From positions 124,001 through 188,000 of the forward strand of contig NZ_MRWE01000001.1 in the NCBI RefSeq assembly GCF_002093665.1: 64,000 nt of DNA, in the 5' to 3' direction. Made by a program: the position numbers and the translations under genes. Below are positions 1 through 64,000 of the stretch, in pieces; the stretch's first letter is position 1, and every line of letters begins with the position of its first letter. The DNA is from Rouxiella badensis (GTDB taxonomy: Bacteria > Pseudomonadota > Gammaproteobacteria > Enterobacterales > Enterobacteriaceae). The notes beneath the pieces were generated by a model. It was not told the DNA's origin. It saw only the letters and a program-made list of their open reading frames with translations, and searched no databases.

Positions 1-259
1 CGCGGGTTGGCGTCAGAATCAATGCGCGAACCGGACGACGACCTTTAATCTGTGCGTCGCCAGTGTGGCTCAGCATCTGCAAAACAGGCAGGGTAAAGCC
101 AGCGGTTTTACCAGTACCAGTTTGTGCGCTAGCCATTAAATCACGGCCTTGCAACACAACAGGAATTGCCTGTTGTTGAATAGGCGTAGGCGCGGTATAG
201 CCCTGCTCTTCAACAGCACGCAGAATGTCGGCACTCAGGCCGAGAGAATCAAATGACAT
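1..259 (-). CDS. rhlE: ATP-dependent RNA helicase RhlE, N-terminal part (cut by window edge)
   Basis: DEAD-box RNA helicase that remodels structured RNA, with reported roles in ribosome assembly and RNA decay. Only the first 86 or so codons are present; the rest lies before position 1. The Q motif (GYTAPTPIQ, about residues 20-28) and Walker A/motif I (AQTGTGKT, about 45-52) are visible. The last residues before the edge (LTPTR) are the start of motif Ia. The ATG at 259-257 is the only start that keeps the family N-terminus (MSFDSLGL). In E. coli rhlE lies in the same wider neighbourhood but is separated from ybhL by ybhM to ybhF, which are absent here. Confidence 0.93.
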
Positions 260-619
260 ATAAGGAAAAGCTCCAATCCACTCTAACCCGAACAGGTTCG
301 GTGCAGTTTCAAGAATGGATGATCAGACGAGGCAAATGAGGATTACCACGAGGATTCGGCACAAACTGCAGTGCGCCAGTTGCGAGGATTCTAACAGATA
401 TCACGCCCCCGCGTGCATTTATATGATTCAAGCTGTAAATGAATCCGTCCAATCCTGATTTAACGATATTTTCTGCCGCCGATTTGACGATGTTTGTTAT
501 AGCATCGTTAATTATTATCACGCTCGTTTAGTTATCACTTTTTGTGATTTCATCAAAGCATTAGCTTGCTATGATTCCGAGGGTTAACTATTTCATCCAT
601 AAGGCAACGCCGCAATACA
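260..619. promoter_or_regulatory. Divergent intergenic region between rhlE and mdtG
   Basis: No gene is recognised in these 360 bases. They should hold the divergent promoters of rhlE and the mdtG-like gene. Two small inverted repeats are visible: CCGAAC-AG-GTTCGG at 288-301, in the rhlE leader, and ATCAC-T5-GTGAT at 534-548, upstream of mdtG. Neither matches an operator I know. A 70-codon minus-strand frame here (309-521) has no family resemblance. Confidence 0.4.
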
Positions 620-1822
620 ATGGAAACCTGGAAACTAAATCTAATCTCCGTCTGGCTAGGCTGCTTCTTTACCGGTCTCGCTATGAGTGAAATCCTGCCC
701 TTCCTGCCGCTGTATGTCGAACAACTTGGCGTTCATGACCACGAAGCTCTGAGTATCTGGTCCGGGCTGGTGTTTAGTGGCACCTTTATGGTTTCCGCCT
801 GCGTGGCCCCGCTGTGGGGCAGTTTAGCCGACCGCAAAGGGCGAAAACTGATGCTGCTGCGCGCGGCGCTGGGTATGGCGATAGTCATGGTACTACAGGG
901 CTTCGCGCAAAACGTCTGGCAGCTGTTTATCTTCCGCACGCTGATGGGCCTGACTTCCGGCTTTATCCCCAACGCCATGGCGCTGGTCGCCTCGCAGGTT
1001 CCACGCGACAAGAGCGGTTGGGCGTTGGGTACCCTGTCTACCGGCCAGGTTGCCGGGGTAATTATCGGACCGCTGTTGGGCGGATTCATGGCCGACCATC
1101 TCGGCCTGCGCACGGTGTTTTTCGTCACCGGTGGCCTGCTGTTTATCAGCTTCCTCATCACGCTGTTCCTGATTAAAGAGCGCGTAGTGCCGGTCAGTAA
1201 GGCCGACAGGCTCAGCGGGAAAGCGGTATTTACCACGCTGCCTTACCCAATGCTCATCATTAGCCTGTTCGTGACCACGATGATGATCCAACTCGCCAAC
1301 GGCTCCATTAGCCCGATTCTGACGCTGTTTATTCGTAACCTGTCCGGCAATACCGCTAACATCGCCTTTATCAGCGGGGTCATCGCTGCCGTGCCGGGGA
1401 TTTCCGCCCTGCTCGCCGCGCCGAAACTCGGCAAACTCGGCGACCGCATTGGCGCACACCGCGTATTAATCGCGGCTCTGGTGTTCTGCTTCATCCTGTT
1501 CTGCCTGATGGCAACCATCAGTACACCGGTGCAGCTGGGCGTTTTACGCTTCCTGTTGGGCTTCGGCGACGGTGCGCTTATGCCTGCGGTGCAGGCGCTG
1601 CTGGTCAAGTACAGCAGTGAGCAGGTCACCGGTCGAATCTTCGGATATAACCAGTCATTCATGTACCTGGGCAACGTGGCGGGCCCGCTGATAGGCTCTG
1701 GCACCTCCGCGTTGTTAGGCTTCCGCTGGGTATTTCTGGTCACCGCCATTTTGGTGCTCTTCAACGCGGTGCAAATCTGGTGGAGTTTCAGAAGGGTTCC
1801 CACCGGCGTCAGGGTTAAATAA
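620..1822 (+). CDS. mdtG: MFS multidrug efflux transporter, MdtG-like
   Basis: Inner-membrane proton-driven drug exporter of the major facilitator superfamily. The 400-residue protein has the 12-helix hydrophobic pattern. The MFS motif A loop [16 protein letters not shown] lies at about residues 67-82, and a degenerate second copy ([10 protein letters not shown]) follows helix 7. The sequence from [10 protein letters not shown] through [15 protein letters not shown] is close to E. coli MdtG (408 aa; fosfomycin and deoxycholate resistance when overexpressed). In E. coli mdtG is elsewhere on the chromosome, so its place between rhlE and ybhL is a lineage-specific rearrangement or insertion. The ribosome-binding site is weak (AAGG about 16 bases upstream). 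Substrate is inferred by homology only. Confidence 0.85.
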
Positions 1823-1853
1823 TTGAATGCGGGTCGGCCGGTAAACTAAGGGC

Positions 1854-1887
1854 AAAAAAAAGGGGAGACAGCGCGAGCTGCTCCCCT
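1854..1887 (-). terminator. Rho-independent terminator of ybhL
   Basis: On the minus strand a GC-rich hairpin (arms AGGGGAG and CTCCCCT extended by CAGC/GCTG, loop TCGC) is followed by a run of eight T. It sits 17 bases after the ybhL stop and between two converging genes. Confidence 0.85.
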
Positions 1888-1903
1888 CTTCGACTCAATT
1901 AAT

Positions 1904-2614
1904 TTATCTTCTGCTGCCGAAAATGCGCAACAGCATCAGGAACAGGTTGATGAAATCAAGATACAGGGTCAACGCACCGACGATAGAGTATTTGCGGAAG
2001 TTGTCCTTGTCATTGACCGACAGCTGCTCACCCATGTTTTTCAGCTTTTGGGTGTCATACGCGGTCAGCCCCACGAACACCACCACACCGATATAGGTTA
2101 CGGCCCACATCAGCGCCGAGCTTTTCAGCCAGATATTCACCACCGACGCCAGCACGATGCCGATCAACGCCATAAATAGCAGGCTGCCCATGCGGCTCAG
2201 GTCGCGCTTGGTGGTGTAACCGAAGACGCTCATCGCGCCGAACATACCGCCCGCCACCACAAAAGTGCCGGCAATGGATGAACCGGTGTAGACGATGAAG
2301 ATGCTGGAAAGCGTCAAGCCGGTTAGCGCCGAATAAAGCATAAACAGCCCGGTTGCGACAGTGCCGCTCAGGCGATTAACCATACCCGAAATAACGAAAA
2401 CCAGGGCCAGCTGAAGAATAATCAGGCCGAAAAAGGTAATTTGGCTTGAGAAGATAAAACCGAGGATCGCAGGGGAACGGGATGCATACCAGGCGACAAA
2501 CGCCGTCAACAGCAAACCACAGGTCATCCAGCCATAGACCTGAGCCATATAGGCCTGAATGCCGCTGTTTGCGCGTTCTACTATCGAACCATTAGAGCGT
2601 GGATATCGATCCAT
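1904..2614 (-). CDS. ybhL: Bax1-I (BI-1) family inner-membrane protein YbhL
   Basis: Seven-helix membrane protein of the Bax inhibitor-1/YccA family. Function in enterobacteria is unresolved; relatives are proposed pH-sensitive calcium leak channels or modulators of membrane proteolysis. The 236-residue protein matches E. coli YbhL (234 aa) along its length, from MDRYPRSN to the C-terminal LLRIFGSRR. It includes the conserved late segment GLTAYDTQKLK with the aspartate typical of the family. As in E. coli it follows moaE on the same strand, with a 153-base gap that probably holds its own promoter. AGAGG nine bases before the ATG supports the start. Confidence 0.92.
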   Translation of the reverse strand: MDRYPRSNGSIVERANSGIQAYMAQVYGWMTCGLLLTAFVAWYASRSPAILGFIFSSQITFFGLIILQLALVFVISGMVNRLSGTVATGLFMLYSALTGLTLSSIFIVYTGSSIAGTFVVAGGMFGAMSVFGYTTKRDLSRMGSLLFMALIGIVLASVVNIWLKSSALMWAVTYIGVVVFVGLTAYDTQKLKNMGEQLSVNDKDNFRKYSIVGALTLYLDFINLFLMLLRIFGSRR

Positions 2615-2767
2615 GATGCTTACCTCTTACATGGAGGACAAAAACAAGGCTGAAAATGCAGCCTACCGGTACTCTTAGCCTATCACAAAAACCGGCTTCT
2701 GCGTGTGGCACCAATCACGGGTAAACGTTTGGTTTAACTTAAGCGCGGACCAAGACAGACTCCGCGT

Positions 2768-3232
2768 CTATGGCGAAGAAGACCATTTTTTAGCGGCTTC
2801 TTTATCGGTATCTCGTGACTCGACCCAGCGATCTCCATGCTCGGTGGCTTCACGCTTCCAGAACGGCGCGCGCGTTTTCAAATAATCCATAATAAATTCT
2901 GTGGCATCAAACGCCATGCCGCGGTGGGCACTGGTTACGCCGACAAACACGATTTCGTCGCCCGGATACAGTGCGCCAATGCGGTGATAGACGCAGACGC
3001 GCTGAAGCGGCCAGCGCTGACGCGCCTCGTCGACAATTTCAGCCAACGCCTTCTCGGTCATGCCCGGATAATGTTCGAGCGTCAGCGCACTGACATTATC
3101 ACCGAGATTGTGATTACGCACTTTGCCGGTGAAAGTCACCACCGCGCCGTCGGCATCGGATTGTGCTAACCACTGATACTCTTCGCCGACGCTAAAAGGC
3201 GCGGCATCGACAATAATTCGCGTCGCTTGCAT
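2768..3232 (-). CDS. moaE: Molybdopterin synthase catalytic (large) subunit MoaE
   Basis: Large subunit of the MoaD2-MoaE2 complex, which inserts two dithiolene sulfurs into cyclic pyranopterin monophosphate to make molybdopterin. The 154-residue length is normal. Recognisable parts are FTGKVRNHNLGDNVSALTLEHYPGM near residue 35 and the active-site region HRGMAFDATEFIMDYLKTRAPFWK, whose lysines contact the MoaD C-terminus in the known structure. It is the last gene of moaABCDE. Its ATG lies two bases after the moaD stop, so translation is probably coupled. Confidence 0.97.
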   Translation of the reverse strand: MQATRIIVDAAPFSVGEEYQWLAQSDADGAVVTFTGKVRNHNLGDNVSALTLEHYPGMTEKALAEIVDEARQRWPLQRVCVYHRIGALYPGDEIVFVGVTSAHRGMAFDATEFIMDYLKTRAPFWKREATEHGDRWVESRDTDKEAAKKWSSSP

Positions 3233-3234
3233 GC

Positions 3235-3480
3235 TTAGCCTCCGGTTACCGGCGGGAAAAATGCCACTTCATCGCCTTCTTTCAGCGAATGATCAGGCTC
3301 CACAAGCGTCTGGTTTACCGCCACCAGCAGCTTGCCGGACTCCAGCGCCAGCGCCCAACGTTCACCGCGCGTGCACAACGACTGCCGCAGCGCCTCAACG
3401 TCGCTGAATTCTGCGGCAACCTGCACACTGCCGGTGCCAATCAGCTCACGAACCTGAGCAAAAAACAGCACCTCAATCAT
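3235..3480 (-). CDS. moaD: Molybdopterin synthase sulfur-carrier subunit MoaD
   Basis: Ubiquitin-like sulfur carrier. Its C-terminal glycine is adenylated by MoeB and thiocarboxylated before giving sulfur to MoaE. The 81-residue protein ends in PPVTGG, the essential double glycine, and starts [14 protein letters not shown] as in the family. The ATG overlaps the moaC stop as ATGA, a typical coupling arrangement. Confidence 0.97.
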
Positions 3481-3956
3481 TGTTCCGCCTTGAAGTCACC
3501 GGATTTGCCGCCGCTTTTCTCGAGCAAGCGAATCGGCCCGAGCACCATGTCTTTCTGAACCGCTTTGCACATGTCATAGATAGTCAGCGCAGCAACCGAC
3601 GCCGCCGTCAGCGCCTCCATCTCGACGCCGGTCTTGCCGGTCAGACGGCACAGACTCTCGATGCGCACGCGGTCAAATTCAGGCTGAGCCTCAAGCTTGA
3701 CTTCAACCTTGGTCAGCAACAGCGGATGACACAGGGGAATGAGGTCCCAGGTTTTCTTGGCCGCCTGAATACCGGCGATACGCGCGGTGGCAAAGACATC
3801 ACCCTTATGATGATCGCCTTTGACTATCATCGCCAGCGTGCTGGCAGCCATGGTCACAAAGGCTTCGGCGCGGGCCTCGCGAACGGTTTCCGCTTTACCG
3901 GAAACGTCCACCATATGCGCTTCGCCGGAGGCATTGATATGCGTCAGTGTAGACAT
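3477..3956 (-). CDS. moaC: Cyclic pyranopterin monophosphate synthase MoaC
   Basis: Converts the MoaA product 3',8-cyclo-7,8-dihydro-GTP to cyclic pyranopterin monophosphate, in the cytoplasm. The 159 residues carry the family signatures: [16 protein letters not shown] near residue 15, [14 protein letters not shown] near 72-85, and the segment [27 protein letters not shown] with the catalytic-site GVEMEAL. The gene sits between moaB (9-base gap) and moaD (4-base overlap). Confidence 0.97.
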
Positions 3957-3965
3957 AATTTCGTT

Positions 3966-4478
3966 TTACTTTCTTACGTGAGGAATAAAGTTACAGGGGC
4001 GATTACGGGCATCAAGCTGCGAAGAGATGATGTGCTCCCAGGCCAACTTACAGGCATTGGTCGAGCCAGGCACGGCAAAAATCACCGTCTGATTCGCCAT
4101 ACCGGCCAGCGCGCGGGACTGAATGGTCGCCGTACCAATGTCTTCAAAAGAGACCATACGGAACAGTTCGCCGAAGCCTTCGATTTCACGGTCAAACAGC
4201 GGCTTTAACGCCTCAGGCGTATTGTCGCCGGTAGTAAAACCGGTACCGCCGTTGATAATGACCGCGCCAATCTTTTCGTCAGCAATCCATTGGGATACTA
4301 CCGCCCGAATCTGATAAAGGTTGTCTTTACTAATCTGACGAGCAACTACGTGATGCCCGCACTCTTCCACCGCCTCACGCAGATAGTCCCCGGAAGTATC
4401 ATCGGTTTCAGTGCGTTTGTCGGAAACAGTAAGAATAGCTATCGAGAGCGCCTGAAATTCGCTGCTGGCTTTGCTCAT
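3966..4478 (-). CDS. moaB: Molybdenum cofactor biosynthesis protein B
   Basis: MogA/MoaB-fold protein able to bind molybdopterin. In E. coli its step is not essential because MogA does the adenylylation. The conserved TVSDKRTETDDTSGDYL, the GGTGFTTGDNTPEAL motif (binding loop) and FAVPGSTNACKLAWEHII are present. An in-frame upstream ATG exists at 4508, but I choose 4478 (MSKASSEFQ). It matches the E. coli N-terminus (MSQVSTEF) and is preceded by AAAGGGA at suitable spacing. That gives 170 residues, the family length. Confidence 0.95.
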   Translation of the reverse strand: MSKASSEFQALSIAILTVSDKRTETDDTSGDYLREAVEECGHHVVARQISKDNLYQIRAVVSQWIADEKIGAVIINGGTGFTTGDNTPEALKPLFDREIEGFGELFRMVSFEDIGTATIQSRALAGMANQTVIFAVPGSTNACKLAWEHIISSQLDARNRPCNFIPHVRK

Positions 4479-4497
4479 ATTTTTTTCCCTTTGGAGA

Positions 4498-5484
4498 TTA
4501 GCCGCCAATAAATGAGAGGTTCTGCGTCATGCCGGTATTGCCCTGATGCAGGAAGTGGGTCTGTTTCTTGCGTCCCAGTCCACCTTGGATCCGCGCCATG
4601 AGCGCTTCCTGCTGCTGGTCATCGGCCAGTAAATCACGCAGAGGAATACCCTGCTCACCAAACAGGCACAGGTGCAGATTGCCAACGGCCGAGACGCGCA
4701 GGCGGTTGCAGGTGGCGCAAAAATCCTTCTCATAGGGCATGATCAGACCGATTTCGCCAATGTAGTCGGGGTGAGTAAAGACCTGAGCCGGACCATCGCT
4801 GCGGCTGCGGCCCATCAGCGTCCAACCCTGCTGCACCAGTTGGTCACGAATGACCTGACCCGATACGTGATGCTTGCGGAAAAGGGAACCCCCGTCGCCA
4901 GTTTCCATAAGCTCGATAAAGCGTAGCTGAATTGGGCGGTCTTTGATCCAGTTGAGGAAGGTCTGGAGGCTATTATGATTCACGTCGCGCATCAGCACGG
5001 CGTTGACCTTAACTTTTTCGAAACCTGCGTCAAATGCGGCGTCAATTCCGCTCATCACTTCACGAAATTTATCCTGCCCGGTAATGGCGTGGAACTGACG
5101 CGCATCGAGGCTGTCAACACTGACATTGAGAGCGGTTAAACCCGCATCGCGCCATTGTGTTATGTCTCGCGCCAGGCGATAACCGTTGGTGGTCACGGCA
5201 AGATGCCGAATCTGCGGGTTTTCGCGCACGGCAGCGATGATGTCGGTAAAGTCACGGCGTAGTGAGGGTTCGCCACCGGTCAGACGCACCTTTTCGGTGC
5301 CGAGATTGGCAAAAGCGCGGCTCACCCGACGAATTTCATCGAGTGAAAGGAAACTTTTATTGTTGTGGCCATTGGGTTTATAGCCGTCGGGCAGACAATA
5401 TGTGCAACGAAAATTGCACACATCGGTGATCGACAGGCGCAAGTAATAGAACTTGCGCGCAAAAGCGTCTGTAAGTTGTTGCAC
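4498..5484 (-). CDS. moaA: GTP 3',8-cyclase MoaA (radical SAM)
   Basis: First step of molybdenum cofactor synthesis: radical-SAM conversion of GTP to 3',8-cyclo-7,8-dihydro-GTP, later rearranged by MoaC. The N-terminal cluster motif CNFRCTYC (about residues 24-31) binds SAM. A second [4Fe-4S] cluster is held by the C-terminal CATCNRLR with a later Cys in HLCLFG. The protein ends in the functionally important double glycine FIGG. The frame is open further upstream, but the start is best set at GTG 5484-5482 ([12 protein letters not shown]). This gives 328 residues (329 in E. coli), has GGAAAGG ten bases upstream, and leaves the riboswitch outside the coding region. Confidence 0.95.
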
Positions 5485-5489
5485 CTTGA

Positions 5490-5600
5490 TAACACCTTTC
5501 CAAATACGGGAGATGCGGGCATTTCTACCCAGCACCCTGGTGACATACGTCACGGCCAAGGCACCTTATTGCAGGCTGCACGATGAAATACACGGCAGAG
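5490..5600 (-). promoter_or_regulatory. Moco (molybdenum cofactor) riboswitch upstream of moaA
   Basis: The leader of moaABCDE contains, in order on the minus strand, CTCTGC, GGTGCCTTGGCCGTGAC, CACCAGGG and CTCCCGTATTTGGAAAGGTG. These are the conserved blocks I know from the enterobacterial Moco RNA motif in front of E. coli moaA. The last block includes the ribosome-binding site of moaA, so ligand binding would be expected to hide it. Identification is by recalled sequence resemblance and position; a covariance-model search would settle the boundaries. Confidence 0.85.
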
Positions 5601-5676
5601 GCAAGACAACTTAGGTACCAAGGCTAGGAGTTCAGTTTTTCCGATTTTAGTCTCCGGAAAAACACGGTTGAGCAGT

Positions 5677-5706
5677 ATTGTAGCGCCGCGAAAACGCGTT
5701 CGCCAA
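5677..5706 (-). promoter_or_regulatory. Probable moaA promoter
   Basis: On the minus strand TTGGCG (5706-5701) and TACAAT (5682-5677) are separated by 18 bases. Transcription would start near 5670, giving a leader of about 185 nt that contains the whole riboswitch. A perfect 8-bp inverted repeat (TTTTTCCG/CGGAAAAA, 5636-5662) lies just inside the transcript. The ModE-type site is centred about 58 bases upstream of the predicted start, an activator position. Confidence 0.6.
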
Positions 5707-5716
5707 GCGAACTCTT

Positions 5717-5740
5717 CGCTATGTAATTGGATATACAACG
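5717..5740. promoter_or_regulatory. Putative ModE-molybdate binding site upstream of moaA
   Basis: A 24-bp imperfect palindrome reads, on the minus strand, CGTTGTAT...ACATAGCG. It has the same total length as the site at modA in this window (28180-28203) and shares its outer arms (CGTT.TAT and TA.A.AGCG). In E. coli ModE-molybdate activates moaABCDE from such a site. Assignment is inference from similarity and position. Confidence 0.6.
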
Positions 5741-5963
5741 TTTTTTAGAGCACCGACCAATAAAAACACCTATGAAATCAATCGCCTCGTCGTCCCTGCA
5801 CTGACAAGTACGATTAATAACAAGTTAGCGAAAAATTAGGTAAAATTGTTTCAGAAAATTTTATGCCATCAGCACAATACTTCCCGCTTGATTGGCGAAG
5901 AAGCACGGCGGCAAAGCTGATTATTCTCGGATGCTTACCAGCGTAAGGATCCGGAGTGAGCAG

Positions 5964-6020
5964 ATGAAGCCCAAGCTGCTGCATCGCCAGCGAACGACGG
6001 GAAGCCAAGGAGAAGTATGA
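5964..6020 (+). CDS. Possible 18-codon leader peptide coupled to ybhK
   Basis: ATG at 5964 opens an 18-codon frame ([18 protein letters not shown]). Its TGA stop overlaps the ybhK start codon as ATGA. GGAG lies eight bases before the ATG. The geometry is that of a translationally coupled upstream ORF, but such a short frame can occur by chance and I recognise no relative. Confidence 0.3.
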
Positions 6021-6925
6021 GAAGTCGGACGTTGGCCGATTTAGACAGAGTAGTTGCACTGGGTGGAGGCCATGGACTAGGGCGCGTAATGTCGTCACTG
6101 TCTTCGCTCGGCTCGAGGCTGACCGGTATTGTGACGACCACCGATAACGGCGGTTCCACGGGCAGGATCCGCCGCTCGGTGGGCGGCATTGCGTGGGGAG
6201 ATATGCGCAACTGCCTTAACCAGCTAATTACCGAGCCTAGCGTCGCGTCAGCCATGTTCGAGTATCGTTTTAGCGGCAGCGGCGAGCTCGACGGACACAA
6301 TCTGGGAAACCTGATCCTCCGTGCACTCGACAGCCTGAGCGTTCGGCCACTAGAGGCGATGAATCTAGTACGCAGACTGTTAAAGGTCGATGCAGAGTTG
6401 ATCCCGATGTCAGAGGATCCGGTCGATCTGGCCGCCATCGACGCAGACGGGCAACCGATCCACGGTGAAGTGAACGTCGATCGGATGATAAAGATCCCGC
6501 GCGAACTGATGCTTGAACCGCAGGTAAAGGCCACCCGAGAGGCGCTGGATGCCATCGCAGAGGCCGACCTGATTGTGATAGGCCCCGGCAGCTTCTTTAC
6601 CAGCCTGATGCCGCTGCTGCTGCTTAAAGAGCTGGCGACGGAGCTTCGACGCAGCCGCGCTCACATTGTTTACATCAGCAATTTGGGCAAAGAACTGAGC
6701 GTGGCCGCCGCGTCGTTAACGCTGCAAGACAAACTCAACATGATCGAAAAACAGATTGGTCGCCCCGCCATTAATGCGGCGATCGTCGGACCAGGGGTGC
6801 ATCTTGGGGAGGCGAGCAGTCGGTTGATTATTCAACGCCCGCTCGAGGCCATGGACGTTCCCTATCGCCATGACAGAGAACTGCTGAGACTGGCGCTGGA
6901 AGACGCACTCCAGCGCATGGGCTAA
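6017..6925 (+). CDS. ybhK: YvcK/YbhK family (CofD-like) putative gluconeogenesis factor
   Basis: Cytoplasmic protein of the YvcK/CofD fold. Bacillus YvcK binds UDP-sugars and is needed for growth on gluconeogenic carbon and for cell shape. The enterobacterial member has no firm biochemical role. The 302-residue product matches E. coli YbhK, with the nucleotide-binding [14 protein letters not shown] at residues 12-25, [10 protein letters not shown] at about 41-50 and the later [15 protein letters not shown] strong AAGGAG sits five bases before the ATG. It is transcribed divergently from moa, as in E. coli. A coupled upstream ORF may regulate its translation. Confidence 0.93.
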
Positions 6926-6932
6926 CTCTAAA

Positions 6933-7310
6933 TTAAGACTCGTCAGCCTGGTTTTTCTTGACCAGCGGATGGTTATTCCACGGGCTGTCGGCGGCCGGTT
7001 TGGCGCTGCTGGCCTTCTTCACAGCTGCTGGCGTTGAAGCCGGCGATGTCGAGCGCCTTTTGCTCTTGCTGCTCATGTCAGGCTTCAGCAACCCCTCCAC
7101 GAAATCCAGATACAACGTCTCAACCTCTTTGCGCGCCCACGGCGTGCGGCGTAAAAACTTCAGGCTCGACTTGATGCTAGGGTCGCTCTTGAAGCAGTTG
7201 ATATTCACCTGCCCCGCCAGCGCCGGCCAGCCAAAGTTCTCCACCAACACGGTGAGCAGTTTTTCCAGCGTAACGCCGTGAAGAGGATCTTTGGGTTTAA
7301 TGTCGGTCAT
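6933..7310 (-). CDS. VF530 family (DUF2132) DNA-binding-like protein
   Basis: A 125-residue protein. Its first 75 residues ([50 protein letters not shown]) form the VF530 fold seen in a Vibrio fischeri structure and described as DNA-binding-like. The tail (about 76-125) is low-complexity, rich in Ser, Lys, Ala and Pro, and probably disordered. The start at 7310 (MTDIKPKDP) is preferred to the upstream 7367 because family similarity begins there. The gene converges on ybhK with seven bases between stops. Function is unknown. Confidence 0.8.
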
Positions 7311-7368
7311 TTGGCTGTCACCGCTAAAAGTTTGGGCCGCGAAGTCTAGCATAATACACCACCGCAAT

Positions 7369-7491
7369 ACTCCCTAGATTTCGTGCCGTGGGAAGGCGGC
7401 AACCGCGCGAGTCCCCGGGAGCTGACACAAGTCAGTGACCGGGGTGAGCAAGGGAAGCCAACGCCCCCACGCTGCGAAAGATAGGGGGTAT
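7369..7491. repeat. Intergenic palindromic repeat element between uvrB and the VF530 gene
   Basis: About 120 bases with short terminal inverted ends (tactccctag / agatagggggta). The central long hairpin has outer arms CCCCGG/CCGGGG and an inner CTGAC-acaa-GTCAG. Blocks such as GGAAGGCGGCAA and GAGCTGACACAAGTCAGTGA resemble a high-copy palindromic element I recognise from Yersinia, Serratia and related genera. It begins directly after the uvrB stop codon. Transcribed from uvrB it would fold and could act as a 3'-end stabiliser or terminator. I cannot name the family with certainty. Confidence 0.65.
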
Positions 7492-9498
7492 TTAGGATAA
7501 CGCGATAAATTGTTCGCGTAATGCATGCAACTCATCACGCGTATTCGCGGCGTCTTCAAACTCCAGATTCTGCGCATGCTGGTACATCTTCGCTTCCAGC
7601 TCGCGAATGCGTTGCTCCAGCGCCTTCGGCGTAAGTGCCTTGACCGTTGAAGCCGCCTGCGCTTCACGCAGCTCTTTGTTTTTCTTGAATTTCGGCTGTC
7701 CAAGCTGAAGAATGTCGCCGATTTTCTTGTTCAGACCCTGCGGCGTAATGCCCCTTTCGAGGTTGTAGGCCTCCTGTTTCGCGCGGCGACGCTCGGTCTC
7801 GCCGATAGCCTTAGCCATCGAGTTGGTAATCTTGTCGCCGTACAGAATCGCCTTGCCGTTAAGGTTACGCGCCGCACGACCAATGGTCTGGATAAGCGAA
7901 CGCTCAGAGCGCAGGAAGCCTTCTTTATCGGCATCGAGAATCGCCACCAGCGATACCTCCGGCATGTCCAAACCCTCTCGCAACAGGTTGATCCCCACCA
8001 GCACGTCAAACTCGCCCAGACGCAGGTCACGAATTATCTCGACGCGCTCGACGGTGTCGATGTCTGAGTGCAGGTAACGCACCTTCTCACCGTGCTCCTC
8101 GAGGTATTCGGTGAGATCTTCGGCCATGCGCTTGGTCAAGGTCGTCACCAGCACGCGCTCGTTGATCGCCACGCGTTTGCGGATCTCAGACAGCAGATCG
8201 TCGACCTGCGTGCTCACTGGCCGCACTTCAATCAGCGGATCGAGCAGCCCGGTCGGCCTGACCACCTGGTCTATCACGTCGCCACCGGATTTCTCCAGCT
8301 CATAGTTGCCCGGTGTCGCCGAGACGTAAATGCTCTGCGGGGCCAGCGCCTCGAACTCTTCAAAGCGCAGCGGACGGTTGTCCAGCGCCGAGGGCAAACG
8401 GAAACCGTACTCCACCAGCGTCTCTTTGCGCGAACGGTCGCCTTTGTACATGCCGCCTATCTGCGGAATGGTGACATGGGACTCATCGACAATCAGCAGC
8501 CCATCAGCAGGCAGGTAGTCAAACAGCGTCGGTGGCGGCATACCTTCGCCACGCCCGGAGAGATAGCGCGAGTAGTTTTCGATGCCCGAGCAGTAGCCGA
8601 GCTCGTTCATCATCTCAAGGTCGAACTGGGTACGCTGGCTGATACGTTGCTCTTCCAGCAGCTTGTTGTTCGCCAGCAGATTCTTGCGCCGGTCGGCCAG
8701 CTCGACTTTTATCTCTTCCATCGCCTGCACGATGCGCTCACGCGGCGTCACGTAGTGCGTTTTCGGGTAAATAGTAAAGCGAGGCACTTCCTGCGATACC
8801 TGTCCGGTCAGTGGATCGAACAGTGAAAGCCGCTCAACCTCGTCGTCGAACAGCTCGACGCGCAGCGCCAGGTCATCAGACTCGGCCGGGAAGATGTCGA
8901 TAACCTCGCCACGAACGCGAAACGTACTGCGCTGGAAAGCCTGGTCATTGCGCGCATACTGCAGCTCGGCAAGACGGCGCAGAATTGAACGCTGATCGAT
9001 GATCATGCCCTTGGTCAGGTGCAGCATCATCTTCAGATAGAGGTCAGGGTCGCCCAGACCATAGATGGCAGAGACCGAGGCCACCACTATCACGTCTTTG
9101 CGTTCAAGCAACGCCTTGGTCGCCGAGAGTCGCATCTGCTCGATGTGTTCGTTAACCGAGGCGTCTTTCTCGATAAAGGTATCGGAGCTCGGCACGTAGG
9201 CTTCGGGCTGATAATAATCGTAATAGGAAACAAAATATTCCACCGCGTTCTCGGGGAAGAACTCTTTCATCTCACCATAGAGCTGAGCCGCCAGCGTTTT
9301 GTTGGGCGCCAACACCATGGTGGGCCGGTTCAGGTCGGCAATCACGTTGGCGACGGTGAACGTTTTGCCTGAGCCGGTCACGCCCAGCAGCGTCTGGTGC
9401 GCCAGACCGTTTTCCAGCCCTTCTTCAAGGCGGCGAATAGCCTCAGGCTGATCGCCCGAAGGTTTGAATTCGGAATGTAGTTTGAATACTTTGCTCAT
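7492..9498 (-). CDS. uvrB: UvrABC system protein B (excision nuclease helicase subunit)
   Basis: DNA damage verification subunit of nucleotide excision repair. UvrA loads it, it clamps the lesion strand with its beta-hairpin, and it recruits UvrC. The 668-residue protein (673 in E. coli) has Walker A GVTGSGKT at about residues 39-46, the Tyr-rich beta-hairpin [10 protein letters not shown] at about 92-101, the DESH box and helicase motifs in the C-terminal RecA-like domain. It ends in the UVR domain ([17 protein letters not shown]) that binds UvrC. The gene is monocistronic here with its own SOS promoter. In E. coli it neighbours bioD; here about 1.8 kb including an ABC ATPase gene intervenes. 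Confidence 0.98.
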
Positions 9499-9595
9499 TG
9501 CGGGCTACCTGAGATGAGAACGTGCGAGACCGGAGAGGAAGTATGGAATACTCACTCACCTTGTCAAATGGAACATAGACAAGCTTGGACTAAAC

Positions 9596-9623
9596 ATTAT
9601 ACTGGATAAAAACCCAGCATCAA
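9596..9623 (-). promoter_or_regulatory. uvrB promoter with LexA (SOS) box
   Basis: On the minus strand TTGATG (9623-9618) and a consensus TATAAT (9601-9596) are separated by 16 bases. A LexA operator fills the spacer: CTG-N10-CAG at 9602-9617, extended to a 20-bp match at 9600-9619. LexA binding there would block RNA polymerase directly, as at the main E. coli uvrB promoter. Confidence 0.88.
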
Positions 9624-10528
9624 GCTACGATTCTTTCTTGAGCGGTCGGATTGCACTTTTTCAGGTAACGCCGTCCACCCATTTTCCCCATCAAGGGACA
9701 TTTATCCCCAGATTCTATCGCGAATTAACTTTTGCAAGCTCGACTGACGAAAATTTACACAATCACTAGGGTCAGACAAGGGTGCTCTTGATTTTAATTA
9801 ACCTATTGATAAATAGGATTTTCCCTAAAAAGTCGAGAATGCGGGCAAACTAAGCTCAACCCGCGCCCCGACTCGCCTGTAGCAACTTTTATAACTCTCA
9901 TGCACAAGGTTATCCACAGGAATAGTGGATAAGTCTCAGCGCGCCGCTTGGGCCGTGCGCTGACAAAAATAGACATTTAGCCTTTGGTGCCTCATTTGAC
10001 GTTTTTTTAGTTATTTTTTTACACTTTTATTTCTTTATATATTCAGTTTTGACCTAGAAAAAGCCGCTCTTTTGGATTGCAAAATTGATATGTGCATCTC
10101 ATCAGGATTTTTCTGCTCTCTCCTTGCCTTTTGCTTGCACCAAAACTTCCAGCCTCAGCACTGGCAAAGTGCACCTCGAATCCTCAACTTGTCCGATAAC
10201 ATTAATTTTGGTAATGCATTGGCACAGGGTAGGCCTGCCGCAGCCTCGCGGTGCCTGCTTCACAATCCTTTAAGACTTATCTTTTTAAACTTGGCCCAAG
10301 AGTTGCAGTATTAGTCCAAAGGGTTAGCTTTACAGATAATGTGCTGATTAATCTTATGCCCACTAATTCTCTATTTTTTAGCAACAGTGAATGCTTTTAA
10401 GGCGAAAAAACGTCAGTTTTAGCCGTTTAGCACTGCGGGATGGCCGTTTGTCACTTGTTAATGCTGTTTAAATGCGAGACTTAAACGGAATTTAATCCTG
10501 TGTTAACAGACTAACGGCATCGAAAAAA
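9624..10528. other. AT-rich non-coding region upstream of uvrB and the orphan ATPase
   Basis: About 900 bases without a convincing gene. The first part carries uvrB upstream sequence and the DnaA box pair at 9910-9932. From about 9990 the DNA is T-rich (runs such as ttttttagttattttttt) and base use differs from the flanks. Two short plus-strand frames at 10072-10314 show no family features. It may be the remains of deleted genes or an unusually long regulatory region. Confidence 0.5.
9910..9932. promoter_or_regulatory. Inverted pair of DnaA boxes
   Basis: A perfect TTATCCACA (9910-9918) faces AGTGGATAA (9924-9932, the complement of TTATCCACT) across a five-base gap. It lies about 310 bases upstream of the uvrB promoter. 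DnaA involvement upstream of uvrB has been reported in E. coli, so a regulatory role is plausible. I see no clustering of further boxes that would suggest an origin. Confidence 0.6.
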
Positions 10529-10544
10529 TGTCAGAAATATGACA
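10529..10544. promoter_or_regulatory. Inverted repeat upstream of the orphan ATPase gene
   Basis: TGTCA-N6-TGACA, 53 bases before the chosen start of the ATPase gene. A further TGTCA follows at 10550-10554. Looks like a dimeric regulator site, but no regulator can be named. Confidence 0.35.
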
Positions 10545-10596
10545 GGGGTTGTCAATGTTGTGTTCAACGGAACGCCGAACAAGTGAGGAACAACTG

Positions 10597-11307
10597 ATGC
10601 TAAGTGTAAAAGCGGTTAACCAGTTTTATGGTCAAAATCATATCCTGTGGGACATCAATCTCGAGCTTTACCGCGGCCAGTGCAACTGCCTGATAGGCCG
10701 TAATGGCGTCGGTAAAACGACGTTGGTTAACTGCATAATGGGCCATTTGCCGGTTAAAAGTGGCTCGATGATCTGGCATTCTGCTAACCAGGAGCCGCAA
10801 AACCTGCTGGCACTGCCGGTGGAAACACGCGCGCAGATGGGCATTGGCTACGTCCCTCAGGGACGGCAAATTTTCTCGCAGATGAGCGTCGACGAAAACC
10901 TGCAAATTGCGATGATGGCCAGCCGCAATAAAACGCGCCGCGTACCTTCTCAAGTCTATGACCTGTTTCCGTCGATGAAAGAGAAAGGGTCGCGTAAGGC
11001 AGGAGAGCTTGACGAGACGCAGCAACAGCAGCTGGCTATCAGCCGCGCGCTGGTGCAGGAGCCGGAGCTGCTTATTCTTGATGAGCCGACCGAGCACACC
11101 AGCGAGGCGATGGAAGCCAACATGGGCAATATTATCCACCGCCTCAACCGCGACCTCGGCCTGACGCTGCTACTTGTAGGCCACAAGCTGCCGTTTATTC
11201 GAAGCGTCGCCGACCGTTTCTGTCTGCTCGACGGCGGACGCAACGTCGCACAAGGTACGTTGGCCGACCTCGATGAGAATCTGGTGAAGACCTATCTCAC
11301 AGTATGA
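10597..11307 (+). CDS. Orphan ABC transporter ATPase, UrtE/LivF-like
   Basis: A 236-residue nucleotide-binding protein of the branched-chain amino acid/urea importer class, closest in my reading to UrtE. Walker A is GRNGVGKTT (residues 34-42), the Q-loop region GIGYVPQGRQIF is typical of LivF/UrtE, and Walker B with catalytic Glu is LLILDEPTEH (158-167). The signature motif is degraded: LDETQ (138-142) in place of LSGGQ, followed by a normal QQQLAISRAL. The switch position has His (VGHKLPF) where UrtE usually has Gln. No permease, binding protein or urease gene is nearby. GAGGAA seven bases before ATG 10597 decides the start over 10549. It may be a decaying remnant or a repurposed ATPase. Confidence 0.75.
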   Translation: MLSVKAVNQFYGQNHILWDINLELYRGQCNCLIGRNGVGKTTLVNCIMGHLPVKSGSMIWHSANQEPQNLLALPVETRAQMGIGYVPQGRQIFSQMSVDENLQIAMMASRNKTRRVPSQVYDLFPSMKEKGSRKAGELDETQQQQLAISRALVQEPELLILDEPTEHTSEAMEANMGNIIHRLNRDLGLTLLLVGHKLPFIRSVADRFCLLDGGRNVAQGTLADLDENLVKTYLTV

Positions 11308-11313
11308 AGCGGC

Positions 11314-11994
11314 TTACAGCAAGCACTCGAGCGACAAATAGCGACCAGGATCGTTGAATTGATGCTTTTGAAGATACGGGATCTCGCCCAACAGGGGCGC
11401 AGGCAACATACGTGTTAACGTTGCGAGATAGGCCTGATGATGCTGCCCCGTCTCCTCAACGTCATTGGCAATCCACCCGGCCAGCCGCAAACCACTTTGC
11501 GAGATAGCCTGTGCGGTCAGTACCGCGTGGTTGATACAGCCCAGCCGCATGCCGACCACCAGGATAACCGGCAGCCCTTCTTCTACCACCCAGTCAGCAA
11601 AGGTTTGCGAGGCATTGAGCGGCGTAAACCATCCCCCTGCTCCTTCGACCACGACCCAGTCCGCTAAAGGTTCAAGTTCACGCAATCCCTTCGATAGCAC
11701 CTCAAACTCGATAGGTCGCCCTTCCAGTTCGCTGACGATGTGTGGCGAGGTCGGCTGCAGAAAAGTGCAAGGGTTAACCTGCGCGTAGTCCAGCGCGACG
11801 GAACTGTTGGCCTGTAATGCCAGCGCATCGCCGTTGCGGATGCCCTCTGGCGTCATTTCGCTGCCCGAGGCAACCGGTTTGTATCCGGCAGTGCTCATGC
11901 CTGCCGCTTTGGCTGCCTGCAATAAGGCACAGGTAGCCACAGTTTTTCCGACTTCGGTGTCGGTGCCAGTGATAAACCAGCGCTTTTTATTCAT
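11314..11994 (-). CDS. bioD: ATP-dependent dethiobiotin synthetase BioD
   Basis: Closes the ureido ring of biotin by carboxylating 7,8-diaminopelargonate with CO2 and ATP. The 226-residue product has the P-loop GTDTEVGKTVATCALL (about residues 8-23), the substrate lysine region GYKPVASGSE and VVEGAGGWFTPL (about 113-124). It is the last gene of bioBFCD and converges on the orphan ATPase gene with six bases between the stops. Confidence 0.96.
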   Translation of the reverse strand: MNKKRWFITGTDTEVGKTVATCALLQAAKAAGMSTAGYKPVASGSEMTPEGIRNGDALALQANSSVALDYAQVNPCTFLQPTSPHIVSELEGRPIEFEVLSKGLRELEPLADWVVVEGAGGWFTPLNASQTFADWVVEEGLPVILVVGMRLGCINHAVLTAQAISQSGLRLAGWIANDVEETGQHHQAYLATLTRMLPAPLLGEIPYLQKHQFNDPGRYLSLECLL

Positions 11995-12006
11995 GTTTTA
12001 CTCTTT

Positions 12007-12789
12007 TTATTCTTTCTCACACTGGATAAGCCCATAGACCAGGCGATAGGTCAGTGGCAGCATCCCGTCGCGACGCACGTAGTGCTTGTCAAGCAAGGCC
12101 AGACGTTCTCGGCCGCCCAATCCCCCGAGCCTTCCGCCTTTAATGTGCGTCGCGCCGATGCCTTTTAGCGAACGCATCAGGCTCATCACGTCAGGAAACA
12201 GCGAGGTGTGCTGACTGAATTCGACGTGGTGGGTGTAAGGCGCACAGGCCTCGGCAATTTTATCCGGGGTGAGGAATTTGTTGACGTGTGGACGGCCGTC
12301 AACCTTCATCCAGGCCTGCGACAGTTCCAGCAGCGAATTTTCCGCCAGCGTCGAAAATAGCACGATGCCGCCCGGACGCGTCACCCGCACCATCTCCTCC
12401 AGCGCACGCGGCAGCGCATTGCACCACTGCACCGCCAGATTGCTAAAAGTGATATCGACGGAGTTGTCGGCAAGCGGCAGCCGTTCGATGTCGCCCGGCA
12501 GATAGACGTCGGCAGAGTTGAGCTCTCGGGCACGCGCCAGCATGCCTTCGGAGAGATCGAGTGCGGTGACATTCTTATTCAGTTCGCGCCAGCGGCGGCT
12601 GAAATAGCCAGTGCCGCAGCCTGCGTCGAGCACCTTTTCACCGAGCGTCGCGTCCTGTAAAGCGGCCATCGCCATCAGGGTATCGCCGCTCTGGCGCTGC
12701 AATTCAGCCGCGCCTTCATAACTGTGGGCCGCGCGACTGAACGCATCGGCGACCGCTTTTTTATTCACTAATTCCGTGACTGCACCCAT
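12007..12789 (-). CDS. bioC: Malonyl-ACP O-methyltransferase BioC
   Basis: Methylates the free carboxyl of malonyl-ACP with SAM, so that fatty acid synthesis can build the pimeloyl moiety of biotin. The 260-residue protein has the class I methyltransferase motif [15 protein letters not shown] (about 53-67), ALDLSEGML (motif II) and the BioC-specific [14 protein letters not shown] near the C-terminus. The ATG at 12789 overlaps the end of bioF by 29 bases. A shorter start near [10 protein letters not shown] would match the E. coli N-terminus (MATVNKQAIAAAF) equally well. Confidence 0.95.
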
Positions 12790-13924
12790 TCAGGGACTCC
12801 AGCAAAATATCAATATCTTCGGGCTGATGGGCAGCCGTAAGGGTCAGGCGTAAACGCGCACTGCCGGGTGGAACGGTCGGCGGACGAATTGCGCTGACCC
12901 ACATCCCACGTTCGCGCAGGCGCTCTGCCAACACCATCGCAGGCCGATTTTCCCCAACTATCAGGGGTTGAATAGCGCTCGAGGAGTCGGTTAACCGCAG
13001 ACCCAGCTGCGCCGCACCCGTCCTGAAACGGGCAATGTTGGCCGCCAGTTTATCACGCAGGTCATCAGCTTGCTGAATACATGTCAGGGCAGCCTGAAGC
13101 GTACAGGCCTGCGCCGCGGGCATCGCGGTGCTGTAAATCAGATGACGCGCGAACTGCAACAAATAATCGGCGGTGGCATCGTCACACAGCACCGCGGCAC
13201 CGCTACAGCCAAACGCCTTACCAAAAGTCAGCACCAGCAGTTCGGGTTTAACGCCCTGCTGCCAGCAACTGCCGCGCCCCTGCTCGCCAAGAACACCCAC
13301 ACCGTGGGCATCATCCACCATCAACCCACTGCCGTGGCGGCGAGTCAGGTGATGGAGTTCAGCCAGCGGTGCGGTGTCTCCGTCCATGCTGAAAACCCCC
13401 TCGGTTATGGTCAGGGTTTCACCCACCGCCGATTTTTCAAGCAGACGCGCCAGCGACGCCGGCTGATTGTGGGCAAAACGCCGCAGCTGCGCCGGAGACT
13501 GAACGGCCGCCTCAAGCAGTGAGGCGTGGCTCAGTTTATCGGCCAAAATCCGATCGTCCGCCTGCATCATCGCCGCGACGACCGCCTGATTGGCCGCGAA
13601 TCCCGAAATAAACAGCAGCGCCCGCGGATAGCCCTGCCAGTCGGCCAACTGCTGTTCTAGCTCATGATGCGCGTGGGTAAAACCGGTCACGTGGCCCGAC
13701 CCACCGCTACCGACGCCATAGCGCGCAGCCCCTTGCTGCCAGGCGGCAATCACCTCTTCGCGCTGCGACAGCCCCAGATAATCGTTGCCCGAGAAGTTAA
13801 GGTAGCGGCGGTCGTCGAGCGCTATCCAGCGGCCATTCCCCCCGGCATTAGGACGGCGCTGCCTGAACGCATCAGCCTGCCGGCGTTCGTCGAGAGCGGT
13901 TTGAATACGCGCAGACCAGGTCAT
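12761..13924 (-). CDS. bioF: 8-amino-7-oxononanoate synthase BioF
   Basis: PLP enzyme that condenses pimeloyl-ACP with L-alanine to form 8-amino-7-oxononanoate. The 387 residues include [12 protein letters not shown] near residue 43 and the [19 protein letters not shown] loop. [17 protein letters not shown] carries the cofactor-binding Asp and His, and [15 protein letters not shown] contains the PLP lysine (about residue 235). It follows bioB by six bases and overlaps bioC. Confidence 0.97.
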
Positions 13925-13930
13925 CGTCCG

Positions 13931-14968
13931 TCAGACCGCGGCGTTGTAAAACATATCGCTGTCGGCGTGCATCAGCTGCGAACTCAACGCCTGCTGCTGC
14001 TCTTGGTCGCCCATTTCGGTGGCAAAGTTCTGTGGGTTAAGCCCCAGTTTGCCGAATAGAATCAGATCTTTGTCTTCCGCAGGGTTCGGCGTGGTCAGCA
14101 GTTTACAGCCGTAGAAAATCGAGTTGGCACCGGCCATGAAGCACATTGCCTGCGTCTGCTCGCTCATCTGCTCACGCCCCGCCGAAAGACGCACGTAGGA
14201 GCGCGGCATCATGATGCGTGCTACGGCGATAGTGCGAATAAAATCAAAAGGATCGACGTCGTCGTTGTCGGCCAGCGGCGTGCCTTTGACCTTGACCAGC
14301 ATGTTGATTGGCACGCTTTCCGGTGGGACCGGAAGGTTCGCCAACTGCATCAGCAGGCCGGCGCGGTCCTTGACCGTCTCTCCCAACCCAACGATGCCGC
14401 CCGAGCAGACTTTGATGCCCGCACCGCGCACCTCCTCGAGCGTATCCAAACGCTCCTGGTAGCTGCGAGTGGTGATGATACTGCCGTAGAACTCTGGTGA
14501 GGTGTCGAGGTTATGGTTATAAAAATCCAGCCCCGCCGAGGCCAGACGCTGCGCCTGGGTGGTATTCAGCGTACCCAGCGTCATGCAGGTCTCCATGCCT
14601 AGCTCCTTCACGCCCTGCACCATCTGCTCAAGATAGGGCATATCGCGATCGTGAGGATTCTTCCAGGCGGCGCCCATGCAAAAACGCGTCGAACCCGCCG
14701 CTTTGGCCTGCCGCGCAGACTCCAGCACCTGCTCGACCTGCATCAAACGTTCGGATTCAAGCCCGGTCTTGTAGCGCGAACTCTGCGGACAATATTTGCA
14801 GTCTTCCGGGCAGGCTCCGGTCTTAATCGACAGCAGTGTACTGACCTGAACCTGACGTGGGTCAAAGTGCTGGCGGTGGATCTGCTGCGCTTCAAACATC
14901 AGTTCCAGAAAAGGTTTTTCGAATAAGGCTTGAGTTTGCTCATAGTTCCAACGAGTGCGGGCTGTCAT
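13931..14968 (-). CDS. bioB: Biotin synthase BioB (radical SAM)
   Basis: Radical-SAM enzyme that inserts sulfur into dethiobiotin, using a [4Fe-4S] cluster and a sacrificial [2Fe-2S] cluster. The 345-residue protein carries the CPEDCKYC motif (about residues 53-60). [11 protein letters not shown] and [11 protein letters not shown], the latter holding the arginine ligand of the [2Fe-2S] cluster, are also present. It is the first gene of bioBFCD, divergent from bioA across the BirA operator. Confidence 0.98.
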
Positions 14969-14993
14969 AAGACATCTCCAAAAGTAATGATAT

Positions 14994-15029
14994 ACCGTAA
15001 ACCATTTTTGATTTATTTTAGTTTACGGT
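14994..15029. promoter_or_regulatory. BirA (biotin repressor) operator between bioB and bioA
   Basis: A 36-bp palindrome with arms ACCGTAAAC and GTTTACGGT. The core GTAAACC-N16-AGTTTAC has exactly the 16-base spacing of the E. coli bio operator. It lies 26 bases before bioB and 62 before bioA, placed to repress both face-to-face promoters when BirA-biotinyl-AMP is present. A further half-site GGTTTACG sits at 15050-15057. Confidence 0.92.
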
Positions 15030-15090
15030 CAACGTAATATTTTATTTTTGGTTTACGACTTAAGTACACCCCCGACGACAGGAACTCTTC

Positions 15091-16368
15091 ATGACACCGG
15101 CCGACCTCGAATTTGATCAACGCCATATCTGGCATCCGTACACCTCCATGACCCGCCCGCTGCCGACCTATCCGGTCGAGTCCGCCGAGGGGGTGATGCT
15201 GCATCTGGCAGACGGGCGACAGTTGGTTGACGGCATGTCATCGTGGTGGGCGGCCATTCACGGCTACAACCATCCGCGACTCAACAAGGCGGCGATTGAA
15301 CAGATTGGCAAGATGTCGCACGTGATGTTTGGCGGCATTACCCATCCGTCGGCTATCGCGCTGGCAAAGCAGCTGGTCGACATGACGCCCGAGGCGTTGG
15401 AGTGCGTATTTTTAGCGGACTCTGGGTCGGTGGCGGTCGAGGTCGCGTTAAAGATGGCGATGCAATACTGGCAGGCGCGCGGCGAAAAACGCCAGAAGAT
15501 ACTGACCCTGCGCCACGGTTATCATGGCGATACGTTTGGCGCGATGGCGGTGTGTGACCCGCAAAATTCGATGCACAGCCTGTATCAGGGTTATCTGCCC
15601 GAACATCTGTTTGCTCCCGCGCCGCAGAGCCGCTTTGAGGGAGAGTGGGATCCGCAGGAGATAGCGCCGTTCGCTGCCCTGCTGGCGGAACATCGTCGCG
15701 AAATTGCCGCGGTTATCCTCGAGCCGGTGGTTCAGGGCGCGGGCGGCATGCGCATCTATCATCCGCAATACCTGCATCAGGTGCGCGCACTGTGCGACGA
15801 GTTTGGCGTACTGCTGATTGCCGACGAGATTGCCACCGGTTTTGGCCGTACCGGCAAGCTGTTTGCCTGTGAACATGCCGGGATCGCGCCGGATATTTTA
15901 TGCCTCGGCAAAGCGCTGACCGGCGGCTACATGACGCTGTCGGCCACGCTGACGACACGTGAAGTGGCCAACATCATCAGCAACGGTGAGGCGGGATGCT
16001 TTATGCACGGCCCGACGTTTATGGGCAATCCGCTGGCCTGCGCCGTCGCCAGCGCGAGTCTGTCGCTGCTCGCCGAAAACCGCTGGCCGCAGCAGGTGGC
16101 GGCCATTGAAGCACAGCTGAAGCACGAACTTACGCCACTTGGGGCGCATCCGGCAGTGGCCGACGTGCGCGTGCTGGGCGCAATTGGCGTGGTTGAGATG
16201 CGTCAACCGGTCGATATGGCGCGGCTGCAACAGCATTTTGTCGCCGAAGGGGTATGGATTCGCCCGTTCGGCAAACTGATTTACCTGATGCCGCCTTACG
16301 TCATCGACAGAGAACAGCTCAGCCGACTGACTCAGGCTATCGCCCGCGCGCTGACGACGCTTTATTGA
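15091..16368 (+). CDS. bioA: Adenosylmethionine-8-amino-7-oxononanoate aminotransferase BioA
   Basis: Class III PLP aminotransferase that uses S-adenosylmethionine as amino donor to make 7,8-diaminononanoate. The 425-residue protein begins [13 protein letters not shown] and has [16 protein letters not shown] near residue 48. PLP-binding features are [15 protein letters not shown] (Asp at about 245) and [11 protein letters not shown] with the Schiff-base lysine (about 274). AGGAA precedes the ATG. The gene ends one base before the convergent LysR gene. Confidence 0.97.
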
Positions 16369-17346
16369 TTAAGCGCCTGTCCTTACCAACTGGCGCGATG
16401 CTGCCAGCAGTGCATCGAGTCTGGCCCGGCTGTGCTGCGCTTCCTGATTGAGAAAATCGATGGCAACGCGCAGCGCCGGGCTCGGATTGTCGGGATAAAG
16501 CAGCTGATAGGTCGCCCCGCTCGCCACGCACAGGGTAAAGGGGGCTATCACCCGCTGCGCCTGCAGATCGTCTTCGATCAGCGTTAAATCGCCGATGGCC
16601 ACGCCATAGCCCTGCAATGCCGAGTTGATGGCCAAGTCTAGCGTATCGAAATGCTGCGATTTACTCGACGGCAGCGTCTGCGCACCGGCCGTTTTTAGCC
16701 ACAGCAGCCAGTCGCGGCGATCGCGGGTCGGATGTAAAAGCGTTTGATCCGCGAGATCCGTGACTCGCGCCTCTTTCTGCCTGACTGGCAACAGGCTCGG
16801 CACGCAAACCGGCGTCAGCACCTCGTCAAACAGGTGCATCGCATGCAGCGAACTCTCCACCGGCCGCCCAAACACCACCGCGGCATCAAAATGTTCACGG
16901 CTAAAATCCACCCCGTGTGCCACCGAAGCGGTCAGTTCAATTTGCATGTCCGGCCTGTCGTTTTGCAGCTTGATAACACGCGGCAGCAGCCAGCGCATCG
17001 AACAGGTCGGGCACTTGATGCGCAGCGTATCGGGATGGCTCGCCACCCGCTGTAGCGCCTCTCCCATCTGCGTCATTGCCAGCCGGATGGGGGGCAGCAA
17101 CTGTGCACCGCGCGGTGTCAGGGTCAAGCCTCTGGCCTGACGTACAAACAACGGATATCCCAGATGCGACTCCAGGCCGGTAATCTGACGGCTCACCGCG
17201 CCCTGGGTAATGTGCAGGAGCTCGGCGGCGCGCGTGAGATTCAGGGTTTGCGCGACGACGACAAAGGTTTTCAGCAAATTTAGCGGAGGGAGATTCGGCG
17301 CTAAAGAGGATGAAGACGCGGGCATAAAATCAAGGGGTGAACTCAT
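16369..17346 (-). CDS. LysR family transcriptional regulator
   Basis: A 325-residue regulator. The N-terminal winged helix-turn-helix (LNLLKTFVVVAQTLNLTRAAELLHITQGAVSRQ, about 22-55) is followed by a periplasmic-binding-like effector domain whose pattern (RWLLPRVIKLQNDRPDMQIEL) is GcvA-like. It is divergent from the aminotransferase gene over 130 bases. By the usual LysR arrangement it probably controls that gene and the adjacent binding-protein gene. The effector is unknown. Not part of this locus in E. coli. Confidence 0.88.
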   Translation of the reverse strand: MSSPLDFMPASSSSLAPNLPPLNLLKTFVVVAQTLNLTRAAELLHITQGAVSRQITGLESHLGYPLFVRQARGLTLTPRGAQLLPPIRLAMTQMGEALQRVASHPDTLRIKCPTCSMRWLLPRVIKLQNDRPDMQIELTASVAHGVDFSREHFDAAVVFGRPVESSLHAMHLFDEVLTPVCVPSLLPVRQKEARVTDLADQTLLHPTRDRRDWLLWLKTAGAQTLPSSKSQHFDTLDLAINSALQGYGVAIGDLTLIEDDLQAQRVIAPFTLCVASGATYQLLYPDNPSPALRVAIDFLNQEAQHSRARLDALLAASRQLVRTGA

Positions 17347-17382
17347 CGTGATACGGCTCCAGCTATGACCTCAGATCATGGC

Positions 17383-17442
17383 AAGTATGACAAACTTTCC
17401 ATTGTCGGCCCAGAGAAACTGTTGCTTAATCGAGTCATACTT
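17383..17442. promoter_or_regulatory. Long-range 9-bp inverted repeat in the LysR/aminotransferase divergent region
   Basis: AAGTATGAC (17383-17391) and its exact complement GTCATACTT (17434-17442) lie 51 bases apart centre to centre, about five helical turns. They flank the probable control region between the two divergent genes. LysR tetramers typically contact two sites at such spacing, so these are candidate recognition and activation sites. The assignment is inference. Confidence 0.5.
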
Positions 17443-17476
17443 ATACGCCCTTTCGCCCCGCCTCACAGGAGTTTGC

Positions 17477-18631
17477 ATGAAAAGCGCCATGTCCCCGCAG
17501 TCGAAATTACCTGACGTCGGCACCACTATTTTCACCGTGATTGGCCAGTTAAGTGCAGAGCATAACGCCCTGAACCTGTCTCAGGGTGCGCCCAATTTTT
17601 CTTGCCAGCCTTCGCTGATAGACGCCGTCGCGAAATCGATGCGCGCAGGCCAGAACCAATATGCGCCAATGAGCGGTGTGGCAGCTTTGCGCCGTGCGCT
17701 CTCGGCCAAGGTAGAAGCGCTGTACGGCTGTCATTACGACGCCGACAGTGAAGTCACCGTAATTGCCAGCGCCAGTGAAGGTATTTATTCGGCCATTAGC
17801 GCACTGGTGCATCCAGGCGATGAGGTCATCTATTTTGAACCGGCTTTCGACAGCTACTCGCCGATCGTCCGTTTACAGGGCGCGAAACCGGTACCTGTCC
17901 GCCTGTCGATGGACGATTTCAGCATCGACTGGGACGAGGTCGCGAGTGTTATCAACAGCCGCACGCGGATGATCATCATCAATAGCCCGCACAATCCGAC
18001 CGGCGCGATTTTCACCCAGCATGACATTGACCGCCTGACTGCGCTGACCCGCAACACCGATATCGTCATCCTCTCTGATGAGGTTTATGAACACGTGGTC
18101 TTTGACGGCGAATGTCACGAGAGCATGGCGCGTCACCCTGAGCTCGCCGAGCGCAGCGTTATCGTATCGTCGTTCGGTAAAACCTATCACGTCACCGGCT
18201 GGCGCGTGGGGTACACACTGGCACCGGAAGCGCTGATGGACGAAATCCGTAAGGTGCACCAGTTTATGGTCTTCACCGCCGATACGCCGATGCAATACGC
18301 CTTCGCCGAAGCGCTGGCAGACCCGCAAAGTTATTTGGGTCTGGCTGATTTTTATCAGCAAAAACGTGATTTACTGGTCAAAGCGATGCACGGCTCGCGC
18401 TTTGAACTGCTTCCAACGCGCGGTAGCTTCTTTATGCTCGCCCGATTCAACCACTTCAGCCCGCTTAGCGATGATGAGTTCGTGCTGAAATTGATTCGCG
18501 ATCATCAGGTTTCGAGCATTCCACTGTCGGCATTTTACAGTGACAATAAGCCTACAGGGTTGATTCGACTCAGCTTTGCGAAAGATGATGAAACACTTTA
18601 TGAAGGCGCGCGCCGTCTTTCTGGCGTTTGA
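17477..18631 (+). CDS. Class I PLP aminotransferase, YbdL-like (methionine aminotransferase)
   Basis: A 384-residue fold-type I aminotransferase whose closest relative I can recall is E. coli YbdL, which prefers methionine and keto-methylthiobutyrate. Matching landmarks are PQSKLPDVGTTIFT at the start, NLSQGAPNF, NQYAPMSGVAALR, SPHNPTGAIF (substrate and PLP contact Asn), LSDEVYEHV and the PLP lysine in SSFGKTYHVTGWRVG (about residue 236). The start at 17477 is chosen over 17378 because AGGAG lies five bases upstream and similarity begins there. It is followed after 24 bases by an amino-acid binding protein gene. The pair suggests uptake and transamination of one amino acid. Confidence 0.85.
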   Translation: MKSAMSPQSKLPDVGTTIFTVIGQLSAEHNALNLSQGAPNFSCQPSLIDAVAKSMRAGQNQYAPMSGVAALRRALSAKVEALYGCHYDADSEVTVIASASEGIYSAISALVHPGDEVIYFEPAFDSYSPIVRLQGAKPVPVRLSMDDFSIDWDEVASVINSRTRMIIINSPHNPTGAIFTQHDIDRLTALTRNTDIVILSDEVYEHVVFDGECHESMARHPELAERSVIVSSFGKTYHVTGWRVGYTLAPEALMDEIRKVHQFMVFTADTPMQYAFAEALADPQSYLGLADFYQQKRDLLVKAMHGSRFELLPTRGSFFMLARFNHFSPLSDDEFVLKLIRDHQVSSIPLSAFYSDNKPTGLIRLSFAKDDETLYEGARRLSGV

Positions 18632-18655
18632 AATACCTATCCTGGAGCCATAAAA

Positions 18656-19435
18656 ATGCATAAATTGAAAAGTTTGCTGCTGTTGAGTTGTGCCCTAGCG
18701 TCGTTTTCAACGATGGCGGCAAACGACACCATCAAGTTTGGTCTTGAGGCGCAATATCCGCCGTTCGAGTCCAAATCCCCCAGCGGTGAACTGCAAGGCT
18801 TTGATATCGACCTGGGCAAAGCGGTCTGTGCCGCAGCCAACGCCAAGTGCGAATGGAGCGAAACCTCTTTCGACGGGCTTATCCCAGCGCTCAAAGCGCG
18901 CAAGTTCGATGCCATCAACTCTGCGATGAACGCCACCGATAAACGCCGTGAGGCGATTGATTTCTCAGACGTTATCTACCGTATTCCTACCAAGCTTATC
19001 GCTAAAACCGGTTCAGGCCTGTTGCCGGACGCTGCCTCGCTGAAAGGCAAGCACATTGGCGTGCTGCAAGGCTCGATTCAGGAAACCTACGCCCAGGCAC
19101 ATTGGGCGCCCAAAGGGGTAGACGTGGTGTCGTATCAGGATCAGAATCAGGTTTACCTTGATCTGACTTCCGGCCGCCTCGACGGGACATTGGTCATGGC
19201 CGCCGCGGGTCAGTCTGGCTTCCTTGACCGTCCGGACGGCAAAGGCTTTAGCTTCGTTGGCGACAGCGTAGACGACGACAAAATCCTCGGCAGCGGCATC
19301 GCTTTTGGCCTGCGCAAAGGCGACACCGCCAATAAAGAGCGTCTCGACAAGGCGATTGCCAAAATCAAACAGGACGGCACCGTTAAACAGCTCGCCAAAA
19401 AATACTTTGGCGATATCGACGTAACGCCAAAATAA
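18656..19435 (+). CDS. Periplasmic amino-acid-binding protein (HisJ/ArgT type), orphan
   Basis: A 259-residue solute-binding protein of ABC importers. The Sec signal peptide (MHKLKSLLLLSCALASFSTMA, cut after about residue 21) leads into the type II binding fold: IKFGLEAQYPPFESKSPSGELQGFDIDLG, then SFDGLIPALKARKFDAI. The layout is that of the lysine/arginine/ornithine and histidine binders. No permease or ATPase gene follows, so it must share a transporter encoded elsewhere. Cotranscription with the aminotransferase is likely (24-base gap). Ligand cannot be fixed from sequence alone. Confidence 0.85.
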   Translation: MHKLKSLLLLSCALASFSTMAANDTIKFGLEAQYPPFESKSPSGELQGFDIDLGKAVCAAANAKCEWSETSFDGLIPALKARKFDAINSAMNATDKRREAIDFSDVIYRIPTKLIAKTGSGLLPDAASLKGKHIGVLQGSIQETYAQAHWAPKGVDVVSYQDQNQVYLDLTSGRLDGTLVMAAAGQSGFLDRPDGKGFSFVGDSVDDDKILGSGIAFGLRKGDTANKERLDKAIAKIKQDGTVKQLAKKYFGDIDVTPK

Positions 19436-19643
19436 TTCTGCCTGCATTTTTTTCCCGCCGCCTGTTCCCCGGCGGCGGGAGATATCTCCTTGCCAACAAA
19501 GCTTTTATTATTATCTATTAACAAAACAAGTCCTCTGATTTCTGTACCTTAACGCTTCCCCCCTGTTACTGTTCCCTTACGATACCGCCTGGCGTCCTAT
19601 ACTTGTTCCCGGTGGAAGTCTTTTTAAATCTTAAGGAGTCAGC

Positions 19644-20687
19644 ATGTCACAGAATTCAACCGTTAATCGCCGCTTCGTTTTAGCCTCACGTCCGAAAGGA
19701 GCGCCGGTGGCGGAAAACTTCCGTCTGGAAGAAACCGACCTGCCAAAACCTGCCGATGGCCAGCTGCTGCTGCGCACTGTTTATCTGTCGCTTGACCCGT
19801 ACATGCGCGGACGCATGAGCGATGCCCCCTCTTATGCTCCGCCGGTTGCCCTCGGTGACGTGATGGTTGGAGGTGCGGTTTCACGCGTCGTCGAGTCAAA
19901 AGATGCCCATTTCAAACCGGGTGACTGGGTGGTCGCAGGGAGCGGCTGGCAGGACTACGCCGTCGTTGATGCCAAACTGGCCAGAAAGCTCGAAGGCGAT
20001 GCGTTGAAACACCCTTCACTGGCGCTCGGCGTGCTCGGGATGCCGGGTTTCACGGCCTATATGGGTCTGCTGGATATCGGCGAGCCAAAGGCCGGTGAAA
20101 CCGTCGTCGTGGCGGCCGCGACCGGCCCGGTAGGGTCATTGGTTGGGCAAATTGCTAAACTTAAAGGCTGTAAGGTCGTGGGCATCGCCGGCGGTGAAGA
20201 GAAATGCCGTTATGCGGTCGAGCATTTTGGTTTTGACGAATGTCTGGATCACCGTGCCGCCAACCTCGGTCAGCGCCTAAAAGAAGCCTGTCCGCGCGGC
20301 ATCGACGTCTATTTTGAAAACGTGGGCGGGGCGGTGTTTGACGCGGTACTGCCGCTGCTCAACACCAAGGCGCGCGTCCCGCTGTGCGGCGTGGTGTCAC
20401 AGTATAATGCTCAGGAACTGCCAAAGGGTGAGGACCGTCTGACGCTACTGACCACCGCAATCCTGAAGAAACGCCTGCGCATTCAGGGTTTCATTATTTT
20501 CGATGACTATGGCCACCGTTATCCAGAATTTGCCAAACAGATGAGTGAATGGTTCGCAGCGGACAAGATAAAGTTCCGTGAACACATCGTCCAGGGATTG
20601 GAAAATGCACCAGCCTCTTTAAACGACGTGCTGGAGGGTAAAAACTTCGGCAAGCTGGTGATCCAGGTAGGTAAGGAAGCGGAATAA
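19644..20687 (+). CDS. curA: NADPH-dependent medium-chain oxidoreductase, CurA-like
   Basis: A 347-residue zinc-independent MDR-family reductase of the leukotriene B4 dehydrogenase/CurA type, which reduces alpha,beta-unsaturated carbonyls with NADPH. RFVLASRPKGAPVAENFRLEE, VYLSLDPYMRGRMSD, VLGMPGFTAYMGLLDIG and the Rossmann segment AAATGPVGSLVGQIAKLKG (about 155-173) align closely with E. coli CurA (YncB), a curcumin/dihydrocurcumin reductase. In E. coli curA is elsewhere. An SD-like AAGGAG precedes the ATG. It is followed by a DJ-1-type gene; together they suggest reactive carbonyl detoxification, which is inference. Confidence 0.88.
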   Translation: MSQNSTVNRRFVLASRPKGAPVAENFRLEETDLPKPADGQLLLRTVYLSLDPYMRGRMSDAPSYAPPVALGDVMVGGAVSRVVESKDAHFKPGDWVVAGSGWQDYAVVDAKLARKLEGDALKHPSLALGVLGMPGFTAYMGLLDIGEPKAGETVVVAAATGPVGSLVGQIAKLKGCKVVGIAGGEEKCRYAVEHFGFDECLDHRAANLGQRLKEACPRGIDVYFENVGGAVFDAVLPLLNTKARVPLCGVVSQYNAQELPKGEDRLTLLTTAILKKRLRIQGFIIFDDYGHRYPEFAKQMSEWFAADKIKFREHIVQGLENAPASLNDVLEGKNFGKLVIQVGKEAE

Positions 20688-20729
20688 TTTGATTGGGAAT
20701 TATTCCCCGACATTATTGGAGATAAGTTT

Positions 20730-21410
20730 ATGAAACTATTAATAGTCTTGACGTCTCACGATAAATTGGGTGATACCGGTAAGAAAACCGGATTCTGGCT
20801 TGAGGAGTTCACTTCTCCCTATTACGAGTTCCTGGACGCGGGCGCGGATATCGTGCTCGCGTCGCCGAAGGGCGGCCAGCCACCGCTTGACCCGAAAAGC
20901 GACGAGCCTGACGCCCAGACAGAAACCACCGAACGGTTCCGTCAGGATAAAGAGGCACAGAAACGGCTGGCGGAAACACGCAAGCTCAGCGAGATCAATG
21001 CCGACGATTTTGACGCCGTTTTCTATCCGGGAGGCCACGGACCGCTGTGGGATCTGGCGGAGGACGAGCATTCCATCAAGCTTATCGAGGCATTCTGGCG
21101 CGCCGACAAACCGGTCGCCGCCGTGTGCCACGCGCCGGGCGTTTTCCGACACGTTGAAATCGACGATATTCCGCTGGTCAAAGACAAGCACGTCACCGGC
21201 TTTAGCAACAGTGAAGAAGAGGCGGTGCAGTTGACCGAGGTCGTCCCCTTCCTGGTCGAAGACGATCTGAAGAAGAATGGCGGTGAATACAGCAAGGCCG
21301 CGGACTGGCGTCCTTATGTGATAGTCGACGGCAGGCTGATTACCGGACAAAATCCGGCGTCTTCCGCCGGCGTTGCTCAGGCATTGCTGAAAATGCTAGG
21401 CTCGGACTGA
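20730..21410 (+). CDS. DJ-1/PfpI (type 1 glutamine amidotransferase-like) family protein
   Basis: A 226-residue protein of the class that includes Hsp31-type glyoxalase III and related deglycase-like proteins. The nucleophilic cysteine is in AAVCHAPG (nucleophile elbow, about residue 136). The general-base Glu lies in TGFWLEEF near residue 26, and FYPGGHGPLWDLAED marks the preceding strand and loop. It lies 42 bases after the curA-like gene on the same strand and 27 before ybhB. Whether it acts on methylglyoxal is not shown by the sequence. Confidence 0.85.
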   Translation: MKLLIVLTSHDKLGDTGKKTGFWLEEFTSPYYEFLDAGADIVLASPKGGQPPLDPKSDEPDAQTETTERFRQDKEAQKRLAETRKLSEINADDFDAVFYPGGHGPLWDLAEDEHSIKLIEAFWRADKPVAAVCHAPGVFRHVEIDDIPLVKDKHVTGFSNSEEEAVQLTEVVPFLVEDDLKKNGGEYSKAADWRPYVIVDGRLITGQNPASSAGVAQALLKMLGSD

Positions 21411-21437
21411 GAATTTATAACAACAAATGAGGGTGTT

Positions 21438-21920
21438 ATGGCTTTTACAGTAAAAAGTACCGATCTTAAAGACGGCGACAAGATGCCGAACGGCCAGGTG
21501 TTCAACGGTATGGGCTATGAGGGCAACAACCTGTCTCCTCAGCTGAGCTGGGACAACCCTCCGGCTGGCACCAAAAGTTTCGCCATCACCTGCTATGATC
21601 CGGATGCACCAACCGGTTCCGGCTGGTGGCACTGGGGTGTGGCCAATCTGCCCGCGGATCTGCGCTCTCTGCCGACCGGTGCCGGTTCCGGCAAAGGGGG
21701 ACTGCCGGCGGGTGCCGTGCAAACGCGCACCGACTTTGGCAAGGCGGGATACGGCGGCGCAGCACCGCCACAGGGCGAGCATCACCGTTACCAGTTCACC
21801 GTTTATGCGCTCGACGTTGACCAACTTGACGTCAGCGAAGAGTCCAGCGGTGCCTATCTGGGCTTTAACCTGCACTTCCATACGCTGGCAAAAGCCTCTT
21901 TAACGGTGATTTTCAGCTAA
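21438..21920 (+). CDS. ybhB: YbhB/PEBP (Raf kinase inhibitor-like) family protein
   Basis: Small cytoplasmic phosphatidylethanolamine-binding-protein-fold protein of unknown bacterial function. The 160 residues match E. coli YbhB (158 aa), with VFNGMGYEGNNLSPQLSWDN, the ligand-pocket CYDPDAPTGSGWWHWGV (DPDAP motif, about 54-70), TRTDFGKAGYGGAAPP and HRYQFTVYALD (the GxHR-like strand). In E. coli it neighbours bioA and ybhC. Here five extra genes separate it from bioA, but ybhC still follows. Confidence 0.93.
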   Translation: MAFTVKSTDLKDGDKMPNGQVFNGMGYEGNNLSPQLSWDNPPAGTKSFAITCYDPDAPTGSGWWHWGVANLPADLRSLPTGAGSGKGGLPAGAVQTRTDFGKAGYGGAAPPQGEHHRYQFTVYALDVDQLDVSEESSGAYLGFNLHFHTLAKASLTVIFS

Positions 21921-22120
21921 TTACTGCGCTTTTTGTATACACAATAAATATTTCTTAATGATAAAATCGGCTTTGTGATAAAAAGCCGCATGTTTTTATC
22001 CGAAATATTTGTAAGCTACGAAACCAGTACTTCAAAAAATCGGTATTTAATCCAGATTTTGAATTGATAAGTGGTCAGCCGAGCTGGCCGCTTTTTTTGT
22101 GCATCAAGGAGTCAGAGACT

Positions 22121-23425
22121 GTGAAAATTTCCACCCTGTCGCGTGCCAGCGCTGTTTTGTCTGCCACATTGGTTCTAGCGGCCTGTAGCCACAGCCAGGA
22201 AAACCTGTCCACACAGGTTGCACCGGGTACCGCGGCTCTGCCTGTTCTTAGCGCTGATGAAGCGGCCCACTTCACCGAGAAGTCCTACCTGGCCTTCGGT
22301 GGTCCTTCCGTTGAGGTTCAGCAGGACGGCTGGCATCCGTCTCTGGCGAAAACCGATGGCGTGAATACCCCTTACATCGTTGGCCCTAAAAAAGGCAACG
22401 ATGGCGCAACTTATACCACCGTACAACAGGCGGTAGATGCCGCACTGGCGCAGCATAACCACGGCGAGCGCGTATTTATCAAGGTTCTGCCGGGCACCTA
22501 CAGCGGCGCCGTTTATATCCCTGCAGGTTCCCCACCTGTCAGCCTGTTTGGTGCAGGCGAGAGCGCGGATCAGGTTGTGCTGCAGCTGGGTCTGGAAGCC
22601 AGCGTTGCTCCCGCAGATTACCGCAAGACCGTTAGCCCGAACGGTGAATTCCTGCCGGGCGACCGCGCATGGTACATGTTCAACCAATGTGGCAATCCGC
22701 AGAACGCCAGCATCGGCGTGAGCTGTTCCGCGACACTGTGGTCACAGGGTAATGGCCTTCAGCTGCAAAACCTGACCATCGCCAACAGCCTGCAGGACAC
22801 CACCGACGCAGGCGAACACCCTGCCGTGGCGCTGCGCGTTGACGGTGACCAGACGCTGCTCGACAACGTGCACGTACTGGGCCGTGAAAACACCCTGCTG
22901 GTCAACACCAGCGACGTGAATAATCAGACCGTGAACAACCGCTATAGCCGCGTCTACGTGCACAATAGCCTGATTGAAGGCGACGTGGACTATGTCACCG
23001 GCCAAGCTAACGCCGTGTTCGATCACGTTGAATTCCATACCCTTTCAAGCCGTGGCGTGAAGCAGGCCAGCATCTTTGCTCCGATAACCCCGGCCAACGT
23101 GCCTTACGGTTATTTGGTCATCGACAGTAACCTGACCGGCGACAAAGGCTTCAGCGGCCAGGGCGCGGCGCAGAAAGCGCTGCTCGGTCGCTCAGTTGAC
23201 CTGGGCGTCGATAAAGGGGGCTACGCACCGGGCCAGACGCCAAACGGCCAGTTGGTCATCCGCGACAGCCAAATTGACGGCAGCTACAACCTGCAACAGC
23301 CTTGGGGCGATGCGGCCTACTCCGAGCGTCCGTTCAGCGGCAACGTTGCGCCTAATCGTGACCTTAACGACACCGGCTTCAACCGCCTTTGGCAGTACAA
23401 TAATGTGTTCGCTGGCGCAAAATAA
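22121..23425 (+). CDS. ybhC: YbhC family outer-membrane lipoprotein, pectinesterase-like fold
   Basis: A lipoprotein with a right-handed beta-helix of the carbohydrate esterase family 8 type. The GTG at 22121 (AAGGAG nine bases upstream) gives 434 residues and places a clean lipobox LVLAAC near residue 21, after a short signal peptide. Pectinesterase landmarks are altered: the second catalytic block reads DYVTG (canonical DFIFG) and the arginine block reads LGRSVD (canonical LGRPW). The usual QAV and QDTL glutamines are not conserved (DQTLLDN, GRENTLL). Like E. coli YbhC, it is therefore unlikely to be an ordinary pectin methylesterase; acyl-CoA thioesterase activity has been suggested for that protein. 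Confidence 0.9.
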   Translation: MKISTLSRASAVLSATLVLAACSHSQENLSTQVAPGTAALPVLSADEAAHFTEKSYLAFGGPSVEVQQDGWHPSLAKTDGVNTPYIVGPKKGNDGATYTTVQQAVDAALAQHNHGERVFIKVLPGTYSGAVYIPAGSPPVSLFGAGESADQVVLQLGLEASVAPADYRKTVSPNGEFLPGDRAWYMFNQCGNPQNASIGVSCSATLWSQGNGLQLQNLTIANSLQDTTDAGEHPAVALRVDGDQTLLDNVHVLGRENTLLVNTSDVNNQTVNNRYSRVYVHNSLIEGDVDYVTGQANAVFDHVEFHTLSSRGVKQASIFAPITPANVPYGYLVIDSNLTGDKGFSGQGAAQKALLGRSVDLGVDKGGYAPGQTPNGQLVIRDSQIDGSYNLQQPWGDAAYSERPFSGNVAPNRDLNDTGFNRLWQYNNVFAGAK

Positions 23426-23460
23426 CGCCTGACCCCGTCGATTGACGGACTGAAAATAAA

Positions 23461-23493
23461 AACGCCAGGCTGATTAAGCTCTGGCGTTTTTTT
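23461..23493. terminator. Terminator between ybhC and pgl
   Basis: Hairpin AACGCCAG / CTGGCGTT with a 12-base loop followed by T7 on the plus strand. Four A precede it, so it may also serve the converging pgl gene. Confidence 0.85.
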
Positions 23494-23516
23494 ATGCGCT
23501 TTTCAGGCGGTAACGA

Positions 23517-24518
23517 TTAGTGATGCAGCTCGATAATGGTGACCCACATCGCGCCTTTGCCCACCGGATAGGTGTTCAGTCGGCTCAGTTTGCCGGTAGC
23601 CTGGTCGATGCGCGCCACTTCAATCTCATCAGATTTCTGACCGGCGGTAATCACGAATTTACCGCTGTTATCGATATTGAAACCGCGTGGCTGGGTCTGG
23701 GTCGGATGATGTCCCACCAGCGAGATCTCGCTGCCGTCCTCAGAAACTTTCATGATGGCCAGCAGGCTTGAGGTGCGCTCGGAGGCGTACAGGTATTTAC
23801 CGTCAGGAGTGATGTGAATGTCTGCGGTCCAGCGATCGCCCGTGAAATCGGCAGGAATAATATCCAGCGTCTGCACGGCATGGTACTCGCCGCGGGTTAC
23901 GTCTTTCTGATACACGTCCACGGTGCCGTTCAGCTCATTGGCGGTGTAGGCAAAATGCTGGTTCGGGTGGAACGCCATATGACGCGGACCCGCGCCCGCT
24001 GCGGTGGTCAGTTGAACCGGGTTGTGCGGGGTCGCTTTACCGTCCAGCGCGAAATCATAGAGACGAATGTGGTCCTCTTTCAGCGCAGGGATCATCAGCA
24101 GCTGATTGGTCGGGCTAATATTGGCCGAGTGTGGAGCCTCAAGGTTTTCCAACACCTGCTGGTGGTCCAGCGCCACGCCGTCTTTACCGATCGGATGGAT
24201 GCTGACGTTGTTGTAGCTGTAGGAGGCGCTAAAGACGAAACGTCCCTGCAAGTCGATGCCCAGATGGGTCGGGCTGCCCGGCAGCGGTGCCATGCCGGCC
24301 TGCTCCAGCTTGCCGTCGTGGCCGATATGATAGGTCAGAATTGCAAACTCAGGGCGAATGCCCACGTACAGATGGCGAGAATCCGGCGACGCCACCATCG
24401 GCTGCACCTGCCCTGGGACTTCAACCGTTTGCAGCAGCGACAGCTCTCCGTCTTCATGCAGGTTAAAGGCGTGGATCTGCTGGCTGTCCGGGCTGGCAAC
24501 ATAAACGACTTGTTTCAT
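23517..24518 (-). CDS. pgl: 6-phosphogluconolactonase Pgl (beta-propeller type)
   Basis: Hydrolyses 6-phosphogluconolactone to 6-phosphogluconate in the oxidative pentose phosphate pathway. It is the seven-bladed propeller type (YbhE), not the DevB type. The 333-residue product aligns with E. coli Pgl (331 aa): [85 protein letters not shown]. Two adjacent ATG codons occur. The second (24518) is chosen because AAGGAG is better spaced from it and the family begins MKQ. Confidence 0.95.
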
Positions 24519-24692
24519 CATATCTCCTTATTAAAGCTGAAATAGGGTTCGTTATTGTAAGTGCGCTGTTCATCAGCATAGCCTATTACTGTGCCAAGGC
24601 ATTAGCGCCGGATGCGAGGTTTTAACATTTAGATTTAAGGTGTAACATCAATAGCCTTAATTTTATCCACCGACAATCTGCTGGAACCGCTC

Positions 24693-25511
24693 ATGACTTA
24701 TCGCGTTATCGCGCTCGATCTCGACGGCACGCTGCTTGACCGTCAAAAACGTATTCTTCCTGAATCCCTCGCCGCGCTAGCCGATGCGCGGGCCGCTGGG
24801 GTTAAAGTGGTTATCGCGACCGGCCGTCATCACGTGGCTATCAAGTCGTTTCATCATGAGCTAGGACTCGATACCGCGGCCATCTGCTGTAATGGAACCT
24901 ATCTGTATGATTTTCATGATAAAAAGGTAATCAGTTCGGATCCACTGGATAAAGCTAAAGCCAAGAAAGTCGTCGACCTGCTCGAGTTTTACGGCATCCA
25001 CGGCCTGCTGTATGTCGATGATGCCATGCTTTACCAGCAGCCTAACGGCCACGTCGAGCGCTCGATTGCCTGGGGCAAAACGCTGCCTGAGGGCCTCCGT
25101 CCAACCCTCATTCAGGTCAACAGCCTGCGCGACGCCGCCGACGAAGCGAACTCCCTGTGGAAATTCGCCACCTCGCACCACGACCTCGATGCGCTGCACG
25201 CCTTTGCGCAGCAGGCCGAGCAAGAGCTTGGGCTGGCCTGTGAATGGTCATGGCACGACCAGGTTGACGTCGCCAAGGGCGGCAACAGCAAAGGACGTCG
25301 TCTGCAGGAGTGGGTAGAGTCGCAGGGGATGAGCATGTCCGACGTTATCGCCTTCGGTGACAACTATAACGACCTGAGCATGTTGGAAAATGTCGGTTTA
25401 GGTGTAGCGATGGGCAATGCCGATGAGGCTATCAAAGCCCGCGCGGGCCTGGTTATTGCCGATAACGAACAACCCGGTATCGCCGAGGTGATTCGCAGCA
25501 AGGTGCTTTGA
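24693..25511 (+). CDS. ybhA: HAD-superfamily (Cof-type) phosphatase YbhA
   Basis: Cytoplasmic phosphatase; the E. coli counterpart dephosphorylates pyridoxal phosphate and some sugar phosphates. The 272-residue protein has motif I ALDLDGTLLDRQ (nucleophile Asp near residue 9), motif II VIATGRHH, motif III lysine in DVAKGGNSKGRRLQ and motif IV FGDNYNDLSMLE (about 227-238), with a C2B cap between. It is divergent from pgl, as in E. coli. A weak hairpin (AGCCCGC/GCGGGCT, 25519-25542) follows the stop. Confidence 0.92.
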   Translation: MTYRVIALDLDGTLLDRQKRILPESLAALADARAAGVKVVIATGRHHVAIKSFHHELGLDTAAICCNGTYLYDFHDKKVISSDPLDKAKAKKVVDLLEFYGIHGLLYVDDAMLYQQPNGHVERSIAWGKTLPEGLRPTLIQVNSLRDAADEANSLWKFATSHHDLDALHAFAQQAEQELGLACEWSWHDQVDVAKGGNSKGRRLQEWVESQGMSMSDVIAFGDNYNDLSMLENVGLGVAMGNADEAIKARAGLVIADNEQPGIAEVIRSKVL

Positions 25512-25612
25512 ATAAACAAAGCCCGCGATATTGAGAGCGGGCTATTCACCGGTTGTCGTCCATAAAACGCTCGCATCAATCAGCGCCAAGTTTCATTTTA
25601 AAAACGGCTTGT

Positions 25613-26689
25613 TCACCCTCGACTCAGCGACACGCTTTTGATTTGTGCAAACACGCGTTGTCCAGGGTGGATGCCTAGTTCATCGCGCGCCCACGGGGTA
25701 ATTTTAGCCCACAGTATGTGGCCGCCGACGGAAAGTTTGACGTCTATCGCCTGCGGGTTCTCCAGCAGCTCCTCGACCACGGCCGGCAATACGTTGCGAA
25801 TGCTGCTGTTTCCGGGCGTGGGTTGCAGCACCAGCGAGACATCGGCGGCCTGCACTCGAATACGCATAGCCGTGCCTGACGGCACCTCAACGCGGTTGAT
25901 CCACAGCTTCTCATCACCCAGCGCCAGCGCGGTCATGGCGTAATGCGGATGCGGCTCCAGCACCTTCACATTCAATACGCTGCTTTGCTCTTCGCGCCGT
26001 AGCCACGGACGCATCACGCTGCTGGACCACACCTCTTCGACGTCACCGAAGGCCAGCACCTTGCCCTGCTCGAGTATCAGGACTTTCTCGGCCAGACTCA
26101 GGATCTCGTCCAGACTGTGGGTAACATAGAGAATAGGAATGTTCACCTGCTGCGCCAGCCGCTCCAGATAGGGCATCAGTTCGCGCTTGCGCGGCAGGTC
26201 CAGCGCCGCTAAAGGTTCATCCATCAACAACAGCTCAGGACCGCTCAACAATGCGCGTCCGAGAGCCACCCGCTGCTTTTCACCGCCCGAGAGCGTCAAA
26301 GGATAGCGATCGAGCAGAGATTCGACGCCGAGCAGTTGAATGATACTCTCGAACTGCTCACGCATCGCGGGCACCATGCCGTACTGCAGATTGCCGCGCA
26401 CCTTGTAGTGCGGAAACAGCCGTGCGTCCTGAAACACGTAGCCGATACGCCGTTTTTCGGGCGGAAGAAAAACGGCCTTTGACGAGGCATCTCCCCCCTT
26501 AGACAGCACGCGGTTATTCAAGGTGATTACGCCGCAGTCGGGACGGGTCAACCCCGCTATGGCATTAATTAATGAGGTTTTTCCGGCGCCGGAAAGGCCA
26601 AAGATAGCGGTAATGCCGCGCTCGGGCAGGTCAACCTTTACCTCGAGCGACAAGTCACCAAGCCGTTGGGCAAAATCCAATTTGAGCAT
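25613..26689 (-). CDS. modC: Molybdate ABC transporter ATP-binding protein ModC
   Basis: ATPase of the ModABC molybdate importer. The 358 residues contain Walker [10 protein letters not shown] (about 30-38), the signature [15 protein letters not shown] (about 133-147), Walker [12 protein letters not shown] and the H-loop VTHSLDE. A C-terminal TOBE/Mop domain (from about 290) binds oxyanion. It overlaps modB by one base (TGATG) and is the last gene of modABC. Confidence 0.97.
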
Positions 26690-27378
26690 CAGCCCCCCAG
26701 ACGCTTACGGCTGTGCCGCGCAAGCAGGTCCGAAATCAGCAATGCCGCCAGCGACAGCAGTATTGCCAGTACGCAGAGGCGCGCGGCCGCCCCCTCTGCA
26801 CCCGGAGTTTGAATCAGGGTGTACATCGCCAACGGGATAGTGCGCGTTTCACCGGGGATATTGGACACAAAGGTGATGGTCGCGCCAAATTCACCCAGTG
26901 AACGAGCAAACGCCAGCACCACGCCGACGATAATTCCGGGCAGCGACAGCGGCAGTGTGAGGGTAAAAAACACCTTGAGCGGCGAGGCACCGAGCGTTCT
27001 TGCCGCCTGCTCGAGACGAGTATCAATCGCCTCGAGAGACTGGCGAATCGCACGCACCATCAAGGGAAAGGCCATCACCGCCGAGGCAAGCACCGCCCCT
27101 TTCCAGCTAAAACTGACGCTGAAGCCAAACCAGTCATACAGCCACGCGCCTAGCCACCCTTTACGTCCCATCACCACCAGCAGCAAATAGCCGATGACCA
27201 CCGGGGGTAACACCAACGGCAGATGGATTACGCTGTCGAGCAGTGATTTACCGGGGAAACGGCAGCGGACGAGGATCCAGGCCATCAGGATCCCCAGCGG
27301 CAGGCTCAGCACCACGGCAAGGCTGGACACCTTGATGCTTAGCATCACTGCCTGCCATTCATAGTCGCTTAGTATCAT
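26689..27378 (-). CDS. modB: Molybdate ABC transporter permease ModB
   Basis: Inner-membrane channel subunit of the molybdate importer, 229 residues with five or six hydrophobic segments. The cytoplasmic EAA coupling loop reads [28 protein letters not shown] (about 115-142). Its ATG overlaps the modA stop as ATGA. Confidence 0.97.
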
Positions 27379-28148
27379 CCGCGCGGCGTAAATCCATACT
27401 GTTTGAATACCGCGCTGGCGGCAGGCGTTTTCAGGTAGTCATAGAAGGCGGTGAGCGCCGCACTCTCGTGGCCTTTTACCACCGCCATCGGATATTCGAC
27501 CGGCTTGTGGCTGGACTCAGGGAACACGCCGACAACTTTTACCTTGCTGCTGGCGACGGCGTCAGAGCCGTAGACAATGCCCAAAGGGGCCTCCTGACGC
27601 TCCACCAGCGCCAACGCGCCGCGTACGTCACTGGCCGGAGCGAGTGTTGGTTCGACGGCGCTCCAGGCACCCAAGTTTTGCAACGCCTCTTTAGCGTAAA
27701 TTCCCGCGGGCACGTGTGCAGGGTCACCGACGGCCAAACGACCGCCGTTGAGCAATGAAAGCCACGGCGTCTGCTTGTTGATATCAATTTTTTGCTGTTT
27801 ACCGTCAGCGGCGGCGACCAACACCAGGTCGTTGCCGAGCAAGGTGTAGCGGGTGTTATTTACCATCAGCTGTTTGCCGATAGCGTAATCCATCCACTGC
27901 TGGTCAGCGGAAATAAACAGGTCAGCGGGAGCGCCCTGCTCTATCTGTTTGGCTAGCGTCGACGATGAGGCAAAGGAAGAAACAATCTGAACCTCCTTGC
28001 CCTGCTGATACTGCTCGGCAATTTTTTGCAGCGCGTTCGTTAGCGAAGCGGCAGCAAACACGGTGATTTTCTCCGCCGCCTGCGCCTGAGTGAATACACC
28101 GGCAACCAGCACGGCTGCCACCCAACCTTTACCCAGAGTAATACGCAT
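27375..28148 (-). CDS. modA: Molybdate-binding periplasmic protein ModA
   Basis: High-affinity periplasmic receptor for molybdate and tungstate. I set the start at 28148 (MRITLGKGW), giving 257 residues, the E. coli length; an upstream start (28196) would run into the ModE operator. The signal peptide ends near ...TQAQA-AEKITVFAAASL. The ligand-binding serines fall in AAASLTNAL and SFASSSTLAKQIEQGAPAD. First gene of modABC, under ModE control. Confidence 0.97.
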   Translation of the reverse strand: MRITLGKGWVAAVLVAGVFTQAQAAEKITVFAAASLTNALQKIAEQYQQGKEVQIVSSFASSSTLAKQIEQGAPADLFISADQQWMDYAIGKQLMVNNTRYTLLGNDLVLVAAADGKQQKIDINKQTPWLSLLNGGRLAVGDPAHVPAGIYAKEALQNLGAWSAVEPTLAPASDVRGALALVERQEAPLGIVYGSDAVASSKVKVVGVFPESSHKPVEYPMAVVKGHESAALTAFYDYLKTPAASAVFKQYGFTPRG

Positions 28149-28179
28149 CGAGTCTTTCCTTATTGTTTTATTGGATAAC

Positions 28180-28203
28180 CGCTGTATAGGGTTCAATATA
28201 ACG
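28180..28203. promoter_or_regulatory. ModE operator of modABC
   Basis: A 24-bp imperfect palindrome which on the minus strand reads CGTTATATTG-AACC-CTATACAGCG. It matches the E. coli modA operator (CGTTATATTG...CTACATAACG) in length and left arm. It ends about 30 bases before the modA start, in position to repress when molybdate is ample. Confidence 0.85.
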
Positions 28204-28245
28204 TGGAAATACGCAGTAACATAAATCTTCAGACCTAAATTGATG

Positions 28246-28273
28246 CAAAAAAAGCCCGGCGCGAAGGCCAGGC
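28246..28273 (-). terminator. Terminator of acrZ
   Basis: On the minus strand a GC hairpin (GCCTGGC/GCCGGGC with one G-U pair, loop CTTCGC) is followed by T8. It separates acrZ from the modABC promoter. Confidence 0.85.
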
Positions 28274-28307
28274 ATTTTGATCAGTGAAAGTTAAGCGAGC
28301 TAAGGGG

Positions 28308-28463
28308 CTACGCTTTTGGTTCGCTGCGCGACTCTTTCGGATGACCAATTTTAGAAATAAGATTGAACAGCTCACCCATGCCGTAAATCAGCCCAAGTAC
28401 GATGGCGATAAAAATAGGCACCATGATCGCCGCGAAAAGCAAACTTTCAAGTAATTCCAACAT
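28308..28463 (-). CDS. acrZ: AcrZ (YbhT), small AcrAB-TolC accessory protein
   Basis: A 51-codon gene below usual length cut-offs. The product begins [20 protein letters not shown] and continues as a single transmembrane helix ([14 protein letters not shown]) with a short polar tail. E. coli AcrZ (49 aa) begins MLELLKSLVFAVIMVP and has LGLIYGLGEVFN, a clear match. AcrZ binds AcrB in the inner membrane and alters efflux of some drugs such as chloramphenicol and tetracycline. GGGAGAGG lies just upstream of the ATG. Position between modA and modE is the same as in E. coli. Confidence 0.95.
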
Positions 28464-28687
28464 GCTGGCCTCTCCCTGCTGTTTATCACGCCGTAAGGCG
28501 AATGCAAAAAACTGTTACTAATCTTAACAGTGAAATGGGGTAATTACTTTAGCTTTTCACCGCCTCCTTTTCGAATCCTGCTCTTAACACAGTTTGAGAA
28601 ATCACTTCGATGGGCGACAATAGCGCCTATTGTCAGGTCATGCCTCGTACCATGACTTTTGCTCACGCCAAGGTTGGACTCCTATTT

Positions 28688-29470
28688 ATGCAAGCTGAAA
28701 TCCTGTTAACCCTGAAACTGCAACAGCGCATTTTTGCCGATCCGCGTCGTATCGAATTATTGAAGCAGGTTAAGGTGACCGGCTCGATAAGTCAGGGCGC
28801 CAAACTGGCCGGGGTCAGCTACAAAAGTGCCTGGGATGCGATTAATGAGATGAATCAGCTGGCGGATGAGACGCTGGTTGAACGCAATACCGGCGGCAAA
28901 GGCGGCGGCGGCGCGCAGTTGACCCGCTACGGCGAGAGGTTGATTCAGCTCTATGACCTGCTGGCACAAATCCAGCAAAAGGCTTTTGACGTGCTTAAAG
29001 ATGATGGCCTGCCGCTCGACAGTTTGCTGGCGGCCATCTCGCGTTTCTCACTGCAAACCAGCGCACGCAACCAACTTTTTGGCACCGTTATCGAACGCGA
29101 TAACGAAGAGGTTCAGCAGCATATCAACGTATTGCTTGCCGATGGAAAGACGCGGATTCGTGCCGCCCTCACCCAGCAAAGCGCCGATCGCCTGAGTCTG
29201 GTGCCGGGCAAAGAGATCCTCGCGTTAATCAAGGCACCCTGGATAACGCTGAGCTATCAGTCGACGAATACCGATAACGCACTTGCCGGGAAAGTACAGA
29301 GTATTCAACAAGGTCATGACAACAGCGAGGTTTTGATTGCGTTACAGGCCGGTGAGATTTTATGCGCCACTGTAGCCAGTGCACAGATTGCCGAACTGAA
29401 GCTCAAAGAAGGTGCTGAGGTGTTTGCGCAGTTCGACGCGGACAAGGTGATCGTCGCCACACTTTGCTAA
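28688..29470 (+). CDS. modE: Molybdate-responsive regulator ModE
   Basis: Dimeric regulator that binds molybdate, represses modABC and activates moa and molybdoenzyme genes. The start at 28688 (MQAEILLTLKLQQ) is chosen over 28610 because it equals the E. coli N-terminus; this gives 260 residues (262 in E. coli). The N-terminal winged HTH contains GSISQGAKLAGVSYKSAWDAINEMN (about 32-56). Two Mop/TOBE domains follow (SARNQLFGTV near 126 and a second copy from about 195). Two predicted target sites lie in this window. Confidence 0.96.
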   Translation: MQAEILLTLKLQQRIFADPRRIELLKQVKVTGSISQGAKLAGVSYKSAWDAINEMNQLADETLVERNTGGKGGGGAQLTRYGERLIQLYDLLAQIQQKAFDVLKDDGLPLDSLLAAISRFSLQTSARNQLFGTVIERDNEEVQQHINVLLADGKTRIRAALTQQSADRLSLVPGKEILALIKAPWITLSYQSTNTDNALAGKVQSIQQGHDNSEVLIALQAGEILCATVASAQIAELKLKEGAEVFAQFDADKVIVATLC

Positions 29471-29641
29471 TAATTTATAATATTCAGGATCTTGCATTTT
29501 CAGCGCTGACAGTTTGCAGAATTGTCAATTGACTTGGGCCGGTGATGCGCTTATCCCTGAAATTCTTAAAGGTCTCTTTAGATAAGAATTTCCGGGCAGG
29601 TCACCACGCGCCGCCCCAAGTGATAAGCAGGCAGGAGCAAG

Positions 29642-31129
29642 ATGTCATCATTAAATATTTCACAGGCCATTTTCCGTCTTGGCGATAAGCGCACTCTGGC
29701 ACTTTCCGAGTTGACGCTGCGCCAGGGGGAGTCCTGGGCGTTTGTTGGCTCCAACGGCAGCGGAAAGTCTGCGCTGGCGCGAGCAATTGCCGGTGATTTA
29801 GTGCTGCTGGAAGGCACACGCCATAGCGAGTTTTCTAACGGGGTTCGCCTGTCGTTCGAACAGCTGCAAAAACTGGTTGCCGACGAGTGGCAGCGCAACA
29901 ATACGGATATGCTCAGCGCCGACGAAGACGATACCGGTCGTACCACCGCTGAAATCATTCAGGAGCAGGTGCATGATGCGGCGCGCTGCGAGGCTTTGGC
30001 TACGCAATTCGGTATCGCTCATCTGCTGACGCGACGCTTCAAATATCTCTCAACCGGCGAAACCCGCAAGACGCTGCTTTGTCAGGTGCTAATGCAACAG
30101 CCGGACCTGCTGGTGTTAGATGAACCTTTCGACGGGCTGGACGTGAAAGCGCGTGAACAGCTGGCGGACACCTTGGCCGAGTTGGCGGGCAAAGGTCAGA
30201 CGATGGTGCTGGTATTAAACCGTTTCGACGATATTCCTGCCTTTGTTCAGCACGTTGGCGTACTGGCTGACTGCACACTGGCCTCGGTTGGCCCCCGCGA
30301 GCAGGTGCTTTCTGACGCCCTGGTCGCACAGCTGGCACACAGCGAAACGCTGAGCGGCCTTCAGCTTCCCGAAAGTGAAGATCCGACGCAAAACGTCTCG
30401 CCTCCACGCGACCAGCCGCTGATTGTGCTGCGCAACGGCGTGGTGCAATACAATGATAAGCCTATTTTGCACGGTCTGACGTGGCAGGTTGACCCCGGCC
30501 AGCACTGGCAGATTGTCGGGCAAAACGGCGCAGGCAAATCGACGTTGTTGAGTCTGATAACCGGCGATCACGCGCAGGGCTACAGCAACGATTTAACGCT
30601 GTTTGGCCGCCGTCGCGGCAGCGGCGAGACCATCTGGGACATCAAGCGGCACATCGGTTACGTCAGCAGCAGCCTGCATCTCGACTACCGCGTAAGCTCG
30701 AACGTGCGCAACGTTATTTTGTCGGGATTCTTTGATTCAATTGGTATTTATCAGGCGGTGTCGGACAGACAGCAGCAGTTGACGACGCAATGGCTTGAAC
30801 TGCTCGGCCTCGGCGGACGCACGGCTGACACGCCGTTCCACAGCTTGTCCTGGGGCCAACAGCGTTTGGCGCTGATCGCTCGTGCGCTGGTGAAGCATCC
30901 TGCGCTGCTGATTCTCGACGAGCCTTTACAGGGTCTCGACCCCATCAACCGCCAGCTGGTGCGTCGCTTCATCGACGTCCTGATCGGTGAAGGGAAAACT
31001 CAGCTGCTGTTCGTCTCGCACCACGCCGAGGACGCCCCGCAGTGCATCACTCACCGACTGAGTTTTGTGCCTGAGGGAGAGATTTATGGCTATCAGATTG
31101 ACACACTGCCGGCGGCACGCTCGGTATAA
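29642..31129 (+). CDS. modF: ModF, tandem ABC ATPase of the molybdate locus
   Basis: A 495-residue protein with two ABC ATPase domains and no membrane part. Domain 1 has Walker A GSNGSGKSA (about 38-46), signature LSTGETRKTLL and Walker B LLVLDEPFDGLD. Domain 2 has GQNGAGKST (about 293-301), signature LSWGQQRLALIARAL and LLILDEPLQGLD. It matches E. coli ModF (490 aa, formerly PhrA), located between modE and gal. Mutants have little effect on molybdate transport, so its role is unresolved. AGGAG precedes the ATG; 171 bases separate it from modE. Confidence 0.93.
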   Translation: MSSLNISQAIFRLGDKRTLALSELTLRQGESWAFVGSNGSGKSALARAIAGDLVLLEGTRHSEFSNGVRLSFEQLQKLVADEWQRNNTDMLSADEDDTGRTTAEIIQEQVHDAARCEALATQFGIAHLLTRRFKYLSTGETRKTLLCQVLMQQPDLLVLDEPFDGLDVKAREQLADTLAELAGKGQTMVLVLNRFDDIPAFVQHVGVLADCTLASVGPREQVLSDALVAQLAHSETLSGLQLPESEDPTQNVSPPRDQPLIVLRNGVVQYNDKPILHGLTWQVDPGQHWQIVGQNGAGKSTLLSLITGDHAQGYSNDLTLFGRRRGSGETIWDIKRHIGYVSSSLHLDYRVSSNVRNVILSGFFDSIGIYQAVSDRQQQLTTQWLELLGLGGRTADTPFHSLSWGQQRLALIARALVKHPALLILDEPLQGLDPINRQLVRRFIDVLIGEGKTQLLFVSHHAEDAPQCITHRLSFVPEGEIYGYQIDTLPAARSV

Positions 31130-31148
31130 CTGAAACTCTCTATTCTCG

Positions 31149-31170
31149 TCGATGGGCGGCCGCCCATCGA
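31149..31170. terminator. Perfect 22-bp palindrome after modF
   Basis: Each strand reads TCGATGGGCGG followed by its exact complement, with no spacer, starting 20 bases after the modF stop. It could fold as a very stable stem and act in termination, but no T-run follows (CCTTGCTTTA). A protein site is the alternative. Confidence 0.45.
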
Positions 31171-31272
31171 CCTTGCTTTAGCAGCCCAGACGCAACCTAA
31201 AGCTTCCTTAACTCCTCTTAATCTTTTTCCTAAAATTAACCTTGCATGACAATATCCATTTAAAAAAACTTG

Positions 31273-31288
31273 ATGTAACCGATTACAC
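31273..31288. promoter_or_regulatory. Additional upstream GalR/GalS-type operator
   Basis: ATGTAACCGATTACAC matches the 16-bp GalR consensus (GTGTAANCGNTTACAC) at all but the first base, a better match than either of the two conventional sites. Its centre (31280.5) lies exactly 100 bp upstream of the external operator and 210 bp upstream of the internal one. A possible promoter overlaps it (TTGATG 31270-31275, 19-base spacer, TATTAT 31295-31300). Confidence 0.7.
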
Positions 31289-31372
31289 TTCAGGTATTAT
31301 AAGGATTGTGTTGGCAAAAATACGCCGCTTTACCCCGTTGGTGCGAGGTTTACGGGGGTGATAAACTAAGGG

Positions 31373-31388
31373 GTGTAAGCGATTTCAT
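31373..31388. promoter_or_regulatory. gal external operator (OE) for GalR/GalS
   Basis: GTGTAAGCGATTTCAT matches the GalR consensus at 12 of its 14 defined positions. It is centred at about -59.5 relative to the predicted gal start site, the place of OE in E. coli (-60.5). It is 110 bp from the internal operator; the E. coli spacing is about 114 bp. Confidence 0.75.
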
Positions 31389-31433
31389 TTTATAAGATGG
31401 ATCACCTTTTTACGCGCCACAGCATGATATTGT
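31388..31433 (+). promoter_or_regulatory. galE promoter with CRP-type site and extended -10
   Basis: An extended -10 element TGA-TATTGT (31425-31433) predicts transcription from about 31440. E. coli galP1 has TGC-TATGGT. A CRP-like site is centred at 31398.5 (right half GATCACC good, left half poor), which is -41.5 to the predicted start, the class II position of E. coli galP1. No -35 hexamer is evident, in keeping with CRP dependence. Confidence 0.6.
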
Positions 31434-31463
31434 TGTCAACATCAATACCTTCAAGGAGTCGAT

Positions 31464-32480
31464 ATGTACGTTCTAGTTACCGGTGGTAGCGGTTACATTG
31501 GTAGTCACACTTGCGTTCAATTAATCAAAGCGGGCTATGAGCCAATCATTCTGGACAATCTTTGCAACAGCAAAGCCAGCGTTTTGGAACGCATTACTAC
31601 TCTGACAGGTAAAACCCCTATCCTCTATCAGGGCGACATCCGCGATCGCGCCCTGCTGGACAAAATCTTCAAAGAACACCCAATCCATTCGGTCATTCAC
31701 TTCGCTGGCCTGAAGGCCGTTGGCGAGTCGGTGAACAAGCCGATGGAATACTACGATAACAACGTTTACGGCTCGCTGGTGCTGGTTGAAGCGATGCGCG
31801 CCGCTGGCGTCACCAACCTTATCTTCAGCTCCTCCGCCACCGTGTATGGCGATCAGCCTAAGACCCCTTACGTTGAAGATTTCCCAACCGGAACACCGTC
31901 GAGCCCTTACGGGCGCAGCAAACTGATGGTTGAGCAGGTTCTGCAGGACCTTCAGCGCGCGGAGCCAAACTGGAGCATCTCGTTATTGCGCTACTTCAAC
32001 CCGGTCGGCGCGCACCCGTCTGGCCTAATGGGCGAAGACCCGCAGGGCATTCCAAACAACCTGATGCCGTTTATCGCGCAGGTTGCCGTAGGCCGTCGCG
32101 ACTCGCTGTCAGTGTTCGGTAACGACTACGACACGCCAGACGGTACCTGTCTGCGTGACTACATTCACGTGGTTGACCTGGCCGACGGCCACCTCGCCGC
32201 GATGAAAACGCTGCATAACAAGCCAGGCGTCCATATCTATAACCTCGGCGCTGGCGTCGGCAAGAGCGTGCTGGAAGTGATCAACGCCTTCAGCGATGCC
32301 TGCGGCAAGCCGGTTAACTATCACTTTGCACCACGCCGCGCTGGCGATCTGCCTGCTTACTGGGCCGAGCCGAGCAAAGCTGCCAAAGAACTGAATTGGC
32401 GCGTCAGCCGTACTCTGGAAGATATGGCTGCTGATACCTGGCTGTGGCAATCAAACAACCCACAGGGCTATCCAGACTAA
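31464..32480 (+). CDS. galE: UDP-glucose 4-epimerase GalE
   Basis: Interconverts UDP-galactose and UDP-glucose, completing the Leloir pathway and supplying UDP-galactose for surface polysaccharide. The 338-residue short-chain dehydrogenase-fold protein has the NAD motif GGSGYIG (residues 7-13), the catalytic Ser in FSSSATVYG (about 124) and the YxxxK motif YGRSK (about 149-153). AAGGAG lies before the ATG. Codons 7-12 double as the internal Gal repressor operator. First gene of galETKM. Confidence 0.98.
   Translation: MYVLVTGGSGYIGSHTCVQLIKAGYEPIILDNLCNSKASVLERITTLTGKTPILYQGDIRDRALLDKIFKEHPIHSVIHFAGLKAVGESVNKPMEYYDNNVYGSLVLVEAMRAAGVTNLIFSSSATVYGDQPKTPYVEDFPTGTPSSPYGRSKLMVEQVLQDLQRAEPNWSISLLRYFNPVGAHPSGLMGEDPQGIPNNLMPFIAQVAVGRRDSLSVFGNDYDTPDGTCLRDYIHVVDLADGHLAAMKTLHNKPGVHIYNLGAGVGKSVLEVINAFSDACGKPVNYHFAPRRAGDLPAYWAEPSKAAKELNWRVSRTLEDMAADTWLWQSNNPQGYPD
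31483..31498. promoter_or_regulatory. gal internal operator (OI) within galE
   Basis: GTGGTAGCGGTTACAT, within the coding sequence for GGSGYI, is identical to the E. coli internal gal operator. In E. coli GalR bound at OE and OI, with HU, forms a repression loop. Confidence 0.85.
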
Positions 32481-32489
32481 GGAAATGTA

Positions 32490-33539
32490 ATGTCCAGTTT
32501 TGACCCAAAAGAGCATCCGCACCGCCGCTATAATCCGCTGAGCGATCAGTGGATTTTGGTGAGTCCGCATCGGGCCAAGCGCCCATGGCAAGGTCAGCAG
32601 GAGACGCCGTCGCAGGAAACGCTGCCGGCACACGATCCTGACTGCTTCCTGTGCCCGGGCAATACCCGCGTGACCGGTGACGTGAATCCTGACTACCAAG
32701 GCACGCACGTTTTCACTAACGATTTTGCGGCGTTGATGCCGGATACGCCTTTCGCACCAGAAAGTGACGATCCGCTGATGCGTTGTCAGAGCGCGCGCGG
32801 CACCAGTCGGGTTATCTGCTTCTCGCCAGACCACAGCAAAACGCTGCCTCAGCTGTCGCTCGAGGCGCTGGAGAAAGTGGTTACCACCTGGCAGGAACAG
32901 AGTGCTGATTTGGGCAAAACTTATCCCTGGGTTCAGGTATTTGAAAACAAGGGGGCGGCGATGGGATGTTCCAACCCGCACCCGCACGGTCAAATCTGGG
33001 CCAACAGCTTTTTGCCGAACGAAGCCGAGCGTGAAGACCACCTGCAGCGTCAGTATATGGCGCAGCACGGCTCTTCCATGCTGCTTGACTACGTACAGCG
33101 TGAGCTGGCCGACGGCAGCCGCACGGTAGTCGAAACCGAACACTGGCTGGCGGTTGTCCCTTATTGGGCCGCCTGGCCTTTCGAAACCCTGCTGCTGCCG
33201 AAGGCGAAAGTGCTGCGCCTTACCGAACTCGATGAGGCACAGCGTACCTGTCTGGCGCTGACGCTCAAAAAGCTGACCAGCCGCTATGACAACCTGTTCC
33301 AGTGCTCTTTCCCGTACTCAATGGGCTGGCACGGCGCACCTTTCCGCGAAGGCAACGACGCGCACTGGCAGCTGCATGCACACTTTTATCCGCCGTTACT
33401 GCGCTCAGCGACGGTAAGAAAATTCATGGTTGGCTATGAAATGCTGGCCGAAACACAACGTGACCTGACCGCCGAGCAGGCCGCAGAGCGCCTACGGGCA
33501 GTGAGTGACGTTCATTATCGTGAGGCCGGAGTAAAATGA
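32490..33539 (+). CDS. galT: Galactose-1-phosphate uridylyltransferase GalT
   Basis: Transfers UMP from UDP-glucose to galactose-1-phosphate through a uridylylated histidine. The 349-residue HIT-superfamily protein has the active-site HPH in [12 protein letters not shown] (about residues 161-172) and zinc ligands in the CLCPGN region (about 52-57). It lies 9 bases after galE and overlaps the galK start. Confidence 0.98.
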
Positions 33540-34687
33540 TGGAATTGAAAAACAAGACCTTGAAGATTTTTGAAGAAACATTTGGCTATCCGGCCACTAT
33601 CACCATTAAAGCTCCGGGCCGTGTGAACCTGATTGGCGAACACACCGACTATAACGACGGTTTCGTTTTACCCTGCGCTATCGATTACGAAACCGTGATC
33701 GCCTGCGGCCAACGCAATGACCGCATCATCCGCGTGATTGCCGCCGATTACGACAACCAGCAGGACGAATTCTCGCTCGACGAAGCGATTGTCAGCACCG
33801 ACGCGCTGCCTTGGGCCAACTACGTTCGCGGCGTGGTGAAACACCTGCTGCTGCGCAACAGCGACTTCTCTGGCGCGGATATGGTGATTAGCGGCAATGT
33901 GCCTCAGGGTGCAGGCCTCAGCTCTTCAGCCTCGCTAGAAGTGGCCGTCGGCCAGGCGCTAAAAAGCCTGTATGACCTGCCCGTCGACGGCGTGCAGTTA
34001 GCGCTCAACGGTCAGGAAGCGGAAAACCAGTTCGTGGGCTGCAACTGCGGCATCATGGACCAGCTGATTTCCGCACTGGGCAAGGAAGATCACGCCCTGC
34101 TGATCGACTGCCGTTCGCTGGAAACCAAAGCCGTTTCGATGCCGAAAGACGCGTCCGTAGTGATTATTAACTCTAACGTTAAACGCGGTCTGGTCGACAG
34201 CGAATACAACACGCGTCGCAAACAGTGTGAGGAAGCTGCGCGCTTCTTCGGCGTGAAGGCGCTGCGTGATGTCAACCTCGCAGAGTTCGCTGAAAAGGAA
34301 CAAGGTCTGGATCCGATGACCGCTCGCCGTGCGCGCCACGTCATTACTGAAAACGACCGTACCGAGGCCGCGGCTATCGCGTTGAGCCACGGCGACCTGA
34401 AAAAAATGGGCCTGCTGATGGCCGAGTCTCATGCCTCAATGCGCGACGATTTCGAAATTACCGTTCCGCCTATCGACACGCTGGTCGAGATTGTTAAATC
34501 GGTGATCGGCGATCGTGGCGGCGTGCGTATGACCGGCGGCGGTTTCGGCGGCTGCATCGTCGCCCTGATACCAAGCGAGCTGGTCGAAAAGGTGCGTAAA
34601 ACCGTGGAACACGAATATCACGCCAAAACCGGGATTAAAGAGACGTTCTACGTCTGCCATGCCTCGGAAGGAGCCAGCGTATGTTAA
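33536..34687 (+). CDS. galK: Galactokinase GalK
   Basis: Phosphorylates D-galactose with ATP at C1. The 383-residue GHMP kinase has the galactokinase signature [19 protein letters not shown] (about 27-45), the ATP-binding [16 protein letters not shown] (about 122-137) and the C-terminal [10 protein letters not shown]. Two consecutive ATG codons at 33536 and 33539 can start it; the first overlaps the galT stop as ATGATG. Confidence 0.97.
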
Positions 34688-35727
34688 CGCCAGTCAGCAC
34701 CCAGCGAGCCCCAGACGGCTCGCCTTTTCAGTTGGTTACGCTTAAAAACCCTGCGGGGACAACGGCTACCTTTATGGATTGGGGTGCGACCTGGTTGTCT
34801 TTCGTCCTGCCTTTGGCGGATGGCGAACGCCGCGAGCTGCTGCTGGGCTGCCAAAGCCCGGAAGAGTATGTCAACCAGAGCGCCTATCTAGGCGCAACGG
34901 TCGGCCGTTATGCCAACCGTATCGCGCGTTCGCAATTCCAAATTGACTGTAAACCCCATCTGCTGGTCGCCAATCAGGGCGTCCACCAGCTGCACGGTGG
35001 ACCGGAAGGGTTCAACGCTCGTCGTTGGAAAATCCTTAACTACACTGAGCAGAAAGTCAGTTTCCAGCTGGTGTCGCCGGACGGCGATCAGGGGTATCCG
35101 GGGGAATTGACGGCGGAGGTCCACTACGTGCTGACCGACGATAACCGTCTTGAAATCAGCTATAAGGCACAGGTTGATAAGCTGTGTCCGGTCAATCTGA
35201 CCAATCACGCCTATTTCAATCTCGACGGCGAGGGGCATGACGTCCGCAAACACAGACTTCAGCTGTTTGCCGAACGTTTCCTGCCTATCGACAGCGACGG
35301 TATTCCCTGTGCAGATCTCACCTCGGTGCAGCAGACCGGCATGGATTTCCGCACGCCGAAAACGCTCGCGCAGGACTTCCTCAAGGATCGCGACCAGCAG
35401 CGCGTTAAGGGCTATGACCACGCGTACCTACTGTATGCCACCTGTAATGCGAGCGACAATCCGGCGGCTAATCTGTGGTCTTCCGATGACAAGGTCAAGA
35501 TGACGGTCTTTACTTCGGCCCCAGCCCTGCAGCTCTACACCGGTAACTTCCTCAACGGTACGCCAAACCGCACGGGTGGGCAGTACGCCAACTACAGCGG
35601 CGTGGCGCTCGAGAGCGAGTTCCTGCCGGACAGTCCCAATCACTCGACCTGGCCGCAGCCAAGTTGCTGGATAAAACCGGGTCAGACCTACCGTTCGGCC
35701 ACGGTTTACCAGTTCTTTGCACTTTAA
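34681..35727 (+). CDS. galM: Galactose mutarotase (aldose 1-epimerase) GalM
   Basis: Converts beta- to alpha-D-galactose for GalK. The 348 residues have [16 protein letters not shown] (about 72-87), catalytic His regions HQLHGG (about 103-108) and [12 protein letters not shown] (about 175-186), and the Glu near the C-terminus in [16 protein letters not shown]. It overlaps the end of galK by seven bases and closes the operon. Confidence 0.97.
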
Positions 35728-35744
35728 CTCTAACGCTGCTGCAT

Positions 35745-35782
35745 AAAAAAGGGCCATCGGCATAATGCGGATGGCCCTTTTA
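35745..35782 (+). terminator. Terminator of galETKM
   Basis: Hairpin AAAGGGCCATC / GATGGCCCTTT followed by T-rich sequence, starting 18 bases after galM. Confidence 0.85.
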
Positions 35783-35800
35783 CATTGCGGACTTCGAAAT

Positions 35801-35829
35801 TAAAAATAAGCCGGGGATTATCCCGGCTT
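35801..35829 (-). terminator. Terminator of the TonB-dependent receptor gene
   Basis: On the minus strand AAGCCGGG / CCCGGCTT with a six-base loop is followed by ATTTTTA, 28 bases after the receptor stop. Confidence 0.8.
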
Positions 35830-35857
35830 TTACTATTACCCTAACCTATTCAGACCC

Positions 35858-38227
35858 TTAGAAGTCAACGTTGACCCCCAGTTGGAAGGTTCTGCCCGGC
35901 ATCGTTGCCAGGGCGAGATCGGCCTTATCCTGAGCCGTTGAGGTCTCAGTGTCACGCGTGCTCAGGTAGTCCCAGTACTTTCTGTCGGTCACGTTATAGA
36001 TACCGCCGCTGAGTTTGACGTTTTTTGCCACCTGATAGTAACCGGTCAGGTCAACGATACCGTAGCCGGGAATACGCGCGTATTCCGTGGAGGAATCGGT
36101 GATAGCGGTGCCTGCATTGGTGTAGGTTTCGCGGTTAGTTGCGGTCGCCTGCTTGCCTTTGTTGAAGGTCGCTGTCACGGCTACCCCGTAAAGCTTCGAC
36201 GGATCGTCCCACGCCACACCGGTCACGAGTTTCATTGGCGCCACGCTGTCGAGGTCGACGTACTTATCGCCTTCATAGCTGGATTTGGACGCGCCCTTGG
36301 CATAGCCGAACGACAGGCGCGCACTCAGGCCATTGACCTGCTCATACCAGGTACCGAAGTTAAATCGTGCAGTCAAAGAGCTGCCGTAAATATAAGCTTT
36401 GTCGCGGTTTTCAGCTTCATAGGCAATATAGATATTGCCTGGAATATTGGTGAAGACCGATGGGCTTCCCGAACGGGTGTAGCGCGTGTAAGCAATGAAG
36501 TTTTTGTACTGGCTGTAGAACGCATTCAGGTTAAAGGTTATCCCTGGTGTCGCTTCGCCTTTGATGCCCCATTCGTAGTTGTTGCTGGTTTCGGTCTTGA
36601 GATCCGAATTACCGATCAACGCATACTGCGAGCTACCGGCATAGCTTGAGCTCAGGTTCCATGAGCCGTAAAGCTGGCTGGCGTCCGGGAACTGCGCGCC
36701 GCGTTTGTATTGCAGATAGGTCTGCACTTTCGGCGTGATGTCATAGATAAAGGCCAGAGACGGCAGCAGTTGGGTATCGCTGGTGGTGCCGTACAGCGTC
36801 GAAAGTTCTGATTCGGACAGCGAGCCGTTGGCCAGCGTGCCCAGATCTTTCGGCTCGGTCTTCTGATACGCCAGGCGCAGGCCCGGCACCACCGAGAAGT
36901 TATGCCCGTCGAGGTCCCACGTCATGGTGTCTTGCGCAAAGGCACCGAAGACATAAGTACGGCTATTGGCCTGCGGTGGCATGGTGTAGCTGTAGGTCGA
37001 CTGCACCGGTGACTGGCTAAACGGGCGATCGCTCTCGCTGATGTTGCCGTTCAGACCCCAGCTGAATTCGTGGATGCCCCACGACTTGGCCATTTTGCTA
37101 TCCAGGCCGAAAGTATGGGTGTTCAGGTCAGAGAAGGTGCGCACCAGACTGGTACCGGTGGTGGTATTCGGGCCGTAGGTGTTGTCGTGCGCCTGCGTTT
37201 TCTGGAAGAACAGTTTAGTGTCGATGGTATCCACCAGCTGCGAATACGGCGTCCAGTGGTCAAGCACGCTCGCCGTGATACGCCGCGTCTGGCTAGTCTG
37301 GTAGTTGGTGCCGTTGGTTGCAGAACCTGCGCTATTCCAGGAATCGAAATGGGTGTGGTTAGTCTTGTCGTAAAGATCGACGGTGCCTGTCAGGGTATGA
37401 GTGTCGGTCGCCGCCCAGGTTCCCGAGGCCATGATGGCATCGGAGTGCCAGTTCGCCGGATAAGCGTCACGAGTGCCGCTGTTGTTGCGGGTCTCTTGAC
37501 CATCACGACGGCTAATCACCACTACGCCGCTTAAATCACGATCGCCACCCGCCACCGTGATGCCGTTGTGCCAGCTGTGGTTCGAGGAGTCATAGTCGCT
37601 CTGATAGCCGAAATAAGTGTGTTTGTTTTCGCTCAGATAGTCATCGGCCGTTTTCGGCTTGAATGACACCGCCCCGCCGATAGCGGTATTGGCATAGGAG
37701 ACGTTGGTCGCTCCGGACTGGATATCCACTGTGCCATAGAGGTAAGGGTCGATGTAGTCACGGCCCATGCCGAAGGTTCCCTGCCCGGCACGTCCGACGT
37801 AAGGTCGGCCCGTCGCGCTTGGCTGCGAGATACCGTCAACGTCAATAGCAACGCGATTCGACTCAAGGCCACGAACGTTATATCCGGTGTAGCCGCTGCG
37901 GTCGAACCCGCTTTTGCCCACCGAAGAACCGCCTGCTGAACCGGTCGCACTGACCAGCGGCTGATAGCGCATGAGGGTTCCGAAGTCGTTGCCGCCGTCT
38001 TTCTGCATATCTTTGGCGGTGATTTTAGTTTCGTCACCGGCTTTTCTCTCAACTTTAGGAGAAATAACCGTCATAACGTCCCCGGCATCGGCCGCGTTAG
38101 CCGTTGATTTTTTTACCACTGGTGTTGTCGTCGCCGTTTCTGCTGCAACGGCGTTCATGACTGAACTGGCGACCAGGCTTAACGAAAGCAAAGTCTTAAG
38201 GTGACGCGTTCCCTTGTGTGGAGACAT
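35858..38227 (-). CDS. TonB-dependent outer-membrane receptor, haem/haemoglobin-type
   Basis: A 789-residue ligand-gated outer-membrane channel. The signal peptide (MSPHKGTRHLKTLLSLSLVA..., cut near AVAA) is followed by a TonB box-like DVMTV (about residue 50). A plug domain comes next (DFGTLMRYQPLVSATGSAGG..., NVRGLESNRVAIDVDGISQP) and then a 22-strand barrel ending in Phe (FQLGVNVDF). The plug pattern is that of haemoglobin/transferrin-type receptors. The exact ligand is not determined by what I can see; haem is most likely. It is absent from the E. coli galM-gpmA interval. A consensus Fur box lies upstream, so it should be induced by iron starvation. No haem-degradation or hemophore gene adjoins it. 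Confidence 0.85.
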   Translation of the reverse strand: MSPHKGTRHLKTLLSLSLVASSVMNAVAAETATTTPVVKKSTANAADAGDVMTVISPKVERKAGDETKITAKDMQKDGGNDFGTLMRYQPLVSATGSAGGSSVGKSGFDRSGYTGYNVRGLESNRVAIDVDGISQPSATGRPYVGRAGQGTFGMGRDYIDPYLYGTVDIQSGATNVSYANTAIGGAVSFKPKTADDYLSENKHTYFGYQSDYDSSNHSWHNGITVAGGDRDLSGVVVISRRDGQETRNNSGTRDAYPANWHSDAIMASGTWAATDTHTLTGTVDLYDKTNHTHFDSWNSAGSATNGTNYQTSQTRRITASVLDHWTPYSQLVDTIDTKLFFQKTQAHDNTYGPNTTTGTSLVRTFSDLNTHTFGLDSKMAKSWGIHEFSWGLNGNISESDRPFSQSPVQSTYSYTMPPQANSRTYVFGAFAQDTMTWDLDGHNFSVVPGLRLAYQKTEPKDLGTLANGSLSESELSTLYGTTSDTQLLPSLAFIYDITPKVQTYLQYKRGAQFPDASQLYGSWNLSSSYAGSSQYALIGNSDLKTETSNNYEWGIKGEATPGITFNLNAFYSQYKNFIAYTRYTRSGSPSVFTNIPGNIYIAYEAENRDKAYIYGSSLTARFNFGTWYEQVNGLSARLSFGYAKGASKSSYEGDKYVDLDSVAPMKLVTGVAWDDPSKLYGVAVTATFNKGKQATATNRETYTNAGTAITDSSTEYARIPGYGIVDLTGYYQVAKNVKLSGGIYNVTDRKYWDYLSTRDTETSTAQDKADLALATMPGRTFQLGVNVDF

Positions 38228-38343
38228 AAAAAGGCCTTAGAGAATTTAAGATTATTATGTTGCTCAGCAATGAATTTCCAAAAAAAATGCACGGCAAGAC
38301 CCTGTTATTAATCAGGATTTAAAATAGTCATAATTGATAATGG

Positions 38344-38364
38344 GAATGATAATAATTATCATAT
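38344..38364. promoter_or_regulatory. Fur box upstream of the TonB-dependent receptor
   Basis: A perfect 17-bp palindrome ATGATAAT-A-ATTATCAT (38346-38362) matches the Fur consensus core. It lies about 120 bases before the receptor start. A preceding GATAATGGGA adds partial repeat units. The 370-base gap to psiF holds this box and otherwise only AT-rich promoter-like DNA plus the hairpin GTCCTG-N5-CAGGAC (38561-38577) just ahead of the psiF ribosome-binding site. Confidence 0.85.
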
Positions 38365-38596
38365 CTATTTATGTCAACATTCAACTTTCGGTAGGTTCCA
38401 TGATTTAAGGTAATTTTTTCGTAAGTTTTCAGAAATTAGCGGGAATTGAGGTGTTACCGATCATGGCGGCTCGATCATTTAGCTAAAAATGTGATATCTA
38501 TCCTCACGGGTTGGGGATTTATTCAGCCAAAAACACTTGTTACATCTACTCTTACAGAGTGTCCTGGTGAGCAGGACGTCTTAAAAGGAATGAGTT

Positions 38597-38932
38597 ATGC
38601 GTTTACCAATTTTGTTGTCGCTGTTAGCAACGCTTTGTATTGGGGGTAATGCACTGGCCGCCGAGGCCATGAAGGCACCTTCTGCGGCACAGGCTGCACA
38701 ACGTCAGAAAATGACCGACTGCAACCAGCAGGCAACCACGCAGAGTCTTAAGGGAGACGAGCGCAAGACTTTCATGAGCCACTGTCTGAAAGCAGAGGCT
38801 AAAACCAGTGATAAAGCGATGACTCCACAGCAAAACAAGATGAAGACTTGTAATGCAGATGCTGCGAAAAAAGAGCTCAAAGGTGATGCCCGTAAGACCT
38901 TTATGAGCACATGTTTGAAAAAAGCTGCGTAA
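38597..38932 (+). CDS. psiF: PsiF family secreted protein
   Basis: A 111-residue protein: a signal peptide (MRLPILLSLLATLCIGGNALA, cut after about 21) and two PsiF repeats. Each repeat has the pattern QxMxxCNxxA...LKGDxRKTFMSxCLK (cores at about 38-63 and 80-108). The paired cysteines of each repeat could form a disulfide. E. coli psiF is phosphate-starvation induced and lies next to phoA; function is unknown. Here it sits alone between the iron receptor and gpmA. I see no convincing Pho box. Confidence 0.88.
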   Translation: MRLPILLSLLATLCIGGNALAAEAMKAPSAAQAAQRQKMTDCNQQATTQSLKGDERKTFMSHCLKAEAKTSDKAMTPQQNKMKTCNADAAKKELKGDARKTFMSTCLKKAA

Positions 38933-38957
38933 TCAGAAGTAAAGCAAACTCCCGTTA

Positions 38958-38994
38958 ACGCACAGCCTCAAACTTGGGGCTGTGCGTTTCGTTT
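38958..38994 (+). terminator. Terminator of psiF
   Basis: Hairpin ACGCACAGCC / GGCTGTGCGT with a ten-base loop followed by TTCGTTT. Confidence 0.8.
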
Positions 38995-39074
38995 ATTGAT
39001 TGCCGACGCAGGGGGTCAGGCCATATAATGATCGCAGTTGTCATTGGAATTTCAGTAAATTGAGGAGTTTAGCT

Positions 39075-39827
39075 ATGGCTGTAACCAAGCTGGTTCTTGT
39101 AAGACACGGCGAAAGTCAATGGAACCAAGAAAACCGTTTTACCGGTTGGCATGATGTTGATCTTTCGGATAAAGGTCGTACTGAAGCAAAACAGGCAGGA
39201 CAACTGCTTAAAGATGAAGGCTTCCAGTTTGATTTCGCTTACACGTCTGTACTGAAACGTGCCATCCATACTCTGTGGAGCGTTTTGGATGAACTGGACC
39301 AGCCGTGGCTGCCGGTTGAAAAATCCTGGAAACTGAACGAACGTCACTACGGTGCGTTGCAGGGTCTCGACAAAGCAGAAACCGCGGCCAAATACGGCGA
39401 TGAGCAGGTCAAACAATGGCGTCGCGGCTTCCGCGTAACTCCGCCAGAGCTGGACAAAAGCGACGAGCGTTTCCCAGGCCATGATCCGCGTTATGCAAAA
39501 CTGCGTCCTGAAGAGCTGCCAACCACCGAGAGCCTGGCGCTGACCATTGAGCGCGTTATCCCTTACTGGACTGACGTTATCAAACCACGCCTCGAAAGCG
39601 GCGAGCGCGTTATTATTGCAGCGCACGGTAACTCACTGCGTGCTTTGGTGAAATACCTCGACGACCTCAGCGAAGAAGAAATTCTTGAGCTGAACATCCC
39701 TACCGGTGTGCCACTGGTGTATGAGTTTGACGAAAACTTCAAACCCATCAAACACTACTACCTGGGCAACGCTGAAGAAATCGCTGCAAAAGCTGCCGCG
39801 GTTGCTAATCAGGGTAAAGCCAAGTAA
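39075..39827 (+). CDS. gpmA: 2,3-bisphosphoglycerate-dependent phosphoglycerate mutase GpmA
   Basis: Interconverts 3- and 2-phosphoglycerate in glycolysis through a phosphohistidine. The start at 39075 ([13 protein letters not shown]), with GAGGAG upstream, gives 250 residues, as in E. coli. The RHG motif with phospho-acceptor His is at residues 10-12, the second His is in [14 protein letters not shown] (about 184) and the catalytic Glu is in KLNERHYG (about 89). Abundant-protein codon use is evident. Confidence 0.97.
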
Positions 39828-39847
39828 TTCAGTCCGGTACTGAAACG

Positions 39848-39877
39848 AAAAAAGAACGCCTCGGCGTTCTTTTTTTA
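39848..39877 (+). terminator. Terminator of gpmA
   Basis: AGAACGCC-TC-GGCGTTCT with an A-run before and T7 after. Confidence 0.9.
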
Positions 39878-39954
39878 TGGGTGGCATTTTTTATTGTTGG
39901 AAAAATCCCCACGCCACGCTGAATTTGCCGACTCCAAAGGTCGGCGAAATCAAC

Positions 39955-41007
39955 TTAACCGCGACGCTTTTGCACCGCGCCAGCCAGGCTGCGCAGCAGG
40001 GTCTCGGTGTCTTCCCAACCGATACAGGCGTCGGTCACGCTCTGGCCATAAACCAGTGGCTCCCCGGTGTCGAGACTCTGGCTCCCTTCGACAAGGTGAC
40101 TTTCCACCATGACGCCCATGATAGCGTGTTCGCCGCTGGCAATCTGACCACAGACGTCTTCGCAGACTTCCATCTGCTTCTTGAACTGTTTGCTGCTGTT
40201 GGCGTGGCTGAAGTCAATCATGATCTGAGCAGGCAAACCGCCCTTCTTCAGGCCGTCTTTGACTTCTTTCACGTCAGCGGCGCTGTAGTTAGGCTTTTTG
40301 CCCCCGCGCAGAATGATGTGGCAGTCGCTGTTACCTGCGGTGTTCACGATAGCGGAGTGGCCGTATTTAGTTACGGACAGGAAGCAGTGTGGCGCGCCAG
40401 CGGCGTTGATGGCGTCGATAGCCACTTTAATGGTGCCGTCGGTACCGTTTTTAAAGCCGACCGGGCAAGACAGGCCAGAGGCCAGCTCGCGGTGAACCTG
40501 AGACTCGGTAGTGCGAGCACCGATAGCGCCCCAGCTCATTAAGTCAGCCAGGTACTGTGGCGTGATCATGTCCAGAAACTCGCCTGCCGCAGGTAAACCG
40601 GTGTCATTAATATCCAGCAACAATTTACGTGCGATGCGGAGACCGTCGTTAATCTGGAAACTGTTGTTCATTTGCGGATCGTTAATCAGGCCTTTCCAGC
40701 CTACGGTGGTGCGCGGTTTTTCGAAGTAAACACGCATCACGATTTCGAGGGAGTCGCGCAGCTCTTCACGCAGCGTAAGAAGACGTGCTGCATACTCTTT
40801 TGCCGCTTTGGGGTCATGAATGGAACAGGGACCAATTACCACCAACAGACGATCGTCATTACCCTTCAATATCTTATGGATAGCATTGCGCGCCTGGGAA
40901 ACCGTTTTAGCGGCTTTATCAGTGGCGGGAAATTTTTCCAACAATGCCACCGGCGGTAAAAGTTCCTTAATTTCTTTAATGCGTAAATCGTCGTTTTGAT
41001 AATTCAT
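39955..41007 (-). CDS. aroG: 3-deoxy-7-phosphoheptulonate synthase, phenylalanine-sensitive type (AroG)
   Basis: First step of the shikimate pathway: PEP plus erythrose-4-phosphate to DAHP. The 350-residue class I enzyme begins MNYQNDDLRIKEIKELLPPVALLEKFP as E. coli AroG does. Active-site segments are VVIGPCSIHDP (about 57-67), YFEKPRTTVGWKGLINDP and VMVESHLVEGSQ. Assignment to the Phe-sensitive isoenzyme rests on the N-terminus and the location beside gpmA and ybgS. The 212-base upstream gap shows only half of a TyrR-like box (TGTAAA at 41085). Confidence 0.95.
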   Translation of the reverse strand: MNYQNDDLRIKEIKELLPPVALLEKFPATDKAAKTVSQARNAIHKILKGNDDRLLVVIGPCSIHDPKAAKEYAARLLTLREELRDSLEIVMRVYFEKPRTTVGWKGLINDPQMNNSFQINDGLRIARKLLLDINDTGLPAAGEFLDMITPQYLADLMSWGAIGARTTESQVHRELASGLSCPVGFKNGTDGTIKVAIDAINAAGAPHCFLSVTKYGHSAIVNTAGNSDCHIILRGGKKPNYSAADVKEVKDGLKKGGLPAQIMIDFSHANSSKQFKKQMEVCEDVCGQIASGEHAIMGVMVESHLVEGSQSLDTGEPLVYGQSVTDACIGWEDTETLLRSLAGAVQKRRG

Positions 41008-41219
41008 AACTGTTCCATTGGGTATTTCATAAAAGGTCGAAACTAATTTCCAAACGCGACCAATCTAGCGGCATTGCGCAGCGCTGTAAATCGACTTTCG
41101 GCCATTAATGGGCATTTATCTCATTGCTATGACCTGAACCTCAACTAAGCTTTTATATTGATAACCATTTGCAAAATTTAGATGATTTCTCAATACAAAC
41201 CTGAAATGGAGGCTAGGAC

Positions 41220-41567
41220 ATGAAAAAGCTCGCGATAATTCTTCTTACAGCAGGTCTGGCTCTGGGCAGCGGTGCGACATTTGCAGCGGACGGGTCTAAT
41301 GCTGGTGCTGGATCCAATAATGGTAACGCTAATCAGACAGGCGGACCGGGATCGATGCAAAAACTTGCGCCAAACGGCGTTGATAACAGCAAGATCAATA
41401 CTTCTGATACCAATACTGCACAAAAACCAATGACGCATCACAAGAAAACGACCAAGATGCATAAAAAAACCAGCAAAAACAAAGACCATAAAATTACCAT
41501 GTGTAAAGACGGTCGTTGTCCCGACCAAACGCCGGGGACAAAACAGTCCGCCGACACGGGTAAATAG
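41220..41567 (+). CDS. ybgS: YbgS-like small secreted protein
   Basis: A 115-residue protein. The signal peptide (MKKLAIILLTAGLALGSGATFA) is followed by a Gly/Asn-rich stretch and a Lys/His-rich stretch (MTHHKKTTKMHKKTSKNKDHK). The conserved cysteine pair in TMCKDGRCPDQ (about 93-103) is near the C-terminus. E. coli YbgS carries the same NTMCKDGRCPD motif and sits in the same place between aroG and zitB. Function is unknown; relatives are described as homeobox-like or starvation-induced proteins without direct evidence. Confidence 0.85.
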   Translation: MKKLAIILLTAGLALGSGATFAADGSNAGAGSNNGNANQTGGPGSMQKLAPNGVDNSKINTSDTNTAQKPMTHHKKTTKMHKKTSKNKDHKITMCKDGRCPDQTPGTKQSADTGK

Positions 41568-41586
41568 TTTTGCCGGTTTGATTCGG

Positions 41587-41612
41587 ACGGAGGGCTTAGG
41601 CTCTCCGTTTTT
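41587..41612 (+). terminator. Terminator of ybgS
   Basis: ACGGAG-N10-CTCCGT followed by TTTTA. Confidence 0.75.
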
Positions 41613-41723
41613 ATTTGTGGTAAAAGATGACTTAAAATAGGAAGTTATTCAGACTAGTTTCAGTAAATAAAGCGCTGAACCACATTCGTGGTATATCAAT
41701 ATTAAAAACAGATAGGGAAAATT

Positions 41724-42692
41724 ATGTCAGTACGGTCTCTTTTACCCGAGGACAGAAACAGCCGTCGTTTGCTGTTGGCATTTTTAGTTACCGTGGTCTT
41801 TATGGTGGCCGAAGTTATTGGCGGTATGATTTCCGGCTCGCTTGCTCTGCTGGCCGATGCCGGCCACATGCTGACCGACGCAGCCGCCCTGCTCATGGCG
41901 CTAACGGCGGTTCGCTTTGCCCGCCGCAAAGCCAATGCTCGTCACACCTTCGGTTATCTTCGCTTGACCACTATGGCAGCGTTCGTTAACGCCTCTGCGT
42001 TGCTGCTTATTGTCGTGCTCATCCTCTGGGAGGCCATCCGTCGTTTTATGACGCCGGAGCCGGTACTGGGCGGAACCATGCTGGCAATCGCCATTGCCGG
42101 GCTGTTTGCTAACCTGCTGGCCTTCTGGCTGCTGCATCAGGGTGAGGAAAAGGGGAATATCAACGTGCGTGCCGCGGCACTTCACGTAATGGGGGACTTG
42201 CTGGGATCTGTCGGTGCGGTAGGGGCAGCCCTGATTATCATGTACACCGGCTGGACGCCTATCGACCCAATCCTGTCGGTACTGGTGTCCTGTCTGGTGC
42301 TGCGCAATGCCTGGGGGCTGCTGCGTGAGAGCTTTCACGAGCTGCTGGAAGGCACGCCGCAGGAGATTGATATCGATAAACTGCGTAAGGACCTTTCGCT
42401 AACTATTCCCGAGGTGCGCAACGTTCATCACGTCCACGTATGGCAGATTGGCGAACAGCGTCTGATGACTCTGCATACGCAGGTGATTCCACCGCATGAC
42501 CACGATGCGCTGCTGGGCAGGATCCAGCACTACCTGTCAGAGAAATACAAAATTGGTCATGCGACGATTCAGATAGAGTATGGCGTCTGCGAAATGTATG
42601 ACTGCACCTTAAACGATGCAGCGGCGATTTCAGCCGCGTCAGGACAGGGTCATCACCATCATCACGGTCATGACCACGGGCATCATCACTAA
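41724..42692 (+). CDS. zitB: Zinc efflux transporter ZitB (cation diffusion facilitator)
   Basis: Inner-membrane Zn2+/H+ antiporter. The 322-residue protein has six transmembrane helices. The metal-site motif is in [15 protein letters not shown] (HxxxD, about 49-53), with a second on helix 5 ([11 protein letters not shown]), and a cytoplasmic domain follows from about 205. It ends in a histidine-rich tail ([16 protein letters not shown]) likely to bind zinc. The spacing to nadA is only 13 bases; the E. coli gene pnuC that lies between them is absent. Confidence 0.95.
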
Positions 42693-42699
42693 AGGGTTA

Positions 42700-42727
42700 G
42701 CGCGTTCAGGCGTTGCCCTGAACGCGC
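42700..42727. terminator. Strong hairpin between zitB and nadA
   Basis: GCGCGTTCAGG / CCTGAACGCGC with a six-base loop begins seven bases after the zitB stop and overlaps the last codons and stop of nadA (42706). Probably terminates or protects both convergent transcripts, though no strong T-run follows on either side. Confidence 0.6.
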
Positions 42728-43767
42728 AGCTTGAGCTGGGCCGCAAAGTCCAGCATGCGGTTTAGCGGAATTAACGATTTAACTCGCAGCGCTTCCTCAA
42801 CCTGTATCTCGTGCTGACTTCCCCCCTGCTCCAACCCTTCTGCAATCGCCTTCAGGCCGTTCATCGCCATCCACGGACAATGTGCACAGGTACGACAGCT
42901 TGCCCCTTCACCGGCAGTCGGTGCGGCAAACAGCTCTTTGTCTGGACACGCCTGCTGCATCTTGTAGAAGATACCGCGATCGGTGGCGACGATAAGCTTA
43001 CTGTTAGGCAGCGATTTGGCCGCCTGAATCAGCTGGCTGGTTGATCCGACGGCATCGGCCATGTCTACGATCGCCTGAGGGGACTCTGGATGCACCAGCA
43101 CGGCCGCTTCAGGGTATAAAGCTTTCATACGGGTCAGGGCTTGGGTTTTAAACTCGTCATGGACGATACAGGCCCCTTGCCAGCACAGGATATCTGCCCC
43201 GGTCTGTTTGCGAACGTAATTTCCGAGATGACGATCGGGAGCCCAGATGATTTTTTCGCCAAGACTATCAAGGTGTTCAATAAGTTCGACGGCAATACTG
43301 GAGGTGACCACCCAGTCGGCGCGTGCTTTCACTGCGGCAGAGGTGTTGGCATAAACGACGACCGTTCTGTCGGGATGGTTGTCGCAAAAGTCGGAGAACT
43401 CTTTTTCGGGGCAGCCGAGATCCAGTGAGCATTCGGCATGCAGTGTCGGCATCAGCACGGTTTTCTCGGGACTGAGGATTTTTGCCGTTTCGCCCATGAA
43501 ACGCACGCCAGCGACCAGCAGCGTTGAGGCACTGTGTTGACTGCCGAAACGCGCCATCTCGAGCGAGTCGGCCACGCAGCCACCGGTCTCTTCTGCCAGC
43601 GCCTGAATCTCGGGGTCAGTATAGTAATGAGCGACCATCACCGCATCACGCTGTTTAAGGAGCCTTTTAATCTTTTCTTTATAAAAGGTTTTCTCGTCGT
43701 CGCTCAAAGAGGCGGGTTTAGGAGGGAAAGGATAAACCGCCGCGTTCAGGTCCAGTGTCTCACTCAT
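42706..43767 (-). CDS. nadA: Quinolinate synthase NadA
   Basis: Condenses iminoaspartate with dihydroxyacetone phosphate to quinolinate for de novo NAD synthesis, using a [4Fe-4S] cluster. The 353-residue E. coli-type protein contains [27 protein letters not shown] (about 40-66) and conserved Cys in [11 protein letters not shown] (about 110-120). [15 protein letters not shown] (about 192-206) and the C-terminal [10 protein letters not shown] (about 291-300) follow. A NadR-type operator lies upstream. Confidence 0.97.
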
Positions 43768-43835
43768 TACTCATCATCTCAGTCAGCCGTCAATATGCCG
43801 GCAAATCATCGGATCGAGCCTTCAAGAAGCCCGTT

Positions 43836-43853
43836 TGTTTTATATGCTAAACA
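43836..43853. promoter_or_regulatory. NadR operator upstream of nadA
   Basis: TGTTTT-ATATGC-TAAACA matches the 18-bp NadR box TGTTTA-N6-TAAACA in 11 of 12 arm positions, about 70 bases before the nadA start. Confidence 0.85.
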
Positions 43854-44211
43854 AAATACTCCGATGACAGATAAATGTCGCTGTAATTTTATGCTAATTC
43901 GTGATTTTGTTTAAGCGGCTTAAAATTTAACAAATGAAGTGACGATTTATTATCGTGATTCGCATATTCGGGTTGTGAAGTTTGAAGGATCGTGGACTTG
44001 AGCTCAAGGTTGCCGCTTTTGGTTTGATACTCATATTGACGGTATCAGGGCGGCGCAGAACGAAGTGATGAGGAACGATGTTATTCCGAATCCGCAGTGA
44101 AGGGACAGCGAAGCGGCGCGACCTGCGCCAGGCGAAGTCGTAACTGAAACGTACTCATCCTTCTGCCTCGGTCATCTCAAGATAACAAGGAGGAGGATTC
44201 ACAAAGGGAAT
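43854..44211. other. Unassigned region between nadA and the tRNA-Lys repeat array
   Basis: No gene is seen. The nadA promoter side is AT-rich to about 43975. From about 43990 to 44190 the DNA becomes GC-rich with short repeats like gcgaagcggcgcgacctgcgcc. These resemble the composition of the adjacent array spacers and could be older, decayed array units. Confidence 0.4.
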
Positions 44212-44414
44212 GGTCTTGAATTCCTCTTGTGTCGGTCTGGGCCAATGCCCAGTAGGCGCAACGCGTTCGCGTTGTCGTCTCGCTTCGCTCGGCTCGAACC
44301 AGAACGCAGCTTCTCATCCACACGACGCGAGGGATCTGCTGCTTTAGAGCTAGGGAATAATTTCGCAGACCCTGAAACGCAAAAAACGCCCGTTAGGCGC
44401 TTTTTTCTTAGAAG
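44212..44414 (-). repeat. Degenerate 203-bp unit of the tRNA-Lys array
   Basis: Same length and order as the two intact 203-bp units. The landmark GCAACGCGTTCGCG lies at the same offset (46 bases) and a terminator is at the same place (44381-44406). The first 45 bases have diverged and the tRNA 3'-end copy is lost. Confidence 0.7.
44381..44406 (-). terminator. Array terminator 3
   Basis: Stem CGCC/GGCG extended by A6/T6, identical to the terminators in the two following units; usable on either strand. Confidence 0.75.
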
Positions 44415-44617
44415 TGGTGGGTCGTGCGGGATTGATTCGGCCTTTGGCCTCACCCTGCGGGCAACGCGTTCGCGTTGTCGTCTCGCTTCGCTCGGCTCGA
44501 ACCTGAACGCAGCTTCTCATCCACACGACGCGAGGGATCTGCTGCTTTAGAGCTATGGAACAATTTCGCAGACCCTGAAACGCAAAAAACGCCCGTTAGG
44601 CGCTTTTTTCTTAGAAG
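44415..44617 (-). repeat. 203-bp unit of the tRNA-Lys array with 19-nt tRNA 3'-end copy
   Basis: In transcription order it holds a terminator, an AT/GC mixed stretch, and a GC-rich core shared with the tRNA spacers. The core includes the hairpins CAACGCG-AA-CGCGTTG and GGCC-AAA-GGCC. The unit ends in AATCCCGCACGACCCACCA (44433-44415), the last 19 nt of the adjacent tRNA-Lys. It is nearly identical to the next unit. Confidence 0.85.
44584..44609 (-). terminator. Array terminator 2
   Basis: Second of three copies, spaced exactly 203 bp apart. Confidence 0.75.
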
Positions 44618-44820
44618 TGGTGGGTCGTGCGGGATTGATTCGGCCTTTGGCCTCACCCTGCGGGCAACGCGTTCGCGTTGTCGTCTCGCTTCGCTCGGCT
44701 CGAACCTGAACGCAACTTCTCACCCACACGACGCGCGGGATCTGCTGCTTTAGAGCTATGGAACAATTTCGCAGACCCTGAAACGCAAAAAACGCCCGTT
44801 AGGCGCTTTTTTCTTAGAAG
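44618..44820 (-). repeat. 203-bp unit of the tRNA-Lys array directly after the last tRNA gene
   Basis: Begins (in transcription order) right after the CCA end of the third tRNA-Lys and ends with the 19-nt tRNA 3'-end copy at 44636-44618. The sequence just after the true tRNA end and just after the tRNA-end copy is the same (CTTCTAAGAAAAAAGCGCC), as expected if units arose by unequal crossing-over at the tRNA 3' end. Confidence 0.85.
44787..44812 (-). terminator. Array terminator 1, first after the last tRNA-Lys
   Basis: Stem CGCC/GGCG with A6/T6 flanks, 8 bases downstream of the tRNA CCA end. It is probably the main terminator of the tRNA operon. Confidence 0.8.
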
Positions 44821-44896
44821 TGGTGGGTCGTGCGGGATTCGAACCTGCGACCAATTGATTAAAAGTCAACTGCTCTACCAACTGAGCTAACGACCC
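44821..44896 (-). tRNA. tRNA-Lys (anticodon UUU), third copy
   Basis: A 76-base cloverleaf including encoded CCA: acceptor GGGTCGT/ACGACCC, D-arm GCTC/GAGC, anticodon loop CTTTTAA (TTT), T-loop TTCGAAT. It equals E. coli tRNA-Lys except for one base in the T-stem: the 3' strand reads CCCGC (E. coli CCTGC), giving an A51-C63 mismatch. Last tRNA of the operon in transcription order. Confidence 0.97.
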
Positions 44897-45153
44897 TCTT
44901 CTAACTGACTGACTTCTTACTACAACATTAAACAGTGGTGGGTCGTACGGGATTGATTCGGCCTCTGGCCTCACCCTTCGGGCAACGCGTTCGCGTTGTC
45001 GTCTCGCTCCGCTCGGCTCAAACCTGCTACAGGTTCTCTTACCTACGACTTAACACATTTACTACAACATTAAACAGTGGTGGGTCGTGCGGGATTCGAA
45101 CCTGCGACCAATTGATTAAAAGTCAACTGCTCTACCAACTGAGCTAACGACCC
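44897..45153 (-). repeat. 257-bp tandem unit 2: tRNA-Lys plus spacer
   Basis: One complete period containing the second tRNA-Lys (45078-45153) and a 181-base spacer. The spacer carries the shared GC-rich core and a tRNA 3'-end copy at 44954-44936 with one mismatch (GTACG for GCACG). It is almost identical to unit 1. Confidence 0.9.
45078..45153 (-). tRNA. tRNA-Lys (anticodon UUU), second copy
   Basis: Identical to the other two copies, including the A51-C63 T-stem mismatch and encoded CCA. No tRNA-Val genes are interspersed, unlike the E. coli lysT-valT-lysW cluster at this locus. Confidence 0.97.
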
Positions 45154-45410
45154 TCTTCTAACTGACTGACTTCTTACTACAACATTAAACAGTGGTGGGT
45201 CGTGCGGGATTGATTCGGCCTCTGGCCTCACCCTTCGGGCAACGCGTTCGCGTTGTCGTCTCGCTCCGCTCGGCTCAAACCTGCTACAGGTTCTCTTACC
45301 TACGACTTAACACATTTACTACAGCATTAAACAGTGGTGGGTCGTGCGGGATTCGAACCTGCGACCAATTGATTAAAAGTCAACTGCTCTACCAACTGAG
45401 CTAACGACCC
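45154..45410 (-). repeat. 257-bp tandem unit 1: tRNA-Lys plus spacer
   Basis: First unit in transcription order. The tRNA is followed by CTGTTTAATG, a GC-rich core and an exact 19-nt copy of the tRNA 3' end (45211-45193). CTGTTTAATG then recurs, before a short lead-in to the next tRNA. Confidence 0.9.
45335..45410 (-). tRNA. tRNA-Lys (anticodon UUU), first copy
   Basis: Same 76-base sequence as the other two. First tRNA of the operon, about 57 bases after the predicted transcription start. Confidence 0.97.
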
Positions 45411-45473
45411 ACTAATCTGCTTAATTTGCTTGCCTGATTAACTTGTTTCAGTTTGTCTGGGCAACGGCGGCAT

Positions 45474-45501
45474 ATATTACTGATTTATCTCGGCAGCGCA
45501 A
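45474..45501 (-). promoter_or_regulatory. Promoter of the tRNA-Lys operon
   Basis: On the minus strand TTGCGC (45501-45496), 16-base spacer, TAATAT (45479-45474), then a GC-rich discriminator GCCGCCG as is typical of stable-RNA promoters under stringent control. Confidence 0.7.
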
Positions 45502-45549
45502 CCCTAATTTCGAGATAACTTACTGACTGCTTGTTCTTCATACATTCGA

Positions 45550-45584
45550 GCCCGAAAAATAGTCTAAATGGTTATTTTTCGGGC
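45550..45584. terminator. Terminator after cpoB
   Basis: Symmetric hairpin GCCCGAAAAATA / TATTTTTCGGGC, 12 bases after the cpoB stop, ending the tol-pal operon ahead of the tRNA promoter. Confidence 0.75.
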
Positions 45585-45596
45585 CTGAATGGCTAA

Positions 45597-46382
45597 CTAT
45601 TTTGAAGACAAACGTTTTTGAGCCGCTCGCGCAGATTCGGTGTTCGGGTATTGTTTAACCACTTGCTGGAACACGGCTTTCGCTTTTTCGCTCTGGCCTT
45701 TCTCCTGCATGATGATCCCTACCTTGTACATCGCGTCTGGGCTTTTCGGCGACTTCGGATAGTTTTTGACCACTACCGCAAAATAGTACGCTGCGTCATC
45801 TTTCTTACCCTTGTTGTAATACAACTGGCCGAGCCAATAATTGGCATTAGGCTGGTAAGTCGAATCCGGGTATTGCTTGATAAAAGCCTGGAAGGCAGTA
45901 ATTGCCTGATCGGGCTGTTTCTTTTCCAACGCTAATGATACAGCGTTGTTGTAGTCAGTGTCCGGATTCCCCGAGCTTGCAGGCGCGCTGCTAGCAGAAG
46001 CAGAGTCAGAACCGCTGTCAGCCGTTGCTGCACCTGCTGAAGCACCTGCAGCGGCCGCAGGGGCACTACCTGAGCTTTGCATCGAAGCTATCTGCTGGAG
46101 AATCTGGTTTTGACGATCGGTAATCTGCTTCAGCTGATATTGGCTGTCCTGGATTTGCCCACGGAGCGTCGCAATATCATTCTGGTTATCGGAGACTTGT
46201 TGCTGGAGTTGAGTTAATAGCTGGCCTTGACCGTTAGAGATACGCTCAAGGGTGGTGACTCGATCTTCTATCGAGCCGGAGCCGACATTACTGATTGGTG
46301 CCGAGGCAGTAGCGGCCCAAGGGGCCGCTACGCCAATCAGTAACGACAGACTCAACAGGTGATGTCTGAAGTTACTGCTCAT
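45597..46382 (-). CDS. cpoB: Cell division coordinator CpoB (YbgF)
   Basis: Periplasmic protein that links peptidoglycan synthesis by PBP1B with Tol-driven outer-membrane constriction. The 261 residues comprise a signal peptide (to about ATASA, residue 28), an N-terminal trimerising coiled coil (about 35-105, with repeated Gln/Ile heptads), a Ser/Ala/Gly linker and a C-terminal TPR domain (about 145-260; DYNNAVSLALEKKQPDQAI, NYWLGQLYYNKGKKDDA). It follows pal by nine bases. Confidence 0.95.
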   Translation of the reverse strand: MSSNFRHHLLSLSLLIGVAAPWAATASAPISNVGSGSIEDRVTTLERISNGQGQLLTQLQQQVSDNQNDIATLRGQIQDSQYQLKQITDRQNQILQQIASMQSSGSAPAAAAGASAGAATADSGSDSASASSAPASSGNPDTDYNNAVSLALEKKQPDQAITAFQAFIKQYPDSTYQPNANYWLGQLYYNKGKKDDAAYYFAVVVKNYPKSPKSPDAMYKVGIIMQEKGQSEKAKAVFQQVVKQYPNTESARAAQKRLSSK

Positions 46383-46391
46383 GCGATTCTC

Positions 46392-46904
46392 TTAGTAAAC
46401 CAGTACGGCACGACGGTTTTTAGCGTAAGCCGCTTCGTCATGACCCAGTACAGCTGGTTTTTCTTTACCGTAAGAAACGATAGAGATCTGGTCAGCAGAA
46501 ACGCCTTTACCCTGCAGGTACATTTTAACTGCAGAAGCACGACGCTCGCCCAGTGCGATGTTGTATTCAGGTGTGCCACGTTCGTCGGCGTTACCTTCAA
46601 CAGTCACTTTGTAAGACGGGTTGCTACGCAGGAATGCAGCGTGTGCATCCAGCATCTGAGCGTAGTCAGAAGAAACATCATACTTGTCCAGACCGAAGTA
46701 AACGATGTTGTTCTTCTGCAGCTCTTGCATTTGCTGGCGAGCTTGTTCTTCTGAAGACATATTGCCGTTTTCAGTGCCAGTACCAGCACCGTTAGCGCCG
46801 TATCCAGCTTGGCCATTGTCTGCGGTTTTGTGTGAACTACAAGCAGCGATTGCCATTACAGGTACTGCCAACAGCAGGCCTTTCAGCACTTTATTAAGTT
46901 GCAT
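46392..46904 (-). CDS. pal: Peptidoglycan-associated lipoprotein Pal
   Basis: Outer-membrane lipoprotein that binds peptidoglycan and TolB. The 170-residue protein has a lipobox AIAAC (Cys about residue 22), a Gly/Asn-rich linker and an OmpA-like domain (from about 65). That domain contains the diaminopimelate-binding [18 protein letters not shown]. High-expression codon use. 46 bases downstream of tolB. Confidence 0.97.
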
Positions 46905-46950
46905 CTCGTTGATCCTTTTTTATAATTTGCCATACATATCTTAACATGCA

Positions 46951-48243
46951 TCACAGGTACGGCGACCAGGCAGGAGAAGATACCTGTCCTTCGGTAGCCG
47001 GAAGACGCGCTTTGAAACGCCCATCAGTCGAGACCAAATTCAACACCTGCCCGAGTCCTTGAGAAGAACTGTAGATAACCATGGTGCCGTTCGGCGCGAT
47101 ACTAGGCGTTTCATCCAGGTACGTGTCCGTTAATACTTGAACGGCTCCCGTGTCCAGATCTTGTTTGGCGATGTGTTGGCTACCGTTTGCGGAACTAACC
47201 ATTACAAGGAATTTTCCATCGGGGCTAACATCTGAGTTCTGGTTCTGAGAACCTTCCCACGTCAGACGCTGAGGCGCACCGCCATTAATATTTACTTTAT
47301 ACAACTGAGGACGACCACCCTGATCCGAGGTAAACGCCAGATTTTGACTATCTGGGAACCAGGTTGGCTCAGTGCTGTTGCTGCGTCCGTCAGTGACCTG
47401 GCTGATTTGGCCAGAAGCTAAATTCATTACATACAGGTTCAGGCTGCCTGATTTAGACAAGGCCATCGCCAGTTTGGTACCGTCTGGAGAAAACGCGGGT
47501 GCACCGTTATGACGCGGGAAGTCAGCGACTTGACGGATTGCGCCGTTAGCCAGGGTCTGAATCACCAGAGCAGACTGACCGCTTTCAAAAGTTACGTAAG
47601 CCAGTTTGCTACCGTCTGGAGACCAGGCCGGTGACATCAAAGGCTCGGTCGAACGGTGCACGACAAACTGATTGTAGCCGTCATAGTCAGAGACTTGCAG
47701 TTCAAACGGGAATTTCCCGCCGTTGGTCTGCACGACATACGCGATACGGGTGCGGAATGCGCCTTTAATTCCGGTCAGCTTCTGGAATACTTCATCACTC
47801 GCGGTATGTGCTGCATAACGCAGCCACTCTTTGGTGATTTTGTATTGGTTCTGTGCCAGAACGGTTCCGCTTGCACCCGAGGTGTCAACCAGCTGATAAG
47901 ACACCAGATAGCTGCCGTCACCGCCAGGCTGAATTTGACCAACAACCACGTCATTGATGCCCAACGCGCTCCAGGCAGCAGGCGTAACTTCAGCCGCTGT
48001 GCTCGGTTGCTGTGGCATACGTGCGTTGTCGATAGGATTAAATTTGCCGCTGTTGCGCAGGTCAGCCGCAACGATGCCGCCGATATCCTGTGGAGGAGTC
48101 CCCGGACCAGCCCATTTAAAAGGTACTACTGCAATTGGGCGGGCAGAGTCTACCCCTTGGGTTATCTCGATGCGCACTTCCGCATGAGACACCGTCGCCC
48201 ACATCATCAATAGGCCGAACGCTACTCGAATTGCCTGTTTCAT
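46951..48243 (-). CDS. tolB: Tol-Pal system beta-propeller protein TolB
   Basis: Periplasmic protein that shuttles between TolA and Pal. The 430-residue precursor has a signal peptide ending near VSHA. The adjacent [21 protein letters not shown] contains the TolA-binding N-terminus. An N-terminal alpha/beta domain precedes a six-bladed propeller with repeated SPDGxxLA motifs ([33 protein letters not shown]). GGGAGAT precedes the ATG. Confidence 0.97.
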
Positions 48244-48557
48244 TGTATCTCCCTTATCTGGACTCAGAGCCCGAAAGAAATCTTACGCCTCGTCAGGTGG
48301 CGTCACAAACGGCAGAAGACCGCGCATCGATTTCCCAATTTTCCATGTTGGGAATGCACGGTTTCCTGCTGCTTTACACTGCCCGACACCTGCGAGCCAC
48401 GACGTCTGACCGGCTTATTCTTTCCGCGATAAACTAGCAGAATTTTAACAAACCAATGCACACAAAACTACATAAACACCAGATAAGCCATCGCAAATAT
48501 CTTAAACAAGAATATTTTCAACTGCGACTTCAATAACTTTGGCCATTTTAGGCCCCA
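48244..48557 (-). promoter_or_regulatory. tolA-tolB intergenic region
   Basis: A 314-base gap, long for this operon. No gene is seen. It probably contains the separate tolB promoter known in E. coli. A hairpin TTCCCAA-N9-TTGGGAA lies at 48332-48354. The tolA-proximal half is AT-rich. Confidence 0.45.
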
Positions 48558-49916
48558 TTACTGAGGCTTAAAGTCTACCGGTGCATTTTTAAACACTTCA
48601 TAAACATCCTGAGACGGTGGTTTTGGGATCCTTGCCTGTCGAGCCGCTGCAATCGCTGCCTGACACAGAGCCGGATCGCCGCCCTCAGACTGAATATCTA
48701 GCAACGTACCATTCGGTGCGAGCTTGATGCGTAACGAACAGGTTTTGCCGATGTATGACTGGTAGTCATAGAAACGGCTCTTGATTGCGGCTTCAACCTG
48801 ACCAGCATAGTTGGAAATGTCCGCGCCCGATGCCCCGCTCTTCTTATTTTTACCTACACCAGCGGCTCCACCGCCACCCTTAGGTGCGTTTTTGGAGGAG
48901 GCAAGGCCACCAAACAGGTCGTCGACGTCTGCAGACTGCTTCGCCGCAGCGGCAGCGGCTTTCTTCTTGGCATCTGCTGCGGCCTTGGCAGCTGCGGCCT
49001 TCTCGGCGGCGGCTTCCTTGGCTGCGGCGGCTTTAGCTTCTTTTGCGGCAGCAGCTTTCGCTTCGGCAGCCTCTTTCGCTTCAGCCGCTTTGGCCTCTGC
49101 GGCCTGTTTAGCTTCTGCGGCTTTCGCCTCGGCGGCGGCCTGCTTCGCTTCTTCAGCTGCGGCCTTCTTCTCGGCGTCAGCAGCCGCTTTCTTGGCTTCT
49201 GCCTGTGCCTGCTTCTTGGCTACGGCCGCAGCAGCGGCATCGGCCTCTGCCTGTTTCTTGGCTTCAGCTTCAGCTTTCTTCTGCGCATCAGCCTGAGCTT
49301 TTGCCACTTTGTCGGCTTCGGCCTTAGCCTTCGCAGCAGCATCTGCTGCCTGCTTCTGTTGTTCTTTCACTGCGGCGGCTTTGGCATCAGCGGCAGCCTG
49401 TTTTGCATCTTCTGCGGCCTGTTTGGCCTCTTCAGCTGCGGCTTTCTTCTGTTGCTCGGCGGCTTGTTTAGCCTGCTCAGCAGCAGCCTGTTTCTGTTCT
49501 TGCGCCGCTTGCTTGGCAGCTTCGGCAGCCTCTTTGGCTTGCTCAGCCTTCTGCTGCTGTGCAGCCTGTTTGGCTGACTCAGCGGCTTCTTTGGCCTCTT
49601 CAGCCTTTTGCTGCTTAGCCTCTTCGGCCGCTTCTTTGGCTTCTTCAGCCTGCTGTTCAGACTTTTTCTGATGCGATTGCTGGGCGCGGTTCGCGTCAGC
49701 CTGCTGCTGTTGCTCGCGATTGTATTGCTCGACCACTGCGCCAGAATCGACCATCACGGCCGAAATATCAGTACCGCCGCCGCCGCCGCTCATACTGGTG
49801 TCCTCGTGAAGAGAACTCCAGACCAACAGGGCTATCAATATGATATGCAGAACGACCGAAACAATAACGGCGCGTTTGAGCTTATCGTTTTGTTCAGTTG
49901 CAGTTGCCTTTACCAA
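48558..49916 (-). CDS. tolA: Cell envelope integrity protein TolA
   Basis: Inner-membrane-anchored, periplasm-spanning protein energised by TolQR that acts on TolB and Pal. The 452 residues (421 in E. coli) are a TM helix (about 14-36) followed by a very long Ala/Lys/Glu/Gln-rich helical domain II (about 65-340) built of repeats such as EEAKQAA and AEAKKAA. The globular domain III contains YIGKTCSLRIKLAPNGTLLDIQ. The frame starts at TTG 49916, with GGGA eight bases upstream; no ATG or GTG is better placed, so a TTG start is likely. The extra length lies in the repetitive domain. Confidence 0.95.
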   Translation of the reverse strand: MVKATATEQNDKLKRAVIVSVVLHIILIALLVWSSLHEDTSMSGGGGGTDISAVMVDSGAVVEQYNREQQQQADANRAQQSHQKKSEQQAEEAKEAAEEAKQQKAEEAKEAAESAKQAAQQQKAEQAKEAAEAAKQAAQEQKQAAAEQAKQAAEQQKKAAAEEAKQAAEDAKQAAADAKAAAVKEQQKQAADAAAKAKAEADKVAKAQADAQKKAEAEAKKQAEADAAAAAVAKKQAQAEAKKAAADAEKKAAAEEAKQAAAEAKAAEAKQAAEAKAAEAKEAAEAKAAAAKEAKAAAAKEAAAEKAAAAKAAADAKKKAAAAAAKQSADVDDLFGGLASSKNAPKGGGGAAGVGKNKKSGASGADISNYAGQVEAAIKSRFYDYQSYIGKTCSLRIKLAPNGTLLDIQSEGGDPALCQAAIAAARQARIPKPPSQDVYEVFKNAPVDFKPQ

Positions 49917-50017
49917 AATAGATTTCCCAACACAGGATTGCTAAAGCCCGGTGGCACACGCTTTTTATTAACGTACATCCACCAGGTTTAAAATAAATGT
50001 CACCCATTAGCCATGGA

Positions 50018-50446
50018 TCAGATTGGCTGTGTCATCAAACCTACAGATTTCACACCAGCCTGATGCAGCAAATTCAGCGCCTTGATTATCTCATCATAAG
50101 GCACCTGTTTTGCTCCACCGATCAGGAAAACGGTTTTCGGATTAGCCTGGATGCGTTGCGACGCCTCCGCGATAACCTGCTGCTCCGGCAGCTGTTCCAT
50201 TCTTTGATGGTCTATAACAATGGTGTATTGGCCAACGCCAGAAACCTCGACGATAACCGGCGGGTTATCATCGGTAGAAACTGTTTTGGAGTCGGTCGCA
50301 TCAGGCAAGTCCACCTCAACGCTCTGCGTGATGATAGGCGCCGTTGCCATGAAAACGAGCAACAGCACCAGCAACACGTCGAGCAGTGGAACGATGTTGA
50401 TTTCCGACTTCAGTTCGCGACGTTTACGACCTCGTACTCGAGCCAT
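50018..50446 (-). CDS. tolR: Tol-Pal proton channel subunit TolR
   Basis: ExbD-like inner-membrane protein, 142 residues. One N-terminal TM helix (about 18-40; INIVPLLDVLLVLLLVFM) contains the channel Asp (about residue 23), followed by a periplasmic domain. Works with TolQ to energise TolA. It lies 11 bases after tolQ. Confidence 0.97.
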   Translation of the reverse strand: MARVRGRKRRELKSEINIVPLLDVLLVLLLVFMATAPIITQSVEVDLPDATDSKTVSTDDNPPVIVEVSGVGQYTIVIDHQRMEQLPEQQVIAEASQRIQANPKTVFLIGGAKQVPYDEIIKALNLLHQAGVKSVGLMTQPI

Positions 50447-50457
50447 ACTCCCCTCCC

Positions 50458-51144
50458 TTAATTACTGCTCTCGCGAGAGAAAGCCTGGCGGTGCAGGATA
50501 GCCGTGAACTCTTCGATGAAGTTATCGTAATTTTGCTCGAGTTTGTTAACGCGTTGGCTAAGGCGGTTGTAGGCCATAACAGCAGGAATAGCGGCAAACA
50601 AACCGAGTGCGGTGGCGATCAGCGCTTCAGAGATACCAGGCGCAACCATCTGCAGCGTAGCCTGTTTGACCGCGCCCAAGCCGATGAAGGCGTTCATGAT
50701 CCCCCACACCGTACCAAACAGGCCGATATATGGGCTGATAGAACCGACTGAGCCAAGGAATGGAATATGGTTTTCCAACGCTTCAAGCTCGCGGTTAAAG
50801 GAGATACGCATGGCGCGTGAAGAACCTTCGATAACCGATTCTGGCGCGTGACTGTTTGCGCGATGCAAACGAGCAAACTCTTTGAAACCGGAATGAAAGA
50901 TCTGCTCAGCACCGCTCAGCGTGTCGCGACGGCCCTGGCTTTCCTGATAAAGACGAGAAAGCTCAATGCCAGACCAGAATTTATCTTCAAATGCTTCCGC
51001 TTCACGGGTTGCCGCATTCAGCACCTTGGTGCGCTGAATGATGATGGCCCATGAGGCAACAGAAAAACAGATCAGGATAAGCATGATCAGCTTAACCAGG
51101 ATGCTGGCCTTTAAAAATAAATCAATAATGTTCATGTCAGTCAC
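50458..51144 (-). CDS. tolQ: Tol-Pal proton channel subunit TolQ
   Basis: ExbB-like inner-membrane protein, 228 residues with three TM helices (about 15-37, 135-160, 170-195) and the conserved [21 protein letters not shown]. The GTG start (51144-51142) overlaps the ybgC stop as GTGA, and E. coli tolQ also uses GTG. Confidence 0.97.
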
Positions 51145-51545
51145 TGCTTAAACTCCGCGACAATAGACTTAGGAAGCGCTCTTGGCTTCATTTGATGTGG
51201 ATCGATGCATGCAATAAGAACTTCTGCACTACTCAGAAGATTTCCATGCGAATCAAGAATTCGTTGTGCAAAGGTAAGTGAAGCTCCCCGGATTTCGGTG
51301 ATTTCGCTCTGGACTTCCAGCAGGTCGTCAAGACGTGCAGGCGCCAGATATTCAACCGTCATACGGCGAACAGCAAAAGCGACATGTTCTTCCAGCAATT
51401 TATGCTGGTGAAAGTTGCGATCACGCAACATTTCTGTGCGAGCCCTTTCAAAAAAGGCGACGTAACGGGCGTGATAAACCACGCCGCCTGCATCGGTGTC
51501 TTCGTAATAAACACGGACAGGCCATCGGAACAACGAATTACTCAC
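51141..51545 (-). CDS. ybgC: Acyl-CoA thioesterase YbgC
   Basis: Hot-dog-fold thioesterase, first gene of the tol-pal operon. In E. coli it acts on acyl-CoA/ACP and associates with phospholipid enzymes. The start is placed at GTG 51545 ([21 protein letters not shown]), giving 134 residues as in E. coli. The frame extends upstream to 51587 without family similarity. Catalytic Asp is in [17 protein letters not shown] (about 14-30) and the conserved ARTEMLR follows. Confidence 0.93.
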
Positions 51546-51716
51546 TCTACATCCCGTATTGCAATTTGACGGCCCTACTATACGCAACTGATTTCAGGTT
51601 TGGAATGGGTTGCAACTCTGGAATGAAAATAATTATGAGCCGTGATGGTGCATTGAAATAACTGTGTCAGCGCTTTGTAAATCATGTAAAAAAAAGCGAG
51701 TTTCAACGGTGTATAA

Positions 51717-51741
51717 ACAAAAGGGCCCACTCGGGGCCCTT
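51717..51741 (-). terminator. Terminator of the cyd operon
   Basis: AAGGGCCC-N5-GGGCCCTT followed on the minus strand by TTG and AT-rich DNA. It lies directly between cydX and ybgC, where ybgE stands in E. coli. Confidence 0.75.
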
Positions 51742-51779
51742 ACTGTTCAAAACACTTAAATTAGACAATGCGTAACGCG

Positions 51780-51893
51780 TTATTCTGCGTCTTTAGCCGC
51801 TTTGCTTTCTTCACTTTGTTCGAACGCTAACGCGGTGATGATCCCCGCTGAGCAGGCCAGCAGCGTTCCGAGTATCCAGGCAAAATACCACAT
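51780..51893 (-). CDS. cydX: Cytochrome bd-I small subunit CydX
   Basis: A 37-codon gene. The product begins MWYFAWILGTLLACSAGIIT, a single transmembrane helix with the essential N-terminal region of CydX (E. coli MWYFAWILGTLLACSFGVIT), and ends in a charged tail (EESKAAKDAE). It stabilises the haem groups of the CydAB oxidase. It lies 26 bases after cydB on the same strand. Confidence 0.96.
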   Translation of the reverse strand: MWYFAWILGTLLACSAGIITALAFEQSEESKAAKDAE

Positions 51894-51919
51894 GGTGTTA
51901 AACTCCCCTTTGGTTGCGA

Positions 51920-53059
51920 TTAGTACAGCGAATGCTTGTTGTTTTCGATAAAGTTTTTATCGAGGCGACCAAACATTTTGTAGTAAGCCCAACTGGTGTA
52001 GATAAGGACGATCGGCACGAAAATGCAGGCGACCACGGTCATGACTTTCAGCGTCAGCAGGCTGGAAGTGGCATCCCACATCGTGAGGCTGGCGCTCGGT
52101 TCAATGCTCGAAGGCATCACGAATGGGAACATTGTGATGCCCGTCGTCAGGATCACACAGGCGATGGTGAGCGACGATGTCAGGAACGCCCATGCCCCCT
52201 TATTCAACCTCGACAGTAGAAGGGTTAATAAAGGTAAAATGACGCCCAGTGCCGGAATGGCCCATAGTGCAGGCATGCGGTTGAAGTTAAGCAACCATGC
52301 ACCGGCCTGATGCGCGACCGTTTTACGCAATGGGTTAGACTCGGCAGCGGTGTTAATTGCCGAGGTCACCACATAACCGTCAATGCCTTTCACCAACCAG
52401 ACGCCGGCTATCAGGAAAGCAATCATCATCACCAGCGCCGAAATCTGCGCGGCTGTTCGGGTACGCAGATGCAGTTCACCCACGGTTCGCATCTGCAGGT
52501 AGGTTGCCCCCTGCGTCACCAGCATGGTCAGGCTGACAATACCCGCCAGCAGGCCAAACGGATTGAGCAGCTGAAGCAGGTTACCGGTGTAGAACAGACG
52601 CAGATATTCATCAATGTGGAAAGGTACGCCCTGAAGCAGGTTGCCGAAGGCTACCCCAAAGACTACGGCCGGCACGAAGCTGCCGATGAAAATGCCCCAG
52701 TCCCACAGATTGCGCCAGCGACGATCGTCAACCTTGCTACGATAGTCAAAGCCCAGCGGGCGGAAGAACAAGGCACAAAGTACCAAGATCATCGCGGCAT
52801 AAAAGCCCGAGAATGCTGCGGCGTAGACCATCGGCCAAGCGGCGAACAGTGCTCCCCCGGCAGTTATCAGCCACACCTGATTGCCGTCCCAGTGGGGAGC
52901 AATCGCGTTAATCATCACGCGGCGATCGGTGTCGGTTTTGCCGATAATGCGCACCAGAATGCCTACGCCCATATCAAAGCCATCGGTGACGGCGAAGCCA
53001 ATAAACAGCACGCCTATCAGCACCCACCAGATGAACCTTAAAACTTCATAGTCGAACAT
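51920..53059 (-). CDS. cydB: Cytochrome bd-I ubiquinol oxidase subunit II CydB
   Basis: Structural membrane subunit of the high-affinity quinol oxidase. The 379-residue protein has about nine hydrophobic helices and starts MFDYEVLRFIWWVLIGVLFIGFAVTDGFDMG, including the conserved Asp pair near the first helix. It matches E. coli CydB in length (379 aa). It lies 14 bases after cydA. Confidence 0.97.
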   Translation of the reverse strand: MFDYEVLRFIWWVLIGVLFIGFAVTDGFDMGVGILVRIIGKTDTDRRVMINAIAPHWDGNQVWLITAGGALFAAWPMVYAAAFSGFYAAMILVLCALFFRPLGFDYRSKVDDRRWRNLWDWGIFIGSFVPAVVFGVAFGNLLQGVPFHIDEYLRLFYTGNLLQLLNPFGLLAGIVSLTMLVTQGATYLQMRTVGELHLRTRTAAQISALVMMIAFLIAGVWLVKGIDGYVVTSAINTAAESNPLRKTVAHQAGAWLLNFNRMPALWAIPALGVILPLLTLLLSRLNKGAWAFLTSSLTIACVILTTGITMFPFVMPSSIEPSASLTMWDATSSLLTLKVMTVVACIFVPIVLIYTSWAYYKMFGRLDKNFIENNKHSLY

Positions 53060-53073
53060 ACGTGGTCTCCCTC

Positions 53074-54642
53074 TTACTGTGCACGCTGAACGGCGGCGGC
53101 AGGCTGTTCAAAATGATAACGACCGGTCTTAAGACTGCTTGGCCCCAGACGCGCAAACTTGAACATCAGGTACATCTCGGCAATCAGGAACAGCGTGTAC
53201 AGACCACAGATGAGGATCATCGAGGTGAGTACGTCAGCGGCAGTTAATGAAGAGTTGGCAACCGCAGTCGGCAGAATCTCACCGATAGCCCACGGCTGGC
53301 GGCCATACTCAGCAACAAACCACCCCGCCTCGACGGCAATCCACGGCAGCGGCAGCGCATAAAGTGCCGCGCGATGCAGCCAGCGCTTCTGCCCTATCTT
53401 GCCGCGTAGCACGGTCAGGAACGACAGACCGACCACCAGCAAAATTAGGAAGCCTGCGGCCACCATAATGCGGAAGGCAAAATACAGCGGCAGCACGCGC
53501 GGAATTGAATCTTTGGTGGCCTGCTGGATCTGCGCTTCGGTCGCGTCCGTTACCTTCGGCGTGTAGCGTTTCAACAGCATGCCGTAGCCGAGGTCAACCT
53601 TGGCTTTTTCGAAGTCGCTGCGTACCTGAGGACTGTCATTGCCCGAGCGCAACTCTTCGAGCAGCGTGTAGGCCTTGATACCGTTTCTAATACGCACTTG
53701 ATGCTGTGCCATTAGCTCTTTCAGGCCGGTGACCGGCGTATCGGTTGAACGCGTAGCAATCAGACCGAGCAGATAAGGAATCTGAATGGAGTATTGGTTC
53801 TCCATTTTGTCCTGGTTAGGTAATCCGATCAGCGTAAAGTTAGCCGGTGCGGGCTGTGTCTCCCACTCGGCTTCGATGGCGGCCAGCTTGGTTTTCTGCA
53901 CGTCGCCCATTTCGTAGCCTGACTCGTCACCCAGCACGATGACCGAAAGCGTAGCCGCCAGACCAAAACTCGCCGCGATGGCGAACGAGCGTTTGGCAAA
54001 CGCCGTATCACGGCCTTTAAGCAGGTAGTAGGAGCTAATCGCCAGAATGAATATCGCGCCGGTCACGTAGCCCGCGGCCACGGTATGCACGAATTTAACC
54101 TGCGCAACCGGGTTGAGCACCAGTTGGGAAAAACTGACCATCTCCATACGCATGGTTTCGTAGTTGAATTCGGAGGCTACCGGGTTTTGCATCCAGCCGT
54201 TGGCAACGAGGATCCACAGCGCCGAGAGGTTTGAGCCAAGAGCCACAAACCAGGTCACCGTCATATGCTGCACTTTGGAGAGGCGGTCCCACCCGAAGAA
54301 GAAGAGCCCGACCAGCGTTGACTCAAGGAAGAATGCCATCAGCCCTTCGATGGCCAGCGGAGCACCAAAGATGTCACCGACATAGTGTGAGAAATAAGAC
54401 CAGTTGGTTCCGAACTGGAACTCCATGGTCAACCCCGTGGCCACACCCAGCGCAAAGTTAATCGCAAATAACTTGCCCCAGAACTTGGTCATATCCTTAT
54501 AGATTTGTTTGCCGGAAAGCACATAGACCGTTTCCATTATTGCCAGCAGAAACGCCATACCCAGCGTTAATGGAACAAAAATAAAATGGTACATGGCCGT
54601 TAAAGCAAACTGCAAACGCGACAGCTCAACGATATCAAACAT
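53074..54642 (-). CDS. cydA: Cytochrome bd-I ubiquinol oxidase subunit I CydA
   Basis: Catalytic subunit carrying haems b558, b595 and d; oxidises ubiquinol and reduces O2 to water. The start at 54642 ([19 protein letters not shown]) gives 522 residues, the E. coli length. His19 in TAMYHF is a haem ligand. [11 protein letters not shown] and the long quinol-binding Q-loop (about 250-390) of the long-Q-loop type are present. An in-frame upstream start (54675) is less likely; AGGGG is well spaced to 54642. Confidence 0.97.
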
Positions 54643-55089
54643 TCTAACCCCTAGCTCCTCGGAGGAAGACTCCAAATAGCAACTCTCTGACGTATAAAAC
54701 TGGAATACGCCTCACAACTACCAGTATTTAACTTTCCGTTATCAAAATGACTTTAATTATTTAATTAGCAGATTAATTATTTTAAAAATTAACGGATCCT
54801 TAATATGATGAATCTTTAATGTGATAGAGATTTATTAACTTTCCCTATCGGATAAAATTCATTTCATTTAACGATGCCCAGACCTACGCCCGCTGCGTGC
54901 GCAGCTGGGGCGGGACTCTAAGGAAGAGAAGTGACGGGGTCAGGGCCCCCAGCCGGTTTATTAAACCTGAGCTTTGATTGTGACAATGTTACGCCACTAT
55001 TCCCACACAATAAACAGGTGTTTTGTGCGCCAGCGCCAATTTTTAGAATGTAGATCAATTACTATCATTTTTTCAAACTCAGGCCAAGA

Positions 55090-55103
55090 TTGATCCAGAG
55101 CAA
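55090..55103. promoter_or_regulatory. FNR-type box, cydA-proximal
   Basis: TTGAT-CCAG-AGCAA matches TTGAT-N4-ATCAA at nine of ten positions; 448 bases upstream of cydA. Confidence 0.65.
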
Positions 55104-55292
55104 TTTAATCCTTTTGAGTCGCTATTTCCAGCGTAATCAGAAAATATTTAATCTTAATTCATTCCTGTGTTAACAAGGTGATAATTTGTTTTTATTTCAA
55201 ATACCGCCTGTTAAATAGATGTAATTCGGTATTTTAAAAATTAACAATAATAAATTCGGATGTTTTATCTATTTTTAAATCAAATAAAAACT

Positions 55293-55306
55293 TTGATCCA
55301 GATCAA
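55293..55306. promoter_or_regulatory. FNR-type box, perfect consensus
   Basis: TTGAT-CCAG-ATCAA, a perfect FNR palindrome arm pair, 651 bases upstream of cydA and about 100 bases after the sucD terminator. In E. coli FNR represses cydAB under full anaerobiosis. Confidence 0.7.
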
Positions 55307-55405
55307 GAAAGGGATTAATTATTTGTAAATATAAGATAAAAATAACAACAGGAATAAGACAGCAATAATGAATAATAAGGCAGGATATTATTCATTATCA
55401 TTGGC

Positions 55406-55432
55406 AAAAAAAATGCCGCCCCAAGGCGGCAT
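55406..55432 (-). terminator. Terminator of the sdh-suc operon
   Basis: On the minus strand ATGCCGCC-TTGG-GGCGGCAT followed by T7, 21 bases after the sucD stop. In E. coli the corresponding 3' UTR yields the small RNA SdhX; the leader-to-hairpin distance here is very short. Confidence 0.9.
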
Positions 55433-55452
55433 TGATGCTCAAAGGGATAAAA

Positions 55453-56328
55453 TTACTGCGGAGGCAATACTGACTTCACGGCGTTGCCGATGTCTGCCAG
55501 GCTGCGAACAGTTTTAACACCGGCCGCTTCCAGCGCTGCAAATTTGTCATCCGCAGTGCCTTTACCACCGGCAATGATGGCACCCGCATGGCCCATACGC
55601 TTGCCTTTAGGCGCAGTGACGCCCGCAATGTAGCCCACAACCGGCTTGGTTACGTGCTCTTTGATGTAGGCAGCCGCTTCTTCTTCTGCGTTACCGCCTA
55701 TCTCGCCGATCATAACGATCACTTCAGTCTGCTTGTCTTCCTGGAACAGTTTCAGGATATCGATGAAGCTTGAACCCGGGATCGGGTCACCGCCGATACC
55801 GACGCAGGTAGACTGACCAAAGCCATAGTCGGTAGTCTGCTTAACCGCTTCATAAGTCAGCGTACCAGAACGGGAAACGATCCCCACTTTGCCCGGCTTG
55901 TGAATGTGGCCAGGCTGGATGCCGATTTTGCACTCACCCGGGGTGATAACGCCTGGGCAGTTAGGACCTATCATGCGCACGCCGGTCTGCTCAAGCTTCA
56001 CTTTCACCACCAGCATATCCAGCGTTGGGATGCCTTCAGTGATACAGATAATAAGCTGGATGCCTGCGTCGATAGCTTCTAGGATCGAGTCTTTACAGAA
56101 TGGCGCTGGAACATAGATAACAGAGGCTGTTGCGCCTGTTGTTTCTACGGCTTCACGCACGGTGTTGAACACTGGCAGACCCAGATGCTCGGTGCCGCCT
56201 TTGCCTGGCGTTACGCCGCCAACCATCTGTGTTCCGTAGGCAATCGCCTGCTCGGAGTGGAAAGTACCCTGGCTACCGGTGAAACCCTGGCAGATAACTT
56301 TGGTATTCTTATTGATTAAAATCGACAT
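55453..56328 (-). CDS. sucD: Succinyl-CoA synthetase alpha subunit SucD
   Basis: CoA-binding subunit that carries the catalytic phosphohistidine. The 291-residue protein has the CoA-binding [19 protein letters not shown] (about 16-34), [16 protein letters not shown] and the active-site His in [13 protein letters not shown] (about 246). Its ATG shares one base with the sucC stop. Confidence 0.98.
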
Positions 56329-57494
56329 TATTTACCCTCCACTGCAGCAACAACTTGCTCTGCGCCGTCAGTCAGGCTGGTCGCTGCAATGATGTTCAAA
56401 CCGCTGTCTGCCAGTTTTTTGGCACCCAGTTCAGCATTGTTCCCTTCAAGACGTACCACAACCGGTACGCTGACGCCCACTTCAGCCACTGCGCCAATGA
56501 TGCCGTCGGCAATCAGGTCGCAGCGTACGATACCGCCGAAGATGTTAACGAATACCGCTTTCACTTTGTCATCAGACAGAATGATTTTAAACGCTTCGGT
56601 TACACGCTCTTTGGTTGCGCCACCGCCTACGTCGAGGAAGTTGGCCGGTTCGCCGCCGTGCAGTTTAACGATATCCATGGTACCCATTGCCAGGCCCGCA
56701 CCGTTAACCATGCAACCGATGTTGCCATCAAGCGCCACGTAGTTCAGTTCCCACTGAGCAGCCTGAGACTCACGAGCGTCTTCCTGGCTGTGGTCACGCA
56801 TTTCGCGCAGTTCTGGTTGACGGAACAGGGCATTGCTGTCAGCGCCCAGCTTGCCGTCGAGGCAGATAAGGTCACCCTCTTTGGTCACAACCAGTGGGTT
56901 AATCTCGATCAGCGCCAGGTCGCGCTCCAGGAAGATGTTCGCCAGACCCATGAAGATCTTGGTAAATTGTGCAACCTGCTTGCCGCTCAGACCCAGTTTA
57001 AATGCCAGTTCACGGCCCTGGTAAGGCTGTGGACCTGCCAACGGGTCGAGTGCAACTTTGTGGATCAGGTGTGGGGTTTCTTCAGCAACCTTCTCGATTT
57101 CCACGCCGCCTTCGGTAGACGCCATGAACACCACGCGACGTGAGCTACGGTCAACGACGGCACCGAGATACAGTTCTTTATCAATGTCGGTCGCGGCTTC
57201 AACCAGAATCTGGTTTACCGGCTGGCCCTGCGCATCAGTCTGATAGGTCACCAGACGTTTACCCAGCCAGTGCTCGGCAAAGGCACGGATCTCTTCTTTG
57301 CTCTTCACGACTTTAACGCCGCCTGCTTTACCACGGCCGCCAGCGTGAACCTGACATTTTACTACCCACGGACCCGCACCGATTTTCGATGCAGCCTCTT
57401 CCGCTTCACGCGGGGTGGAACAAGCAAAACCTGTAGGGGCAGGAAGGCCATAGCGCAGAAACAGCTGTTTCGCTTGGTACTCGTGTAGATTCAT
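56328..57494 (-). CDS. sucC: Succinyl-CoA synthetase beta subunit SucC
   Basis: ATP-grasp subunit of the TCA-cycle enzyme that makes ATP from succinyl-CoA. The 388 residues start [22 protein letters not shown] and include [20 protein letters not shown] (about 46-65), the Mg/ATP-site [13 protein letters not shown] and the C-terminal [16 protein letters not shown]. Confidence 0.98.
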
Positions 57495-57575
57495 GATGTT
57501 CTATCCATTGATTTCAGAAGATTGCAGAGCAGATACTCCTGCCCTGCACTTGTTTTCACGCGATAAAGAGAACGA

Positions 57576-58805
57576 CTACACGTCTAACAGCAGACGTGAA
57601 GGATCTTCCAGCATTTCTTTGATGGTGACCAGGAAGCCCACTGACTCACGGCCGTCAACCAGACGGTGGTCATAGGACAGCGCCAGGTACATCATTGGCT
57701 GGATAACGACCTGACCGTTGACGGCCATTGGACGGTCTTTAATCGCGTGCATACCCAAAATCGCACTCTGCGGTGGATTGATGATAGGCGTTGACATCAG
57801 GGAGCCGAACACGCCGCCGTTGGTTACGGTGAAGTTACCGCCGGTCAGCTCTTCAACTTTAAGTTTGCCATCACGGCCCTTCACGGCCAGCTCTTTGATT
57901 TGCTTCTCAATGTCTGCCATGCCCAGAGTATCAACGTCGCGCAGAACGGGGGTCACCAGGCCACGAGGGGTTGATACAGCAATGCTGACGTCGAAGTAGT
58001 TGTGGTAAACCACATCATCGCCATCGATAGAGGCATTCACTTCAGGGAAACGCTTGAGCGCTTCAACGACGGCTTTCAGATAGAAAGACATAAAGCCCAG
58101 ACGCACACCGTGGCGTTTCTCGAAGGCTTCGCCGTACTGCTTGCGCAGATCCATGATTGGCTTCATGTTGATTTCGTTAAACGTGGTCAACATGGCGGTG
58201 CTGTTTTTCGCTTCCAGCAGACGCTCGGCAACGCGTTTACGCAGACGGGTCATAGGCACGCGTTTTTCGCTGCGTGCGCCCAGAGCTGGCGCTGCTGCTG
58301 CGGGCTGTGCTGCTGCAGGCGCTGCCGCAGGTTTGTCAGCCTTGCCAGACTTGGCAATGTGCTGCTCGATATCTTCACGCGTCAGACGACCACCCACACC
58401 GCTGCCTTTAATGGCGCTGGCATCCAGTGAGTGCTCGGCTATCAGGCGGCGAATAGCCGGGCTCAGCGCGTCGCTGCTCTCGTCATCCAGTGCGGCAGTG
58501 TGACGGTCCGCAGGCGTAGATTCTTTAGCGGTGCTTTTTTCCTGGCTTGGCTTACCAGAGCTGTTACCCGGACGCAGACGAGCAAGGATCTGTTTAGAAA
58601 GCACGGTGGCGCCTTCGTCTTCCAGAATGGAGTCCAGAATACCGGCTTCGCTTGCAGGCACTTCCAGCACCACTTTGTCGGTTTCGATTTCAACCAGGAC
58701 TTCATCACGCTCAACGCTGTCGCCAGGCTTTTTGTGCCAGGTGGCAACCGTCGCATCTGCAACGGATTCAGGTAGGTCAGGGACCAGAATATCTACGCTA
58801 CTCAT
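57576..58805 (-). CDS. sucB: 2-oxoglutarate dehydrogenase E2 (dihydrolipoyl succinyltransferase) SucB
   Basis: Core of the 2-oxoglutarate dehydrogenase complex. ATG 58805 ([18 protein letters not shown]) gives 409 residues (405 in E. coli); an upstream TTG at 58811 is unlikely. The lipoyl domain has the modified lysine in [11 protein letters not shown] (about 43). An Ala/Pro-rich linker leads to the E1/E3-binding domain ([32 protein letters not shown]). The catalytic domain contains [11 protein letters not shown] (His about 380). 84 bases after sucA. Confidence 0.97.
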
Positions 58806-58889
58806 TATCAATCCTTATTTTTCCCTTTACCTGGCGCTGCATAGGCTTGGCGCCAGGTACTGTGGGTAAATTATTACAAAATTAAACGA

Positions 58890-61697
58890 CTATTGAACAT
58901 TCAGCGCGTCGTTAACCAGATCTTGCTGCTGTTTCTGGTGAACTGACATATAGCCCACGGCAGGCGAGGCTGAAGCCGGACGTCCCGCGTAGCGTAAAGA
59001 AGCACCGAAAGGTACCACTTCACGGAAGTTATGCTGACTGCAATACCACGCGCCCTGGTTGAGCGGCTCTTCCTGGCACCAGACAAAGTCGTGCACGTGC
59101 GCATACTGCTCAATCACGCTCTGTACGGCTTTGTGAGGGAAAGGATACAGCTGTTCGATACGAATAATGGCAACGTCGGTTTGTTCGTTCTTACGACGTT
59201 GTTCCAGCAGATCATAGTAGACTTTGCCTGAACACATCACGACACGCTTGATGCCTTTCGGGTCCAGCTCGTCCACTTCGCCAATCGCTGGCTGGAAGGT
59301 GCCGTTAGCCAGTTCGTCGAGCGTAGACACTGCCAGCGGATGACGCAGCAGAGACTTAGGCGACATCACTATCAGTGGGCGACGCATCCCGCGCAGCGCC
59401 TGACGACGCAGCATGTGGTAAACCTGCGCCGGCGTAGACGGAATACATACCTGCATGTTTTGCTCGGCACAAAGCTGCAAATAACGTTCCAGACGGGCGG
59501 AGGAGTGCTCCGGACCCTGCCCTTCATAGCCGTGTGGCAGCAGCATGACCAGACCGCACATACGGCCCCATTTCTGCTCGCCGGAGCTGATGAACTGGTC
59601 GATAACGACCTGTGCACCGTTGGCGAAGTCACCGAACTGCGCTTCCCAGATGGTCAGGGTGCGCGGTTCTGCGGTGGCATAACCATATTCGAAGGCCAGC
59701 ACGGCTTCTTCCGACAGCACGGAGTCCCAGACGTTGAACACGCCCTGACTGTTGTGGATGTTGGAAAGCGGCACGTAGACAGAGCCGTTTTTCTGGTTGT
59801 GGATTACCGCATGACGGTGGAAGAAGGTTCCACGGCCGGTGTCTTCACCGGAGAGACGAATAGGAATACCTTCGTCGACCAGCGTCGCGTAAGCCAGGTT
59901 TTCCGCGCCGCCCCAGTCGAACAGTTTCTTGCCTTCGGCCATGTCTTGACGATCGCTATAAATCTTGGCGACGCGAGACTGCATCTCGATGGCGTCTGGC
60001 ACGTGGCTGACGCGACGCGCTAGCTCCTGCAGACGTTTTGGCTCAACGGTAGACGGATAAGGTTCGTCCCACTCGTGGTTCAGATAAGGCGACCAGGTGA
60101 AGGTGTGCATGTCGTTCGGACGCCATTCGTCCACAACGCACTCACCCGCGTCCAGCGCATCACGGTAAAGGTTAACCATTTCCGTGGCGTCTTCCTGGCT
60201 GGCTACGCCCTGCTCAGTCAGTTTGTCCGCGTAAATTTTGCGCGGCGTTGGGTGTTTCTTGATCTTCTGATACATCAGAGGCTGGGTTGCACTCGGTTCG
60301 TCGGCCTCGTTATGGCCATGACGACGGTAGCAGACCAGGTCGATCATTACGTCACGCTTAAAGGTATTACGGAAATCCAGCGCCAGGCGGGTGACGAAGG
60401 CCACCGCTTCCGGGTCATCGGCATTCACGTGGAAAATCGGTGCCTGCACCATCTTCGCGATATCGGTACAGTATTCGGTAGAACGCGCGTCTTTCGGGTT
60501 TGAGGTAGTGAAACCTACCTGATTGTTGATAACGATACGTACAGTACCGCCCACTTCATAACCACGAGCCAACGACATGTTCAGCGTTTCCTGAACGACG
60601 CCCTGACCGGTAATCGCCGCATCGCCGTGAATGGTGATTGGCAGAACCATGTTACTGCGCGCTTCGTCAAGACGATCGCGACGGGCACGAACGGAACCGA
60701 TAACCACTGGGCTGACGATTTCAAGGTGCGACGGGTTAAACGCCAGCGCCAGGTGAACCATACCGCCTTCAGTTTCGACGTCGGACGAATAGCCCATGTG
60801 ATATTTCACATCGCCGGTACCCAGATGCTCTTTATGCTTACCTGAGAATTCATCAAACAGGTCTTGGGGTTTTTTACCCAGCACGTTGATCAATACGTTC
60901 AGACGACCGCGGTGCGCCATGCCCAGAACGACTTCACGCGTGCCGTTTTTACCGGCGTGGCGGATCATGTCCTTAAGCATAGGTACCAGGGCATCGCCGC
61001 CTTCCAGCGAGAAGCGTTTCGCGCCCGGGAATTTAGCACCGAGGTAGCGCTCCAGCCCTTCGGCTGCGGTTAATTCTTTGAGGAAGGTCTTTTTCTCGGT
61101 TTCGTTGAACTTAGCGCGGCCGACAACGGATTCGATACGCTGTTGAATCCAGCGTTTTTCGTCCGTGTTGGTGATGTGCATGTACTCGGCACCGATCGAT
61201 CCACAGTAGGTCTGCTTCAGCGCGGCGTAAAGTTCGCCCAGCTGCATGGTCTCTTTGCCGATAGCAAACGAGCCCACGTTGAAGGTTTCCTGAAAATCAG
61301 CCTCAGACAGATGATGGTAAGCAGGATCCAGGTCAGCAACGGTTTCCTGTTTCCATAAACCGAGGGGATCAAGATTAGCATTCTGATGACCACGGAAACG
61401 GAAGGCGTTGATGAGCTGCAACACCTTAACCTGTTTCGCATCGGTTTGCGGGTCGCTGATTGCTGAATTATAACGCGAAGCGTCTTTCGCCAGGCGGCGG
61501 AAGTAGTCTCGAGTCTGTGAATGGAGTTGTTCCGGTTTGACACCGACTGTCGGTAGCTGTTTGAAAATTGAACGCCAGCTATCGTCAACGGAACCAGGAT
61601 CGGTTAAGTAGTCTTCATAGAGTTGCTCTATGTAAGACTGGTTCGCGCCCGCCAGATAGGAGGAATCCAGCCAGGCCTTCATTGCGCCGTTCTGCAT
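58890..61697 (-). CDS. sucA: 2-oxoglutarate dehydrogenase E1 component SucA
   Basis: Thiamine-diphosphate decarboxylase of the complex. The 935-residue protein (933 in E. coli) starts MQNGAMKAWLDSSYLAGANQ. It contains EGLERYLGAKFPGAKRFSLEGGD, VLGMAHRGRLNVL, the ThDP segment GDAAITGQGVVQETLNMS and the active-site HRHAVIHNQ. It follows sdhB with a 387-base gap. Confidence 0.98.
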   Translation of the reverse strand: MQNGAMKAWLDSSYLAGANQSYIEQLYEDYLTDPGSVDDSWRSIFKQLPTVGVKPEQLHSQTRDYFRRLAKDASRYNSAISDPQTDAKQVKVLQLINAFRFRGHQNANLDPLGLWKQETVADLDPAYHHLSEADFQETFNVGSFAIGKETMQLGELYAALKQTYCGSIGAEYMHITNTDEKRWIQQRIESVVGRAKFNETEKKTFLKELTAAEGLERYLGAKFPGAKRFSLEGGDALVPMLKDMIRHAGKNGTREVVLGMAHRGRLNVLINVLGKKPQDLFDEFSGKHKEHLGTGDVKYHMGYSSDVETEGGMVHLALAFNPSHLEIVSPVVIGSVRARRDRLDEARSNMVLPITIHGDAAITGQGVVQETLNMSLARGYEVGGTVRIVINNQVGFTTSNPKDARSTEYCTDIAKMVQAPIFHVNADDPEAVAFVTRLALDFRNTFKRDVMIDLVCYRRHGHNEADEPSATQPLMYQKIKKHPTPRKIYADKLTEQGVASQEDATEMVNLYRDALDAGECVVDEWRPNDMHTFTWSPYLNHEWDEPYPSTVEPKRLQELARRVSHVPDAIEMQSRVAKIYSDRQDMAEGKKLFDWGGAENLAYATLVDEGIPIRLSGEDTGRGTFFHRHAVIHNQKNGSVYVPLSNIHNSQGVFNVWDSVLSEEAVLAFEYGYATAEPRTLTIWEAQFGDFANGAQVVIDQFISSGEQKWGRMCGLVMLLPHGYEGQGPEHSSARLERYLQLCAEQNMQVCIPSTPAQVYHMLRRQALRGMRRPLIVMSPKSLLRHPLAVSTLDELANGTFQPAIGEVDELDPKGIKRVVMCSGKVYYDLLEQRRKNEQTDVAIIRIEQLYPFPHKAVQSVIEQYAHVHDFVWCQEEPLNQGAWYCSQHNFREVVPFGASLRYAGRPASASPAVGYMSVHQKQQQDLVNDALNVQ

Positions 61698-62084
61698 CGT
61701 GATCCCTTAAGCTTTGAAAGCTTTAGTTTTCGCCGTGGTTAATAAAATCACCGTGGTACCTGACGTAATTTTGACTTACATCCGAGTAAGACGGTTTTCC
61801 ATACAACAGTTCACTTAACCGACAGGTTTGATGCCCGTCGACCGGTCAAGGAACCTCCAAAAGCCTGCGCATTAACCGCTTACTCGAGCTTTTGGTGCTT
61901 CCCTGTGTTCCTCTTTTTACGCAGACATAAATATACTGTTAACGGGCCAAAATTATCACCCTTTACCCAGTCATTTCATCAGCTTATTCGCGCTGTGTCT
62001 GTGCATTTTGTTGCGTAATTGTTACTGCTTGTTCACTTAATATTAGCGGGAACCTGAGTTCCCGCTTTTTTCGTACTTTTCGGC
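61698..62084 (-). promoter_or_regulatory. sdhB-sucA intergenic region
   Basis: No gene in 387 bases. Two inverted repeats are visible: GCGGGAAC-N4-GTTCCCGC (62046-62065), 20 bases after the sdhB stop with only a weak T-run (TAATATT) on the transcribed strand, and CCAAAAGC-N23-GCTTTTGG (61857-61895). The first may be a partial terminator or stabilising hairpin between the sdh and suc halves; a sucA promoter is known in E. coli. Confidence 0.5.
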
Positions 62085-62801
62085 TTAGGCACCGCGCTGT
62101 AGCAGCATCGACTTGATGTGCCCGATGGCCTTAGTCGGGTTCAACCCTTTAGGACACACGCTGACACAGTTCATGATGCTGTGGCAGCGGAATACGCTGA
62201 AAGCGTCGTCAAGATTATCAAGGCGTGATTGCGTTTCTGTGTCACGGCTATCAATCAGGAAGCGATACGCGGCCAGCAGACCGGCAGGTCCCACAAATTT
62301 GTCCGGATTCCACCAGAATGACGGGCAAGAGGTTGAACAGCAGGCACAAAGAATACACTCGTACAGGCCGTCCAGCTTCTCACGCTCTTCCGGCATCTGC
62401 AGGTGCTCACGCGCCGGAGGATTTTTACCGTCATTGATCAGATACGGTTTAATCTTTTCATACTGTTTGTAGAACTGACCCATATCGACAACCAGGTCAC
62501 GCACCACCGGCAGACCCGGCAGAGGACGGATAACAATCTTCTTGCTGCCGTTACGCAGTGCAGATACCGGCGTGATGCAGGCCAGACCGTTTTTACCGTT
62601 CATGTTCACACCGTCAGAGCCGCAAACGCCCTCACGGCAGGAGCGACGAAACGACAGCGTCGGATCTTGCTCTTTCAGCAGAATAAGTGCGTCGAGCAAC
62701 ATCATGTCACGGCCTTCTTCGGCCTCCAGCACATAGTCTTTCATGTACGGAACGTCGTCTACGTCCGGGTTATAGCGATAAATCGAAAATTCGAGTTTCA
62801 T
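62085..62801 (-). CDS. sdhB: Succinate dehydrogenase iron-sulfur subunit SdhB
   Basis: Electron-transfer subunit of complex II. The 238 residues contain the [2Fe-2S] motif SCREGVCGSDGVNMNGKNGLAC (about 54-75), the [4Fe-4S] motif CILCACCSTSCPSFWW (about 149-164) and the [3Fe-4S] motif CHSIMNCVSVCPKGLNP (about 206-222). It is separated from sdhA by 22 bases. Confidence 0.98.
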   Translation of the reverse strand: MKLEFSIYRYNPDVDDVPYMKDYVLEAEEGRDMMLLDALILLKEQDPTLSFRRSCREGVCGSDGVNMNGKNGLACITPVSALRNGSKKIVIRPLPGLPVVRDLVVDMGQFYKQYEKIKPYLINDGKNPPAREHLQMPEEREKLDGLYECILCACCSTSCPSFWWNPDKFVGPAGLLAAYRFLIDSRDTETQSRLDNLDDAFSVFRCHSIMNCVSVCPKGLNPTKAIGHIKSMLLQRGA

Positions 62802-62823
62802 TTATATGCTCCTGCTCACCGGC

Positions 62824-64000
62824 CTAGTAGGTACGTGCTTTCGGCGGGAATGCCGCGCGCAGCTTAGGCTGCATGTTCACCTCACGGCGAGTCATGCTTT
62901 CGGTTTCCGGTTGGTAAAGCGTATGGCATAACCAGTTCGCATCATCACGATCCGGGAAGTCGAAGCGGCTGTGTGCGCCACGGCTCTCGGTGCGATAGTT
63001 GGCCGATACCGCAGTAGACAGTGCAACTTCCATCAGGTTGTCCAGTTCCAGACATTCGATACGCTGGGTGTTGAATTCAGTCGAGGTATCGTCCAGACGG
63101 GCATTCTGCAAACGTTCACGGATGTGCTTCAGATCTTCCAGACCCTTGGCCATCGCGTCACCTTCACGGAATACGGAGAAGTTGTTCTGCATACAAGCCT
63201 GCAGATCCTTGCGGATTTGCACCGGATCTTCACCCGAACGGGTGTTGTTCCAGCGGTTCATACGCTCCAGCGCCGCATCGATATCAGACTGGCTGGCATC
63301 GCGGCTTGGGCCCTGCTCCAGCAGAGATTCCTGCAAGTGCATACCCGCCGCACGACCGAACACGACCAGGTCGAGCAGTGAGTTTCCGCCCAGACGGTTG
63401 GCTCCGTGAACAGATACACAGGCGATTTCGCCTACCGCAAACAGGCCCGGGATCACTTCGTCTTCGCCTTTGGCGTTGACGCGCAGAGCCTGACCGGTCA
63501 CCTTAGTCGGAATGCCGCCCATCATATAGTGACAGGTAGGGATAACCGGAATAGGCTCTTTGACCGGGTCAACGTGAGCAAAGGTACGAGACAGCTCAAG
63601 GATACCCGGCAGGCGGGATTCCAGAACGTCTTTACCTAAGTGGTCCAGTTTCAGTTTTGCGTGAGGGCCCCAAGGACCGTCACAGCCACGGCCTTCACGG
63701 ATTTCGATCATGATAGAGCGCGCTACCACGTCACGACCCGCCAGGTCTTTGGCATTCGGCGCATAACGCTCCATGAAGCGTTCGCCGTCTTTATTAAGCA
63801 GATAACCGCCTTCACCACGGCAGCCTTCTGTCACCAGAACGCCTGCACCGGCGATACCGGTTGGGTGGAACTGCCACATTTCCATGTCCTGCACCGGAAC
63901 ACCCGCGCGCAGCGCCATGCCAACGCCGTCACCGGTGTTGATGTGAGCATTGGTGGTTGACTGGTAAATACGACCTGCACCGCCGGTTGCCAGCACGGTG
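62824..64000 (-). CDS. sdhA: Succinate dehydrogenase flavoprotein subunit SdhA, C-terminal part (cut by window edge)
   Basis: Catalytic FAD subunit of complex II. About 392 C-terminal codons are present; the N-terminal FAD-attachment His lies beyond position 64000. Visible are [22 protein letters not shown], the active-site [15 protein letters not shown], the catalytic-arginine region [63 protein letters not shown] and the family C-terminus FPPKARTY. Confidence 0.97.

Follow-up and report, generated by a model that had tools for sequence, protein, structure and literature searches.

Results

Three tRNA-Lys genes and five repeats lie between cpoB and nadA

The window, i.e. the whole stretch of 64,000 nucleotides that was analysed, carries on its minus strand three tRNA-Lys(UUU) genes of identical sequence, which recur with a period of 257 bp and are flanked upstream by pal-cpoB and downstream by nadA, as assigned with NCBIfam models above their cut-offs (Table 1). 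Two 181-nt spacers separate the tRNA genes, and the last gene is followed by two 203-bp units and a decayed third one. Within this tRNA operon, spacers and units hold several copies of one repeat, whose 3' end (the tail) copies the last 19 nt of the tRNA; the copy is exact in three elements, carries a single mismatch in element 2 and is lost in element 5. An initial annotation, made from the letters alone, had placed the tRNA genes, the period, the units and the tails at the positions that we find from the sequence and with ARAGORN. It had also described two core hairpins, and both were located in the window elements, one as CAACGCG-AA-CGCGTTG and the other in the form GGCC-NNN-GGCC. The direct repeat extends beyond the 19-nt tail into a trailer (CTGTTTAAT... 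or CTTCTAAG...), and the same trailer is found behind the tRNA and behind the tails. Since the window comes from a 72-contig draft, the exact count of units is uncertain.

Table 1. Features of the tRNA-Lys array and its neighbours (window positions)
Feature	Position	Strand	Evidence
tRNA-Lys(UUU) gene 1	45335..45410	-	ARAGORN; RF00005
TLR/RtT element 1, spacer type	45193..45320	-	RF00391, 61.8 bits
Tail 1, exact AATCCCGCACGACCCACCA, equal to tRNA-Lys positions 58-76	45193..45211	-	sequence
tRNA-Lys(UUU) gene 2	45078..45153	-	ARAGORN; RF00005
TLR/RtT element 2, spacer type	44936..45060	-	RF00391, 61.4 bits
Tail 2, 18/19 nt equal to the tRNA 3' end	44936..44954	-	sequence
tRNA-Lys(UUU) gene 3	44821..44896	-	ARAGORN; RF00005
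Terminator-like hairpin 3' of the last tRNA	44787..44811	-	sequence; repeated at 44584-44608 and 44381-44405
TLR/RtT element 3, 203-bp unit	44618..44743	-	RF00391, 84.0 bits
Anti-tail strand GTCGTGTGGG, element 3	44723..44732	-	fold; pairs with tail 3 positions 61-70
Tail 3, exact AATCCCGCACGACCCACCA, equal to tRNA-Lys positions 58-76	44618..44636	-	sequence
TLR/RtT element 4, 203-bp unit	44415..44540	-	RF00391, 83.4 bits
Tail 4, exact AATCCCGCACGACCCACCA, equal to tRNA-Lys positions 58-76	44415..44433	-	sequence
Decayed TLR element 5, lacking its tail and final hairpin	44204..44337	-	RF00391, 34.6 bits
cpoB, upstream neighbour	45597..46382	-	NF008068 above cut-off; CpoB thermometer RF02782
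nadA, downstream neighbour	42706..43767	-	TIGR00550 above cut-off

The kinship with the E. coli rtT repeats that had been suspected was borne out by a search with the Rfam RtT model (RF00391, gathering score 45 bits), whose threshold is passed by four of the five units, the decayed one lying below. The array consists of tRNA-linked repeats (TLRs), a group that also includes E. coli rtT and that Rfam models as RtT. We reject chance as the origin of the array. A terminator-like hairpin, AAAAAGCGCCU-AAC-GGGCGUUUUUU, stands 3' of the last tRNA, of tail 3 and of tail 4; the copy next to the tRNA was folded and has an ordinary energy (z -0.87, with 36 of 200 shuffles equally good). The consensus promoter/terminator scan of the array region returned no terminator and one promoter-like site, on the opposite strand. 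The four intact elements themselves fold only modestly better than shuffles, with z from -1.22 to -1.59.

Three further observations concern the surroundings. A fourth identical tRNA-Lys copy, without a repeat, lies elsewhere in the same genome (G000:C26:42347-42422). A Molybdenum cofactor riboswitch (RF01055, 89.7 bits) is found at window positions 5477-5642, and short tandem repeats cluster at 48976-49650, where the DNA may code for a protein stretch rich in alanine, as in tolA.

The array belongs to a known family without functional explanation

Knowledge of TLRs goes back to 1978 (Egan & Landy 1978, Rudd 1999, and rtT/rttR at tyrT-tyrV, all as given in PMC8144298). In the sections of PMC8144298 devoted to them, E. 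coli K-12 is reported to have 22 TLRs at ten loci, each with a 3' end that agrees fully, over 18-19 bp, with the tRNA or 5S gene directly before it, and the repeats are described there as being without known function. Other sources touch on the family in passing: RtT is stated to contain a tandem GA motif (PMC7657543), some BIME elements are said to resemble rtT (PMC2965389), and the 1991 rtT paper is cited in PMC11623569. The window array shares with the K-12 TLRs the tRNA-identical 3' end, the tandem units, the hairpin core and the match to RF00391, and is a fresh example of this known family. It differs in its genus, in its set of three tRNA-Lys genes with periods of 257 and 203 bp, and in standing at what is, judged from 55 other tRNAs, the only TLR locus of its genome, to be compared with the ten loci given for K-12 in PMC8144298. 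When the 55 other tRNAs of the window's genome (30 stretches; for one tRNA, at a contig end, the downstream side was out of view) were searched, no tail copy was found save one match with 3 mismatches that falls outside RF00391.

The closest counterpart is the E. coli lysT-valT-lysW-valZ-lysY-lysZ-lysQ operon, which occupies the same locus in K-12 (pal-cpoB-[lysT ... lysQ]-nadA) and contains five Lys-tailed elements. The initial annotation had seen in the window an independent counterpart of rtT built on tRNA-Lys; membership in RF00391 and the Lys-tailed elements between cpoB and nadA in K-12 contradict this, and we reject a parallel invention at tRNA-Lys. Position makes a common Lys ancestor of the two sets of elements likely. 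The cores do not by themselves demonstrate such a descent: similarity of the window elements to K-12 cores is low, and the best match (0.60) is a Tyr and not a Lys element. Besides, four of the five elements of the E. coli operon are short, their tail ending 98-100 nt past the tRNA, and have no T-stem-like hairpin, unlike the window elements. The array also resembles RrA, RrB and RrF, in which the tail copies the upstream stable RNA and the element is placed after a terminator, here a terminator-like hairpin; these three are 5S-linked and their interaction with CsrA and Hfq is reported in PMC8144298.

Tails follow the upstream tRNA far beyond the genus

RF00391 was searched at E <= 0.001 in three overlapping samples and matched 62 of 295 genomes of the order, 51 of 274 of the class (the window's own included) and 39 of 299 of the phylum, 24 of the latter coming from one family outside the class. 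Because the Rfam model itself does not answer whether a tail follows the tRNA just upstream, we compared the two directly in elements chosen by Rfam alone, accepting up to 4 mismatches in 19 positions. At the order level, outside the genus, the tail matched the upstream tRNA in 21 of 26 genomes (29 fetched of the 62 matching; 3 were left uncounted for lack of a tRNA within reach upstream). Agreement was found in 35 of 40 Rfam matches at the class level (46 fetched of 50, own genome excluded; 6 without upstream tRNA uncounted), and for the family outside the class the figure was 13 of 16 (20 fetched of 24; 4 likewise uncounted). Of the control comparisons, made with tails of other amino acids, 20% reached this level in the order set (fixed end), as did 84 of 994 among the class elements and 0 of 136 among those of the phylum set. 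Comparison of the sequences thus indicates that tails follow the adjacent tRNA. An earlier tail-identity score of 82/83 was set aside in favour of the Rfam-chosen sets, as those elements had been picked by tail similarity, which makes the score circular.

The tRNAs with tail-matched Rfam elements are Lys, Tyr, Pro, Ser, Gln, Glu and Asp, and Arg elements turn up when searching by tail. The 35 class-level cases span 28 family labels, outside the window's order. A literature search, with subscription journals largely outside its reach, returned no paper describing so wide a spread of RtT or TLRs. Two particular cases may be recorded here: in L099 (genome G272) a tRNA-Ser(GGA) is followed by eight tail copies spaced 171-174 bp, and L274-L293, from the family outside the window's class, comprise RtT elements whose tails are of the Ser, Gln and Asp types.

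Tails with more than 4 mismatches in 19 amount to 5 of 26 in the order, 5 of 40 in the class and 3 of 16 in the phylum set. Within the genus, 23 Rfam matches include two such tails, in L005 (the decayed unit of the window) and L019. In L029, L040, L050, L209 and L288 the start of the tail is kept or a small deletion is seen, and L049 has a Lys copy despite an intervening Val tRNA; the further mismatched elements are L195, L213, L230, L270, L285 and L287.

Co-variation links the tail to the 5' strand that pairs with it

That the tail pairs with a 5' strand within the repeat is already part of the Rfam RtT model. We refer to this strand as the anti-tail and to the helix as P1. In the fold of element 3, P1 is formed by GUCGUGUGGG with CCCGCACGAC, the latter being positions 61-70 of the tRNA copy; P1 of element 4 is one pair shorter, and it is poor in elements 1 and 2. 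The window tRNA-Lys has an A51-C63 mismatch in its T-stem, and elements 3 and 4 present a G opposite C63. In these two elements the anti-tail thus complements the tail and is no copy of the tRNA's own strand.

Free duplex energies gave a weak test, the own tail being best in 48 of 83 elements and in 0 of 8 Pro elements, and were too permissive; they were replaced by tests in a fixed register, set by the motif GG.T-GAGAA and its variants. The order set started from 162 tail matches, of which 13 were removed (Ala, more than 1 mismatch, or too short); the remaining 149 were reduced to 83 by a 90% redundancy filter, and 54 of these could be anchored. Among the 83 are two entries labelled Arg(TCG), which ARAGORN had called on the strand opposite to Arg elements. 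Over positions 61-70 of the 54 elements, 422 of 540 positions are paired, as compared to 347.9 +- 8.2 with permuted tails (1000 permutations, maximum 371; two registers allowed for real and permuted tails alike), relatedness among elements being uncorrected in this and the following permutation figures. The excess is smaller without register shift (484 vs a mean of 425.9, with a maximum of 463 in 2000 permutations), where the own tail is strictly best in 22 of 54 elements and tied in 6. The separate class/phylum set, 48 tail-matched elements of 66 fetched, a few of them visibly mis-anchored, gave 378 of 480 vs 315.3 +- 6.8 (1000 permutations, maximum 341; three registers allowed for real and permuted). 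These two sets argue strongly, though uncorrected for phylogeny, that anti-tail and tail co-vary.

The same pattern can be followed within one operon of a congener, G004. Four repeats behind a tRNA with A69 have the anti-tail GTCGT, and one spacer repeat behind the next tRNA, with G69, has TCCGT; three units behind the third tRNA, also G69, are unpaired at 68-69. The core strand just 5' of GGTTCGA also tracks the 5' strand of the tRNA T-stem, with 119 of 177 matches vs 77.0 +- 4.3 (59 elements), or 33 matches vs 20.3 +- 3.0 when 24 distinct cases are taken. A MAFFT/RNAalifold alignment did not recover P1 and paired this T-stem-like strand with the tail instead, for which reason the alignment was not used for P1.

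Counts of G-U against A-C were considered as a discriminator between RNA and DNA and dropped, since the cores equal shuffled cores and the finders disagree. In P1 the counts are 23 v 16 (order set) and 15 v 18 (class/phylum set); they do not display the surplus of G-U that selection on an RNA helix would lead one to expect, but decide neither way. In the core they are 8 v 17 by the MAFFT/RNAalifold alignment and 9 v 4 by a stricter finder. The core hairpins comprise 1959 Watson-Crick, 15 G-U, 26 A-C and 57 other pairs, shuffled cores give 16 G-U v 24 A-C, and tRNAs, by the same finder, 26 v 14.

Repeats are mostly inherited with their tRNA

Nearest cores were determined for 76 of 115 cores compared. 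For 68 of the 76 the nearest belongs to the same tRNA of a different genus and for 2 to a different tRNA within the genome; 6 are ties. Since the same-tRNA pool was larger, the comparison was run with pools of equal size, and the figures become 57 vs 19, with a mean core similarity of 0.613 (same tRNA) vs 0.513 (same genome). These comparisons suggest that in most cases a TLR is passed on along with its tRNA and is multiplied in place, although there are exceptions; occasional transfer between tRNA types of a genome may occur, and recent hopping of cores between tRNA types in one genome finds little support. The four cores of the window have as nearest outside the genus a Lys element (0.81), then a Tyr element of the genome that holds this Lys element (0.71-0.74). 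The same core is also found in Serratia sp. M24T3, at the end of contig011.

Comparison of unit numbers among congeners had been proposed, and it revealed variation. RtT matches occur in four of six genomes of the genus. The window has 2+3 units (one decayed), and two congeners have 4+1+3 and 0+1+2, each assembled in 2 contigs. The two others have no repeat at this locus: G001 has three tRNA-Lys genes with 57-58 nt spacers and G002, a draft, one tRNA-Lys gene. The repeat is therefore dispensable there. Two Lys elements, L102 and L104, are hybrids: they open with the anticodon arm and T-stem 5' strand of tRNA-Lys, and the repeat core sets in right after GGTTCGA, as if tRNA and repeat had recombined in the T-loop.

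Discussion

Each repeat can be read as a module made of a 5' anti-tail strand, several hairpins and a copy of tRNA positions 58-76. P1 would then correspond to the 3' strand of the T-stem (61-65) and the first part of the acceptor 3' strand (66 to about 70), and, ending in ACCA, would offer a tRNA-like 3' end in which a hairpin core takes the place of the T-loop. The enzymes of tRNA 3' maturation, which cleave just downstream and trim to the CCA, would also act after each repeat, so that a read-through transcript would be cut after the repeats and short RNAs released. With terminator-like hairpins before elements 3 to 5, expression of these elements would depend on read-through, as PMC8144298 proposes for RrB, for which it also names RNase E as possibly recognising the copied end or repeat.

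We consider it probable that the TLR array serves in this way as a processing module, as P1 together with ACCA recreates a tRNA end and the trailer is the same after tails and tRNA. The slight gain in fold energy over shuffles, the poor P1 of elements 1 and 2, the unpaired positions 68-69 in G004, the dispensability of the repeat at the locus and the G-U counts of P1 speak against it. Transcription of the array, its part in processing and a possible use of what is released are what we infer from the sequence comparisons. The release of CCA-ended small RNAs, already envisaged in the initial annotation, is plausible, since the 3' end of RrB was mapped 3 nt beyond the copied tail (in the data on RrB in PMC8144298) and the RtT-family RNAs Arrc20/21 of Actinobacillus give Northern signals (in the entries for these RNAs in PMC4986893).

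The array might instead be idle, a by-product of recombination in which the direct repeat of tRNA 3' end and trailer drives gain and loss of units and gene conversion homogenises the tails with the tRNA; we hold this account to be rather unlikely. The differing unit numbers within the genus, the hybrids joined at GGTTCGA and a 175-bp VNTR listed at rtT (among the loci of PMC2658671) are in its favour. By itself it leaves unexplained why, in two data sets, anti-tails vary together with tails and why the T-stem-like strand tracks the tRNA, although such a pattern might be imitated by hairpin-directed copying (quasipalindrome correction).

We regard it as improbable that the released repeat RNA acts in trans by regulating targets or titrating CsrA or Hfq. 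Such a role would fit the Hfq and CsrA interactions of RrA, RrB and RrF and the Arrc20/21 signals mentioned above. However, the parts of PMC8144298 that bear on this question give scores below 0.01 in a CsrA-sponge predictor for 19 tRNA-linked E. coli TLRs, modest phenotypes for RrA, RrB and RrF, and the retraction in 1994 of the 1991 claim that rtT acts in the stringent response.

Very unlikely, in our judgement, is a palindromic element acting at the DNA level, perhaps once mobile, that targets the T-loop and 3' end of tRNA genes and whose hairpins function as DNA. The region around 58/59 in the T-loop is a site where many integrases recombine, the repeat joins the tRNA copy at position 58/59, and it is present at many tRNA types. 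The mostly Watson-Crick core hairpins with few G-U pairs seemed to point the same way, but shuffled cores have the same ratio, and the failure of this argument led us to rate the DNA-level element lower; the nearest cores at the same tRNA in other genera and the transcription of family members (as treated in PMC8144298) also weigh against it.

To return to the processing module, the kind of repeat was already known, and what is new here is that its 5' strand follows the tRNA and that tail-matched elements are so broadly distributed. Anti-tail and tail change together across several kinds of tRNA, which suggests that it is the pairing that is kept, and not merely a copied end. Tail-matched elements under 28 family labels of the class outside the window's order, and in one family outside the class, point to a greater age of the repeat family than the consulted literature on E. 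coli and Enterobacterales implies. We tentatively put forward, as a possibility falling somewhat short of an even chance, that TLRs are ancient mimics of tRNA ends, present well beyond Enterobacterales in Pseudomonadota, in which a copy of the host 3' end and a complementary strand that evolves anew with it would provide a second "acceptor end" for 3' processing.
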